Shown here piece by piece: positions 1-64,000 of a stretch of 64,000 bases of DNA. The stretch covers positions 46,489,747 to 46,553,746 of the forward strand of contig NC_090292.1 in assembly GCF_037392515.1 (NCBI RefSeq), given 5' to 3'. Position numbers and translations under genes: made by a program. The first letter of the stretch is position 1. Each line of letters begins with the position of its first letter. This stretch comes from Haliotis asinina (lineage: Eukaryota; Mollusca; Gastropoda; Lepetellida; Haliotidae). The notes beneath the pieces are model-generated. The model made no database searches, was not told where the DNA came from, and worked only from the letters and a program-made list of their open reading frames with translations.

Positions 1-195
1 ACTTTACTTCACAATATGATTTGAATGATGTCACCACTGTTGATAATACAAGAAAACTCAGGACCTGTGAAGGTCCCGGGTAGAATAGACCTTCAGCAAC
101 CAACGCTTACCATAAAAGGCGACGCTGCTTGTCGCTAGAGGCGACTAAAGGGATCGAGTGGTCAGGCTCGCTGACTTGGTTGACACATATCATCG

Positions 196-1419
196 TGAAA
201 CCGGAACTGTCTCAATATATGAACAGACACGGTGGTGTTCGCAATATGGCCTTTATTTATACTCATGTAGAAAAAACCCTGAAACAAATAAAACATCCTT
301 TAAGTACAACGTAAGTATATGCTGATAGATAATATCAGTCATTAATACAATCTGTGTATATATATAACCATTTACAGAATATCATCATTGCTGAGCCATT
401 TCATACACATTGCCTCAATACTTAATTGATAGCAGATTCCATATACTAGTATACTTTAATTCATACATAGAACACAAATATCTATGCACACATCATATCA
501 CATGGAGAAACAAACTAATATCGTACATTGAATATATCAAGTAATCATTACATAATGCGTTAAATACACTGAACCCACCAAGTATGTGGACCTGGGTCTG
601 CTGACTGAAAGACACTACAGCTGCACGAGCAATACAGCTACATCTGCACAAATAAATGAAACATATATACACACTGTGCAGACTAATCGAATGGCAGCAA
701 CAACAATGCAAACAAGTACGTTTAGGAATTGTTGATCAATGGGAAACACTTATAATATATTTATTGGTAAAACCCTGCTTCATTCTTACATGCATTCGTT
801 CATTTACACATTAAACATTCGTACATTTACACATAACGTACACATTCACTCATCACGCATTTACACATCGTACATGTATATCACTTACCGAATTATTTAC
901 CATTTGTAAATAATTAAACTCATGGTTTATTGCAATCTGCAAAACAACTAATTATCACAAACTACTCAATACCTACAATATGACAAAGCAGCCAAATTAT
1001 CAAAGCATATATACACTGTACGCATGACATGAATATGTACAACCATAAAAAGTATTGAAAGAGACTAACCTCTGGAAATGATCCCGACAGCTCCAATAAA
1101 CTAAATGTCCAAATCAAATCATCCAAATGTGCTTTGTGACCAGTAGAAATGTTAAAACTCAACTGCTAATAGACAACAAACTTTAAACAGGGGACAGCTA
1201 GTAAGCTGACAAAGTTTATGACAAAGGGACGCTAAGTGGCGCGCTTGGGTTGGCTATTGTGTGGCAGTGCTCAGGGTAATTGTAAGCTGAGAGAAAGGGG
1301 TTAGAGAAACTGGAGAGTGAAGTATATAGTGTTTAAAAATATGCTAAACTGAATATCTAATTCAGTTAAAACTAAAGAATAAAAACGCAGAATATTTACA
1401 AATATTTCATCCTGTCACA
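196..1419. mobile_element. Possible solo LTR inserted in SINE A
   Basis: A 1,224-bp insert interrupts the SINE. It starts with TG, ends with CA and is flanked by atcg on both sides (192-195 and 1420-1423), the geometry of a solo LTR with a 4-bp target duplication. An AATAAA-like signal lies near 1377. There is no coding sequence. The family is unknown, and because it sits inside a SINE it is younger than that SINE. Confidence 0.4.
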
Positions 1420-1484
1420 ATCGGTTACAGATTGCGCAGATCGATGCTCATACTGTTGATCACTGGACTGTCTGGTCCAGACTT

Positions 1485-1746
1485 GGGGAGTACTGCACTT
1501 TACCGGGTGCACTTTTTCAGATTAATTATAGCGCCCTAACCCTAACCCTAAAGCATAAGGATCGTAAAGGGTGCCTAACCCTAACCGTAAGGATCGTAAA
1601 ATGAGCCCAACCCTAACCCCAAACCTATTGATCGTAAAGGGTGCCTAACCCTAACCCCAAACTCTAACCCTAAGGTTAGTAAAGGGTGCCTAACCCTAAA
1701 CCTAAGGATCTCAAAGGGTGCTGCGCCCGGAAAACTGAATTCTAGC
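1485..1746. mobile_element. hAT-like MITE carrying telomere-like repeats
   Basis: A 262-bp insert in SINE A is flanked by a perfect 8-bp duplication, ccagactt (1477-1484 and 1747-1754). The ends form an imperfect inverted repeat around ccgggtgca and tgcgcccgg. The interior holds many CCCTAA hexamers mixed with a recurring aaggatcgtaaagggtgcc unit. The 8-bp duplication suggests hAT; this is inference. Confidence 0.65.
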
Positions 1747-2085
1747 CCAGACTTGATTACTTACAGCCCATTTAGCTGGAATGTCATTGGGTGCGGCGTA
1801 ATACAAAACTCACTCACTGCTTACACTGTGTCATAAATTTGACAAGAAAGATCAAATTTCCCGCGAAAACATGTAGCCGCAGCAAACCTCAAGGGACGTA
1901 ACTCCTCAGATCTCGACCATCGAACATATATCACACATCTATCAATTACTAAAAATGTACCTTACATAGATTACCAAATATAAAAGTTACGATAAATTGC
2001 AGAATCATAAACTGGTTTGCATATATATTTTGTTTTGATCAGATTGAAGTCCACCGTTTTCTGCGGGCCATGTAAACAAAGGAAA

Positions 2086-2134
2086 ATGGCGATTCAGGAA
2101 ATAAGAATGTCAACAAAAAGACTTCTGCAGTCAG
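2086..2134 (+). CDS. Candidate exon 1 of the membrane-protein gene
   Basis: The context aaaATGGCG is a strong start. The exon reads MAIQEIRMSTKRLLQS and stops at CAG|GTAGGA in phase 1, which joins exon 2 to give a good signal peptide (KRLLQS-VVLVMLVTGCLG). A rival first exon is 2555-2579 (MWKGILHP, donor CAG|GTTTGT), also phase 1. The first is preferred for its donor and start context. Confidence 0.45.
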
Positions 2135-4650
2135 GTAGGACAAACTCTGAGATCTATTGTCTGTAAATATGTAAAATTGTCGCAATGGTTACCAGACCGG
2201 TTTTGTGTTGGACCGAAATTTTCAGTTTTTAACTTGGTAAGGACGGTGTGTTCGCCTGATACAATACAGGAAGTGATGACGGATGTTATTAACTTTATCA
2301 GTTTATGAATGCGTAAAATGTTAAAAGTTTCACACGCATCAATCAGATCCCGAAACAAAGTCTGCTATTGTTACTTGAGTATCAGATGATCCGATAGAAT
2401 CCCATGTGAGAGGGAAGGGAGGTATTTTTGGAAAAACGAGATTTACAGTGATCACAGGCCTGTTACATAAGTGCGCAGATAACGAACAACCATTCGTCTT
2501 ATCACACCGTTGCTTATCTCATTGTGGCCGCTGCAGAGAGACTTGAATCAGCATTATGTGGAAAGGAATTTTACACCCAGGTTTGTTTTCAGAATGTCTG
2601 TATATTTATGTTTTGTAAAATGCGTTTTAAAAAATACTTTAAATCAAGGTCTTCCTTGAGAATACAGTACCTCAAACTTTAAAAACATGCCATAATACTC
2701 TTTTTGTAGTTTTACGTAATTGTAGGTTCTCAGGGTTATGTAAGGGTTAGGTTAGGTTAGTTTTAAGCTATATTTAAGCAATATTTCAGTATAGGAATAT
2801 TGTGTTCTTAAATGATAATCAAGTCTGGAACATACAATTCAAAGATCAATATCATGAGCACTGGGATAATATGAATCGTGAACCAACTCCACAAACTGAC
2901 TACTCAGTTCCATTCAGATGTATCTAATACACTGATCCATCACGATTTGCTGAACATCTTTTAAACGTGATTTGCTGAACGTCTTTTTTTAACCCACATC
3001 CATGTTGCAAGTATACCTGCTGTTAGGAGTGTGAGCTTAGGTTTAGTTTTAGACAGAGTCCATATAACTATTGTCACTATCAGGATTGTAAATGACTGCC
3101 GGCATTTGGCATTTTATATATATTTTCAGCTGACTTATGTTTAATCTTCATTTCTGTTGCAAACATTGTGGCACATGTTCACAACTCATTCAGTGTGATC
3201 GCAGAAATCCCAAATGTCTCGTTTGATCTGGAAATTGAAGCAACTCTCAATTATCATGCTATTGCTTTTTTCTCAATACGGTGCACGGTACAAGCGATGG
3301 TCATATGACAACTTACAAATCTAAATAGTTTTATTATTAATTATTTAGGGATTGCATTCAAATCTTAGTAATATCATCAGGTTTTTAACAAAAACAACCT
3401 GAAAATTCTATTTATTTTGATACAAGGTAGCAATAATGAAACACAATAATGTTTTGTTGCCTCAAAGTATACCACATAATTTTCTGCTGTATGTAGTGTG
3501 AAGTTGCATAATTCATCATTATATTCATTTTCTGTGGTATTTTTAGGTTGGAAAACCATGCAAATGACCTTAGTTGATGATGTATGGCTTGATTTGTGGT
3601 AGATGCAATGGCAGTAGGGGCAGTGTTCACGAATAGTGTCTGACCCTCTGACATTAAATCCGGCAGATTTGCCAACGGTCAGACAGAAGTCCCTAACCTG
3701 CTGGTGCCAGTGTTTGACTGAATACATCACAATAACTTTGTCTGAAGCTTTGTTATTTGTGGCATGTGACACTTGTGCACTGTTTATAAATTTATGTTTA
3801 AAATGTTTGTCATTATATAATGTTAATTTCAATGCTAATTATGAGAAATGTTAAATCTGAAATGTGTGTTTAATTTTATTCAGTGGGTCCTGTGAATTTT
3901 CAGTGGGTCAGAGAGATATCTGAAACTTACAGGACCCATTGTCCTGTTACTTTGAAACACCATTCGTGAACACTGTAGGGGTCATACTAGTTTTAATATG
4001 TTCGAGAATTTACTGAAAAGATGAATACTTTAATATTTCTGTGATAAGACATGACATTTCAATGAAATAAATTTTCAAGAGCTATGAATGTATTTTACGG
4101 GCTGCGATAATACTAGTGAGTTCCATTATAATCTGTGGCTCCTGTGAAAATGTTCCCCAGCGATCACACATCTTCACATCATGAGAAATGGGATGAAATG
4201 GCCGATTAACAATTTTCCTGTCGTGCTCAGACTTATTGTGCTGTAAACTAGCCAGTTTCAGTGCAGATCATAGTAAGTGTTCACTGTGCATATGTGTACC
4301 CTAACCAATTTTTTTGTCGATGATTGCTCGTTGGTACTGAATCAGTCATCAGTTGTGAGATTTCAACCAGTTTCCAACACTACTTATCACTGTATGCAGT
4401 GTTGTGTCATTCAGTGGTGTGTCATTCAGTGTTGTGTCATTCAGTGGTGTCCCAGGAACTACTCATGATTGACTGATCCATTGTTTGACAGGAAAGTGCA
4501 ATGCCCCACATGTTCCTAGCCCTTGCTACCATGGTAACAGTGTATTTTTAGTCATGTTACTGAGCTATTGTCATGGAAGACAGGTTCTCTGATTCCCCTC
4601 TTACCTTCTGTCACTATTACTAGACATTACTGGACTCAGTGTGATGATGG

Positions 4651-4681
<31 letters not shown>

Positions 4682-4721
4682 ACGATAATGATGATGGCGA
4701 TGATGATGACGGTGGTGGTGG

Positions 4722-4756
<35 letters not shown>

Positions 4757-4878
4757 GTGATGATGACGGGTGGTGGTGATGATGATGATGGCGGTGGTGA
4801 TGGCGATGATGATGATGATGACGGTGGTGGTGATGATGATGATGATGATGATGACGATGATGATGACGGTGGTGGTGG

Positions 4879-4925
<47 letters not shown>

Positions 4926-7900
4926 ACAGTGTGTATTTTTGGTCATGTTACTGAAATACTGTGAACAAATCTTAAACAAAGATTATCTCCAGTCATGGCA
5001 ATCATCTTTACAAGACAACTGAGTAAGCGTACTTGTTATAAACATTTTAAATATCTGTTAACGGTAGAGAAATACTTATTATGTAATGAGCTTCCTCAGT
5101 ATTTAAAAACTATATTTGCTAGCATCCTCGATATCTCCAGGGTATACGTTCCGATAAGTCTCCACTATACCCTGGACGCATCTACGGCTCTGCCCAATAA
5201 ATTTATTACCTCCCTTGGCTGTCTTTTTATCCAATCAGGTGTTTACGGTGGGAAGTTGAGCGAACCAATCACAACTCGCTTTCGTTTTTTAAAATTATCT
5301 AACTTGGCAACAGAAACCATGCAAAGGTTCTCTGGAAGGGGTAAAGGAGATCTTGCATATGTTGTTTTAAAGTTTCGGACCTGTCAGATTGAGCAAACCT
5401 TCGCAGTTGCAACCGCTACCTTTGACACTGGCAAGCTCGGTTATAAAGGGGCCTAGCTGATTGGCTACTGTGAGAAGACAGAGCCAGCAAAGGGAGGTAA
5501 TAAACTTATTGGGCAGAGTCATAGATGTGTCCAGGGTATAGTGGAGACTTATCAGAACGTATACCCTGGAGATATCAAGAAAGATTTGCTAGATTCAGTT
5601 GTTGTAATTTTTAACTAGCTGTGGAAAGGGGCAGATATCCTGATAGTGATATTAACTACATTGAAAGATACTGTCTATTTTGTAAATCTAACAGTATTTT
5701 ATTAACTGAAGATGAATACTCTAGTATCAGGAATAAATATATTAAGAAATATTTTAGTAACTTCCCCACAATTATGTATTTTATATCTTTTCTACAAAGT
5801 GAAAATATGGATATGATAAGAAATGCATGTTTATTCTTACATCATGTAAACAAGAGACACAAACCGTACATACTGTGAAATGTGCTGATGTGTGACACAT
5901 TACCATGATTGTATTCAGGGTCGATGACCTGTTTCTGAATTAAAAATGTCTGTCTGTCTGTCTGTAAGTCTAAAACTCATTCGTTGATTCCCCCTCTATC
6001 CTGCTATCACAACACTGGACTCTATGTGATTGTGATGAGTGAGTGAGTGAGTTTAGTTTTACGCCGCACTCAGCAATATTCCAGCTATATGACGGCGGTC
6101 TGTAAATAATCGAGACTGGACCCGACAATCCAGTGATCAACAACATGAGTAGCGATCTGCGCAACTGGGAACCGATGACATGTGTCAACCAAGTCAGCGA
6201 GCCTGACCACCCGATCCCGTTAGTTGCCTCTTACAAGCATAGTCGCCTTTTATGGCAAGCATGGGTTGCTGAAGGCCTATCCTACCCAGGGACCTTCATG
6301 GGTCTGATTGTGATGATGATTATGATGATGATTGCGGTATGTATATATACTTAAACTAGGCATGTTACTGAAAGTGAAACACTGAGATGTAAAAGGTATT
6401 CATTGATTCCCCCTCTTCCCATCCTCAATAATCTCCAGAGTAATTTCTATGTTGTGATAAGTTTTCACTATACCCTGGATGCATATACAGCCCTTTGCTG
6501 GCTCCACATTCTCACAATAGCCAGTCAGCTATGACACCATTACAATGAAACCAGCCACTGTCAACAAAGATAGTGGTCTGAATTTTGAAGGTCTGTTTGC
6601 AGTGTGAATTGGATTTTTTGACAAGTCTGAAACTTTAAAAAAATCTATGCAAGAACTCCTACCTCTTTCAGAGTACCTCTATGTAGGGTTTAATTGGTTA
6701 TGTGTACTCTTCAAAAACAGGGTTTTTTTATTTTCGATTGAAAGTATTTAGGAGATTTATCGGAGTCAATCAATGTTGATATGATAATATTGATTGTTTT
6801 GAGAGTGCATCACCATTTGGACTTCCTCACAACCATAGCTATTTGGAATGTAGTCACTTTTGAAAAATGACTGGTGTATGGCATGTAATTTGCATGTGTA
6901 TGATTTTCATTTTAAAACAAATGGCTGGAAACAAACAAATAACTAACTAATAAATAAACTAACAAATGTGTGATGCAGATGAGTATGAAAATTAATGTTC
7001 TAAGTGATTTCTCGACCTTTTTGAAAAATCGTCAGAATCAAGAATGGGACCCCATGCACATGTATGGGATACTGCATTGTGCACGTGCATATCATGCATT
7101 GTGTTTAGGGGTGGTAATAGAGGGAACTGGTGGTGCGTTCATAAGATGTCTGTACTTGAAACGTTTGTCAACGTTTACACTTCCTATCCAAATTGAAATA
7201 TCAGGTTCCCCTACTTTTTTTGAAGAGTATAATTTAAGAAACAAAATTGTATTGTGATTGGTATGTTCAATTTCCCAGTGTGGACATGTGATTGGATAAA
7301 AAATCATAAATAATTATATGTGTCCTCAAAGGCCAGTTTTCATAGGAAATGTACCTGATGCTTTGAAAGTTCAAGTATTATTTAGAATAACAAATTTTCT
7401 ATATTATGATCTTATCTCATTTACCGAAATGGACCGAACCTTAGCTTTCGTACTGAAGTACGTCACCATTACTGTGTAGGTTTACTTCCTGGAGGTTAAG
7501 TGCCACTTCAGCTCCTTGATTGGGCTCATTGTGATGGTGGGGTTCATTGTATCCGGTACAATTTTTAACGGTTCCTGTCACCCATGTTGGCCTCTGACAA
7601 CAACAATGTTGTTGTCACGTGTGGCAATAGTCACCAGTGTAGCCAGTGTGAGAAATAGTTTTCAGATTTTGCTACCCAGTGGTGCTAGCTATGTCTGAAA
7701 CTTCCTAGTCCAAAACCTGAATGTAGACACAGGTTCCATCATTACGTTATAATACACCTTCAGCTCTTGCAAGATTATGGACTGATAAAATCAATCATCG
7801 TATAATATGATGAACAGTTTTGTCAGTCCATAATCTTGCAAGAGCTGAAAGTGTATTATACCTTATTAAGTCAGAGAAAGTGATATATTTACAGTGTTAA

Positions 7901-10900
7901 ATTTGGGTGAAATTTTGAGTGGGTCCAAATTGATGAAAATAATGTTTCTGGACCCCCTTCAGTGTTAAACAGATGGGCAGATGTAAAATAGAGGGGGTCC
8001 TCTCTGAATTTGATGAGTCAAAACACTCCAAAACCCTCTCTTGAGCCAACACTGAATTTACAAAATGACCCCATGAAAATTCACTAGCTAGTTGGGCCCG
8101 TGATGGTGGAGATTTACTTGCCCCATTAGATTTTTACTAACCATGGACTAGTGGGCCAAACTTCATCGCTGTCATATATGAAATAATAATTCTACCAAAA
8201 TTCATTATTAATTATAACCAGTACAAGCAATACATTAGCATTCAGATATTAGGAAAATATATATAGAATATTAATTTCATCATGTGTCAGTAATAGCTTA
8301 GAGAAAATCTCCATTTAAAAGTAGTCACACTAGAAAAATACTATTGCAAAAGGTATAAGTTATAACTACACAATTTCACAGATGTTCCAGATAAATCCTA
8401 GCCTAAGCCAATCAGAATTTCACAAGACATGACAAACAAGTATACATGAATGAGGTGAGCAGAATTCCAGCTCAACCCCTGGGTCTCTGAGGGCCTTTCC
8501 TGCGAGCAACCGTCCCTACACAGACAGTCAAAATACCAGACTCCACACTATATAGATGTGAGCACACACACACACATATATATAGTTTTTAACAACAATG
8601 GACAGATAGAGAAACAGTAGTACTTCCTTCTGCAGTTCATGTGATGACAGACACAGCCAGGGGGGTTGACCAATAAAGACCATAAATGTCATACAGAGTA
8701 ATTAATGGAAGTGACAAAGAGGAACAAGGTAGCTGACAAAACACTGTACACTGTGGTAGTGATAAAAATTAAGAATGCAGATTAAATAATAACAAATAAG
8801 TCTCATATGGCTTGGTTGAATAGTTTAGGGATTTTAGAAACATTTGGGTGATGGCTGACCTGAATTACACTATAACATATGTGGAACATAGCCTTTTGTG
8901 ACAACAACTAACAAGCAATGTTACAAGACTCATCTCTGTCGTTTACAGGAGCGTTGCCCGTAACAACTTATAAAAATCACATCGCTGTCACTGTCAAGTG
9001 CGACAGTGACCAATATTGTATCAACACTCATAGATGTCGTATTGTTTAAATGTTGCCAAGTGTGACAATAACCAACAGTGTATCAGCTCTCAGTTTCACA
9101 GCTGTCGTGTAGTTAGAATGTTGCCGAGTTTATCAGTAGCCAACAGTGTAACATAACTCTCATAGCTTTTGTATAGTTGGAATGTTGCCAAGTTTGTCCA
9201 TAGCCAACAAGCAGTGTGGTATCTTCCCAAATCTTCCGACTGTCAGACGAGTAATTACCAGATTAGTCATGGTTGGTTAATCAAGCATTATTTACCTGTT
9301 TACCTTTCAGTAAAATGGAACAGACCACAACAAAAAAAACTTAGGAAGTCCCAGGAAAGTTTTAATAAACTTTGCTCTTTTATTATTTACATATCAAATG
9401 ATCAAATGTAAAATATGGTGATTTGATGATTTTACGTCTTTATGGGTAATGTAAGCACCAACTTTAAATGTTAATTACATATCTTGTTGAGAAATGTAAG
9501 TACCAACTTTATTATTTAACAAAAGTATAGCTCTATTTACTATTTACATGTATGTCAGTCAGTAACGGAGTATTTTATCCAATAATTATAGCACTATTCA
9601 CTTTACATGCACTGTTTACATATCAGTCACAATCACCATCACAGTTCAGTAGTTTTAGCCACGTTTCAAGAGATGTCCTTGGGTGAAGGGCAAAGACAAG
9701 TGTATCCAATGCGGGCATGTATGGTGTAGAGTTGATTCCAGAGATGAGGACAGTAGGAAAATGTACCGTCCATGTAGATTGTGTCACCTTCAGCCAGGCA
9801 TCTCAGCTGCTCATCAGTTGAAAAGACGATGATCTAGTCCTCCTCGCCATCTTCACAGAGAAGAAACCTGCTATCTCTGGTTGTGGTCCACTGTCCTAAG
9901 TGAGCATCAGCCAGTTTAAAAGATTTGGGACCGAGAGTTAGTGTTTGAGATCAGAAACCACATCTAACATCGATTATCGGAGGACTTGTTTTGAACAATT
10001 ATTGATTATAATTAAAATATATGAAAACTTAAAGCAAATATTAATTTTAAGGGTACTCTCACCAGTTTTTTTCCTAAGTAATGTTTTTATAATTAATACT
10101 GTGGTGCAGTGAAATGTACGCATGAAAGAAAGACTCCAAACAATAAACAATAAAAGTGGTTAGAATGTTACAATGCACATAGCTTCATGACATGCACGAT
10201 TATTGAGGACATGAAGGTCCAGGGTAGAATAGGCTTCAGCAACCCATGCTTGCCATAAAAGGTGACTGTCTTTGTCGTAAGAGGCGACTAACGGGATCGA
10301 GTGGTCAAACTCGCTGACTTGGTTGACACATGTCATCGGTTCCCAATTGCGCAGATCGATGCTCATGTTGTTGATCACTGTATTGTCTGGTCCAGTCTTG
10401 ATTATTTACAGACTGCCGCCATATAGCTGGAATATTGCTGAGTGCAGCATAAAACTAAACTCACTCACTCATGACATGCACATTTGTTTATGAATATTTG
10501 CAGGGATAGAAATGCTTTATTTCCCAGCTGGATATTGGTTATTTTGAATTCTTTGCCGACATGTTTTTATAATTTACCATGATATTTAATGAAATAATAA
10601 CTTGATTTTAGTCATGATATGGTTGAAATGTTGCCAACTTAACAATAAATATTAACTCACTTGGGCATTGAGTGAGTGAGTTTTAGTTTTATGCCATTTT
10701 CAGCAATATAAACGTGATAATAGCGGGGTACCAAAAATGTCTCTTCAATCATTATACCCATGTGGGTAATCGTATGCGGGTCTTCGGTGTGACGGCCAAA
10801 CACTTCAACCATTAGTGTACTTCTAGTCTGAACTCTAATGTCCTGAAGGTGTTTGTTGAGTGTGTAGCAAGTGTTTGATGTTGCAGTGGTGCTGGTGATG

Positions 10901-13900
10901 CTGGTGACTGGCTGTCTGGGAGAACAACATCCTACATGTCAGCTGTGGAAGAGGATGGCACAGCAGCTGTCTAACGAACCCGGGAAACAGATGTCTTGTT
11001 TTGCCAACGACACGCACCCTTGCACCAGTCTGCGATGTTCTGGGACATACAAGTACACTGTAAGTTACCATAACACTTTTGCTTATTTGACACTGTAGGA
11101 TACCACGACACTGTAGGATACGAGGACGATGTAGGTTACCATGACACTGTAGGTTACCACGACACTGAAAGTCACTATGACTCTTTTCGATGTGTCTGTA
11201 GTAGACGTTGACATGTTTGTCACTGAAGTATCTATGGTGCTGTTCTATGTCTGTTATAGTCATGGCTGTGTGTGTTGTACCCACTGAAGTATCTATGGTG
11301 GCTGTTCCTATGTCTGTTGTGATCATGTCTATGTGTTGTACCCACTGAAGTATCTATGGTGGCTGTTCCTATGTCTGTTGTAATCGTGTCTATGTGTCGT
11401 ACCCACTGAAGTATCTGTGGTGGCTGTTCCTATGTCTGTTGTAATCGTGTCTATGTGTTGTACCCACTGAAGTATCTATGGCGCCTGTTCCTATGTCTGT
11501 TGTAATCGTGTCTATGTGTTGTACCCACTGAAGTATCTATGGTGGCTGTTCCTATGTCTGTTATAGTCTTGTCTGTGTGTGTTGTAACCACTGAGGTATC
11601 TGTGGTGACTGTTCCTATGTCTGTTGTAATCGTGTCACTGTGTTGTATCCACTTAAGTATCTGTGGTGGCTGTTCCTATGTCTGTTGTAATCATGTCTGT
11701 GTATGTTGTAGTCCTTCATGCCGGACTCTGCAAACATCGAGGTGGACTACTGCTTTGGGATGAGGCTGAATCACTGTGACAACCCTGTCTCCATGGACAT
11801 CTACCTGGTGGTGCCCAACAGGAACATGAGCTACAACAAGAGGATTTCCCACAACACGCAGATCCAGATGCCTGGTGAGACAACACATTGTATTAATGTC
11901 AAGACATTTCAACATGACCTACAAGAGCTGGTTTAAAGTCAAGTCATTTTCACGTGACCTACCAGAGCTGGTTTAATGTGAAGTTTTTTTCATGTGACAT
12001 ACCAGGGCTGGGTTTAATGTCAAGTCCTTTCATGTAACATACCAGAGCTGATTTTAATGTCAAGTCATTTTATATGACATACCACTACCAGAGCTGATTT
12101 TAATGTCAAATCATTTCATGTAATACACCAGAGCTGATTTTAATGTCAAGTCCTTTCAAGTGACATACCATAGCTGATTTTAAAGTCAAGTCATTTTCAC
12201 GTGACCTACCAGAGCTGGTTTAATGTGAAGTTTTTTTCATGTGACATACCAGGGCTGGGTTTAATGTCAAGTCATTTCATGTAACATACCAGAGCTGATT
12301 TTAATGTCAAGTCATTTTATATGACATACCACTACCAGAGCTGATTTTAATGTCAAATCATTTCATGTAATACACCAGAGCTGATTTTAATGTCAAGTCC
12401 TTTCAAGTGACATACCATAGCTGATTTTAATGTCAAGTCATTTCAAGTGACATACCATAGATGGCTTGCTTGCTTAGTTGACACATGTCATCTGTTTCCA
12501 ATGCGCAGGTCAATGCTTCTGCTGTTGATCACTGGATTGCCTGGTCCAGGCTCGTTTATTTACAGACAGCCAGCATATACCTGGAATTTTGCCGAGTGCT
12601 GCTCAAAACTAAACTAACTCACTCTCTCACCGTAACTGCAAAGATGATTGGAATTCAAGATGTGATTGTCAGTATTGTGTTTCAGGATTGTCATTCCACC
12701 TGAAGAGTCTAGGAACTGTGGATGTGTTCCTGTACTTCTACATGTTGAGGAACGCCTCCAACATCAACATGTCGGTACGTAACACATTGTATCACTCACT
12801 CACTCACTCACTCACTCACATTGTATCTATGTGGGGAATGGAACCCAGATCTTCAGCCATCACACCGCCCTCACAATGGTGATGTGAGCCCCATTTTCTG
12901 GTGTCCCCTGCCGTGTGTCCCCTGCTGGAATAAAAAGAAAAAAAAAAGCGGCATAAAACCAAACTCACTCACTCACAATGGTGAAAATAGCCGCAGTTCA
13001 TGTTTGTTGTAAGACGCAACTAACGGTATTGTCACCATATCCGATGCATGGATCGATGCTCATGCTGTTGATCACTGGATTTTCTGGTCCAGGCTTAATA
13101 ATTTACAGACCGCCACCATATAGCTGGAATATCGCTGAATGTGGTGTTAAAGAACAAACCACCCAATCATTAGAGCTGACAATCACCCTGTCTGAGACAA
13201 CACATTGACCTCCCTCATGGCCATTCTGTGTTTCAGATTACAGCTAAATTTAGGATAACATCTTTCATGCATACAATCATGTGGCCGCCATCACTGCAGA
13301 AGGAGATTGTCCCCATGGAGAGAATCCCTGTGCCCCCCTGTATGAATGGTACCACCCCATCCCCTGCCACTGCACTGCCAATGGGAAGCTGTCATCCCCC
13401 GAGATGGATCGCTCCAACATATGCCCCAGGAGTGTCCTCAACTCCCTACACTCCACATGTCAGAAAGAATGGTACGTTGTTTTTTTTTGTGGTGAAGGTC
13501 AAGCTTTCTTGTAATCTCTACTTTGTATGATAATTGAAGCAATCTTTCGTTGCGTCTGATTTTGATATGGTAGTGTGTCCAGTTAAACACATGAATATAT
13601 AAGTTGATGAATGTGATTGGGTGTTCAGACTCCCAATCTATGCAATATGTCATCATATCCTAATTATGTAGATCAATGCTCATTATGTTGATACCAGGAT
13701 TCTCTGGTTCAGATTCATGTATGTACTGACTGCTGCCATGTATCTGGAATATTACTGAGTGCAAGGTCAACAACAAACCAACTTCCTGTTTCATCTGACG
13801 TCCATGTTCATCACACTTGACATTATCTGTTTTTATTTACTTTCTTTAATTTGTATGTTTTTGCCATGTTTTCGAAACAAAATGTTTTGGGACCATGGCC

Positions 13901-16900
13901 TTAAAACGGTAATAAATGCAAACTTGATCATGTCACTATTTTGCAGGAATAATACCGATGTGATGTAAAGTCCAACTCAATTTATTCAAATTTCTTTTTC
14001 TGTCTCATGTTACTGACCACTGTACCAATTCTGTTTGGACGTTCCTTTCCTGATGTTCCTGTACAGCATTCTTCTGTCCTCAGATGTGTTCTCAAGTTTG
14101 TGTATGTTCATTGTTTAACTTTAACACTGTACTAAAGCTATGGGACAATGACGAGTAAGTAATGGAGTTTGGGCCAGATAAAGCATTAATCAACACAGTG
14201 AGCATCAATCTACTCTATTATGACAAGATTGCCTGTGAACCAAGTCAGCCAGAATGACCAACAGATTTCAACAGATTGGATATTGAAGACAAAATGTCAC
14301 TCTGATCTTAACAAGTTCTGAACTTCCTATTCCTGTCTTATGTTCCTTTGAAGTGTTCAAACATTCCGGTTCCTTGTTCCAGGACAGTTTTTATTTTTTC
14401 TGTACACTATTCGTCTATGTGTTCTTCTATGTCCCTATGTTGTATTCAATATTCAGAAGTTCCTGTCACACATCCCTGTGCAATGTTCTTATTTCATATA
14501 CAATGCTCTTATGTCATATACAATGCTCTTATTTCATGTACAGTGTTCAACAGTTTCTGTAATGTACCCAAATCTTGTACAACGGTCTTATGTTCTGTTC
14601 AGTGCTCAGAAGTTCCTGCCCATGTTCTTGTACAACGGTCTTACCTTCTGTTCAGTGCTCAGAAGTTCCTGCCCATGTTCTTGTACAACGGTCTTACGTT
14701 CTGTTTAGTGCTCAGAAGTTCCTGCCCATGTTCTTGTACAACGGTCTTACGTTCTGTTCCGTGCTCAGAAGTTCCTGCCCATGTTCTTGTACAATGTTCT
14801 TATGTTCTGTTTAGTGCTCAGAAGTTCCTGCCCATGTTCTTGTACAACGGTCTTACGTTCTGTTCAGTGCTCAGAAGTTCCTGCCCATGTTCTTGTACAA
14901 CGGTCTTACGTTCTGTTTAGTGCTCAGAAGTTCCTGCCCATGTTCTTGTACAATGTTCTTATGTTCTGTTCAGTGTCCAGAAGTTCCTGTGTATGTTCTT
15001 GAAACATTAGTTGAGCCTGTGCAGTAAACACATTTGTGACAAGTAGGCGGGGCAGGGAATGTAGATGAATACAATTGGTTGGTACAGGTACATGAGGTAG
15101 ATCAGGGATTAAACATGTGCAATACACACTGACCGTGGTGTGAACTCAGTACTGCTTCTGTTAGTACGTGTCCAATAGTATGATATAACACAATTCGCAT
15201 GAGGAAATTGAAGTTTTCAATATTTAGACGACTACCTGTTTCCCTCCTGTTTCAAATTAAATGTTCCGGAGGGCGTTCCCATATATGCAAATTGGGGTCA
15301 TTTGGCCAGTGTTTTTATTTCCAGTACAATGTTCTTGTTCCTTGTTAAATTTAAAAGTTCGTGTTCAATGTTCCTTCACGCTAATCTTGTACAGTGTTCT
15401 GTTCTGTGCATGTTTCGGAAGCTCCAGTTCTCTGTGCCTAAACAATCTTCATAAGCCCTGAGCAAATTTCCTTTTCCATCTTATAAAATGCAGATTCTGT
15501 CTTCCAGCATCAGTCACCTACAACCACACCTGTCACGAGAACACGTTTCACTGCAGTCCCGAAGAAGCATGCAACCTCGCAACACAAAAATGTATCTGTC
15601 GGTCCAACTTCCTTTATGACGCCAAGAAAAGAAGATGTGTGTCCAAGAACCGTATCGGCATGAGGTGTTCCTTCCCCACCCAGTGTGGCCCTAATGAGGA
15701 CTGTATTAAGGGCAGATGTAACTGCAAAATCGGCTACTCTTTCTCAGTCTTTCAAGAAGTCTGCTACCCGAAAGTTCCTGAGGGTGAGTTGTTTTGCTTT
15801 TTACAGTCATCCCTCGTCTTAACGTGGGTCTTGGGGTCCACAGATGACCCCCACATTATTAGACATCCGCTTATAGTACCTATTACATAATGTGGAACAA
15901 AGGCCAAGTAAAATCGTATTTTCCACAGACATAACAAAACTGCTATTTCGTATATTCCGTGATTGAAATAATTTTTCAACTGAACCTGACAGCCAGGCAG
16001 GTGGCCCATAAATGTTGCCTGCCCATCTTGAAAGTTGCCTGCCCACCTTTTTAACTTACTTTTTTGCAATAACTTACAAAAAAGGCGCCATTTTGTAACA
16101 AGTACAAACGAGTAAGTAACCCTCTCTTTGATTGGTTCTTATTGAACCATGTGACTACAATCCAATCATAGCGTAGCTTACTAAGCCAACCAGTTTTAGT
16201 GTCCTGTTGCTATCGTCACTGGCTGAAGAGTTATCCATGTATAATTATGGAATATGCTCGTAGCTTTCATTGATCTTTCTTAAATCAAAATATAACATGA
16301 CAATTAAAATGGCATGATCGTCCTGATAGCGAAGTGAAAGTAGGTCAACCTTAAAAATTTCAACCATACAATCGGGCTGGTGGAGAGAATTTCCAGGCAG
16401 CCCCACTCAAAATTTATCGGCCACAAGCAGTCGGGCAGGCCGTTATTTCAATCACTGCGTATGTTGTATCATTGAAGGTGAAAATAAACAAACTTTGAAC
16501 ATGACATATATTTTATATATATATATGTACGGGAAACTTGCAATCAACAATCACTAGACATGTTAACTAAATTGTTGTTCCTGTTATGCTACCTATTACT
16601 CAACTAAGCTGGAAATAGCGATCAGCTGTGCACAGATGTTTGGGTCCAATATACTGGTGATTCAGGTAAAAACGATCCATTAATATTACATCAAAGAACC
16701 TCTAATCCATTATCAGAATATTTTATATATTTAGTAGTTATTGTAACAGATATAGTATATATTGCTATCGGATTAGTATATGCATGTTTTCTGCAAACAT
16801 ACTTAGCATAACAATGAACACAGGCCGTTACCTGTCTGGATACATTTTATGTAGAAGGCAGTCTGACAAGTCACTGCTGACTTTCAGGGTGGATTGCAAC

Positions 16901-19900
16901 TGTGATCAGTAGAGGACGTAACGTGTACGCGAGACGGTCTCCCATTACGTGTACAAGTGACTACATGAGAGGGGGTCACTCATACGCGTGACTGCCTGAT
17001 CACAGACAGGGAAATTCTGCATGTCACACAAAAACGCATCTAAAAGTGTTATTTATGAAAATAATTAAAGAAAATTTGCTATGGTTGTTGACTGATGGTC
17101 ACGTTATTGGATGACGTGAATGAAAGCATAAAAAGAGGAAATTAAATTGTCAAAAAATGACAAAAAAGTGCAAAATTTGAGCAAAAATTGATGATATTTA
17201 ACAGAGAATTTCACCTATGTACATATTTTTCAGAAACTTAAATTTAGTATTTTCTGAAAGCTCATTCATCGTAGATTCATAATATATATGCAGCTTCCGA
17301 TGCACACCAACGCACACCTGTTTGTTATTGTGTTGAAACATGTTTACTTTCTTCGAAACTGCGCGAACCGTCTCGCGTAGAAGTGACTGGGTTACCGTGT
17401 CATTAATGGGAGGTAACTGATGCCTGACTAAATTGCTCAGTCAAAACATCCGTCTTGCGTCTTGGACTGTCCGAAGCATACGTAATTTAAATGGCGATAT
17501 TTTTCTTGCGTTACAACAATGAGGATATAATAAATTATAACAAAATCACGAATAACATTTTTTCATGCGGAATACTCTCTTTGTTGGAAGTATAATCATT
17601 GGAAAACACGACCACTTCTACCGATGTAAAAACAGTTTTACGTTTTATGTTTGCTGCTATAGCAGTAGATTTTAGACTTTTGACGACAATTTTCACCTGT
17701 GTGCACATTTCACACAAACATGATCTTTATATTTTCTGAAAGCTTGTTCCATGCAGATTTACCTCGTATAAGTACTTGTTCGTGTACACGAATGCACATA
17801 GGTGTACAATCGCGATGAAACACATCTACTTTCCACCCACCGCTCGGCACAGACACACAAACGGCCTCACAATTTCATTACGCGTACGAGAGACGCTTCC
17901 CAGAAGCACGAACAAAAGTAGTCAGTTTCTGACGGCAATTTTCACCTATGTGCAAATTTCACACAAACATGATCTTTGTATTTTCTGAAAGCTTGTTCCA
18001 TGCAGATTTACCTCGTGTAAGTACTTGTTCGTGTACACGAATGCACATAGGTGTACAATCGCGATGAAACACATCTACTTTCCACCCACCGCTCGGCACA
18101 GACACACAAATGGCCTCACAATTTCATTACGCGTACGAGAGACGCTACCCAGAAGCACGAACAAAAGTAGTCAGTTTTTGACGGCAATTTTCACCTATGT
18201 GCACATTTCACACAAACATGATCTTTGTATTTTCTGAAAGCTTGTTCCATGCAGATTTACCTCGTATAAGTACTTGTTCGTGTACACGAATGCACATAGG
18301 TGTACAATCGCGATGAAACACATCTACTTTCCACCCACCGCTCGGCACAGACACACAAACGGCCTCACAATTTCGTTACGCGTACGAGAGACGTTACCCA
18401 GAAGCACGAACAAAAGTAGTCAGTTTTTGACGGCAACTTTCACCTATGTGCACATTTCACACAAACATGATCTTTGTATTTTCTGAAAGCTTGTTCCATG
18501 CAGATTTACCTCGTATAAGTACTTGTTCGTGTACACGAATGCACATAGGTGTACAATCGCGATGAAACACATCTACTTTCCACCCACCGCTCGGCACAGA
18601 CACACAAACGGCCTTACAATTTCGCTACGCATACGAGAGACGCTACCCAGAAGCACGAACAAAAGTAGTCAGTTTTTGACGGCAATTTTCACCTATGTGC
18701 ACATTTCACACAAACATGATCTTTGTATTTTCTGAAAGCTTGTTCCATGCAGATTTACCTCGTATAAGTACTTGTTCGTGTACACGAATGCACATAGGTG
18801 TACAATCGCGATGAAACACATCTACTTTCCACCCACCGCTCGGCACAGACACACAAACGGCCTCACAATTTCGTTACGCGTACGAGAGACGTTACCCAGA
18901 AGCACGAACAAAAGTAGTCAGTTTTTGACGGCAATTTTCACCTATGTGCACATTTCACACAAACATGATCTTTGTATTTTCTGAAAGCTTGTTCCATGCA
19001 GATTTACCTCGTATAAGTACTTGTTCGTGTACACGAATGCACATAGGTGTACAATCGCGATGAAACACATCTACTTTCCACCCACCGCTCGGCACAGACA
19101 CACAAACGGCCTCACAATTTCGCTACGCGTACGAGAGACGCTACCCAGAAGCACGAACAAAAGTAGTCAGTTTTTGACAGCAATTTTCACCTATGTGCAC
19201 ATTTCACACAAACATGATCTTTGTATTTTCTGAAAGCTTGTTCCATGCAGATTTACCTTGTATAAGTACTTGTTCGTGTACACGAATGCACATAGGTGTA
19301 CAATCGCGATGAAACACATCTACTTTCCACCCACCGCTCGGAACAGTCACACAAACGGCCTCACAATTTCGTTACGTGTACGAGAGACGCTACCCAGAAG
19401 CACGAACAAAAGTAGTCAGTTTTTGACGGCAATTTTCACCTATGTGCACATTTCACACAAACATGATCTTTATATTTTCTGAAAGCTTGTTCCATGCAGA
19501 TTTACCTCGTATAAGTACTTGTTCGTGTACACGAATGCACATAGGTGTACAATCGCGATGAAACACATCTACTTTCCACCCACCGCTCGGCACAGACACA
19601 CAAACGGCCTCACAATTTCGTTACGCGTACGAGAGACGCTACCCAGAAGCACGAACAAAAGTAGTCAGTTTTTGACGGCAATTTTCACCTATGTGCACAT
19701 TTCACACAAACATGATCTTTGTATTTTCTGAAAGCTTGTTCCATGCAGATTTACCTCGTATAAGTACTTGTTCGTGTACACGAATGCACATAGGTGTACA
19801 ATCGCGATGAAACACATCTACTTTCCTGCTATTGGCCACAGACACACACACCGACCTCACAACATCAACAGACGTTCGAGAGGCAAAAGTAGTCGGTTTT

Positions 19901-22900
19901 GACGACGATTTTCACATGTGTGCCAGTTTCATAGAAACATTAACTTAACATGTTCTGAAAGCATATTCAATGCAGATTTACACCATACAAGTACTCGTTC
20001 ATGTACACGAACGCGCATAGGTGTGGCATCGCGTTGAAACACATCTACTTTCCTCCCACTGCTCGTCAGACACTCAAACCTTAGTCACAATCTCGTTACG
20101 GCTACGAGAGACGCCTTTGGCCACGGGAGCAGACCCGGTGCTCAATATGTTCACTCGCATCAAGTGGTACGTAAATTCGGAGGACTGCATGACCTTTAAT
20201 AGTTTAAACAAAATGTATTCTTGAACACACTGCATGCAGGAATTACCACTCATTTCCTTAAGTTTTATGTCATTGTCATCAACACGTAATATTATAGAAA
20301 TACGATTTCTCGACTTTTAAACAGATGACATGAATGTGATAAAAAAAGTGTTATTTAGACGGAGATTTATGTATTCATATATATTGTTTCCAGTCTAAGT
20401 AAACTTAGCCTCAGTACTTTTCCTTAGGCTCCACTACTGAGTCTAACAAAACCTTATGGGAGGTCGCGTCAGGTAACCTTTGGGACTTACCAATCAGAAC
20501 CCAGCTTTCCAAATCGCGAAAGTGGACATTCGCACACACCTTTTGAACTTTTTATCTCGAAAAGGTTCGTACCCGAACGATTCCGAATGTTATTTAGCGT
20601 ATGATCGCTTCTGGGTGATTCACACGGCGCACATTACAACCATGACAACAGAGTAAACTGTCTCCGAAAACAGTGTTTTGGCAATATTCAAGGGATCTCA
20701 TCTTGCGGAAATATTAGCCAATGGTAACCATGTCAACAGAAACCCCAAAGCGTATATACCGCAGGTCAAATATCTGTATTTTCTGCGGATTGTTGTTTGT
20801 GGAGAGATCTGTGCCCCTAAGTAGTAGCCGTTGTCTGATTGGTTAAATCTATATAACCGTCTCGCTATTGATTGGACGGTCATAGGTCGCTCAAAGGTTG
20901 CCTGATGCGACCTTCTGCTAGGGTTTGTTAAACTCAGTGGTGGAGTGTAAGGAATAACATTGAGACTGAGTTTACTTAGACTGACATTGTTTCAAAGCTG
21001 TATTATTACAGCAATAAATCAGTCGAGTCATCCCTGTTACACACGGAAGATGCCACTTCCCTGAGCAGATTTTGCTCACCTACATATCAACTGAATTTTT
21101 GTCACAACTGAATAAACATGATTCTGTCTTTTACCAGCTTAACAACACCAAACAAAATAGTTAGCATTTAATTGTGCGTTTTTAAGTTTACCACGGACGA
21201 TAAAGGCATCGTAAGCAGGAAACTGCACCGTGACTGGCCGTGTCCACAAGACAGCCGTGTCATCTGTCTGCAAATATGCTGTCTCCAAACCCAATAAATG
21301 GGTATCCAGTCTCCTACCTGTGTATTCAGGGCTAATCAACTGCAGTCATAAACTATGCCTGACTGCATCCTCTTCATTCCGGCTTAATCATTGCTGGAAA
21401 ACAGTGTCGTGTGTGATATTGCATAATCTGTGTGAAATATATTTGTGTTTCATTCTGTCAGGGGACAAATACAATTCGCCGTACTGAAGAATTTTGAACA
21501 TGCACCTGTGTCCGAGAATATATAACTATTTCCATAGTTATACTAAATACATATAAAACATTCAGTGAAAGGTTACGTAATTATGACAAATAATGCAAAA
21601 CTCCCTGGTATACACATATTTCTTCATTCTGCAGATGATGGCTGAAAAGGCTGTCTAAACCAACATGCTGGACTGTACCTGGGTCTGGTTGTCTTCCCCT
21701 GTCCATGCTGTCGTCCAGGAAGGAAACCCTTCCTATTTCACGCATATTCATAGAATATATATTTCTGTGTTGTCCTTTGAATGTATTGTTTTTATCTATG
21801 CATACTATTTAAGCCATCTACCAAAATAAAAGAGAGGAAAGCCGATGATAGCTTTGACAACGACGCACAGCACTTTCAAGTACTCTTCTAAGATAATCAG
21901 TACAAGAATAACTCCTTCATACCAAAACAGAACACTTTGAAAAACACTATTTCATTAGGCAATAAAAATCTGTTCATAAGTCGTCGATCAGTAATGCTAT
22001 GGACAATATTTTGAGTTTGTAATCATGTGGAACAGTTTTACTCCTTTCTTCATCATGAATATGTCATCTCATTATCACGTGAGCGATCGTTATCACGTGA
22101 TCAGTTCAATCGGAATGAAGTAAGAAAACGCTATTTTGCCCACCTCCATGCGACTTGAATATTTGTCACCACAAAATAAACATTTCTATGGCCTTTCACA
22201 GATTATCAAACACAAACAGGAAACGGAATGCATGTAATTAGCATTTAATTACGTGTTTTCAAGCTATCATAAAATATACCTCGGACGACAAAGGCACCGT
22301 AAACAGGAAATTACACAATCGCCCCCCCGTGTCCACCAGATAGCCATGTAAACTGTCTGCAAACTCTGAAGTAACGTGCTGTACTGCATCACACCTGTTG
22401 CCGGTCTCCACCTGTATATTCAATGATACCCAACTACAGTAATTAACTATGTCTGGCCGCGTTCGGCCTAGTCTTCACTCCAGTGTCCCGTGTGTGATAC
22501 AATAAGTTGCGTAATCCAAATGAAAGTTAATTGTGTTGCATTCGGCCAAAAAGATGAACCAAGACAAGCACAATTCGCCGCACTGATGTATTTCAAATAT
22601 GTACCTGTGTTTCATAACCATAGTTGTACTACATACATCTCAAACATTCAGTGAAAGCTTCATACATTTTCGTTTTTATAACAAATAATGCGATGTTCCC
22701 TGGAATGTGCGTGTCCCCTCATTCTGCCGTTCCCAGTCCAACGCAGCATGCAGGATTGTACACGGGGCTGGTTGTCTTCCACTGGCCATGCTGTCTTCCA
22801 GGAACGAAAACCTTTTCTGTTTCAAGCATATACAAAGAATATGTGTAAACAAGAAAGTCCCAGTTTTTACATGAAGTGGATCTGGTAAAGTGTGTTGTTA

Positions 22901-25900
22901 GTTTTGTTGTAGAAAAGGTATGTGTGCAAATACGTATGTATTCGATCTAATTGAAATTACCTGTATGTGTACAGGGTAAGTGAAACAACACATTCTTACC
23001 TTAATATACTGTGCACACTGAAGGGGATGGAGGAATGATGTCTTCCAGGATGAGGGATGTTACGCAAATCGCCGACATGATGCACAATTCTTCAGAAAAT
23101 GATGATTTGTAGAGTTAACATGAGCTTACCGAATGCGTAATGTATCCGCCAGGTCATGTGGAGTTTGATCGAAAGAGGGGGCGAAAGATATTACAACCTG
23201 CAGGCGGCGTTAAGTTTGCGTATTTAAATGTGTATTTTCGTACTTTTTTCTTTTCGAAATTATGTCACAAAGTGTGATTTCTGTTTTTAAATGCCTTTAT
23301 CAAATCATGTCAATTTCCGAAGGCATAAATTAGGTTCAAGTTACTTATATGCATTTTCATGATCAACAAGTCATCATTCGCAAGCTGTATAACAGTTGCA
23401 AAAATGTGCATATTCTTACCTAAAATTATTCAGATATTTCTCACCAAAGTCAATGTTATATTTCATACATTTTGTTAAAGTATTCACATTGTAGCAGGCT
23501 TGTTGTCGGTAACTTGCGTAACTGACAGCTGTCTATGCTACTGGCATCACCCCATGCCGCTAAAAGCCTGATGGAGTATACACTCCAGTGTTTGTACTGA
23601 CCGCTCCGACCACAACTTAATGGTCAAATATTCACGCCTGTACACGCTGTCAAATTAGACAGATGTAGATGTGGAGGCTTAACCACGTACATTACTGGTT
23701 ATTACTCAACTTTTCCGACAACACACGGCCAAAGCAATTAGAATCTCGAAAGCTATCTGCCAAAATTGAGTAATATCTCGGTGCCATAACTTTTCAAAAG
23801 ATAGACAAAGCGTCGTCTCCATTTTAGGGAAACTGGTTATACCGTACAAGCAGAGGGTTCAGCTATATAAGCACCAGGGTCTGAAACATACATCAGTCTG
23901 ACCCTGGAACCCTTCTGTTTGTATCAAGGTAAGCCATAGTTACTTTATACTTTGCTCTTTTCATATTTTTGCTTAAAATGCGCCTTACTTGAATAATGAA
24001 CCTAGTTCTGCACTTTATCAAAGTCATGTTCTAATCTTGTACCTTGGCCGCGTGGTTATGATTAATGTAATTTGGTATCATTACTACGGTAGTTCTGTAT
24101 GCCGTCACTTTGTAGTTCTGTATTCCGACACTTTGTAAGATCTGTATGCTGTCACTTTGTAAGACTAACATAGTTATAACTTAAACACACAATTCGGCTG
24201 TATGACAGATATGGTTTACAAGTTAGGCTTCTATTATTTTTTAAAACTATCGCAATATGTGTCCTGGAAGTTTTTTCGTTAACAATGTATATACATGCGT
24301 TCTGTAATTTAGAATATGTGCAGGTTGCACGCTGTGAGAATGTGTTTTAAGTCGCCACTCTGGCACTGATTGTAATCTTCATATGTGTAGAATTCGTCTT
24401 TTCAAATATAATGGAAAATGTTGAATAACATGAAGCGCTAGTTCTACCCATACTTTCCGGCGTCAGTTCACTGTTCAGTTTCATGTACAATTCCTGCCTG
24501 ACAGACAGAGTTATTAGTTCACTTCAGTTGAGATGTTTTACCATCGCATATTGTCGAAACCAAAAACCAAGTCAGCGCAAGTATATGTTTTAGATTGTGA
24601 CTAGTTGCTTTCGTAGATATTGTAATTTTAGGTAACTGAGTTAACATTGTGACTGCATATATGTTCAGAAGAAATACTTGAACGTTAAATTATTCTGACC
24701 AAATGCGTACAGCATTAGCAAAGCCTAAGTGAATATATATTTTCCATTTGATATACGCTATTGTCCTTCACTATCGTGAGTTATTAACTCGGAACATCTC
24801 CGGTAAATAGCAATCATTTGGAAGCTACGAAATTTAGTCTATGTGTATTGTAGATCAGTTCGTAAAGAACCAGGGTTTTTCAGATTTCCAAACTTACAGA
24901 TATATTCTTCATAACTTTCTATATTTATCCTGCTAACAGTTTAGTCGTATAATATTTTTAGTGAGTTGTTTACTTTGTCAGTTTAAAGCACATCAGTGGA
25001 TTTAATGAATAAAGGCTAACGCTGTAGAATCTGTGCAGCAACGCAACTGTCACGGTTCATTAGCATGCCGCCACACTGGTCTGCACAGCTACTACGCGGA
25101 TAGATTGTTTACTTGTGACGTACCGTACCGTAGTCAGTCTCAGTGCTCTCTAATTATCAGTCACATAGGCCTTCATTTATATAGCTGTGTGTCAGTCAAT
25201 ATTCTGAACTGGTCCAGAGATATTTATTTGTCAAATATATCACGGCTCATCTATAATTATTACGTTAAATTTACCGTACAGCAGATTATAACAGTGCACG
25301 TTCAACACTGTACGGGCGTACCGTATTTAAGGGAAAGGATGCCCCTGTATTGAAAAATGGTCGCTGTTCAAGAATGGCACAATGTTTATGAGTAAAATGT
25401 ACATGATAAATGATTACAGATTATGTTATATCAGATATTGCCAGTACAGACAGGCAGTTGTTAATTATAACTTTAAATTTGTTTGTATTACGCCGTCGTA
25501 ACGGTAATGGACATTGTATTGAATTTAACTTAAATTTATAATGATTTATTATATAAAGAAAGGTTTAGATGTTTATTCTATTCTTCTCAAGTGCATCGAT
25601 GACATTTTATATCATTGTGGTTGAATGATTTTGTATGACATTGAATCCATGTACTGAATAAAGAGTCTGACCCTGGAACCCTTCTGTTTGTATCAAGGTG
25701 TGGAGATCCCCCCGGCTAATTCCCCAATTCTAGGTACGAAGTAGCTTGGTGACAAACCAACCCCGACTTCAGCTGGACTGTACAGAGGAACACCATCCTC
25801 AACTTGCAATAAGCAAACACGAGATCACCAGAAACCTTATAACAGTTTGCGTCTAATTAGTTTGTTTTCTTCCCAACTTCTGTCATTTTACACAATGCAC

Positions 25901-28900
25901 ATCTATTTACGGTGGTCTTAAAAGAAACATCATTTCTCTTTCAAGAGGTTCAGAAACGTTTGCATTTGGTTCGGTTCCAATGGTGAACACTAGCTAGGAC
26001 TACAAATCTGTTTGCTATAATCGTATTGGCAATGAAGTATTGCAGATTCATACCCGTGGAGATATTCAGAGAGATATGCATCATAGCCTAATTTTCATAC
26101 ATCAATAACATTTTTTCAGATGTGTTTACAAAATAGTGTGTATACTGATGAAACTGCATGCTCACTTCCTTCGGATAACACCTCATATACGAGGGGTCCA
26201 CGGTTCATTTGATTGGGTGAAACAGTCGCGCACGTTTACAGGGACTGTATGTTCTGTAAAACAGCATGCACGGCTAATGCGGGCATAACCTGATATGTAC
26301 TCTGGAAGATACGATATCGACATGTCAACACCATGAGCTGTAATGAAATATCGAAGCAGGTATTCTAGTATAACACTAATTTTGATCAGTACGAGATGTC
26401 AGCTATGGCTGGCACCGCGAGTCCCTTTTTTGAGTGTGCTGTGTGGAGTAATACAATGGACGTACGTCACTTCCGAAAAATATGCAAATGATTTAGTAGT
26501 TTTCGCAGGATTACTTTTGACGAAGTTGGCAAAGTTTTGATTCATGCAAGATGCGGTAGGGGTCGTATTACTTTCAAAATAGTCTGTAACTTTCTGCAAG
26601 ATGAATACGTTGACATTTCCACCAGTGATACATTCAAATGAAATAAATCACCTTTTCATGAGCGATGAATTGATTTTTGTGTAATTGGCATATGTAAACA
26701 GCCGACCTTGGGCATGGTATTCTGCTTTCCCGATGTTTTCACGTGCCGAAAAAATTGAAAAATAGAGAGGCCCAGTATGCATCAACCTAGGATGATTGTA
26801 AATATTTTGTCGGACAAACAACTTGTATTTTGCAAGTTGTAATCTGCTAAGTGCAAATGACGAAAGCGTGGCATCTGAGATCGAAAAACCTGTTCATTCA
26901 CGACTGTCAAGTACCCCACCACCCTTGGGGATTTTACGGGACGCTTTAATTACCCTGCATCGTGTTCGCACCCAATCGAGGTGGTTCCACGGTGATTGAA
27001 TTAATTAGGGGGAAGCGCTTCAGTTAGTACCGTGGAGCGCACCGTTTCGCGGACAAGAGACGATAGGCCGTCTCGTGTACACGTTACGTCTCGGACTGGT
27101 GATTGTAAAAAGCAAAATGTTGGCCATTTAAAAATGACTTCATTGAGTCAATAATGCGGGTCTTGGAGTCCATGGATTACGAGATTGTAATTTGTTTGTG
27201 ATTGCTAAGAATAATGTGAACTTAGTGCTGTCGCTGTTGGCTTGAAAAACAGACCCATACGAATATAGTAAGCGGAAGTTGTATGCGCATGAAATGAGGT
27301 AACGCCATTCACTCATGGTGTCTTTGTTGTTTCTGTCAACAGTCTTAATGAATAAAATTGGGATTGAATTTAATCAAATAAAATGTGGTTTATGACACCA
27401 TATGTCCTTGGATGGCTGTGTTTTTGCATCAGAGCAAAATTGTAAGTGCTGGTTGTAACTCTTTCAATTTCAAAAGTTCCTACTATGATGTTGGTATGAT
27501 TATTATTGAGAAAACCCTGCATGCTTTGAGCAGCAGAAACACAATGGATATGTACGATAAGCACTGACAGTTGCCATCCTCACTGAATTTCACTAGTTTA
27601 CGTAATTTATCAGCGGATTTGTTGATGAACTATTTTCAGTTTCGTGAAGGGGTGTGATCGCAATTCGTCCGTCTGTAATCGTTTGGTTTCCGGAGCATAA
27701 CTCAATATTTTTAGGCCAAAATGGATAGATATAATAATCAGAACCTAAGGTTGTGCCTTTTGCTATTTACAGATTTTTGGCATTTTTATTTTTTTTGTTT
27801 TTTCCATGGTGGGGTGAGTTTCATTTCCGGAGCAGAACTAAAAACATGTTCAATAATTTTTTGCAAAACTTGGTAGATATATCAGTCAGAACCTAAAATG
27901 GCGCCTTTTGCTATGTACAGGATTTTGTGATTTATTATTTTCTCGGTTTCCATGGAAATGTTTTGGACATAGTCTCAAAATGGAGAGATGAGACGAGAGA
28001 CGAGCTTCGTTTCCGGTGCAGAACTCAAAAACCATTCAATATTTTTCTGAAAAAATGTTAGATATATGAGTCAGAACATAAAGTGGTCTTTTGCTATGTA
28101 CATGTTTTTGTGATTTCTTGTTTTCTCGGTTTCCATGGAAACGTTTCGGACTTAGTCTCAAAATGGAGGGATGGGCTTCATTTCTGGTGCAAAACTCAAA
28201 AACCATTCAATATTCTTCTGCAAAACTTGGTATATATATCAATCAGAACCTGAAGTGGTGCCTTTTGGTATTTACAGGTTTCATGATTTCTTACTTCCTC
28301 GGTTTCCATGGAAATGTTTTGGACTTTTTGCTGTTTACAGATATATGGCATTTATATTTTTTATGACTTCCATGGAAACGATTCAAGCTTAATATAAGAC
28401 AACATCAAGTAACTGTCAGATGATTTGTCCTTTCAAACATGTTGGGGCCTGGGGGATATGTCATCTTCTGATGCCTCTTGTTTTATGGGAGCCATGGATT
28501 ACCCTGAGGTTTAACCGAATCTATGGTATTGCGAAGCACGTTATTGCAAAGGATTTTATGTCGCTTTTAGCAATATTCCAGCAATATCACGGCAGGGGAC
28601 ACCAGAAATGGGCTTCACACAATGTACCCATGTGAGAATTTGAACCTTGGTCTCCGACATGACCAACAAACATTTTAACCTCTAGGCTACCCTACCATCC
28701 TATTTTTGTGAAGTGTGGCACTAAGTGTGTGCAGTAAGCACTAAGTGAAGTGACATCACTCAGTCATTTTATACCCATTCCTGGGGTAGAATAGGCCTTC
28801 AGCAACCCATGCTTGCCATAAAAGGCGACTATGCTTGTCGTAAGAGGCGACTAACGGGATCGGGTGGTCAGGCTCTCTGACTTGGTTGACACATGTCATC

Positions 28901-31900
28901 GGTTCCCAATTGCAAAGATCGATGCTCATGTTGTTGATCACTGGATTGTCTGGTCCAGACTCGATTATTCACAGACCGCTGCCATTTAGCTGGAATATTG
29001 TTGAGTGCGGCGTAAATCTAAACTCACTCAGTCATATTATATTATTAGAATATTAATATATTAATTGTCAAGTTAAAAATCTTGATGTGATTCAACTCAC
29101 TCACCTCACCCTTGGTTGTTCCAGCTTCAACACCCAGTCCACCGGTCACCCAGGGACCTCATGTGGTCACTCTTCCCAACAAGCAAAACCCCCAGACTAC
29201 TCCACACCCATCAAGCAACAGTGAGTAGAGATTAACTGTACTGCCATCTTGTGAACTCCTAAGCACAAACTGAGGTTGTTATAGTATGTCTGATTTCATT
29301 CTAGACTGATTAAGTGCTCACTCACACAAAATTTTTAATTTTTTAACTAACCTTCCCATAGGGCTTATGCATATTACCTCAGGCATCGCTTAAAAAAGAT
29401 CAGATAGTCGTTGATATGCCATTCTACTGAATGGCTACCTCATGTATCGACCAGACTGTAGGAACAGAAGTGACGCGATCTCCCTATCCATGCATGCGCA
29501 AACAATCTAAAAATTTCACTATTACTTCAAGTGTCTTACCTGTCTGATGTGATTTTTTTTTTGGTTATGCTATTTTGCTACTTGCTGTGAATTAAAGTTG
29601 TTTTTGGCACAGGTAGGTATGGTTTGTCTACCTTTTTGCCCTTATTGGTGGTGAAGTTTACAGTAATTTATCCTCACTTACCTGGCTACCTCGTGTTTTT
29701 CAACTCGCGGCATTATGTCCTAGTTTCCATGTTGCTTGTCCATTTTTCCTTGCACATGTTGGTAAATGTTGGACTCCTGACCGTCTCCTTTACCAGTATG
29801 TGTTGTTGTGCACATAACACTGCTTAAATATCCATTTTGTCACAAATGTTTTACGCTGCGCGTGATTCAGTGGGGCAGCCATTTTGGTTGTGTACTCTCT
29901 GCTGTCTTGTCACTAGGGCGTGCTCTTTTTTCTACAGGGGTGTTACTCCATTTCTGCTGTAGGTTTTTTTTTAATTTAAACCAATTCCCTTATGGCGTGT
30001 TTATCATTTAAGTTCTTTGTTTGTTTCTCTGCATGTTGCAACTTTGTTATGAGTCAGCAGTTTTGCACTTTCTGTAAGGATCCCCACCCCTGGTGTCCGG
30101 ACTGTGCAGTTGTTAATTGTACTTTTGATGATCGATGCCATCATTGCTCATCTCTCCATATTCAGGAATTCAAGGCCTATCTGTCGGCAAAAAGGAAACG
30201 TTTCACTCAGAGGAAAAGGGAAATGTCTTCCCATGCTTCATCCCTGGGATCACGGTCATTGCTTGCTCGGACGCAGGAGAACCACCCATCACCATCGAGG
30301 ACTCCGGCGCCTCTGCTGACGCGTCCTCTACCTCCTACGCACCCGACGCACCCAGCGCTCCTCGGATTCTTTCATCGATCTCTCCCACCCGGATGCCCTC
30401 TCTCACCCAAAGGGGTAGAAGCTTTTGAGAACTCTTTTGCAACCGAGCGCTGATCCAGCACCATCGCCAGCATTGCTCTCTACTCTGGCATCTACTCTTC
30501 TGACTCCGATGACAATGCCTGTGGCTGTGCCCTTGGATGCTATATTGTCTACAGCAGCAACGCTTATGCCTGTTCCGACACCAACGCCATCGTCACCTCC
30601 ATCCATCGTTCCATTGTCAGTGCCTACACCTATACCGGCACCTGGGGTCTTACAGAATTCCCAAGCATACGCCTACAGCTACACTCTCTAGGGAAGAGAT
30701 GGTACTTCAGCAACTTATAGAAGAGCGTGCTAGACGTTTAGAAGTGGAACGCTCCCGGCGTGATAGACGGTCTTGCTCCACTACTCACGTCGACGCTCCA
30801 GGAGCCCTCCTCGCTATCGTTGTCGTCGTTCACAATCCAGATCATTCTCTCCTTGTTGTTCATCGGACAAGGATAGGTGTTCCAGATCGCCGGCATACTC
30901 CAAGCACGCACGCTGTTCTTGCTCCCGGACTCCGCCATCTCGCCGTTTGCCGTGGCGTCTCAGATCGCGTTCCCGTGACGCTCATCTTTGTTCTGGTGTG
31001 GAGCCTCAAATGTCAACTTCTGCAGCTGGCCATCGACGTCGGAGTCATTCAGTCAATCAGTTCTCACCTGATTACAACGAGGATGTACCTAACTCGGATG
31101 ACGGGGCACCTACCTACCTCCGTCTGTGGTGTATGACAGGCTCCTGGATTGTCCCTCTCCTTCTGACTTGGATGATCAGAAAGGTATTCGCTTTTCACCA
31201 GAATTACTGATTCCTCTGCATCCGATGGTGGCGGACGCAATTGCTTCTCTTCTCTGCCAAGCTACAAGATCCACAGTTTGGATTTTTCCGATAACGGGGC
31301 AGCTCATGACAAATCACTTAAAAGTCTGGCTAGTTCTTCACAGAGTTCATACAGAGTCCAGGACTCCAGTATGCTGGCTATTGATTCGGAGTTAAAGCGT
31401 ATGCTTAAACCCATCTCAGCTTTAGCTTCAGCTACTTCAGCAGCCGCCTGAGACCTCACTGAAGACAGCGCCTCTAGGGTGGATAATCTCTCGTCACTGT
31501 TTCAGGGAAGGGAAAGTATTGTACGATTTGGTGGCACATCTGGGAGCAGCGCTAGCTATGACTTCGGCAGTTCGGCAGCAGTTCGGCCTCCTCGACCCCT
31601 GTACTTGGCAGGAGGAATTTAAACGCAAGCTGTTTTCGTCAAGTTATCTCTTCGATCATATGATCACGGAGGTCTACAAACAGCACGCAGAGTTGACTAA
31701 CACGGAAGTGTCACTTTCAATCTTTCAAGCTCTAGGATCTGCTTTTTGTTGCCATTCAGCATCCAGAGGAAGAGGGAAGCAGTGTTACATCCCAAGACGC
31801 GATTCAGTACGTTCAGCGTTCGGCAGAGGACGTGGCTGTGGTAGGGCCGACAATGATGGACAGCGTCGTGCACCTGAGCACACCCAGGAGCCTCCTGCCA

Positions 31901-34314
31901 TGCCTAGTAGGGCAGAGGCAAGCCCCCCTAATCAGTTCATTGAAAATTTGGTCCTGTGCGATTGGAACTCCCGCCTCCAGTCGTCCTGATCCAACCCACT
32001 CCTGTAGGTGGGAGACTAGGGATCTCCTGGAGAAACTGGATATTTCTAGGAGATCCATTTGTCACCAACTTGCTTCAGACCGGTTACAAGCTCTCCATTA
32101 CCGTGTCACCGCCTCTGACGACACCCCAGTCACGCGTATACTCTCCAGCCCAAAGTGTGCTCTTAGCTGACAGCATTCAGACCCTATTAGACAAAAATGC
32201 TCTAGAAACCCGGGGTTCTACACACCCATGTTCCTCGTACCCAAGAAGGATTCTAGGAAAATGCAAATGATTCACAATATGGCAACATTCAACGGGCTGT
32301 ACCTTCAGGACCCACCGCACTCACGCATGGTCTCCTTGGGACAACTTCGTGCCAAGCTCGGCCCCAGGTCTTGGCTAGTCAGTGTAGACCTATAGGACCC
32401 CACTGTCTACATGTCCCAATTTACTGGCCGCACAGGAAGTTCCTGCGCTTTGTATTCAACAACCGTCTCTACCAATGGATGGTACTCCCGTTTGGCATTT
32501 CTATGGCCCAGTGGCTGTTCACCCGTATCACAACGCCCATCACCTGGTTTCTCCGTCTCCTGAATGTGGATTTCGACCCATACATAGACGACTGTCTCCT
32601 CAATCATCCCGATCTTCAGTGGCTACGCAAACAGTTGGCGTTTGCCACTCGTCTCCTCGAGCAAATGGGGTGGATTGTCAACAGCAAGAAGTCCCATCTG
32701 GAACCATCTCAGGAGTTGACTTTCATCGGAGGCCTGTTCCTGACACACTCCAACCTTGTCAGAATACCACTGGCTCAAGATACCTGATTTCGCCGATCAC
32801 AGACCTATTCACATCCTACTCAGGACCTAAAAGGTCGTCTGATGCTTTGACCATTGCAGCGTTTTCTCCTTCCTCACATACAAGCTGACAACTGCCTTGT
32901 CACCTGACTCACCCGACCTTCCACCCACTAGGTAATTATGGCTTATTACCTCGGGGTTTTAAGGAAGTGTATGATTCTGGTGAACTTTGTTTATTTGCTG
33001 ATTTCTTTCGGAGTTTGACTTCACTGAGGATTACTATCTGTCTCTTGTTCCAGTTACCAGCTAGTTTCCTCGGTCCCGATTTTATTCAGACACGTTTGGT
33101 TCCTCTTTGGTTGGTCCTCCGAAGCCCAACACCACCATCCTGTCTGTCGAATTCGTATGCATAAGCCCTATGGTAAGGTAAGTTATAAATATATTAAAAT
33201 CTAAATGTTTTAGATATTTAAGTACTTACCTTACCATAGGGAGGTTACGCCCACCCAACGCTGGATGTTTTTTCCTCCCCACTCTGGACTTCTTCGGACT
33301 TATTTCTTTTCAGTAAAAGTGAAGTTTTTGGATTGTTCGCGCATGTGCAGATAGGGAGATCACGTCACTTCCGTTCCTATACACTCGTCGATACATGAGG
33401 TAGCCATTCGGTAGAATGGCATATCAACAACTGTCCGATCTCTTTTAAGCGATGCTTGATGTAATGTGCATAAGCCAACAGCCAACAGCTTGTGTTTCAC
33501 ACTTAACTTAAAGCATGTTCCTCACATAGTCAAAGGATAGGAAGAGAGCTGCATGATGTGAGATAGGATTTTATATACTTGCAATTATCAGAATTGGATA
33601 ATTGCAACAAACCAAAATGTTACAGTTTCAAGAAATCGACAGGCCAACTCTGTATCATAATTTTAAACAACCGAATTATCATTATTTTGTTGTCACTTTT
33701 TGCTATTTTTTACAACGGGGTACCACCTGCCGGTATCCATGTGTGCTGAAATTGAAATTTCACTTTTCATCTGTCTCTGTCCAGTGTTCCTGTTCAGCGT
33801 TTCTGTCCCATGTTCCTGTTCGGTATCTCTGGCCAGTGTTCCTGTTCATAGTTCTAGCCCCTTATTCCTGTTCAGACCCGTTAAGGTCCCGGGGTAGAAT
33901 AGGCCTTCATGCTTGCCATAAAAGGCGACTAAGCTTGTCGTAAGGGGCAACTAATGGGATTGTGTGGTCAGACACGCTGACTTGGTTGACCACGTGTCAT
34001 CGGTTCCCAGTTGTGCAGATGGATGCTCATATCGATCACTGGATTGTCTGGTCTAGATTCAGTTATTTACAGACCGCTGCATATGGCTGGAATATTGCTG
34101 AGTGTGGCGTAAAACTTAACTGACTCACTCACTCCTGTTCATTATTCAGCTTTTTGTTGCAGGCACAACCATCATTGCCGCCTCTGTCGTCAGCGGCATT
34201 GTGGTCCTCTGCCTCATCTGTCTAGTCATCTTCTTCCTCATCAAACGTGTCCGGCGACCCTACCAGGACCGCGAGATTCTGCTATCTAATGATGACACCG
34301 ACGTCATCATGTAA
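2086..34314 (+). CDS. Type I single-pass membrane protein with Cys-rich EB/EGF-like module (8 exons)
   Basis: I do not recognise the family. The proposed exons are 2086-2134, 10887-11059, 11712-11874, 12686-12774, 13237-13471, 15508-15783, 29125-29220 and 34163-34314, or 1,233 nt (410 residues plus TAA). Every inner border has GT and AG and the phases chain correctly. Visible parts are: a signal peptide (hydrophobic VVLVMLVTGCLG); an ectodomain with paired cysteines (YCFG, HCDNP) and several N-glycosylation sites; an EB/EGF-like module in exon 6 with about 13 cysteines; a Ser/Thr/Pro stalk; a transmembrane helix (IIAASVVSGIVVLCLICL); a basic stop-transfer (KRVRRP); and an acidic tail ending DTDVIM. 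The layout suggests a cell-surface receptor or adhesion protein; the ligand cannot be told. Exon 1 is tentative and exon 5 has a frame puzzle. Introns 1 and 6 are very long (8.8 and 13.3 kb) and full of repeats. Confidence 0.8.
2135..3620. other. Intron 1, no gene seen
   Basis: AT-rich unique-looking sequence apart from the rival first exon near 2555-2579 and a short ggttaggtta run near 2750. The open frames here lack coding bias. Confidence 0.5.
3621..3975. mobile_element. MITE with 19-20 bp terminal inverted repeats
   Basis: The left end cagtgttcacgaatagtgt and the inverted right end (acaccattcgtgaacactg) match at about 19 of 20 positions. The direct repeat tagggg lies on both sides. The element is 355 bp and non-coding, and its CAGTG ends suggest a hAT-type non-autonomous element. 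The predicted frames crossing it are chance. Confidence 0.65.
4641..4925. repeat. GAT microsatellite with GAC/GGT variants
   Basis: About 285 bp of (GAT)n with interspersed gacggtggtggt blocks. All frames stay open, giving poly-Asp, poly-Met or poly-His readings, none supported as protein. The same flanking phrase (gattccccctct, tactggactc) recurs near 4600, 5990 and 6400. Confidence 0.9.
4981..5965 (+). mobile_element. LINE 3' fragment (C-terminal end of non-LTR reverse transcriptase)
   Basis: Two stretches, 4995-5122 and 5585-5878, form the typical C-terminus of a molluscan non-LTR retrotransposon protein. The upstream part reads QLSKRTCYKHFKYLLTVEKY. The downstream part reads ERGRYPDSD, YCLFCKS (a zinc-knuckle-like CxxC), EDEYSSIRNKYIKKYF and FPTIMYFISFLQSEN, ending in a stop. 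A TAA interrupts the frame near 5613. A short 3' UTR ends in a (TGTC)n tail near 5946-5965. A Mutator-like MITE splits the copy. It is 5' truncated and dead; the clade (I, Nimb or Jockey-like) is uncertain. Confidence 0.75.
5123..5584. mobile_element. Mutator-like MITE with ~95-bp terminal inverted repeats
   Basis: A 462-bp element sits between two copies of atttgctag (5114-5122 and 5585-5593), a perfect 9-bp target duplication. Its ends are long inverted repeats sharing gatatctccagggtatacg, gtctccactataccctgg and a gcccaataa block followed by ttattacctccct. A 9-bp duplication with long TIRs is the Mutator (MULE) signature. The open frame crossing the left arm is LINE plus MITE, not a gene. 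Confidence 0.85.
6037..6305 (-). mobile_element. SINE family A, full length
   Basis: It begins with the (GTGA)n tail and runs through tttagttttacgccgcactc and cagcaatattccagctatat to gggaccttcatgggtct. Read on the - strand it has the usual head-to-tail order. Confidence 0.9.
6414..6690 (-). mobile_element. Second, decayed copy of the Mutator-like MITE
   Basis: It matches the inverted right half of the 5123-5584 element: catcctcaataatctcc, ttcactataccctgg, tttgctggctc, attctcacaatagccag and gtctgaaactttaaa in the same order. It is more diverged and has no clear duplication, so it is an older insertion. Confidence 0.65.
6700..6920 (+). repeat. Unclassified dispersed repeat (partner at 48040-48290)
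   Basis: Blocks such as caatgttgatatgataa, ttgagagtgcatcacca and tggtgtatggcatg reappear inverted near 48060-48230. Non-coding. No terminal repeats or tail were recognised. Confidence 0.6.
6921..7747. other. Intron 1, nothing recognised
   Basis: AT-rich sequence without a supported gene. Open frames at 6970-7307 show no coding bias. Confidence 0.5.
7748..7860. mobile_element. Palindromic MITE (mariner-like hairpin)
   Basis: Two arms of about 42 bp (7748-7790 and 7817-7860) are inverted copies with about two mismatches, sharing cagctcttgcaagattatgg. The loop is about 27 bp. TA at each end suggests Tc1/mariner-type mobility. Such arms also fold in RNA. Confidence 0.75.
7867..8884. other. Intron 1, possible old MITE remnant
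   Basis: Between 7890 and 8160 the phrases cagtgtta, gtgggtcc and gaccccc recur in both orientations, as in a decayed MITE, but I cannot fix ends. The rest, including a short (CA)n near 8564, shows nothing. Confidence 0.35.
8885..9220. repeat. Degenerate ~75-bp tandem repeat
   Basis: Four to five diverged units share aatgttgccaagt, accaacagtgtatca and ctcatagctgtcgt. Non-coding, inside intron 1. A smaller duplication (aatgtaagcaccaacttta) follows at about 9448-9515. Confidence 0.6.
9659..9832 (+). CDS. Possible orphan exon encoding a Cys-rich zinc-binding segment
   Basis: Directly after an acceptor-like ttttag, a 57-codon frame ends in TGA. It contains the spaced motif RCPWVKG, KCIQCGHVWC and YRPCRLCHLQPG, i.e. 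C-x2-C-x4-C followed by C-x2-C, with basic residues at the end (HQLKRR). It has no ATG near its start, so it would be a terminal exon. It lies inside intron 1 of the membrane-protein gene and on the same strand. It could be the last exon of a nested gene, an alternative terminal exon, or a transposon protein fragment. I do not recognise the family. Confidence 0.4.
   Translation, partial: PRFKRCPWVKGKDKCIQCGHVWCRVDSRDEDSRKMYRPCRLCHLQPGISAAHQLKRR
10198..10468 (+). mobile_element. SINE family A with 13-bp target duplication
   Basis: Flanked by tcatgacatgcac at 10185-10197 and 10469-10481. This exact duplication shows insertion by target-primed reverse transcription and fixes the 3' end at the (CTCA)n tail. 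Confidence 0.92.
10668..10815 (-). mobile_element. SINE family B (tRNA-derived), degenerate
   Basis: Reads gtgagtgagttttag, cagcaatat, then the inverted tRNA-like head (gggtcttcggtgtgac, cttcaaccatta). Consensus family B has an A box (tagcctagtgg) and a B box (ggttcgattcc) on this strand. Confidence 0.75.
10887..11059 (+). CDS. Exon 2 of the membrane-protein gene
   Basis: Acceptor gatgttgcag, donor ACT|GTAAGT. With one base from exon 1 it encodes the hydrophobic signal core VVLVMLVTGCLG, then EQHPTCQLWKRM and a Cys-containing segment (SCFANDTHPCTSLRCSG) with an NDT glycosylation site. Phase 1 in, phase 0 out. Confidence 0.85.
11091..11180 (+). repeat. Minisatellite copying the exon 2 donor site
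   Basis: About five 17-19 bp units of the form gacactgtaggttacca. The real junction is tacactgtaagttacca, so each unit is a near copy of the 5' splice site with its flanks. Confidence 0.8.
11195..11705 (+). repeat. ~61-bp minisatellite filling intron 2
   Basis: Eight to nine units share ctgttcctatgtctgttgt, atcgtgtctatgtgttgta and cccactgaagtatct. The array runs up to the exon 3 acceptor: the last unit ends tatgttgtag where other units have tgtgttgtac. Confidence 0.9.
11712..11874 (+). CDS. Exon 3 of the membrane-protein gene
   Basis: Acceptor tatgttgtag, donor CCTG|GTGAGA. Encodes FMPDSANIEVDYCFGMRLNH, CDNPVSMDIYLVVPN and NMSYNKRISHNTQIQMP, an alternating hydrophobic pattern suggesting beta strands, with NMS as a glycosylation site. 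Third positions are strongly G/C. Phase 0 in, 1 out. Confidence 0.9.
11893..12461 (+). repeat. ~44-bp minisatellite in intron 3
   Basis: More than ten units share aatgtcaagtcatttca, tgacataccagagctgatt. A run of about 240 bp is itself duplicated (near 11940-12180 and 12185-12420). The array begins about 20 bp after the exon 3 donor. Confidence 0.9.
12462..12628 (+). mobile_element. SINE family A, 5' truncated
   Basis: Starts within gttgacacatgtcat and ends at aactaactcactc. Diverged from consensus. Confidence 0.8.
12686..12774 (+). CDS. Exon 4 of the membrane-protein gene
   Basis: Acceptor tgtgtttcag, donor TCG|GTACGT. Encodes GLSFHLKSLGTVDVFLYFYM and LRNASNINMS, continuing the beta-rich ectodomain with an NAS glycosylation site. 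Phase 1 in, 0 out. Confidence 0.88.
12796..12978. mobile_element. Rearranged SINE B fragments
   Basis: A head piece in - orientation (gtggggaatggaaccc, gatcttcagccatcac) adjoins a tail piece in + orientation (ccattttctggtgtcccctg, gcggcataaaacc, (CTCA)n) separated by an A-run. It may be two insertions or an inversion. Confidence 0.65.
13003..13165 (+). mobile_element. SINE family A, 5' truncated
   Basis: Begins at gttgtaagacgcaactaacg and ends at gtggtgttaaagaacaaacc; the tail is degraded. Confidence 0.8.
13237..13471 (+). CDS. Exon 5 of the membrane-protein gene (two open frames)
   Basis: Acceptor ctgtgtttcag, donor ATG|GTACGT. The frame set by the neighbours (phase 0 in, 1 out) is open throughout and starts ITAKFRITSFMHTIMWPP. 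From about 13281 the +2 frame is also open. It looks more protein-like: DCPHGENPCAPLYEWYHPIP, CHCTANGK, NICPRSVLNS and STCQKEW, with a C/G-rich third position like exon 3. Either the protein follows the first frame, or a sequencing indel or an unseen small exon shifts the frame. Confidence 0.65.
13665..13785 (+). mobile_element. SINE family A, diverged tail half
   Basis: Shares gatcaatgctcat, gttgatac, ctggttcagattcatg and tatctggaatattactgagt with family A. No clean tail. Confidence 0.65.
14340..15005 (+). repeat. ~60-bp minisatellite in intron 5
   Basis: Nine or more units share cttgtacaacggtcttacgt, tctgttcagtgctcagaag and ttcctgcccatgt. Frames stay open across the array because of unit length; the readings are not genes. 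Related tgttcct-rich sequence continues at 15300-15450. Confidence 0.92.
15508..15783 (+). CDS. Exon 6: EB/EGF-like Cys-rich module
   Basis: Acceptor tgtcttccag, donor GAGG|GTGAGT, phase 1 in and out. Encodes ASVTYNHTCHENTFHCSPEE, ACNLATQKCICRSNFLYD, KRRCVSKNRIGMRCSFPTQC and GPNEDCIKGRCNCKIGYSFS. About 13 cysteines in alternating C-x-C spacing fit EB or EGF-like modules, common in invertebrate surface and secreted proteins. A symmetrical phase-1 exon is typical of a shuffled extracellular module. NHT is a glycosylation site. Confidence 0.93.
15957..16457. mobile_element. hAT-like MITE (GTGATTGAAATAA ends)
   Basis: Ends are inverted: ccgtgattgaaataa at the left and ttatttcaatcactg at the right. 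Flanks are cgtatatt (15949-15956) and cgtatgtt (16458-16465), an 8-bp duplication with one mismatch. It carries gcctgcccg-type phrases at both ends. It lies 170 bp inside intron 6. Confidence 0.75.
17170..17425 (+). repeat. Diverged outlying unit of the 249-bp satellite
   Basis: It keeps the order tttcacctatgtacat, tattttctgaaagctcat, gttgaaacatgtttacttt seen in the main array but is heavily mutated. Confidence 0.6.
17677..20116 (+). repeat. 249-bp satellite array
   Basis: Eight near-identical full units repeat at exactly 249-bp spacing (phase points 17776, 18025, 18274, 18523, 18772, 19021, 19270, 19519). A partial unit precedes them and diverged units follow (19768-20116). Inner units differ by only a few bases while the edge units are diverged, as expected for unequal exchange. 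Each unit holds the palindrome ttcgtgtacacgaa, and an inverted pair cacctatgtgca and tgcacataggtg. The length is a multiple of three, so a 70-codon frame recurs in each unit. It lacks ATG at its start and ends in TGA, and I do not call it a gene. Confidence 0.95.
20391..20985. mobile_element. DNA transposon remnant with ~125-bp inverted ends
   Basis: The left end cagtctaagtaaac and the right end gtttacttagactg begin inverted arms of about 125 bp that also share ccactactgagt, taacaaa and aggtcgc. attgtttc lies on both sides (20383-20390, 20986-20993), an 8-bp duplication. The non-coding centre marks a non-autonomous element, hAT- or P-like by duplication length. Confidence 0.75.
21066..21770 (+). 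repeat. Non-coding duplicated block, copy 1
   Basis: Shares in order with copy 2: tagcatttaatt, aaaggca, gtgtccac, gtctgcaaa, acaattcgcc, aaacattcagtgaaag, acaaataatgc, ggttgtcttcc and ccatgctgtc. Roughly three quarters of positions agree by eye. The function is unknown. Confidence 0.75.
22132..22850 (+). repeat. Non-coding duplicated block, copy 2
   Basis: About 1.07 kb downstream of copy 1 and in direct orientation. The 360 bp between the blocks shows nothing recognisable. No coding frame is conserved between the copies. Confidence 0.75.
22851..23839. other. Intron 6, nothing recognised
   Basis: AT-rich sequence with no supported frame, tail or terminal repeat. Confidence 0.5.
23840..25770 (+). 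mobile_element. LTR-retroelement-like remnant (candidate)
   Basis: A TATA box (tatataa, 23864-23870) precedes agtctgaccctggaaccc. A 36-bp segment at 23895-23930 recurs exactly at 25664-25699, just after AATAAA (25657). A tggtgac sequence near 25750 vaguely recalls a tRNA-primed binding site. Promoter, repeated transcript end and poly(A) signal together resemble LTR parts. No coding parts were seen and the boundaries are guesses. Confidence 0.35.
25771..27640. other. Intron 6, no gene seen
   Basis: Holds a gacgtaacgtgtac-type motif in inverted orientation at 27068-27090 (see findings). Otherwise unique-looking. Confidence 0.5.
27640..28395 (+). repeat. ~175-bp tandem repeat, four or more units
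   Basis: Units share ttccggagcagaactcaaaa, tatatcagtcagaacct, ccttttgctat, tcggtttccatggaaa and gttttggac. An inverted related array lies at 49915-50440, inside the other gene. Confidence 0.88.
28553..28698 (-). mobile_element. SINE family B
   Basis: Runs from cgcttttagcaatattccag through accagaaatgggcttcac and the inverted B box (gaatttgaacctt) to taacctctaggctaccctac, the inverted A box region. Confidence 0.85.
28773..29024 (+). mobile_element. SINE family A with target duplication
   Basis: Starts at ccattcctggggtagaatag. Near-identical flanks, cactcagtcat followed by ttta or atta, mark a ~15-bp target duplication (28758-28772 and about 29025-29039). Confidence 0.88.
29125..29220 (+). CDS. 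Exon 7: Thr/Pro-rich stalk
   Basis: Acceptor ttggttgttccag, donor AACA|GTGAGT, phase 1 in and out, 96 nt. Encodes ASTPSPPVTQGPHVVTLPNK and QNPQTTPHPSSN, a mucin-like juxtamembrane stalk. Confidence 0.85.
29350..33475 (+). mobile_element. Broken DIRS-like (tyrosine-recombinase type) retroelement fossil
   Basis: Two terminal segments of about 165 bp are inverted, not direct, repeats (about 29352-29520 and 33304-33475), sharing catgaggtagccattc, agatagggagatcacgtcac and the gcataagcc end. An internal stretch near 33150-33240 (taccttaccataggg) is complementary to the terminus, as DIRS elements show. Parts are a gag-like region with a Cys-rich motif near 30.05 kb, a basic Arg/Ser-rich region, and a reverse transcriptase region (about 32.2-32.8 kb, with YIDDCL and FIGGLFL). 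I recognise no recombinase. It is broken in at least about six places and lies in intron 7. Confidence 0.8.
33775..33872 (+). repeat. tgttcct-type short repeats before exon 8
   Basis: Repeats of ccagtgttcctgttcag type, related to the intron 5 array, serve as T/C-rich intron tail. The downstream SINE is inserted into them. Confidence 0.65.
33873..34133 (+). mobile_element. SINE family A with target duplication
   Basis: Near-complete copy with ggtcccggggtagaatag head. The flanks tcctgttca on both sides mark the target duplication. Confidence 0.88.
34163..34314 (+). CDS. Exon 8: transmembrane helix and cytoplasmic tail
   Basis: Acceptor tttttgttgcag; ends at TAA 34312-34314. Encodes STTIIAASVVSGIVVLCLIC, LVIFFLIKRVRRPYQDREIL and LSNDDTDVIM. 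One hydrophobic helix of about 23 residues is followed by a basic stop-transfer; the tail has an acidic-hydrophobic end that might be a sorting signal. Confidence 0.93.
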
Positions 34315-36020
34315 CAAGGCGTCAACTCTAACGGAAGCGATCTGAGATTATTGACAACACAAGCTGTCGCTGTGTTAATATCAATGTCAGTGGTGACATT
34401 AAGTTAATATCAACCTTAACTACGTGGCAAGTTGATATTTGCGAAATGCCAACATGGACAAGAATCATGTTATCTTTTATATAAGTTAAATGTCAGTGTT
34501 GGAAAATAGTGTCTGTGTTTACATCAACATCCTTGAATTTAGATATTTTGCAATTTGTTAGTATTAAACATACTTTGATAAGGGTGAAACGGCGCACAGT
34601 ACCTTTTCCTGTTTTAATTGTTACAGGAATAATGTATCAATTTAAATAGCACCAAACCGTCGATTTCTAAAAATGGCTGCCATTTATGACTGCCAGCTAC
34701 CCTTGCCTTATACAATGTTTTTAGTCAAGACATTTCAACTTAATTTGACATAAAGAACAAGCATTACTTATATTGATGCCGTTCTTTAGGACAAGAAATT
34801 GTCACAATTCCAAAATGCACAATAGACTGCCAATCTGTGAATCTCCTCATGGAATCAGTAGACAGTCTCTATTCACCGTGAATTGGCCGAAATGATTGAG
34901 TGCCTTACATCTCAGTACAACCCTGTGTCCAAAAAGACAGGGATCTGTTCCATGGTGTTCCTGGATGTTTCTAGATGGCCTTGGATGTTCCTAGATGTTC
35001 CTAGAAGGTCCTAGACTTGCTTTGATGTTCCAAGTCTTTGTCAAATATCACTGAACATAAAGATCAGTTGTTTTTAAAATTTTGGATATCCAGTGATAGC
35101 CAGGGGTGGAATTATGTTTAAAATTGCTAGTGTACGCTGGTACAGTGGCACATATAAAATGACTTTCCCTGACAAGTGTTCCACTATACTAGCCGATTTT
35201 CTTGTTGACTTTTCAAATGAGCAACATTGTCAACATTTGAGAGTCGACTAGACACCGGTACAGCATGATATATGAATTTGCTTGATTAACAGAGAAACTC
35301 ACATGACTGAGATGCCGGGCAATGGATTTTACCAAAATCAAAATTGTTTGAGATTATTGCTGCATGAAGGCTTCTACTAACACTGGCTTCAAATTTCTGG
35401 CAATGATTCGATTGTAATCATGTCCTGAAGCACGTTTTTTTAAATAATGTTTCTGTAGATTAAAAACACTGCTTGACTCTGTCTTTTATTGTGCAGTGAC
35501 TTTGCATTGTACCTGCTGTGGAATTCTGTGTCAATCTCTGATGTGAATCATCAGTTTCACATCACGATAGAACTTTCACATTGTGTTTCACGTGTCAGAA
35601 GTTGAGGGTAACTTGTCCACTTGTTGCATCTCACCCGGAATTCTCTGGCACTTGAATATTTCACAGGGATGTGACTTCATGTATTACAGCTTACTGACCT
35701 GAGTTACTCTACATGGGAGGTCAAATGGCACAAACGGCAAGTCGAGTTAACTTCATTAAATTGTGTAGCAGAGAATGATATATGAATGTTGTGTTCATGC
35801 ACACACTGGAAACATTGAACCATTTCTAGCTTCTTTCTTAGAAATTAAAGGACATTGCTGATGATTTCTCAACATTAAGATGTCAAATGGCCTTATGTCG
35901 TATGTTGGGACATGTTGACATTCGGCTGACAAAGGTGCTAAATCAGTTGTGGCACGGTCATGCAATGCATTAGTATTCACTTAATCAGGACAAGCTGTGA
36001 TGTTCTCTACTGTTTGTGAC
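34315..36020. other. 3' flank of the membrane-protein gene
   Basis: Likely 3' UTR at the start. No clear AATAAA near the stop; attaaa at about 34563 is a possible poly(A) signal. A few short gatgttcctaga repeats lie at 34960-35035. No gene seen. Confidence 0.45.
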
Positions 36021-36022
36021 TA

Positions 36023-36187
36023 CAGTCACATCCAACCACTGTTTTTCCGACAGTCGACTTTATCCAATGCTTTCGGTGGTAACAATTTGAATCAACAGAA
36101 TTTAGTCTCATTTATATAGTCCAACATCCTCGTTAATCCGACAATTTGGTGTGCAGTGGGAAATGTCGGATTAACAAGACTTGACCG
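36023..36187. mobile_element. Pogo/Tigger-like MITE
   Basis: Flanked by TA on both sides. The inverted ends share ctacagtca and tttttccgaca (left) against tgtcggattaacaag (right). An internal ttaatccgacaatt repeats the motif. TA duplication and ends suit Tc1/mariner-pogo elements. Confidence 0.6.
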
Positions 36188-36544
36188 TAGTTAACTTTGA
36201 TCCCATCCTCTGCATCTTGAGGGTTTGCATTTCGGTAAACTACACCAACTTTTGGATGCATTGCCATGGTTTCTCATATCCTTAGTAACCAGCTGAAGAA
36301 TCTGCTGTCAGACAGCAAAACTATTGTACATATATTCATTCTGATCTACTTTGTGTAAGATAGTGTGTTTAATGTTTTTGTATGGCTATATGATTGATCT
36401 CTCTGTCATGGCCGACTTGCAATCTCAAGCACATTGTACCAGTAAGCACACCAGAACTATCCTGAACACAAATCTGTAATTTTAATGCCACGTACTATAA
36501 CTGAACATATTTGTGACCTTCTGTGCTGACATATGCACATTGCA

Positions 36545-36752
36545 AGTTTTCATGGCCATGGGTTAGCCTATATGGGAAAGTGTTAGCTCGTCACGCCAAA
36601 GACACAGGCTTGATTCCCTATATGGGTACAATGTGTGAAGCCCATTTCAGTGCCCCACTTTGATATTGCTCGAATATTTCAGTGCCCCACTTTTATATTG
36701 CTGGAATATTGTTAAAGCGCCATGAAAGTAAACTCGTTCACTCACTTGTCAC
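36545..36752 (+). mobile_element. SINE family B
   Basis: tRNA-like head ggttagcctatatgg and cttgattccctatatggg, then gtgaagcccattt and a duplicated ttatattgctggaatatt segment before the (CTCA) tail. Confidence 0.85.
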
Positions 36753-36969
36753 CATTACATCAGTTTTCTAAGATCTGCCGAAACCTTATCTTGTATCCAT
36801 GGTAACTGTGTGTTCTGTTCAAAATCTTGTTTCTTTGTATATTGTGTCCATAGTTTTAATTTTCACCTGTAATCATTATTCAGGATTTTTTGATCTGCTA
36901 AGTGAAGCTTTGGTCTGTGAAAGGATGACTGTTTTCCTTGTTAAGAATCTCTGTACCTATTGTCTGTTG

Positions 36970-37496
36970 GGCTCAAAAGCGGACCGATGAATTGCAATTT
37001 AACTCAAAAACTAATAAACATAACATACTCAATGAAACGCTCATCATAATCAGAACATCATACCAACTCTGTGCGGCTTTTGCAGAATATTTTCTTAAAA
37101 GTATAAAAGTTCCTTAACAAACTATCATTAAAAATATTGACACAGTTCACCATTTGTTACGAGGGAGGAGTGCAGAGAAAGGCACAGCCAGGCATTTGAG
37201 AAGCACATGCACAAGTGCCGAGAAAGTTATATATTCATTAACCTGTGCAGTGCTGTCTCCATGCTTCCTCGAATACCTGGCTGTCCCTTTATCTGCACTG
37301 CTCCTTCATAACCAAATGAACTGTGACGATATTTTAAATGATGGCTTGTTAAGGAACTTCTTTATTTTACTGAAAAATATTCTGCAAAAACTTCAGAGAG
37401 CTGGTATGATGTTCTGATTATGATCAGTGTTTCATTGAGTATGTTATGTTTATTAGATTTCTAGCTAGACTGCAATCATTGGTCCGCTTTTGAGCC
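36970..37496. mobile_element. Large fold-back element, almost fully palindromic
   Basis: Starts ggctcaaaagcggacc and ends inverted (ggtccgcttttgagcc). The arms, about 190 bp at 85-90% identity by eye plus weaker inner pairing, share taataaacataacatactca. Even the centre pairs (gccaggcattt with ggtattcgagg-type sequence). The 87-codon frame inside is not a gene. Confidence 0.85.
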
Positions 37497-38589
37497 AAAG
37501 GGATCATAGTATGTCGAGTCAAAAACTGGGCACAGTTTGATCTTTATGCCAGTGTTCTATTTCGGCTAAAGCCTTTTTTATAACAGTGCCAATATATGCT
37601 GAAAGAAAAAAATAAAGAATCACAGGAAAATACAAGTGTTCCTTTAATATGTTTCAATAGCAATCTGGTGATGAAAACTGGAAAGCAGTAAAGGAATGCT
37701 TGTTTTTTCCTGTGATCCGTTATTTTTTCTCTCAGTGTATTTATCTTATCTTCTTTATCTTGTTTTGTGTGTCCAAAGTTGGCACAGATATTCAACACAA
37801 ATCCTCATGCCAGTTTCCTGTGACTGACTAAATGTTTGTATCAAAGTCAGTTCATTTATCGTATCATCCATACACATCTTATGGCTCAAAGCACCACAGA
37901 ATATTTACACTTGTGTATTTAGAGCTGAAATCATAGGTAAAATGCTGAGAATAGGTGCGTTTTAAGTCTGGACTTCAAAAATGTCAATTGTGCTAGATTT
38001 TTGTGGAGAACATTTTATTCTTAACACAATGTTTCCGAGCTACTAGTAACCCCTTTGTCATGTTGTGTACAAAATAGAATATTGTGTGAAGAATGAAAAA
38101 TATTATCCATAAAAACATGTCATGTATTCATGTGCCACTTTGAAATGCCTTTCAAGGGCTAATGTATTCCTGTCAACTATTTAACAGTATATGTCTTTGC
38201 ATTAAGTTGATTATGTATTATCACCATTGTTTATAGAATATTGGTCTTGTTGTTGATGTTTTTTTGTATGTAGGAGAAAGCATTGCATATGCAGCTTGTT
38301 TCCGATGTCTGTTCGAATTCAGTATGTGAAGTTTTCAACATACATAGACCACTTTGATGATTTTAGAAATGGCAGACTGTTTCCAGGTACAATAACAAAC
38401 AAATTAATTTCTTTGCATAATATAATTTATATCCTATAAATGAAAACTGAAGATGCGCTGTAGTTGGTAAAAATGTTAATGCAATGTCGATGGAGATTTA
38501 GTCGTAGTGATAGCTGAAGCAAGTAGGTGTAGCATGGTGGTTATTGGACGACAAAGTCCAGAGCCCAGTGTCGTTGCAAGTTATGTAAT
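37497..38589. other. Intergenic, no gene seen
   Basis: AT-rich; frames at 37544-37798 are chance readings. Confidence 0.5.
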
Positions 38590-39110
38590 GCTGGGACCAT
38601 GCGTTACCAGCATCACAACATGGCGGCAGGTAGATAGCCTGTAGGTTACTTCTCTTGAATTAGCAGAGTTGTTAGACTTATTAATGTCTGTGTGTTGAAG
38701 AACAAGCGTGGTGGCAGGTAGATTGCTTGGCGGTTATTTCCACGAATTAGTGGACGTATTAGACCTTGATGGTGCAAATACACTGAAAACACTGAATTAA
38801 ATCATTAATGTCTATCTGTTGAAGAATAAGCGTTTTTAAAATCTTGCAAGGATGTGGGTAACGCACAGTCAGGATGTCAGTTGAGTTACTGACATCCTCT
38901 TGCGATTTTGAAAATGCTCATTCTTCAAAACACAGACATTAATGATTAAATTCAGTGTTTTCAGTGTATTTGCAAAACCAAGGTTTGTTAATGTGCTGAA
39001 TAAATTTGATTGTATACTCTTGGGAGACTGCTAATTAAGGAAAGCAATAGCCAAGTGATCTACCTGCTTCCATGTTGGGATGCAGGTAACGCACGTTACC
39101 ACCGTTACCA
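38590..39110. mobile_element. Composite fold-back element
   Basis: An inner palindrome (about 38755-38985) pairs aatacactgaaaacactgaa with ttcagtgttttcagtgtatt, centred near 38873. Outer arms pair gcgttaccagcatcacaac with the region near 39060-39100. The left half also carries a direct duplication (caggtagat... gttgaagaacaagcg). Confidence 0.75.
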
Positions 39111-39274
39111 GAGGTACAACGAGTGTCAAGCTTAGCAATCTCACTTTTATCAGATCCACTGGTACCACTCAACATCAAGATCCACAAACTAAAGCTAAAT
39201 GAGGATGTCCTTTTCTCTTGTCCTCTTGCATTCATGGATTTTTCTTACTGAGGTTTTAGTTTACTTTTGATTTG

Positions 39275-39495
39275 GTTTGGTTTGTTGTTTAATACCATAT
39301 TCAGCAATACCTTAGGTGTATGGCGATGGTTGGTAAATAAAGTCTGAACCAGACAATCCAGTGATCAACATTAGTCTGCGCACATGCTGCAGACCAATTC
39401 CAACCTAGTTCATCACGAGTAAACTACTACGACAAGCACGTGTCAACAAGTCAGCGAGTCTGACCTCCCCCTCCTTTTCATCGCCTCCTGCAGTT
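39275..39495 (-). mobile_element. SINE family A, degenerate
   Basis: Shares accatattcagcaata, gaaccagacaatccagtgat and gtcagcgagtctgacc with family A. Confidence 0.7.
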
Positions 39496-39819
39496 TGCAT
39501 TTTTGCAGCAGAAGACAAATTCTAACCTGGGTATCAGGTTTCAGAGCAGCATATCTAATTTCAGTTATTATTATTAATGGGAAGTTCGGAATGGAAATAT
39601 AAAAGGTCACGTAATTATGTTGTGGATATTGTATTCATCCTGGTGTTTCTGGGGATCTGTGTTCTGAACCAATAATGGATTATCATTGAAAATATATTTG
39701 CATTTATTCTCTTTTCTTTGTTTAAGATGAATCACGATTATTATTTTTTCATTAAGGTGCTGAAGAAATTAGGCTAATCATATTATGCGTCTGTTGTTTT
39801 TTTTAACAAGTTGCTGTCT

Positions 39820-40175
39820 GAGCTCAGACATATTTTGAAGAATCTTTCTGAGCTCAGACATCCTGTGTAAGATGTCATGTTGAGCTCAGATGTCCTGTGG
39901 AGGAGTTGTCTGAGCTCAGACGTCCTGTAGATTGTTTGATCTCAGACGTCCTGTGGAGGGTTTGTCTGAGGTCAGACGTCCTGTAGATTGTTTGATCTCA
40001 GACATCCTGTGGAAGGTTTGTCTGAGCTCAGACGTCCTGTAGATTGTTTGATCTCAGACGTCCTGTGGAGGGTTTGTCTGAGCTCAGACGTCTGACTCAA
40101 GGTTTGTCTGAGCTCAGACGTCCTGTGGAGGGTTTGTCTGAGCTCAGATGTCTGACTCAAGGTTTGTCTGATCTC
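39820..40175. repeat. ~30-bp minisatellite with perfect palindrome
   Basis: About a dozen units alternate gtttgtctgagctcagacgt and cctgtagattgtttgatct. The core tctgagctcaga is a perfect 12-bp palindrome. Confidence 0.92.
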
Positions 40176-40179
40176 CATG

Positions 40180-43100
40180 CAGAGTGGTATCATTATAGGT
40201 ATAACAGATTGTGATTTGAGATTGTTGAGAAGTGCTTATGATTGTAGGATTGTTTGTGAATACATCCGTTATATATGTTGTGGTATATTCTCAGTTTTCT
40301 TGTACATACTTTTGACATGTTTTGTGTTGGTCTGTTTTGCTGTACTGTCACTTCAATACTCCATGTTGACAACATCACTTCAATCTCTGCTGTCAAGATG
40401 AAGTGATGGAACATCATATTAGATATTTGTTGAATATTCAGAGGAGCAAATTAACCACACTGCTCCTGTAGGAGGTTACTTGAAAAACATCACAACAGAA
40501 TGTCCTTGACAATTTTATTCTCTCTTTGGGAAAAAAAGGACTAAAGAGATAACAGGGCCAGCAACAGGAAAAATCTATTTTCAGCCCAAGCCTTAATATT
40601 GTGTAATGGAATGGAGTTCTGGATTTTTCTTTTAATTTAGACAATTCACAGAATTGATCAATTTAAAATAAAATTGACTGAAGTCCATGGATCACTGGAA
40701 AATGAACATCCCTGTTATGAGGTGAATGTTTAATTTTATAAGTTTTGGACTTTAATTTTTTTTTTAACGTGATGAATGATTGTTAGAGATTGTATTTGAG
40801 TAAAGGCATGAAATTTTTCATGCTTCAAAACAAGCATTGGGTTGTAGGATTGGTGGGGATGATTTTCAATTTTTAACAATTTCCATAAAATTGTCTAATT
40901 TTTAAGAGAGATGTTGACAGTGTGACCATGACAAGTGTGACATTGACACCATGATTTTTATGTGTATACCTCTTTATCATATTATTCATGTGTGTAAAAA
41001 AGTTCTTTATACTGTTGTCTTTTTGCTGCAGGTTGCTTGTATTTTTATGCATTGACGGTTGTCGATCTGGTTCTTTATATAGCTGTCCTCTCACTTTGTA
41101 TTGATTTATATTTTGAGATTTGAGCTAAAACGCGTCACCACCTGCTTCTTTTAAACCAAAACGTTTTGTGAATTATCACCTTTGATATGTATAGAATGTA
41201 CTACTTACACAACAACTGATCACAGTGCACTGCTGCTGCCAAGTGGCTGAAGCGTTTTCTAGATCTAGGTTTGATTTTCTGCAAAGGCAGAATGTATGAG
41301 GCCTATTTTGGATGTTGTAATGAGATTTGAAATCGTCAATACCAAAACTCGAGCATTATACATAATCCTATGCTGAGCAATCTGCCTGGTGCAACAATGT
41401 CATTACCTAAGGTTGCACCAGGTGCAAGTAAATTTGATTTCCTTTAACTGAGACCTTTTCAGAACCTCATTCTGTACTCAGCAACCAGCTTTTGTCTGGT
41501 GCAACAATGTCATTACCTAAGGGTGCAAGCAGGTTTGTGTTACCTAAACTGAGGCTTGTTCAAGACCTGCATTCTCTCCTATTGCATTTAGCCAACACAC
41601 ATAATGTAACTTACCTGACTTACTCTTTGTGATATTGGAAACTTATTATTTTATTTGATATTACGTAAACACTGCTGAAAGCTCTGTACTAGCCCTAACA
41701 ATCAACTTAGCCCCAAACAAACTATTCTGTGATCTGTAATTATTTTTCTTTTTTGGCTAATTGAGAAATTCCATGTTTCATATTTTAAGGAAATATTTAG
41801 ACAAATCATTTTTTTAATCACTCTTAAAACAAATTTCCTGTATTTTTTTTTCATCGTACTTTCAAACTGAAATAATGATAAAAACAGACTAATTTTAGTT
41901 TTTGTTCAATGGATGTTGTTTTTTATTGTCCTCAAAAAAACTAAATGCAGGAGGGAACAAATATATAAAAAAATCACCAGTCAAAATAATATTCCTTGTA
42001 AATACGAAAAGTATTTTACTTTTAGGAATTTATCAAGTTCATTGGACAAAAATACAAATTTAATCTTTCCTTGCAAGTTTACGTTTTTGGCCAGTAAACA
42101 TTAAGATTTTATTTTCTGAGTGGGGAAAATAATTTTTTTTCTCTTGTTCTTGAAAAGTACAACCGGCGTATCTGTAAAACAAAAAAATAAAATTGGTCTG
42201 AGTTAACTCAGAATCTATCAACAGATTTAGTGTGAAAAAATATTATTAAGAGGTGTTATGCAGTGTGTTATCAATTAGACAAGGTTTACAACTCAAAAAA
42301 AATCACACTGAAGTACTTACTGACACAGTATTAGATTGCTGGCGGGATAGCCCAGTGGTTACATGTTCGCCCATTACCATTAATGGCCCGGGTTTGATTC
42401 CACCCACAAAATTCCTCAGATAGAAATGGTAATATTGAACAGAAAGTATGAAACTGTTCTCAAGAGATTTTTCATTTTTTAGAAACAATTAAAAATCAGG
42501 ATTGCTTTGTATTCCACTGGTGGACTATAAAGGAGAGAGATTACTTGTAGAATGTTGGGAAATTCTTACTCATTTCAATTTTTAATGTAGTATTGCCATG
42601 TATTGTAGCAGACCATCTTTGACAACTTTTGGTGATTTATTTACAGTGATAGATATTTTCTGTGATTTGTATTGGTTATTCTGCTTAATAAGCCAAATTG
42701 CATGCATATTGCAAAGTATTAGATTTATGTAAGTTATTTTATAAATGCCTATTTAAAGTAGAATCATAGTAAATTGTATTGCTGCTTCTCCCTCGGGATC
42801 ATTGATGTTCAGCTAAGGCCAGACCAGTTTCATTTCATGTTTTACGAAATATTTTCCTCAGAAAATAATTATATATCACAGAGGTAATAATTCTTTAAAT
42901 TTGTACTATAAATTTGTAACTTTTGTCAGTGTTTGAAGTGGATATGGGGCAAAAAGCAATCTGACATATTTGGCCCATGAAAACATAAGGATTCTATTTT
43001 TTGAGTGGGACAAATTCATGTTATTTTTCTTTTCTCATTCTTGTAAAACAAGAAATAAAATTGGCCTACCCTAACAGTGCTTGGTCATTTGTAATGCTGT

Positions 43101-43679
43101 GAAATGGCTTGGTGTTTCGTTACACTGGTGTTTTAATGAACATGTCTATATAAGGTTGTGTACAGATTGCTTATTACATGTATAAACAGTTCTTCGTATC
43201 TATCCATCCAGAGATATTTTCTTTGAAGTTTCATCTATGCATATTATTTAGAGAGTTTATTTTATTGTAGTTTCGAGTTAATTTGACACCAAAATCACAT
43301 CATAAATTCATACCTTGATACCCAGGGTGAATGTAACAGTCTTTGCTTAGTTTTACTGATGTTCGCTTGGCTGAAATATGGTGCGAGTTTGAATCTGACC
43401 GTTGAATCCAAAGTCTGTGTTAAAACATAAGGCTCAAAGCATCAAACATACTGGCATGATTTCCCTCCTGATATTGCAAACAGATTTGTTTGTGTGCTGG
43501 TATTTCTGTAATTGTTTCTGTTTGATATGAAGACACCCTGGGTATGTTGGGTTGAAGAATTTTGAGTTTTGTTTGATCAACATGTATTTGTCTTTTTCCC
43601 TTTTATATTATACCACTCATGTATTCTTTATAGAAATAAAGCCTTACCACTCAAAAAAATAGTGTTGTCAACCTTATCA
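40180..43679. other. Intergenic AT-rich stretch
   Basis: No supported gene. It holds two degenerate SINE B heads (about 41228-41320 and 42340-42412, the latter with atagcccagtggtt and gggtttgattcc). It also has a ~110-bp direct duplication (gtgcaacaatgtcattacct at about 41390 and 41496). Confidence 0.55.
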
Positions 43680-43688
43680 TCAAGAAAG

Positions 43689-44015
43689 AGTGAGTGAGTG
43701 AGTGAGTGAGTGAGTGAGTGAGTGAGTGAGTGAGTGAGTGAGTGAGTGAGTGAGTTTAGTTTTACATCGCACTTAGCAATATTCCAGCTATATGGCGACG
43801 GTCTGTAAATAATCGAGTCTGGACCAGACAATCCAGTGATCAACAACATGAGCATCGATCTGCGCAATGGGGAACCGATGACATGTGTCAACCAAGTCAG
43901 CTAGTCTGACCACCCGATCCCGTTAGTCGCCTCTTACGACAAGCAGAGTCACCTTTTATGGCAAGCATGGGTTGCTGAAGGCCTATTCTACCCGGGGACC
44001 TTCACGGGTCTCATC
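43689..44015 (-). mobile_element. SINE family A with long (TGAG)n tail
   Basis: An expanded (GTGA)n of about 65 bp (43689-43754) is followed by a full-length copy to gggaccttcacgggtct. The tail has become a microsatellite. Confidence 0.92.
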
Positions 44016-44124
44016 AAGTTTGAACTTACTTGTAGAAAAAATGTTTATGGTTTTGTACCTTACTCAAATTTCATGTCCATGTTTACTTACTAGATATAAG
44101 ACCTTGGTAGATCTTGGTTAGATT

Positions 44125-44310
44125 TAGTCATCAAAACAGCTGACTACTGGGATCAGGTGATCAGGCTTGCTGACTTGGTTGACATGTCAAGTATCTCAAT
44201 TGTGCAGATTGCTGCTCATGTCAATCACTGGATTGTCTGGTCCAATCTTGATTATTACAGACTGGCACCATATAGCTGGAATTTTGCTGAGTGTGGCATT
44301 AAATAACAAA
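44125..44310 (+). mobile_element. SINE family A, 5' truncated
   Basis: Shares actactgggatcaggtg, gcttgctgacttggttgac and atatagctggaattttgctg. Confidence 0.8.
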
Positions 44311-44394
44311 CAAAACCTGAGATGTTAGCAATAGGAGTAACTGTTGTTTGTCACAACAAAACCAACTCATGAAGATCCGTGGTAGGACTGGTTT

Positions 44395-44555
44395 TCAGTA
44401 AACCAGATTGTTGTAAAAGTTTACTAACAGGATCAGTTGGCAAGGTTTGCTGACTTGGCTGACAAACGTCATCTTATCCTAACTGCATAGATCAATGCTC
44501 ATGTTGTTGATCACTGGATTGCCTGCCCCAGTCTCAATGATTTACAAAATCCCAA
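44395..44555 (+). mobile_element. SINE family A, diverged
   Basis: Shares tactaacaggatcag, tgctgacttggctgac and gttgttgatcactggattg; the tail is lost. Confidence 0.7.
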
Positions 44556-45359
44556 ATGTAAGCAATAAGAAATAAATAAAAACTGTTGTCAGGGTATGAA
44601 ACTCCCAAACATCTCTGGAAGACAACAGGGCTGGTTAGAAGTAAAACTCGCCAGCCCTGACCAAAACTTACATGTCCACTCACTTAGTACAATTATAGTA
44701 AAATGTAAAATAATAATGAATTTAATTTCATTCAGACCTGGGCAAGTGAATCTGAGAATGTGGTAGTCCGAGTTGAAAATAACCCACCCTTGGTGGTCAG
44801 ACAGGTAGGTATTTCGAACACAGTTATTTGTCACGACAAAACAAGACTTGAAAATAGTAAAATTTATTTTACCATATCCTATACAAAACTATATACACCA
44901 GGGTGTAGGTTCAACAATGAACCATTACAGGATGATAATATGAAATGTTTCCATGACAACACCCTCTTGGAGACAGTTGTCATGGTTACAACATCTTGGA
45001 GGCTTTACACAAACAGATTGCATAAATAGGATGCCATGATGTAGAGAGAATAAAACCAGATTCATGTACAAATTGGAGTTAATGTTGAAACGTTTTTAAC
45101 AAGATACATGATAATCCTGTGAATGGCAAAGAAAATGTAAGACCACATAATTTGCTGGAGATAATGGTTAAAACTTAGTATTCAAAGTTTAATAATGGGC
45201 AAGTCTGCAGTTTAGTGGATGCAGATTTCACTGGTTGTAGACTCAATCTTGCCACTGATCACACGTTTCTTCAGTTCCAAGGGTCAGTTGTGTAAGGTTT
45301 AAGTTGCCCCAAGCATATTCCCAGGCTCAATCTGTTAAAGCACTGTTTGTCACCATTAG
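44556..45359. other. Intergenic, no gene seen
   Basis: Unique-looking sequence. Frames at 44589-45029 lack coding bias. Confidence 0.5.
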
Positions 45360-46140
45360 GTTTAGTACTCATTCTGATCCTACACCGTTTCACAATTCTT
45401 TGTCCTTATGATCCTCACTCTGCCCTAGGTGTCTTTTACAATCCTTACTGTTAGGTTGCCCTTTATGATCCTCATGTTCGGTAGCAGGTGTCCTTTGCAA
45501 TCCTTACTGTTAGGTTGCCCTATATGATCCTCACGTTCAGTAGCCCTTTATTATCCTTACACTTTAGGTGTCCTTTACAATCCTTACTGTTAGGTTGCCC
45601 TTTATTATCCTTACACTTTAGGTGTCCTTTACAATCCTTACTGTTCAGTTGCCCTTTATGATCGTCATGTTTGGTAGCCCTTTATGACCCTTACACTTTA
45701 GGTGTCCTTTGCAATCCTCACTGTTAGGTTGCCCTTTCAGGTCCTTATTGTTAGGTGTCCCTTTATGACCCTTACACTTTAGGTGTACTTTGCAATCTTC
45801 ACAGTTAGGTTGCCCTTTTAGGTCCTTATTGTTAGGTGTCCCTTTATGACCCTTAATGATAGGTAGCCCTTCGTGATCCTTACTGTTAAGCACCCCTTTA
45901 TGATCCTTAGTGTTAGATACCCCTTTACGATCCTTAGTTTTAGATACCCCTTTGTGACCGTTAGTGATAGGTAGCTCGTCAAGATCCTTACTGTTAGATA
46001 CCCCAATATGATCTTTTGTTTTAGTTCCCTCTTCATGACCCTTACTGTTAGATACCCTTTATGACCCTTAGTGATAGGTAGCTCTTCATGATCCTTACTG
46101 TTAGGCACCAGTTTAACATCCCAAATGTTCAGAAGCCCAT
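45360..46140. repeat. ~26/50-bp minisatellite downstream of GABPB
   Basis: Units alternate aggtgtcctttacaatcctt and actgttaggttgcccttta. On the - strand the array reads as repetitive KGHKG-type peptides with no start context. About 1 kb past the GABPB stop, so it could lie in or beyond the 3' UTR. Confidence 0.92.
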
Positions 46141-47181
46141 TATGAGCCTCAGCCTTAGGTATTCTATGAGCCTTAGGGTGTTAGATGAGTCATGGTATTG
46201 GCTGTGTCCCCACTTATAAGCAATATAAGCTTGACAGAGAGCAATGGCCACTCAGTGCATGTACATCAATTTAATCAGTGGTGTGATAATCTTGACGCAA
46301 CCGAGGTCTTAAGCATGAATGTATGTGTAACGGTGGCTCCGTTAGTTCTTACCTAGTTACATCAACTCCTCAGGTCAAGTTTTGGCATATCAACAGAAAT
46401 TACATCCTCTATGCAACACTAAAAGAAATATGAAAAGGCGTGCCCAGTTCAATTACTTACGACATGCCATTGTTAGAGGAGACTGACACTATAAATTCAA
46501 AAGGTCCCATTCCTTAAAGCCATCTAGAGGATTTGAAACTTTAACACTTAGTAACTCATGAGGGGCGAATACAGATTTTGAGAAAGGTGGGATGCACAGG
46601 TCATTTTCATGTGTCACTTAATAAACCTTCAGGACAAAAGGAAGGGTGCACAAGCTGGCACCACTAACCTGGGTGGGACCGGACTACTCACGGTACTTAG
46701 TCACAGTGACAAAACAATGCCACGGTTCCTCTGAGAGTCAATAATGTTCGTATTTCTTACTGACTAAGCACACATTCTTTCTGACTTGCATATGCTAAAC
46801 TAACCATATGGCTTCTCTCAGTTCCAGTATGTGAATGATTAGATTGTTTACATGTGCATCCAAATACCTGCATGATTCCAGCAAAATAAGTCCTCACTGG
46901 ACATTTTGTACCCAACCTTGAGACCTCAGTGGGTACCTGGAAGGATGGGGTAGGATGGGGTGGGTACCCGGTAGGTAAATTTTGACTTCTAGCCCAACAC
47001 TCTTATGTCCATGCAAAATTTCAAACACTGTATTCCTCGGCCAAATTTCTGTGGCTGTAACCTGAAATGCTTGAGAGAGCTGTAAGGAGAATGTTTTGAC
47101 TGAGGATGCTGGTTGATAGGTAACACCAGGTAAAGCCTCAAAGAGGATGAAACAATGATGGGGTGATGGATTCTTCGATGT
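46141..47181 (-). other. Probable GABPB 3' UTR and flank
   Basis: Immediately downstream of the GABPB stop on the - strand. No clear poly(A) signal was found, and no gene. Confidence 0.4.
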
Positions 47182-47352
47182 TCATTCCCCCGAGGATTTC
47201 TCAGGTGTTTTAACTATTTCATTGAGCTTCTTCTTGTATCCTTCAGCTTCCTCCTGCTTCTGCTGCAGTTGACGCTTGTACTCATCGGCCTGCTTCTGCA
47301 CTTCCTCCAGCTGCTTCCGGAGCCTGTCCTGGTCAGGATCGGTCTCATCAGC
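47182..47352 (-). CDS. GABPB: GABPB last exon: C-terminal leucine zipper and stop
   Basis: Acceptor gctatggttacag, stop TGA at 47184-47182. Encodes [40 protein letters not shown] and [16 protein letters not shown], a heptad coiled coil matching the vertebrate dimerisation zipper. It stops shortly after, so the long vertebrate GABPB2-like tail is absent. Confidence 0.96.
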   Translation of the reverse strand, partial: ADETDPDQDRLRKQLEEVQKQADEYKRQLQQKQEEAEGYKKKLNEIVKTPEKSSGE

Positions 47353-50300
47353 CTGTAACCATAGCAACAATGTCATCAAACATGGCAACATCTTCGTACA
47401 TTTGGAACTGTCACAATAATATCAGTTGCAAGGTACGAGAAAGTCTTGATGCCTTGAGTTCACATGCAGGGATAAACCTAGGAATATTTTTTGGTGCGCC
47501 AATGCCCTACCTGGTTAAATTCAGGTGGGCCCCTTTTAAATTTGGGTGTTTGAAGTTATCAGCTATGTACATTTGGAACTGTCACAATAATATCAGTTGC
47601 AAGGTACAAAAAAGCTTTGATGCTGAAAGGAGAGTTTGCACGCAGGAATAAACCTAGGAATATTGTTTGGTGTGCCAATGCCCCACCTAGTGAAATATAG
47701 GTTGCCCCTTTTAGATTTGTATGTTTGAAGTTGTCACCTTTATGTATTCAACTTAATTTGTATATTAACAAACTGTTTTAATAAGCTCTGTGACATCATT
47801 ATTCATAATCATGAATGGAAACCAAACACCAAAAGGTACCAAATGAAAGATTTTTAGAAATACAATTCCTGCTGAACTTAATACAACAACCAAATGCATG
47901 TGGATTTGAACTGGTTCACTGAATAGTCTTTTGAGAGATTGTGGTGAACAATAACAATATTTATTGCAATATATTTACCTGTAGGCTACTTAGGCTGCAC
48001 TTTTGGGATGCAGTGCTTTCAAAGAAGTATTTTTGTGTCTAAATATTTTTGCTGTTAAAAACTGAAAATCGCACCCATGCAAATTTCATGTCATACACCA
48101 ATCACATTTCACGTATGATAACTATACAAATAAGTAAGATCAAAAGGAAGCGCAAGTGGTGATGCACTCTCAAGACATTCACTGTTATCATATCAACATT
48201 GACTGACTCACTGACTGACTGATATATCTCCCAATTTGTGAATCATAAATATAAAAAAGTTCCCCTACTTTTGAAAAGGCACAAACACAAAATGTTTAGG
48301 CTGTCTCAATGAGAACCCTTGATGAAAAGATACACATTTTAAGGCTGAAGCACATGCCCATAAACATGGAAACTAGAAATCCAATTAAACATCTGTGAGC
48401 AAAAGATCTGTTAAACTCTCCACTGACAGATGGTGACAAATGAACTCAGGAAAGTCTGACCATCTAATATGGTGAAGGGTTTGTGGGTTGTTGAACTTGT
48501 TATATTGCTATACTCATTCTTACATCTTCGGCCATTACTAAAGGTGTTTCCTCTGTGGGCAGTGCATCGGCTTCTGCAAGAGCTACCTCCTCCAGGATTA
48601 CCTCCCCTTGACCATCCTCAGTTTTGATTTTCTTCAGTAGTGGCTCTGTTATTTCCGTCTCCTCAACTGAAAGGAAACAAGGAAGGTAACTGTAGATGTC
48701 ACTACAACCCATGTGACAGTCATGTATGCATAGAAAGCATCAGTGGTTCAAAAATGTTTTTAAAAGCCACTTGCCACAGGGCAAGATGCTTTAAGAAAGT
48801 AACTTGTCCTGACTAATTTTCCACTTGCCCTGTTTCTTAAGACATAATCATGATAATATAAACATGAAAGAATAAATAAGCATGATACTTGATATCGATG
48901 TTTAGTGGACTACTTATTGAGAAGTGACAAATTGCAAAAAAAATAATACTTTATTATCATTGTGATACTTGATAGCTACATTTTGAGCAGATATGAAATG
49001 AATCCAAGTTTTCAACCATAAGCAGAAATTATCTAGTAGCCTGCAGACAAGTATAAAAATATTACTTGACTGCCCGAAGTGAAAATTGACTTGTCACGGG
49101 CGTCGGGCAATGGGATTTTCGAACCCTCCAGCATGGACACATGAGTGAGTGAATGAGTGAGTTTAGTTTACACCACTTTCAGCAATATTCCAGAAATATC
49201 TCAGTGGAGACACCAGAAATGGGCTTCACACATCATATTCATATGGGGAATCGAATCAGTGCCTACAGTGTGATGAGTGAAGACTTTACTCACGTGCCTC
49301 TGAGCCAGAAAATTTCAAGGGTGGACGTGAGGAATAAAGCCCTGGGTCCTTATTCTTGAAATGTTCACAGTCCTAATAATTCCTAACTTCGATTGTAGTC
49401 AGCGTGTTGAAAATTAGCTTATGAAGTACAAAAGGCAGGGCTATGAACTCTTTGAGAATGGCTAGCCTGGTTTTCAGCATGATGAGACAATGTATAGACA
49501 CATAAATTATGGAGTATTCAACAATACTTACTGCGCTTAAAGCAGTCAGGTATCAATTAACAGAAATGTATCCTGATACAAGTCAAGTTTGAGAGTTCAT
49601 TATGTAGATGACGCAAGTTTGATTTCTCATATGGACCCAACGTGCACAAGTATGAAGTCTTTATCTGATATTATTTCAACCTACTTTGAAGTTTTCGTGA
49701 TATACAGTGAGAGGTTGTATATATTGAAAGCACAAGTTATGAACGTCGATAATTGTGGGTGTCACACAAAAGGCTGTAATATGTTTCGTGAGTCAAGATC
49801 TTTATATTAACATATGGTTTTATATTTTGTTGCCATGATTTTGCACCTAAAACAATAGTCACCAGAAAATCCCTAATCCCTCTGGCCCCATCATATGACA
49901 GCTACTTGAAGTCTTGATTTCCTTTTACGCTAAGTCCAAATTGTTTCCATGGAAATCATGAAAAATATAAATGCAAAAAAAATCTTTAAACAGAACCACT
50001 TCATGATCTGTTTGATATGTCCTCCAAGTGTTGTAGAAAGATACTGAAAGGTTTTCAGGTTGTAGTCTGGAAACAAAGTCCACAATTCCTTTTCCAGATT
50101 AAGTCCAAATTGTTTCCATGACAACTGGGAAAAATAGAAATGCCCAAAATCTGCAAACAGCAAAAGACGCCAGTTTGAGATCTGCTTCATATATCTGCCA
50201 AGTTCTGTTGAAAGATATCTAAAGGTATTAGAGTTGTGCTCAATAAACGAAACCCACCCTTCCCTTTCGAAACTAAGTCTGAAACATTTCCGAGAGAAAG

Positions 50301-53300
50301 AGAAAAACACAAATAATCAAAATCTTTAAATAGCAACAGGCACTACTGTGGGTTCTGTGTGATATACTGACCAACATTTTGGTTGAAAATATTGAGCATT
50401 TTTAATTTAAAAACAATTTCGGACGGAAAGACGAGATGCCAACAATATTTTACATTACAGGAAGAGCTGACTATATCCCATGCTGTACATGCTGAAAGGG
50501 TAAAAGATGAATAAAAAAAACCAACAACACATTTTTGGAGTGACGAGTTTTCAGATGCTTTGACATCATGTAAACCTCTGCAACTTGTATGAATTAGAGA
50601 GAGCACTGTCTACATCAAGCTGGACCCCCTGAATCTAACATCATGTGCGTGCACCCGTGAAGATGCTTGTCAGAATTTGACTTCAAGCAGCTCATGCTTG
50701 TCATAAGAGCCGACCAACGGAATCAGAGGGATAGGATCACTGACATAGCTGACACGTCACTGCATCACAATTGTGTAGATTGATGCTCATAATGTCAATC
50801 ACTGTATTTTCTGGGAGCGGTAGGGTTAAGGTGTTCGCTTGTCATGCTGAAGACCTGGTTTCAAGTCTCTACATGAGCACAGTGTGTGAAGCACATACCT
50901 CGTATCCCCTGTGATACTGCCGGAAAATTGCTAAAAGCAACGCAAAACTCAATGGACCATGTGATCCACACTGGATTATTTACAGACTACTGTGATATGG
51001 CTGGAATATTATTGAGTGCAGCATGAACAACAACCAAATAAACAAACTCTGTGTACATTCTGACTGTACAGTAAATATTCAAATCTGGACCAGAGAAAGA
51101 AGCAAAATTAAGTCCTAAATTTGAATATCGTGCCAGAAAACTGACTCTTGTTTCTGTATCAAAAGCTAATGCAAGACATTATCAATAACAAAATTTTCTT
51201 ATCAGAAACCATCAATAATTTTTCCCACTGACAATATTTCTGATTATCAATTATTTTCGCCAGCTATGGTTATGTAGGAGTTAACATTACTGCAGGTCTA
51301 CCTGACTCTTCCACCATCTGTGCCTCCATGGGGATCTGTGTGGTTGTGCCATCAGGGTTGACGGCCACCAGCACCGTGCCGCCGTTGTTGCTGGGGATCT
51401 CTGCCTCCCCTTGGTTGGCCACTATTGTTATGACTTTCTGAAAACGAAACAAACGTCTTTCAGTTCATACATGTTCCCAACTCCCCTACCCTAGGTGATA
51501 CATATACTGAACAGCTTTAAAAACACACCACACAAGGATCTACTGACAAAAATATGAAAATATAGGCTGGAATGAATGAATGACCCAATATGATAGGGAT
51601 CTCAAAATGCAAAACACACAGCCACATTTGTGGCTCGATATCACGAAAATCATAAAATGCATGTCATTTTAAAATTCTGACAGAGTAACCACATATGCAC
51701 ATGGGTATAAAAGACCACAAGTTCCAAACTGTTAATCACCAGTTTAAGTGAAAATTCAACCTTAATTGACCGTTTACCATGTCATGTTCGACACTGGAAA
51801 ATTGACAAAGAGCACTGGGTTACTTGAATGCTGGAGGGTCGACTTGGGAAGTCACTTAAACACTTAACTACTATCATTCCTCAATCGTCACTCCACTGAG
51901 GCTTGCAGCAGACTGGAAGTGCCCGGGACCATCAACATCCTTGACACCCACTTGTCACTATGCCCAGACAAGATCATCACATTGTGTAGCCCCACTTACT
52001 GAACAAAACCCAGACTGCAGTACATACAGTTTTGAAAATACAGCAGCAGCGTGGAATCATTGGCAACCAAACCATATAGCACTGTTTACGTGAGTAAGGC
52101 CTCCCTACACGGCGTCCCTACAATGGCCCCATATTGACACCTCGACACCAACAACGTCCCTAAGCCTGGGCCAGAAGCCATTGCACACAGTGGGAAGGTA
52201 TGCACTGTACTGATGAATCTCGAATTCAGCTCAGTCATGCAGATGGAAGAGTTCATCCATGGCGATGTCTTGGAAAAAGCTACGTGGATTGCTGCGTGTG
52301 ACGGGTAGATCACTTGGGTGGGGACAGCGTGATGGTTTGGTTGGGGTAGTGTGATAGTCTGGGTCGGCATCAGTGTTCATTCAAAAACACCGCTACGTGT
52401 GTTTTGAGGATGAGTTAATGCCATCACCTACGCAAACGACATCTTTACAAAACCACATTACGCATCTGAGTGCCAATCCATGTATGCAAATCCTTCAATA
52501 ACATAATGCTCGAGCACATACAGCCAAGGCACATCATGGACTTTCTGACACAAAACAATGTGGATGTGCTTCCATGGACAACTCTATCACTCAATTTGAC
52601 CCAGACTGAACACATCTGGGATGAAATGGGTTGACTTCTAATGATGGCACCACCTGCTGTCAATGTCTGTCAGTTGGAGGTCAACCTGCAACGTGTATGG
52701 CAATAGATACCCAAGCGAATAATCAAAATGGGGATTTTCTCAATCTGACAGCACTGTGTGGCAGTAATCAGCGCCAATGGCTGACACAACAGCTATTGAG
52801 CATTCAGTGATCAGTTGTGACTTTGGGTTTTTACTGCAGGTACCCCTATACATGACCTGCTCTGTCAATCTATCATTTTTTCGAAAAAATGTTTTCTTTG
52901 TTTCTGCTGTTAATTTTGTTGAGGGAATCTACAAGCTTTCTGATGAAGCAAGATATCAGGTGTACACTTCTGGTCAGAGTTGTCATCACCTGATCACCTT
53001 CTTCTGTCCCTTATATTGTCAACCTGAGTCCTCTGCCCTTCCTTGTCCACACGTTCTTCCTCCCCTTGTACACACCTTTTCTTCATCCTCTTTACACATC
53101 TGTTTTTCGTCCACCCTTCCTTCCCTTGTACCCACCTCTTCTTCTTCCCCTTGCACAAATCTGTTCTTCCTCCTCTTTACACATCAATTTTCTTCCCTCC
53201 CCTTGTCCACACGTTCTTCCTCTCCTTGCACCCACCTTTCCTTCCTCCTTTTTACACATGTTTTGCCTTCTTCCTTCCTCCCCTTGTACCACCCCTTCTT

Positions 53301-56300
53301 CCACCCCTTCTTCCTCCCTTTTTCACAACTGTTCTGCCTCCTCCCTTCATTGTACACATCTGATCTTCCTCCCCTTGTACTCATTTGTTCTTCCTCCACC
53401 CTTCCTCCCCTTGAACCCACCTGTTCTTCCTCCTCCTCGGCGCCCACCACATTCTCTATAGCACTCTCCACCTCCCCTTCTTGAGACACAGTCTGAGCTA
53501 GTCCTTGCTGCCTGATCAGATTTAGCGCTATCTTGCCAGCCTCTGAAACACAAACACAAAGATACAATCCACACATGAAGTGTACAGCATATTGATAATA
53601 CTTCTATGTCTACTGAGATCAAGGAGTCTGTACACTAAACATTTGCCTCCACTCCTCTAAGCCTGGCTGCTGGGGATTTCACCAGTCAGGGCTCAATGTA
53701 GTGTTTTGTTACTAGTCATACTGCAAACCAATATGACAAAGTATAACCTAGTTATCAGTCGCACTTTATTTTTGAGTAATAAATCAACAATACATCTAAC
53801 ATTGTAAGTACAAGTATGCTGGCTCATTTTCTTCTAAAGTTTGAATATCTACAGCACTGAAACATTGCGATTTATAGACACCTGTCGGCTGTTTATATCA
53901 TCTGCAAGAATTGCATCAAAGCAGTATTTCAACATGTCTTCACCTCTTTCATTTCCATTACTTTCAGAAAACATTATTGACGATCAAAATTAAAATGATT
54001 AAAGATTGGCTGCAATTACAAACGGCCAAGCAATCCAGTTTGGAACTCTTGTCTGCATTAACAATATTTTCTCTGTTACATTTCAGAACCACTGCTAGCT
54101 TGTTCAAAGTCACGACTGAGTTTATCTTGAAGAGTACAGGAAATTTATGTTCCTAATGTAAAAGTCATCTTTTCAAGAAGCAAAATTTGCACTTTTGGTG
54201 CAATTTGCTAAAAAGTCCCGAAAAAACTACATGTATTTTCTTTATGTTTTGTGCATTACGAGATATGATACCCATTAAATAATTTTGATGACTGATCAGC
54301 TGTAATGACCCGACCATTGGTTTGAGACTCTAACCAATTCCCAACGTGAGTCAGAATTGCTTCAAAGCAATATTTCAACATCACGTCATTCTGGTGTCTG
54401 CCGTCATGATATTGCTGGAATATTTTTAAAAGCGCCGTAAAACAAAACTCACTCATTACTACTTCAAAATTTTATTTCTGTTACTAAAATGTGTTTTTTA
54501 GAAAATGGCTCCTTTTTGAGAAGCACACAGAAGGATGAACCCCTTTGATAATTTTTGACTTTACTGTTTGGAATTTAAGGCTAATTATCCTTATGGATTC
54601 TGTGTTCAGAGAAACAATGTCACCATCGCTATAATGCAATGCACCATGATCTGAGAATCGTATAATCCCTTTGAAGAATGTTTACTCAGATCGGCTTCTG
54701 ACTTGGTTCAAATGTTGGTTCCACATCAAATCCATGCTTAGTAATTTACAGCATCATGTCACTTGAACAAAACATTTAGTGCAAATCAAAAGAGGGACTT
54801 TTGTTCCCCGTACCCAGCCAAGAGTTTCATGCACTTTTAGCGACATTTCTGCCGTAAAACGCCAGAGGACACTAGAAGTGGTCTTTACACACTGCACCCA
54901 ATGACACATCGAATCTGGTTCTTTGGTGTGACAAGTGATTCTATAACAGGTGTTAGTACTGAAGAGAATTTTCATGCAACATATTGCAATGTGAAGGCAT
55001 GTATTGTGATATTGCAAGAAGCATTTTTTAACAAAATACTACTTATAATCAAGTAAATGCTTGAATCATAAAGTGAAAACAATAAAATCACTGTGTTGTA
55101 ATAAAGGTCACATGCAATGTAAAACACAACTTTGCAGATTCTGGTATGCACTTACCGAAACAAATCATAAAAAATGCCAATTCAACCTATAAAGCTGAAA
55201 AAAATGCGATGAAAAAAAGCCAGCGAAAGCCAGCGCTGGGGGGAAAACTGGTTTCAACAGCTGTGCTGTGCTGCGTCCATAACGCATGCACAGTGAATAA
55301 GTTCGCGGAGCTTGAAACAGTATGCATGCCCAGCGTCTGAGGTTGTGAGCAGTAGTCTAATCTTAGTTGTGTACACAAACAAGTAAATAATCTACTCGTT
55401 ACGTAAAACAACTTGTTGATTGTGGTAAGCAGTCTCTGTCACAGGGAAATCTCAGTGTCTGGTTTATTGACACCTATATGTCTGTCTGCCAGTCTGCTAA
55501 AGACAACATGCAATACACAGCTTCAATCATTGACCATGTGCAATTTGAACTTAACACCTATCAGACTATACGACACAAAGAAAATAAGTTGATTTATGAC
55601 TCGTGCACCCGAGTCCCGTGTCTGCCACATTATGTAATTAGGCACGTGTGATACACATGACATGACACATACACATGTTTTTTATGTCTGTGGGTTGCAA
55701 ACAAACTACATTCATTTTTTTCGGATGACTGGATCTGACGGAAACTGGTGCAAACTCTTGTCAGTTTCAAGTCCTGCTTTGTACTTGGACGAATGACAGA
55801 TTCCAGCCACACAGTCGTTTACCATCTCTACTGACATGATTTTTGATTGGATCGAGCGCAAATTCAGAGAACATGTATTTTCCAAACCCAACATCTCTAT
55901 ATACATTCTTCATGGATAATTACTTCTTTATATGAATCCATACTGAAGCGACGCATCAAGTACACAAAAAGAAGTTGTTATCCATAAAGAATCTTACTTT
56001 CTTGTGCCTGGCTACACTTCTAAGATGCCCATCAAACAGATCATCTTTCTGTACACACAATGAACCCTCAGCATATCAGCAAATGAAACGGCCAATCGGA
56101 AGCTGTTGTTACACTTGAGTGCACATCCACCCGCTATGACTTGGTTCGGTCTCCCGAGGGCTTCGTTTCGGGGGAAGTAAGCCCAAGTACAAAATATTGC
56201 ACTTTTGAATCGCGATTGTACGCTTATAATTTTGTTTATTTGGTTTTTTTTAAAAGCAGCAATGTATATTATATGTCATGAATAAGTGATAAATGTGTTT

Positions 56301-59300
56301 TAACTATGTTTGATTTTTTGGTTGCATGTGACCTTTAAGCTTTCTTTTAATCATGACATGTAACAACTAAATATCTGAAGAGTAAAGCAGTAAATACCAG
56401 TACATTGTTCAGCCTTATTCACTTGACTACCCAATCACCCCTTACCCACCTGTGAGCGAGATGGTCTGGCCACTCTCCACTGCTGATGTGATGATGCCAC
56501 CGTCTGCTGTCGAGATCATGATACCTTGACTCTCCAACCAGTTCATCGCCTCCGATGAGCTCACATCTGAAAAACATAACATCAGTGGCTCAAATCATTA
56601 CACTTGTGTTCACTTCTTAAACATACATTTTAAAGGAAAAAGATTGCAATGAGAAAGGTAACAAAGAATGGATACTCTCTGTTGATGAATTGCATAAAAA
56701 GTTATCAGAATCTGAAAGGGGTCTTTCCAAATTCATTTCAGCTTTTTCATTTCTGAGCTTTTGATGACACTGTACTGATGCGTTTTGTTGAAAGTACATG
56801 AAAGTACAGGTAAAGTGCTGGCATACTCTATTTGAGTTACGGATCCTGTCATGACAAGGGGACATAACTTCGCATAACCTAAGCAGTGGCATGAGTGAAT
56901 GAGTTTGGTTTTATGCCGCTCTTACCAATATTCCAGCTATATTATGGCAGAAATGGGCTACAGATGGGGAACTGCACATGGGCCTTCAGCGTGATGAATG
57001 AACGCTTCAACCACTGGGCTACCCCACTAACCCTTCAATGTCATGAGTGTTCAGCGGCTAGAGCAACTACCTACTCTCTGAAATCATTTCCAAATTATAC
57101 TAAATTGTTGTTATGGTTACACAGTCTTTGTTAAGTTGGTTGACATGGCTACCAGAGTGAAAATTGTCAATGATGCCTTAGTTTGTCATTACATGTTCCT
57201 TACATCAGCGTTTGGTCCCAATGATCAAACAATTCTTTCAACATACTTGTTATGCCCACAATAAGGGTATTTCTTTGAGATATCTGTCAAAAGATATACT
57301 GCACAGGCATGCTTCAATCAGCTGGTGACATTATAAGTTGTTCACTGGTCACGAGGGGAGCATGGGTTGATGTACCCTCGATGTTTGTTTATGTTCCCTG
57401 ATCCCGAGGGGGATAAGTAAGGGATAGTTAGGACCCATTCTACCTCATTCCCTTGGGGAAGCAAACAAAGGGTACTGGGCAGTCATCAAGTTTACAAGCA
57501 ACCTTTTATGACAGCACTCAGAGGGGGCTTTAGGACTCCGGGGAAACAATCAAAGGGTAAGCACAAGTGTGCTCTGCAAGGCTTACTTAGCTCCAGGCAG
57601 ACAATCAAGGGGTATTGGGTAAGGCACAAGTGTGCTCTGCAAGGCTTACTTTGCTCCAGGCAGACCATCAAGGGGTATTGTGTAAGGCACTAGTGTGTTC
57701 TATAAGGCTTACTTTGCTCCAGGGAGACAATGAAGGGTTATTGGGTAAGCACCAGAGTGTTCTTCAACGCTTACTTCGCTCCAAGGAGATAATCAAGGGG
57801 CATTGGGTAAGCACTCGTGTGTTCTGCAAGGCTTACTTTGCTCCAGGGAGACAATCAAGGGGCACTGGGTAAGCAATAGTGTGTTCTTCAAAGCTTACTT
57901 TGCTCCAGGGAGACAATCAAGGGGCACTGGGTAAGCAATAGTGTGTTCTGCAAGGCTTACTTTGCCTCCAAGGAGATAATCAAGGGGCATTGGGTAAGCA
58001 ATAGTGTGTTCTGCAAGGCTTACTTTGCTCCAGGGAGACAATCAAGGGGCACTGGGTAAGCAATAGTGTGTTCTTCAAAGCTTACTTTGCTCCAGGGAGA
58101 CAATCAAGGGGCACTGGGTAAGCAATAGTGTGTTCTGCAAGGCTTACTTTGCGTGTTGATGGGAGCTGTGGCCTCAGCAAGGGCAGCCAGGGTGGCCAGG
58201 ACGGATGTGCTGCTTTGGTCCGAGATTTCTCCATCTTCTGGATTCAACAACACATGAAAACACTGCTGAATACCAAGATTTAGGCACCATCCAAAACATC
58301 CTCTAACACAAACAGAACAATTACAGACTTACAATTTTTCACAATTATCAAACCAAACCACATTACAGCCACACATACATCCCGTTCAAGGGCATCTGGT
58401 AAACTCAATTGCACTGACTCTGTGTTATAGACAAATACTTCCATTTCGGTCAAACATCATTTCTTTTTAATGTGATTCAACCCTCAGCAATATTACAGCT
58501 TGGTGACGGTAGCATCTAAAGAGACCAAATCGGACCAAACAATATATTGATTGATACTGTTGTCGGAGTCTGAGAACACAGTATTAACCAAGTGACCAAG
58601 CCTGGCATACTGTTGTCGGAATCGGAGTACACAGTATTAACCAAGTGACCGAGTCTGGCATACTGTTGTCGGAGTCGGAGAACACAGTATTAGCCATGTG
58701 ACCGAGCCTGGCATACTGTTGTCGGAGTCGGAGAACACAGTATTAGCCATGTGACCAAGCATGTGACTGAGTCTGGCATACTGTTGTCGGAGTCTGAGAA
58801 CACATATTAACCATGTGAGTCTAATTCAAAGGAGCATATTGCGTTTTGTTTCATATATCACCACAACATTGCTACGCTTGTGTATATAGTCAGTAAATTA
58901 TAAAACAATCCTATTTCAGATACACAGTATTTGAGTCATCATCATTGCACAAGCCACACCCAGCCTACAAATACACACAGTGTCATACAATTTCAAACAG
59001 TACAAAACGGTCAATATTTCATCACTAGAAACGTCCAAATTTTCATACTACAGATATGGGTGATGGGGTGGTGCAGTGGTTAAAACGTTTGCTCATCACC
59101 AAATGCCTGAGTTTGAGTCCCCATATGGGTACATGTGAAGCTGATATCTGGTGCCCTGGACCATAGTCACTCACTCACTCATATTCCATACCAAGGAGAA
59201 AGAGTGAATGGATTTTACACCAACAAAGTAACCAGTCACTATCAACTGGGTGTACTCTCAGGTAATGTGATAACCACATCAGAGACTGGTGTTGGTATGT

Positions 59301-62300
59301 CAGATATGAAGGGCTGCAACGATTAAGTTTGATTCATTGAAAATTGAATCTAAAACTTCAGTTTCAATTTTCGATAACCATAAGTGCTGGTCACAAAACA
59401 GCTGAAGTTAAGCAATGCTGAGCACAGAGATCCTTGGCAGGGTGACCATGTTTGGCAGCTTGATTCTTGAGAATCTCTTGCCCCACGATGAAGCACTAAT
59501 GATACAGGTTGTCTCACCTTAAGCAAAAGTGTTTGATCAAAATTGCCTTGTTCACGCAGCAGAAAATGGGTACCCGTTAGAAAAAGTGTTGAGACTAGTT
59601 TCCTTCTAGTGCCTCACAACAATTTTAGGGTGTGATTAAGTTTGGTTTTACGCCACTTTTTATTCCATCAAAATCATGACACCAGAAATGAGCATCGCAC
59701 ACTGTGCTCATGTGGGGATTCAAATCCAGGGATACTCCCCAAGTTATCCGGGGTAATAGTAAGATTGTGGAGCTTTGAGCGTGCTCCTTTGTGGTGCAGA
59801 ATTCAGAGCATTATTTCTACTCAGCTTCCCGTAAAATGTCGAGCATGAAAACAGGACTGTAGAGTTGTAACCACGAGAGGAATTGATCCAAGGTTTTCCG
59901 TCAGACAATCAAACACTATGACCACTTTGCTTCCCAACCACCCAGACGATCATGCTAGACAATAATGAATCTGCATATCGTCAATAGTCCAGTATTCTAG
60001 CATTATCACAGAGGGGACATCAATAAGCCTCAGATATTGTAACCATGTGGAGAGTCGAACCTTGGTCTTTGGTGTGATGTGTAACGCTCTAACCACTAGG
60101 CTACCCTACAACGATATGAGAACTAACACTGTCACATTAACACATCACTGATGAACACAGATTAAAAAAACACTGACATTTACTTCAAACATTCTCAAAC
60201 ATGAAAAACGACTGACCTTCCTATAAATTAATAGTGTCAAATTTTGAAATGGATTCCACAAAACAAATTATTACAGAAATTCATGAACAGCCCTTACTCA
60301 GGTTGGAAAATGTGACACTGTGACGGACATGATGATTCTTTCTTAATCAGTTTATGCTTCTATCATGGTAATAATTAACAAACATTAAGTTTTCCTTAAT
60401 TTTAGAGCAAAAACCTCAAAACACCAAAAGTGCTTAAGAACTTGTGCAAATAAACAACTCATAATTCCATCTCACGTGCTGTGCTAATTTAGTGAATACT
60501 TTTGTTTAAAAGGTGCAAAACAAATCCAAAGTCCAGCATGATATTCAATCCAGCAATACGTCTAACAACATCACAATTTCAGTATAATGGGGCAATATGT
60601 ATGTTTTGTGTGAGTGTGAGTGTTAGTGAGAGTGTGAGTTTAGTTTTAAGTCGCACTCAGCAATATTCCAGCTATATGGCAGTGTTCTGTAAATAATCGA
60701 GTCTGGACCAGACAATCCATTGATCTATGACATGAGCATCGATCTGTGCAATTGGGAACCAATGACGTGTCAACCAAGTCAGTGAGTCTGACCACCTGAT
60801 CACATCAGTTGCCTCTTACAACAAGCACAGCTGCCTTTCATAGCAAGCATGGGTTGCTGAAGACCTATTCTACCCCAGGACATTCACAGGTCGTCAGAAG
60901 GTGTGATTTGTCACCAACATAAAGTTTCTTTGGGCATTAACTTTTTTCTCTGTGTACTGTATGCATCTCCCTTCCTTGGTCCTGTGTGTTGGGGATTTTA
61001 GATTTGACTGTTTCATTATTATTCTCCACTTGTGCTGAATTTGTGTGCCATTGTTGGTTTGGTTTATTGTTTATTGTTTAACGCCAGACTTCAGCAATAT
61101 TCCAGTCACACAACATACATATAAATAATCCAGTCTGGACTAGACAATGATCAACAGCATGAGCATTAATCTACAGCACTGGGACACAATGACATGTGTC
61201 AACCAAGTCAATGAACTTGAGCAACCAATCCCGCTAGTCGCCTCTTATGACAAGCATGGGTTACTGAAGATCAATTCAAATCTGGATCATCACAGGTCTG
61301 AGATAAGCATTATTCTCTATAGCAGAGTATATGCATCTGACACCTACATTATCAAAGTAAAAGTATCTCAAAGGACACTGACAAGGCTACATTGGGAAAA
61401 TTACATAGAGTTCTGATACTACTGTTTTTTCTCAGATTAGTCTGACGTTTTCAAGCAAGAAATTATGATAAATCTCAAAATATTGTATACATTTCATAAT
61501 AATCCTGTTGAGCAAATTCTGTGGGTATAATGTCTTTGACACAGAAAAATGGAAACGGTGTTTGATGCAAAAATGCATTTTGTGCCGGTTAAGTAAGGGA
61601 GATAAGCCTAGCTCCTTGCTCTACACATTACGTAAGGCACCAATTTCTCACTTTTGGATTTGGAGGTGGATGCAGTGTTAGGAACAATAGCAACAGGCAA
61701 CACCGCCCCACCGTCCCTGTCTCCCGCGCCGAGAACATTGGTGATCATGTCCGATGTCGTCTCCACCGTCACCGTCTCCCCTTCGGTACAGGTGATCTCC
61801 GTGTGCTAGAAAGAACAGCGAGAGCAAGTGAGCTTCTGACTGATTTAAACATATTTTATGCACTGTGAAAGGGACATGTTAGCCAACTAAACACACACGT
61901 TCCCTGAGCTTCTGACTGCTTCAGGGCTTCAGTGTGATTAATTTTAGTTTACGCCACTTTTCATTCCATCAAAATCATAGTGGGGACACCAGAAATGGGC
62001 TTCGCACACTGTGCTCATGTGAGGATTCAAATCCAGGAATACTCCCCAAACAATATTCCCCATGTGAACCTTCATTCCTACCTGTGCTAGTTGTAAAAGT
62101 TGTGCTATATCAGTTCTCCCATTGGCGATGGCAATGTCCAGTGGTGTTCGGTCAAACTGTAACGAAAAAATTAGACAGGAGTGATGCGATTTTTCCACGA
62201 GTCTATAGAGTAGACCTGTAACAACTACTCATGCATTGATACACATTGAGATACACTGTGATACACAAAAATGATACAAACCATTTCCTTACAGCTAAAA

Positions 62301-63912
62301 TCAACTGGAATAACAGCTTTCTATAAATATCAATTTTCAGAGTGAGTGAGTTTAGTTTTACGCCGCACTCAGCAATATTCCAGCTATATGGCGGCAGTCT
62401 GTGAATAATCGAGTCTCAACCAGACAATCCAGTGACCAACAACATGACCATCGATCTGCGCAACTGGGAACCAATGACATGTGCCAACCAAGTCAGCGAG
62501 CCTGACCACCCGATCCCTTTAGTCGCCTCTTAAGACAAGCATAGTCGCCTTTCATAGCAAGCATGGGTTGCTGAAGGCCTATTCTACCCCGGGACCTTCA
62601 CGGGTCTCAATTTTCAGAAGAATCGATGTGAAGATTTGCATAAGAATTTGTCTTCAGCAACATATGTTTGGTGTTTTTAGTAAAAGCCTCGCTGACTAGA
62701 ATGATGCATATTATCATACCTAAACCATGTGCATCGATGCTCATGATACCAATCACTGGATTGTCCTGTTCAAGTTTTAATATTTACTAACTGACACACA
62801 CAGAAGGATTATTGATGAGGTTTTAACAACAGAAAACACACCTAATTCATTAGGCAGACAGACCAAAATTTTATGGAATGAGAATTTACTTATCAAGGTC
62901 ACAGGTGGTTCTTCATGGACACTAGTGAATGCAGAGTTATCTCACCTTGTTTTCAAAGTTGGTGTCCGCAGAGTGTTTCAGGAGAATCTCAACGACTGGA
63001 ATGTGTCCTTTTTCTGTGGCCCAATGAAGTGGCGTCATCTTCAGCTTAAACAACAGACACAAAATGGTTACATCTGAATTCTACATATTGCTTCAAGGCC
63101 ACTTTGACCGGAAATTGTAACTTAGGACATCCTTCAGGTTTGATAATGTCTGCCTAATTTAGAAACTTTGACGTCTTCTCACCGAGATTCATATTGCCCT
63201 TCTCAATTTCGGAATTTCAAGACAGACCACCGCCATATTGCTGGAATATTGCTGTAAAACTAAATTACTGATTTCTGATGCTACACTTTCTTGAAAACCT
63301 GGTTTGCAAAACAGCATATATGAGAACAGCGTATATTTATTACTGCCAACCCAGATGCTTGAAAGCACAAGAAATTGACTGTTCTCCAACTGCAACCGTA
63401 GTGATAATCCTTGCATGCATCACTTCCTGTTTTTAGGGGTTCAAGCCGTGCGAACCTAATTACTGTGCATGTGCTATGGACCCAGCAGAGCTGGTGAAAT
63501 CCCTTTTTCCTCCAGTGTGCGTTTGAAATGCCATTCAGGGGCTTGAATTCATTGCAATATTTTTCAACTTTATGTGTTGAATTTGCATTTTTGAAAATTT
63601 GTTTCTGTAAGCCAATGCCAAAAGGTATCAGAATCTGCAAGGTTGTGTTTTACGTTGCATGTGACCTTCAAGCAGTAACATCCGAGTACAAATAGCTCTG
63701 CAGTCTATACTGACCATGTCTTTAGCATCAATGTCTGCTGAGTTGTCCAGGAGAAGCTCCACAATCTCAACATGGCCTTCCTGAGCGGCAACATGGAGGG
63801 GTGTGCGGTCCACCTTGGTGCGAGCATCACGACTAATGCCTGCTCTCAGCAGGACTTCTGCCGTTTGCTGGTGGCCAAACTGGGCGGCAAAGTGAAGAGG
63901 GGATGTTCCCAG
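47182..63912 (-). CDS. GABPB: GA-binding protein subunit beta (GABP beta), N-terminal exon outside window
   Basis: GABP beta joins the Ets-domain subunit GABP alpha through ankyrin repeats and supplies activation and dimerisation to a nuclear transcription factor of mitochondrial and housekeeping genes (family knowledge). Ten exons (63912-63715, 63044-62946, 62156-62082, 61805-61652, 58237-58148, 56566-56450, 53542-53421, 51437-51302, 48666-48524, 47352-47182) give 1,305 nt, 434 residues plus TGA. Phases match at every junction. Ankyrin repeats fill the first ~90 residues ([48 protein letters not shown]) and follow vertebrate GABPB closely. Next come a [12 protein letters not shown] segment, a VITIV block, acidic and LLKKIK stretches and a C-terminal leucine-zipper coiled coil. 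The first ~35 residues are missing because they lie past 64 kb. It is convergent with the membrane-protein gene. Confidence 0.97.
47396..47740. repeat. ~170-bp tandem duplication in last GABPB intron
   Basis: Two copies share tacatttggaactgtcacaa, aaacctaggaatatt, gtgccaatgcccacct-like and cccctttta text. Non-coding. Confidence 0.85.
48040..48290 (-). repeat. Unclassified dispersed repeat (partner at 6700-6920)
   Basis: Inverted relative to the 6.7-6.9 kb copy; shares tggtgatgcactctcaa and ttatcatatcaacattga. Confidence 0.6.
48524..48666 (-). CDS. GABPB: GABPB exon: LLKKIK region
   Basis: Acceptor gtttcctttcag, donor GAT|GTAAGA, phase 1 in, 0 out. Encodes [46 protein letters not shown] sits where vertebrate GABPB has a basic nuclear-localisation-like stretch (PLTKKPRI). 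Confidence 0.92.
48741..49130. mobile_element. Possible hAT-like MITE
   Basis: Ends cagtggttcaaaaat and attttcgaaccctcc form an imperfect inverted repeat. Sub-terminal ccacttgcc and gacttgtcacgggc phrases recur. Target duplication unclear. Confidence 0.45.
49140..49318 (-). mobile_element. SINE family B
   Basis: (GTGA)n, tttcagcaatattccagaaa, accagaaatgggcttcacac, then inverted B box (ggggaatcgaatc). Confidence 0.85.
49915..50440 (-). repeat. ~175-bp tandem repeat, inverted relative of 27640-28395
   Basis: On the - strand shares tccatggaaac-type, ttttggctgtt-like, gaacct and caaaactt motifs with the other array. About three units. Confidence 0.75.
50665..51045 (+). mobile_element. SINE A interrupted by SINE B
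   Basis: Family A pieces at about 50665-50810 and 50956-51045 flank a family B copy (ggtagggttaaggtgttcgc, ggtttcaagtctctacatga, gctaaaagcaacgcaaaact). Family B was therefore still active after this family A copy landed. Confidence 0.8.
51302..51437 (-). CDS. GABPB: GABPB exon: VITIV block
   Basis: Acceptor cgttttcag, donor TCAG|GTAGAC, phase 0 in, 1 out. Encodes [40 protein letters not shown] and MVEES, matching the vertebrate RVITIVTDG...QVLTVPA region. Confidence 0.94.
51770..52790 (+). pseudogene. Dead Tc1-like transposase
   Basis: Fragments in shifting frames follow the order of a Tc1 transposase. HTH part near 51.8-52.0 kb: GMLEGG-like, VTPLR. Catalytic part near 52.2-52.6 kb: TDES (first Asp), [20 protein letters not shown], and a C-terminal segment near 52.55-52.63 kb resembling the PDLNPIEHLWDE region (LNTSGMKW). 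Many frameshifts and stops; inserted in a GABPB intron. Terminal repeats not identified. Confidence 0.75.
53040..53420 (-). repeat. Pyrimidine-rich minisatellite abutting a GABPB donor
   Basis: On the - strand units resemble gaggaagaacaaatgagtac plus aaggggaggaag; the exon end and intron start read gaggaagaacaggtgggttc plus aaggggaggaag. The array thus copies the exon-intron junction, though most units have lost the exact GT. Confidence 0.85.
53421..53542 (-). CDS. GABPB: GABPB exon: acidic activation segment
   Basis: Acceptor gtgtttcag, donor CAG|GTGGGT, phase 1 in, 0 out. Encodes [40 protein letters not shown]. The frame stays open into the intron for about 79 more codons through a minisatellite. 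Confidence 0.9.
54390..54460 (+). mobile_element. SINE family B tail fragment
   Basis: gatattgctggaatattttt, aaaagcgccgtaaaac and ctcactca; 5' part missing. Confidence 0.7.
54830..54955 (-). mobile_element. SINE family B, degenerate
   Basis: Shares cttttagc, gacactagaa, cacactgcacccaatg and atcgaatctggttctttggt with inverted family B. Confidence 0.55.
55104..56338 (-). mobile_element. DNA transposon with TAAAGGTCACATGCAA ends
   Basis: taaaggtcacatgcaa at the left is inverted at the right end (ttgcatgtgacctttaa, ~56322-56338). The left ~230 bp reappears inverted at 63400-63670. Inside is a THAP-like fragment. The superfamily is unclear; the target duplication cannot be read because the ends are nearly palindromic. 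Confidence 0.65.
55690..55837 (-). pseudogene. THAP zinc-finger fragment
   Basis: From an ATG at 55837-55835 the - strand reads [41 protein letters not shown] then stop. C-x4-C followed by HQFPSDPxxRKKW-like spacing is the first half of a THAP DNA-binding domain. The distal Cys and His are not in this frame. It lies within the TIR element, so it is probably a relic of that element's protein. Confidence 0.5.
56450..56566 (-). CDS. GABPB: GABPB exon: [10 protein letters not shown] segment
   Basis: Acceptor gtttttcag, donor ACAG|GTGGGT, phase 1 to 1, 117 nt. Encodes [20 protein letters not shown] and [18 protein letters not shown], probably part of the transactivation region. Confidence 0.9.
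56893..57035 (-). mobile_element. SINE family B
   Basis: gagtgaatgagtttgg, ttaccaatattccagctata, gcagaaatgggcta, then inverted head (gaacgcttcaaccactggg, ctaccccac). Confidence 0.85.
57540..58147 (-). repeat. ~62-bp minisatellite repeating a GABPB donor site
   Basis: About ten units of ggcttactttgctccaggga, gacaatcaaggggcactggg and taagcaatagtgtgttctgc. It ends at the exon border at 58148: on the - strand each unit carries gcaaagtaagcc, the same 12 bases as the true donor. Looser units extend back to about 57360. Confidence 0.93.
58148..58237 (-). CDS. GABPB: GABPB exon: [12 protein letters not shown] segment
   Basis: Acceptor gttgaatccag, donor CAAA|GTAAGC, phase 1 to 1, 90 nt. Encodes [20 protein letters not shown] and [21 protein letters not shown] is diagnostic of GABPB. 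The donor abuts a minisatellite that repeats it. Confidence 0.95.
58460..58560 (-). mobile_element. SINE-like fragment, degenerate
   Basis: Shares tcaaccctcagcaatatta, agcttggtgacgg and accaaacaat with family A. Weak. Confidence 0.4.
58550..58820. repeat. ~62-bp minisatellite
   Basis: Five units share gcatactgttgtcggagtcg, gagaacacagtattaacca and gtgaccaagcctg. Confidence 0.9.
59055..59180 (+). mobile_element. SINE family B, short
   Basis: Head ggggtggtgcagtggttaaa, ctgagtttgagtccccatat (B box), then a shortened body and (CTCA)n. Confidence 0.85.
59387..59520 (+). mobile_element. 5S-rRNA-headed SINE
   Basis: gctgaagttaagcaatgctg and tccttggcagggtgaccatg match the 3' half of 5S rRNA, the region holding the polymerase III internal promoter. 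It is followed by a non-5S tail (ctcttgccccacgatgaag, cactaatgatacaggttgt). Only part of 5S is present, so it is not a 5S gene. Confidence 0.75.
59636..59745 (-). mobile_element. SINE family B variant, truncated
   Basis: ggttttacgccactttttat, ccatcaaaatcatgacacca, tgtggggattcaaatccagg. Same variant as 61935-62055. Confidence 0.75.
60000..60112 (-). mobile_element. SINE family B head half
   Basis: gtggagagtcgaaccttggt and taaccactaggctaccctac, the inverted B and A box regions. Confidence 0.8.
60628..60898 (-). mobile_element. SINE family A, near full length
   Basis: gagtttagttttaagtcgca, cagcaatattccagctatat to accccaggacattcacaggt. Confidence 0.9.
61056..61300 (-). mobile_element. SINE family A, diverged
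   Basis: gtttaacgccagacttcagc, gtctggactagacaatgatc, gcctcttatgacaagcatgg. Confidence 0.82.
61652..61805 (-). CDS. GABPB: GABPB exon: linker after ankyrin domain
   Basis: Acceptor ctttctag, donor AAAA|GTGAGA, phase 0 in, 1 out. Encodes [20 protein letters not shown], then a Gly/Val-rich stretch ending NTASTSKSK, a Thr-rich flexible linker. Confidence 0.88.
61935..62055 (-). mobile_element. SINE family B variant
   Basis: tttagtttacgccacttttc, accagaaatgggcttcgcac, gaggattcaaatccaggaat. Ends 27 bp from a GABPB exon. Confidence 0.8.
62082..62156 (-). CDS. GABPB: GABPB exon: ankyrin repeat 4
   Basis: Acceptor cgttacag, donor CAG|GTAGGA, 25 codons, phase 0 to 0. Encodes [20 protein letters not shown] followed by LQLAQ, matching the vertebrate FDISIDNGNEDLAEILQ capping repeat. 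Confidence 0.96.
62340..62607 (-). mobile_element. SINE family A, full length and little changed
   Basis: gagtgagtgagtttagtttt, tatatggcggcagtctgtga to accccgggaccttcacgggt. Close to consensus, so probably young. Confidence 0.92.
62680..62800 (+). mobile_element. SINE family A, degenerate
   Basis: gcatcgatgctcatgatacc, aatcactggattgtcctgtt. Tail lost. A further tail-only scrap lies at 63225-63275. Confidence 0.6.
62946..63044 (-). CDS. GABPB: GABPB exon: ankyrin repeat 3
   Basis: Acceptor gttgtttaag, donor AAG|GTGAGA, phase 0 to 0. Encodes [20 protein letters not shown] and [13 protein letters not shown], one ankyrin repeat per exon. Confidence 0.97.
63400..63672 (-). mobile_element. One end of a TAAAGGTCACATGCAA element
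   Basis: On the - strand follows the left part of the 55104-56338 element: ggtcacatgcaacgtaaaac, gcagattctg, caaattcaac, actgcacatgcacagt-like text. The other end was not found. Confidence 0.65.
63715..63912 (-). CDS. GABPB: GABPB exon: ankyrin repeats 1-2
   Basis: Acceptor gcttcag, donor ATG|GTCAGT, phase 0 to 0, 66 codons. Encodes [40 protein letters not shown] and [38 protein letters not shown] is nearly the vertebrate sequence and includes GABP alpha contact loops. Confidence 0.97.
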
Positions 63913-64000
63913 CTGAAGCAGTTAACAAAAAACAAATAATAAAAATATATATGTATCACTCTCAACTAGGTCTGCAATGATTTGCTTTGATTCATCAAAA

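Follow-up and report, generated by a model that had tools for sequence, protein, structure and literature searches.

A minisatellite spanning the 5' splice site of a GABPB exon in the gastropod Haliotis asinina

The GABPB gene and the array at exon E

The window, a 64,000-nucleotide stretch of Haliotis asinina contig NC_090292.1 (positions 46,489,747 to 46,553,746), carries on its minus strand a GABPB gene modelled as exons A to J (47182..63912), with any coding exon upstream of A left out. Spliced together, the ten modelled exons give a single open frame that runs for 434 residues before the stop. The N-terminal ankyrin repeats resemble those of GABP beta, and the ankyrin part aligns in one stretch with solved GABP beta 1 (1awc_B; query 1-121 to chain 33-153, 1.1e-47); many other ankyrin proteins match as well. 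The C-terminal half of the modelled protein presumably also resembles GABP beta, by a 14-residue stretch among others. The gene model and the GABP beta 1 match support the identification of the gene as GABPB made in a preliminary description of this DNA. No second GABPB copy is present among the genome matches listed, and no retrocopy that could serve to check the splice either; the matches outside the locus are mainly to ankyrin, and this is a weak indication, the search having missed exons E-G of the gene itself. The genome also carries egg-lysin genes, and one of their exons matches solved sperm or egg lysins; lysins are abalone proteins, which fits a vetigastropod source.

Exon E (58148..58237, minus strand) is 90 nt long, has phase 1-1 and encodes 30 residues. 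It ends at the authentic 5' splice site GTAAGC (AAA/GTAAGC; 58142..58147, minus strand), assigned from the sequence alone as the frame-keeping donor. The exon boundaries proposed in the preliminary description were correct, since a donor at 58147 gives a single open frame through the ten modelled exons.

A minisatellite of ten units of about 62 bp, each with GTAAGC, lies at this junction (57537..58152, minus strand; the lower end is approximate), and its first unit holds the last five exon bases and the authentic donor. Read on the sense strand, the units are 62-63 bp long, the first starts at 58152, the fifth-last base of exon E, and the tenth is incomplete. The corresponding TRF row (57555-58152) has a period of 62, 9.6 copies, 90% matches and a score of 896. 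An array adjoining the exon had been placed at 57540..58160; it is present, but it overlaps the exon by five bases and extends over approximately 57537-58152. The tandem arrangement of near-identical donors was borne out by the unit alignment, with the motif on the minus strand, whereas the statement that each unit contains gcaaagtaagcc went too far: among the ten array copies of the 12-mer, six are exact, three have one mismatch and one has two, and it is GTAAGC that is invariant in 10/10 units. With up to two mismatches allowed, GCAAAGTAAGCC has 14 occurrences in the window (4.3 expected), ten of which lie inside the array. The exon E junction flank from -5 to +25 recurs downstream with the score of 30/30 identities; when the intron was resampled 300 times under a first-order Markov model, this score was never reached. 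The downstream units thus keep the donor sequence, and the predicted U1 duplex has the same modest energy, -4.5 kcal/mol, for all ten array donors.

The array has a nested structure. Units 1-3 form an exon-proximal block of 187 bp (57966..58152, minus strand) that is identical at 185/187 positions to a second block (57779..57965, minus strand) consisting of units 4-6 and one further base, as seen in the block alignment and in a TRF row of period 187; unit 1 is identical to unit 4, and unit 2 to unit 5. Units 7-10 (57537..57778, minus strand) are more diverged: units 7, 8 and 9 share 52, 54 and 56 bases with unit 1, and the incomplete unit 10 shares 49. A profile scan of the window returned the ten units and six further hits, the best of them a weak one at 57456-57482 (E 0.4) and the other five weaker still (E 4.8 to 9.3); none of the six is claimed as an extra unit.

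Minisatellites with a TRF score of at least 80 and a period of 9-400 cover 11% of the window and include a 249-bp unit repeated 9.9 times (17678-20114). In the intron preceding exon E, a 53-bp array lies about 320 bp upstream of the exon (58554-58818).

Growth of the array and a second array at exon G

A comparison of the whole array with the 1.14-Gb assembly, at BLAST sensitivity and with very common words skipped, gave one match, the array itself. The unit was not found elsewhere in the genome, as a dispersed satellite or mobile element would be, and an origin from a dispersed repeat was rejected on this single match. For the same reason, the array probably grew in place. A junction segment of about 62 bp, comprising the last five exon bases, the donor and the first ~57 intron bases, would have been duplicated in tandem; slippage or unequal exchange would then have raised the number to ten, the last step adding three units at once. 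From its sequence, the array appears to have been born at the exon/intron junction.

The latest growth step looks like a 187-bp duplication of three units. The block length is 3x62+1, with an extra G at the joint between the blocks, and both features fit a duplication with its left breakpoint inside the exon (-5/-6); one-base G slippage following an in-register duplication would explain the extra G equally well. The exon-proximal part of the array looks younger, since the distal units are more diverged.

GABPB contains a second array of this kind at exon G (53421..53542, minus strand; donor GAAGAACAG/GTGGGT), whose donor is the next but one after that of exon E. This array (53037..53433, minus strand) is degenerate, with TRF rows of units of about 25-36 bp, and spans the donor, starting 13 nt inside the exon. 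The exon G junction flank is repeated in the intron, with 0/300 resampled introns equally good, and at up to 9 mismatches of 26 there are 12 array positions, two of them overlapping, against 0.5 expected. The donor GT is kept at 7/12 of these positions, for example in GGAAAG/GTGGGT with its GT at 53235, and is missing at 5/12. The exon G array looks older than the exon E array. In the gene as a whole, flanks are repeated in the adjacent intron for two of nine donors (exons E and G) and for none of the nine acceptors tested; the 2/9 spanned donors exceed the prediction of about 7% from array coverage, but not significantly (P 0.13).

Frequency of donor-spanning arrays in the genome

Exon junctions were surveyed at 60/128 kinesin and 20/52 TCP1 matches, taken mostly in rank order with some rows skipped, among them several with stops and others that looked intronless. 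Of the resulting 80 exons, 13 showed a stop in the 30 codons that were read; there is overlap between some regions, and exons from the same gene are not independent. Arrays span the junction in 2/80 surveyed exons, or in 4/89 when GABPB is included, a rough rate, with two of the four belonging to the gene in which the finding was made. The ends of the surveyed exons come from Pfam matches, and these can run on beyond the donor; the donor positions of the two spanned exons were taken from the sequence. The first of these, a kinesin P-loop exon (L105, G000:C9:45573253-45574093), has a 105-bp unit in three copies that starts about 58 nt before the likely donor; the copies carry the exon end and the donor into the intron, with the donor altered. 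The second, a kinesin exon ending in EIYNEK (L108, G000:C1:66067278-66068118, minus strand), has 2.8 copies of a 71-bp unit, the first of which begins some 27 nt upstream of the likely donor, AAAAG/GTAATG; the exon end and the donor are both copied, and the second copy is identical around the donor. A GT near the match end together with a repeated flank (score of at least 36) was found in 3/80 exons; one of these three (L072), whose array begins some 37 nt beyond the likely donor, was left out of the count of spanned junctions. The control for repeated flanks was higher than the exons, at 19/126 intronic GTRNG sites, with several sites per array.

Beyond the end of the surveyed match, arrays cover 6.7% of the sequence, and 4.2% of the first 100 bases. 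Set against this 6.7%, the 2/80 spanned junctions do not amount to a higher rate than that of introns, and the rate at junctions may be lower. Arrays spanning the acceptor side were found in 0/20 surveyed acceptors, or 0/29 with the nine of GABPB, and the difference between donors and acceptors (4/89 against 0/29) is not significant (p 0.57, computed with 30 acceptors).

Genome-wide pattern searches gave a similar picture. Three copies of AAAGTAAG at gaps of 48-62 bases gave 174 matches against 192 for the reversed pattern, and AGGTAAGT at gaps of 24-54 bases gave 692 against 826, the counts being of matches, several per array, and not of arrays; eleven arrays at the loci found were characterised by TRF alone. 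As the matches do not exceed those of the reversed-pattern controls, the proposal that donor arrays form a selected class is not supported. Such arrays instead look like the chance yield of a minisatellite-dense genome. Likewise, the case for the exon E array as exceptional is not supported, given that the same gene has a second donor array and that the sampled junctions are not spanned in excess of what array coverage predicts.

Predicted consequences for splicing and comparison with known systems

Among the ten array donors, only that at 58147 links exon E to exon F in frame. Reading past it leads to an in-frame TGA (58104..58106, minus strand), 41 nt beyond the authentic donor and ahead of the second donor, and each of the nine downstream donors brings in the same stop 41 nt past the junction, leaving 219 instead of 434 modelled residues. 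If exon E is skipped, the frame stays open for 404 residues, and skipping of exon F (117 nt, phase 1-1) would likewise keep the frame. The exon E donor is the second weakest of the nine donors of the gene by predicted U1 duplex, which ranges from -4.3 to -13.0 kcal/mol.

The architecture at exon E, a donor-spanning minisatellite abutting an exon, appears from its sequence to be of an already known kind, with human examples in ABCA7, CBS and IFI6. In ABCA7, a 25-bp VNTR in intron 18 lies against exon 18 and includes its donor; retention of one unit breaks the frame and accounts for ~2% of transcripts independently of VNTR size, and skipping of exon 19 rises with VNTR length (PMC5954066). The two genes share a tandem repeat at an exon end that includes the exon's donor, with a next donor that retains one unit and breaks the frame. 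They differ in that the ABCA7 unit is 25 bp long and runs from the donor GT, its length variation having been measured and its effects tested on RNA, whereas the 62-bp unit of GABPB overlaps five exon bases and is described here from genomic sequence. The 31-bp VNTR of human CBS, c.1444_1467+7(16_21), comprises by its notation 24 coding and 7 intronic bases in alleles of 16-21 copies (PMC2630376), so that its unit also spans the exon/donor junction but is shorter than that of GABPB, with more exon in it. The minisatellite of human IFI6 (6-16) likewise has repeat units carrying donors, and its downstream units are reported to serve as multiple donors in mRNA (Turri 1995). Potato RdRp, by the title of the report an intron gain through tandem genomic duplication (PMC4974935), resembles GABPB in the tandem duplication of splice-site sequence, but there a new intron arises, whereas in GABPB an existing junction has been multiplied into the intron. 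This class, known from single human loci, is thereby shown to occur in a mollusc as well, where a single conserved transcription-factor gene has two examples of it.

Taken as a whole, the exon E array is best read, with good though not full confidence, as a mostly neutral minisatellite born at the junction and accompanied by low-level frame-breaking splicing. As only the exon-proximal donor keeps the 434-residue frame, splicing would be expected to use it almost always, an expectation drawn from the frame alone. Donor competition is possible in principle, and the near-identical downstream donors would capture a small share of transcripts, which would receive the early stop at 219 residues, lose the C-terminal half and then mostly be degraded. 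By analogy with ABCA7, a splicing shift driven by the array is plausible, and, as all nine downstream donors bring the same stop, it would mean loss of function and not useful isoforms. Copy number is likely, again by analogy, to vary between individuals and, as in ABCA7, may modulate the skipping of neighbouring in-frame exons. The array itself would be mainly a neutral by-product of a minisatellite-dense genome.

Against pure neutrality, GTAAGC is the same in 10/10 units, despite the ~10-16% of bases at which units 7-9 depart from unit 1. In a post hoc test, with units 4 and 5 dropped as duplicates and insertion columns left out, 6/1326 pairs of six-column blocks were as free of substitutions as the donor and its complement. 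The invariance of GTAAGC slightly favours some constraint, and a regulatory reading of the array is possible. Absorption of U1 by the array, as suggested in the preliminary description, would act through sites that each form a modest predicted U1 duplex (-4.5 kcal/mol).

One such reading, which seems unlikely, is that the array acts as a length-dependent switch that cuts GABPB output by diverting splicing to the frame-breaking donors or by exon skipping. The single stop shared by the nine extra donors, the open frames left by skipping exon E or F and the length-dependent skipping of the next exon in ABCA7 would all accord with a switch; the retained-unit isoform of ABCA7, by contrast, is rare and insensitive to VNTR size. 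That the tandem donors enhance splicing is rather unlikely. In human PAH, the binding of U1 at a site downstream of the natural donor is reported to improve exon definition, and an array next to a weak authentic donor (-4.5) could in the same way raise its recognition and aid inclusion of exon E. However, a repeated flank is absent at the weak donors of exons D (-4.6) and I (-4.3) and present at the strong donor of exon G (-11.4), and across the genome the tandem-donor patterns match no more often than their reversed controls.

A self-masking array, in which each GTAAGC would be hidden by a GCTTAC 18 bases on and array length would tune the exposure of the exon E donor, is highly doubtful. If true, masking would conceal the additional donors and, under some foldings, the authentic one as well. 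GCTTAC (58118..58123, minus strand, in unit 1), a perfect reverse complement of GTAAGC, is exact in 8/10 units, with a one-base insertion in units 8 and 9, and arises in the shuffled rest of the unit with a probability of 0.02; it resembles the 5' end of U1. In folds of the donor surroundings, GTAAGC is predicted to be mostly paired (unpaired probability at most 0.15) in 8/10 units, with GCUUAC as the partner of GUAAGC in units 1 and 3 and not in units 8 and 9. The donor that is masked changes with the segment chosen for folding, and one 91-nt fold leaves the authentic donor open and masks the second. The two-unit fold is no better than shuffles (z 0.27; 121/200 shuffles at least as good), and hairpin masking was accordingly not adopted as the main mechanism. 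Mis-assembly of the copy number or of the array itself is very improbable: tandem arrays are error-prone and two blocks are identical at 185/187 positions, but the units differ from one another, the distal ones clearly so, a nested 187-bp duplication is present, the array is only ~0.6 kb long and other arrays are common across the assembly.

The rate of 4/89 points to the possibility that genomes dense in minisatellites contain natural donor-competition experiments in large numbers, the near-identical donors being set apart mainly by how far they lie from the exon. Ordinary RNA-seq could then be used to measure which donor is chosen and how the choice depends on copy number.

The exon E units also contain AG sites, which as cryptic acceptors would make exons of 28 nt; their pyrimidine fractions are 0.38-0.62, against 0.56-0.94 for the real acceptors of the gene, with overlap at the low end. 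Elsewhere in the genome, one kinesin intron (L082, G000:C9:2977058-2977898) consists largely of a 39-bp array that stops some 20 bases short of the likely next exon, and some of its units carry an acceptor-like CAG/GTGTTCACA.
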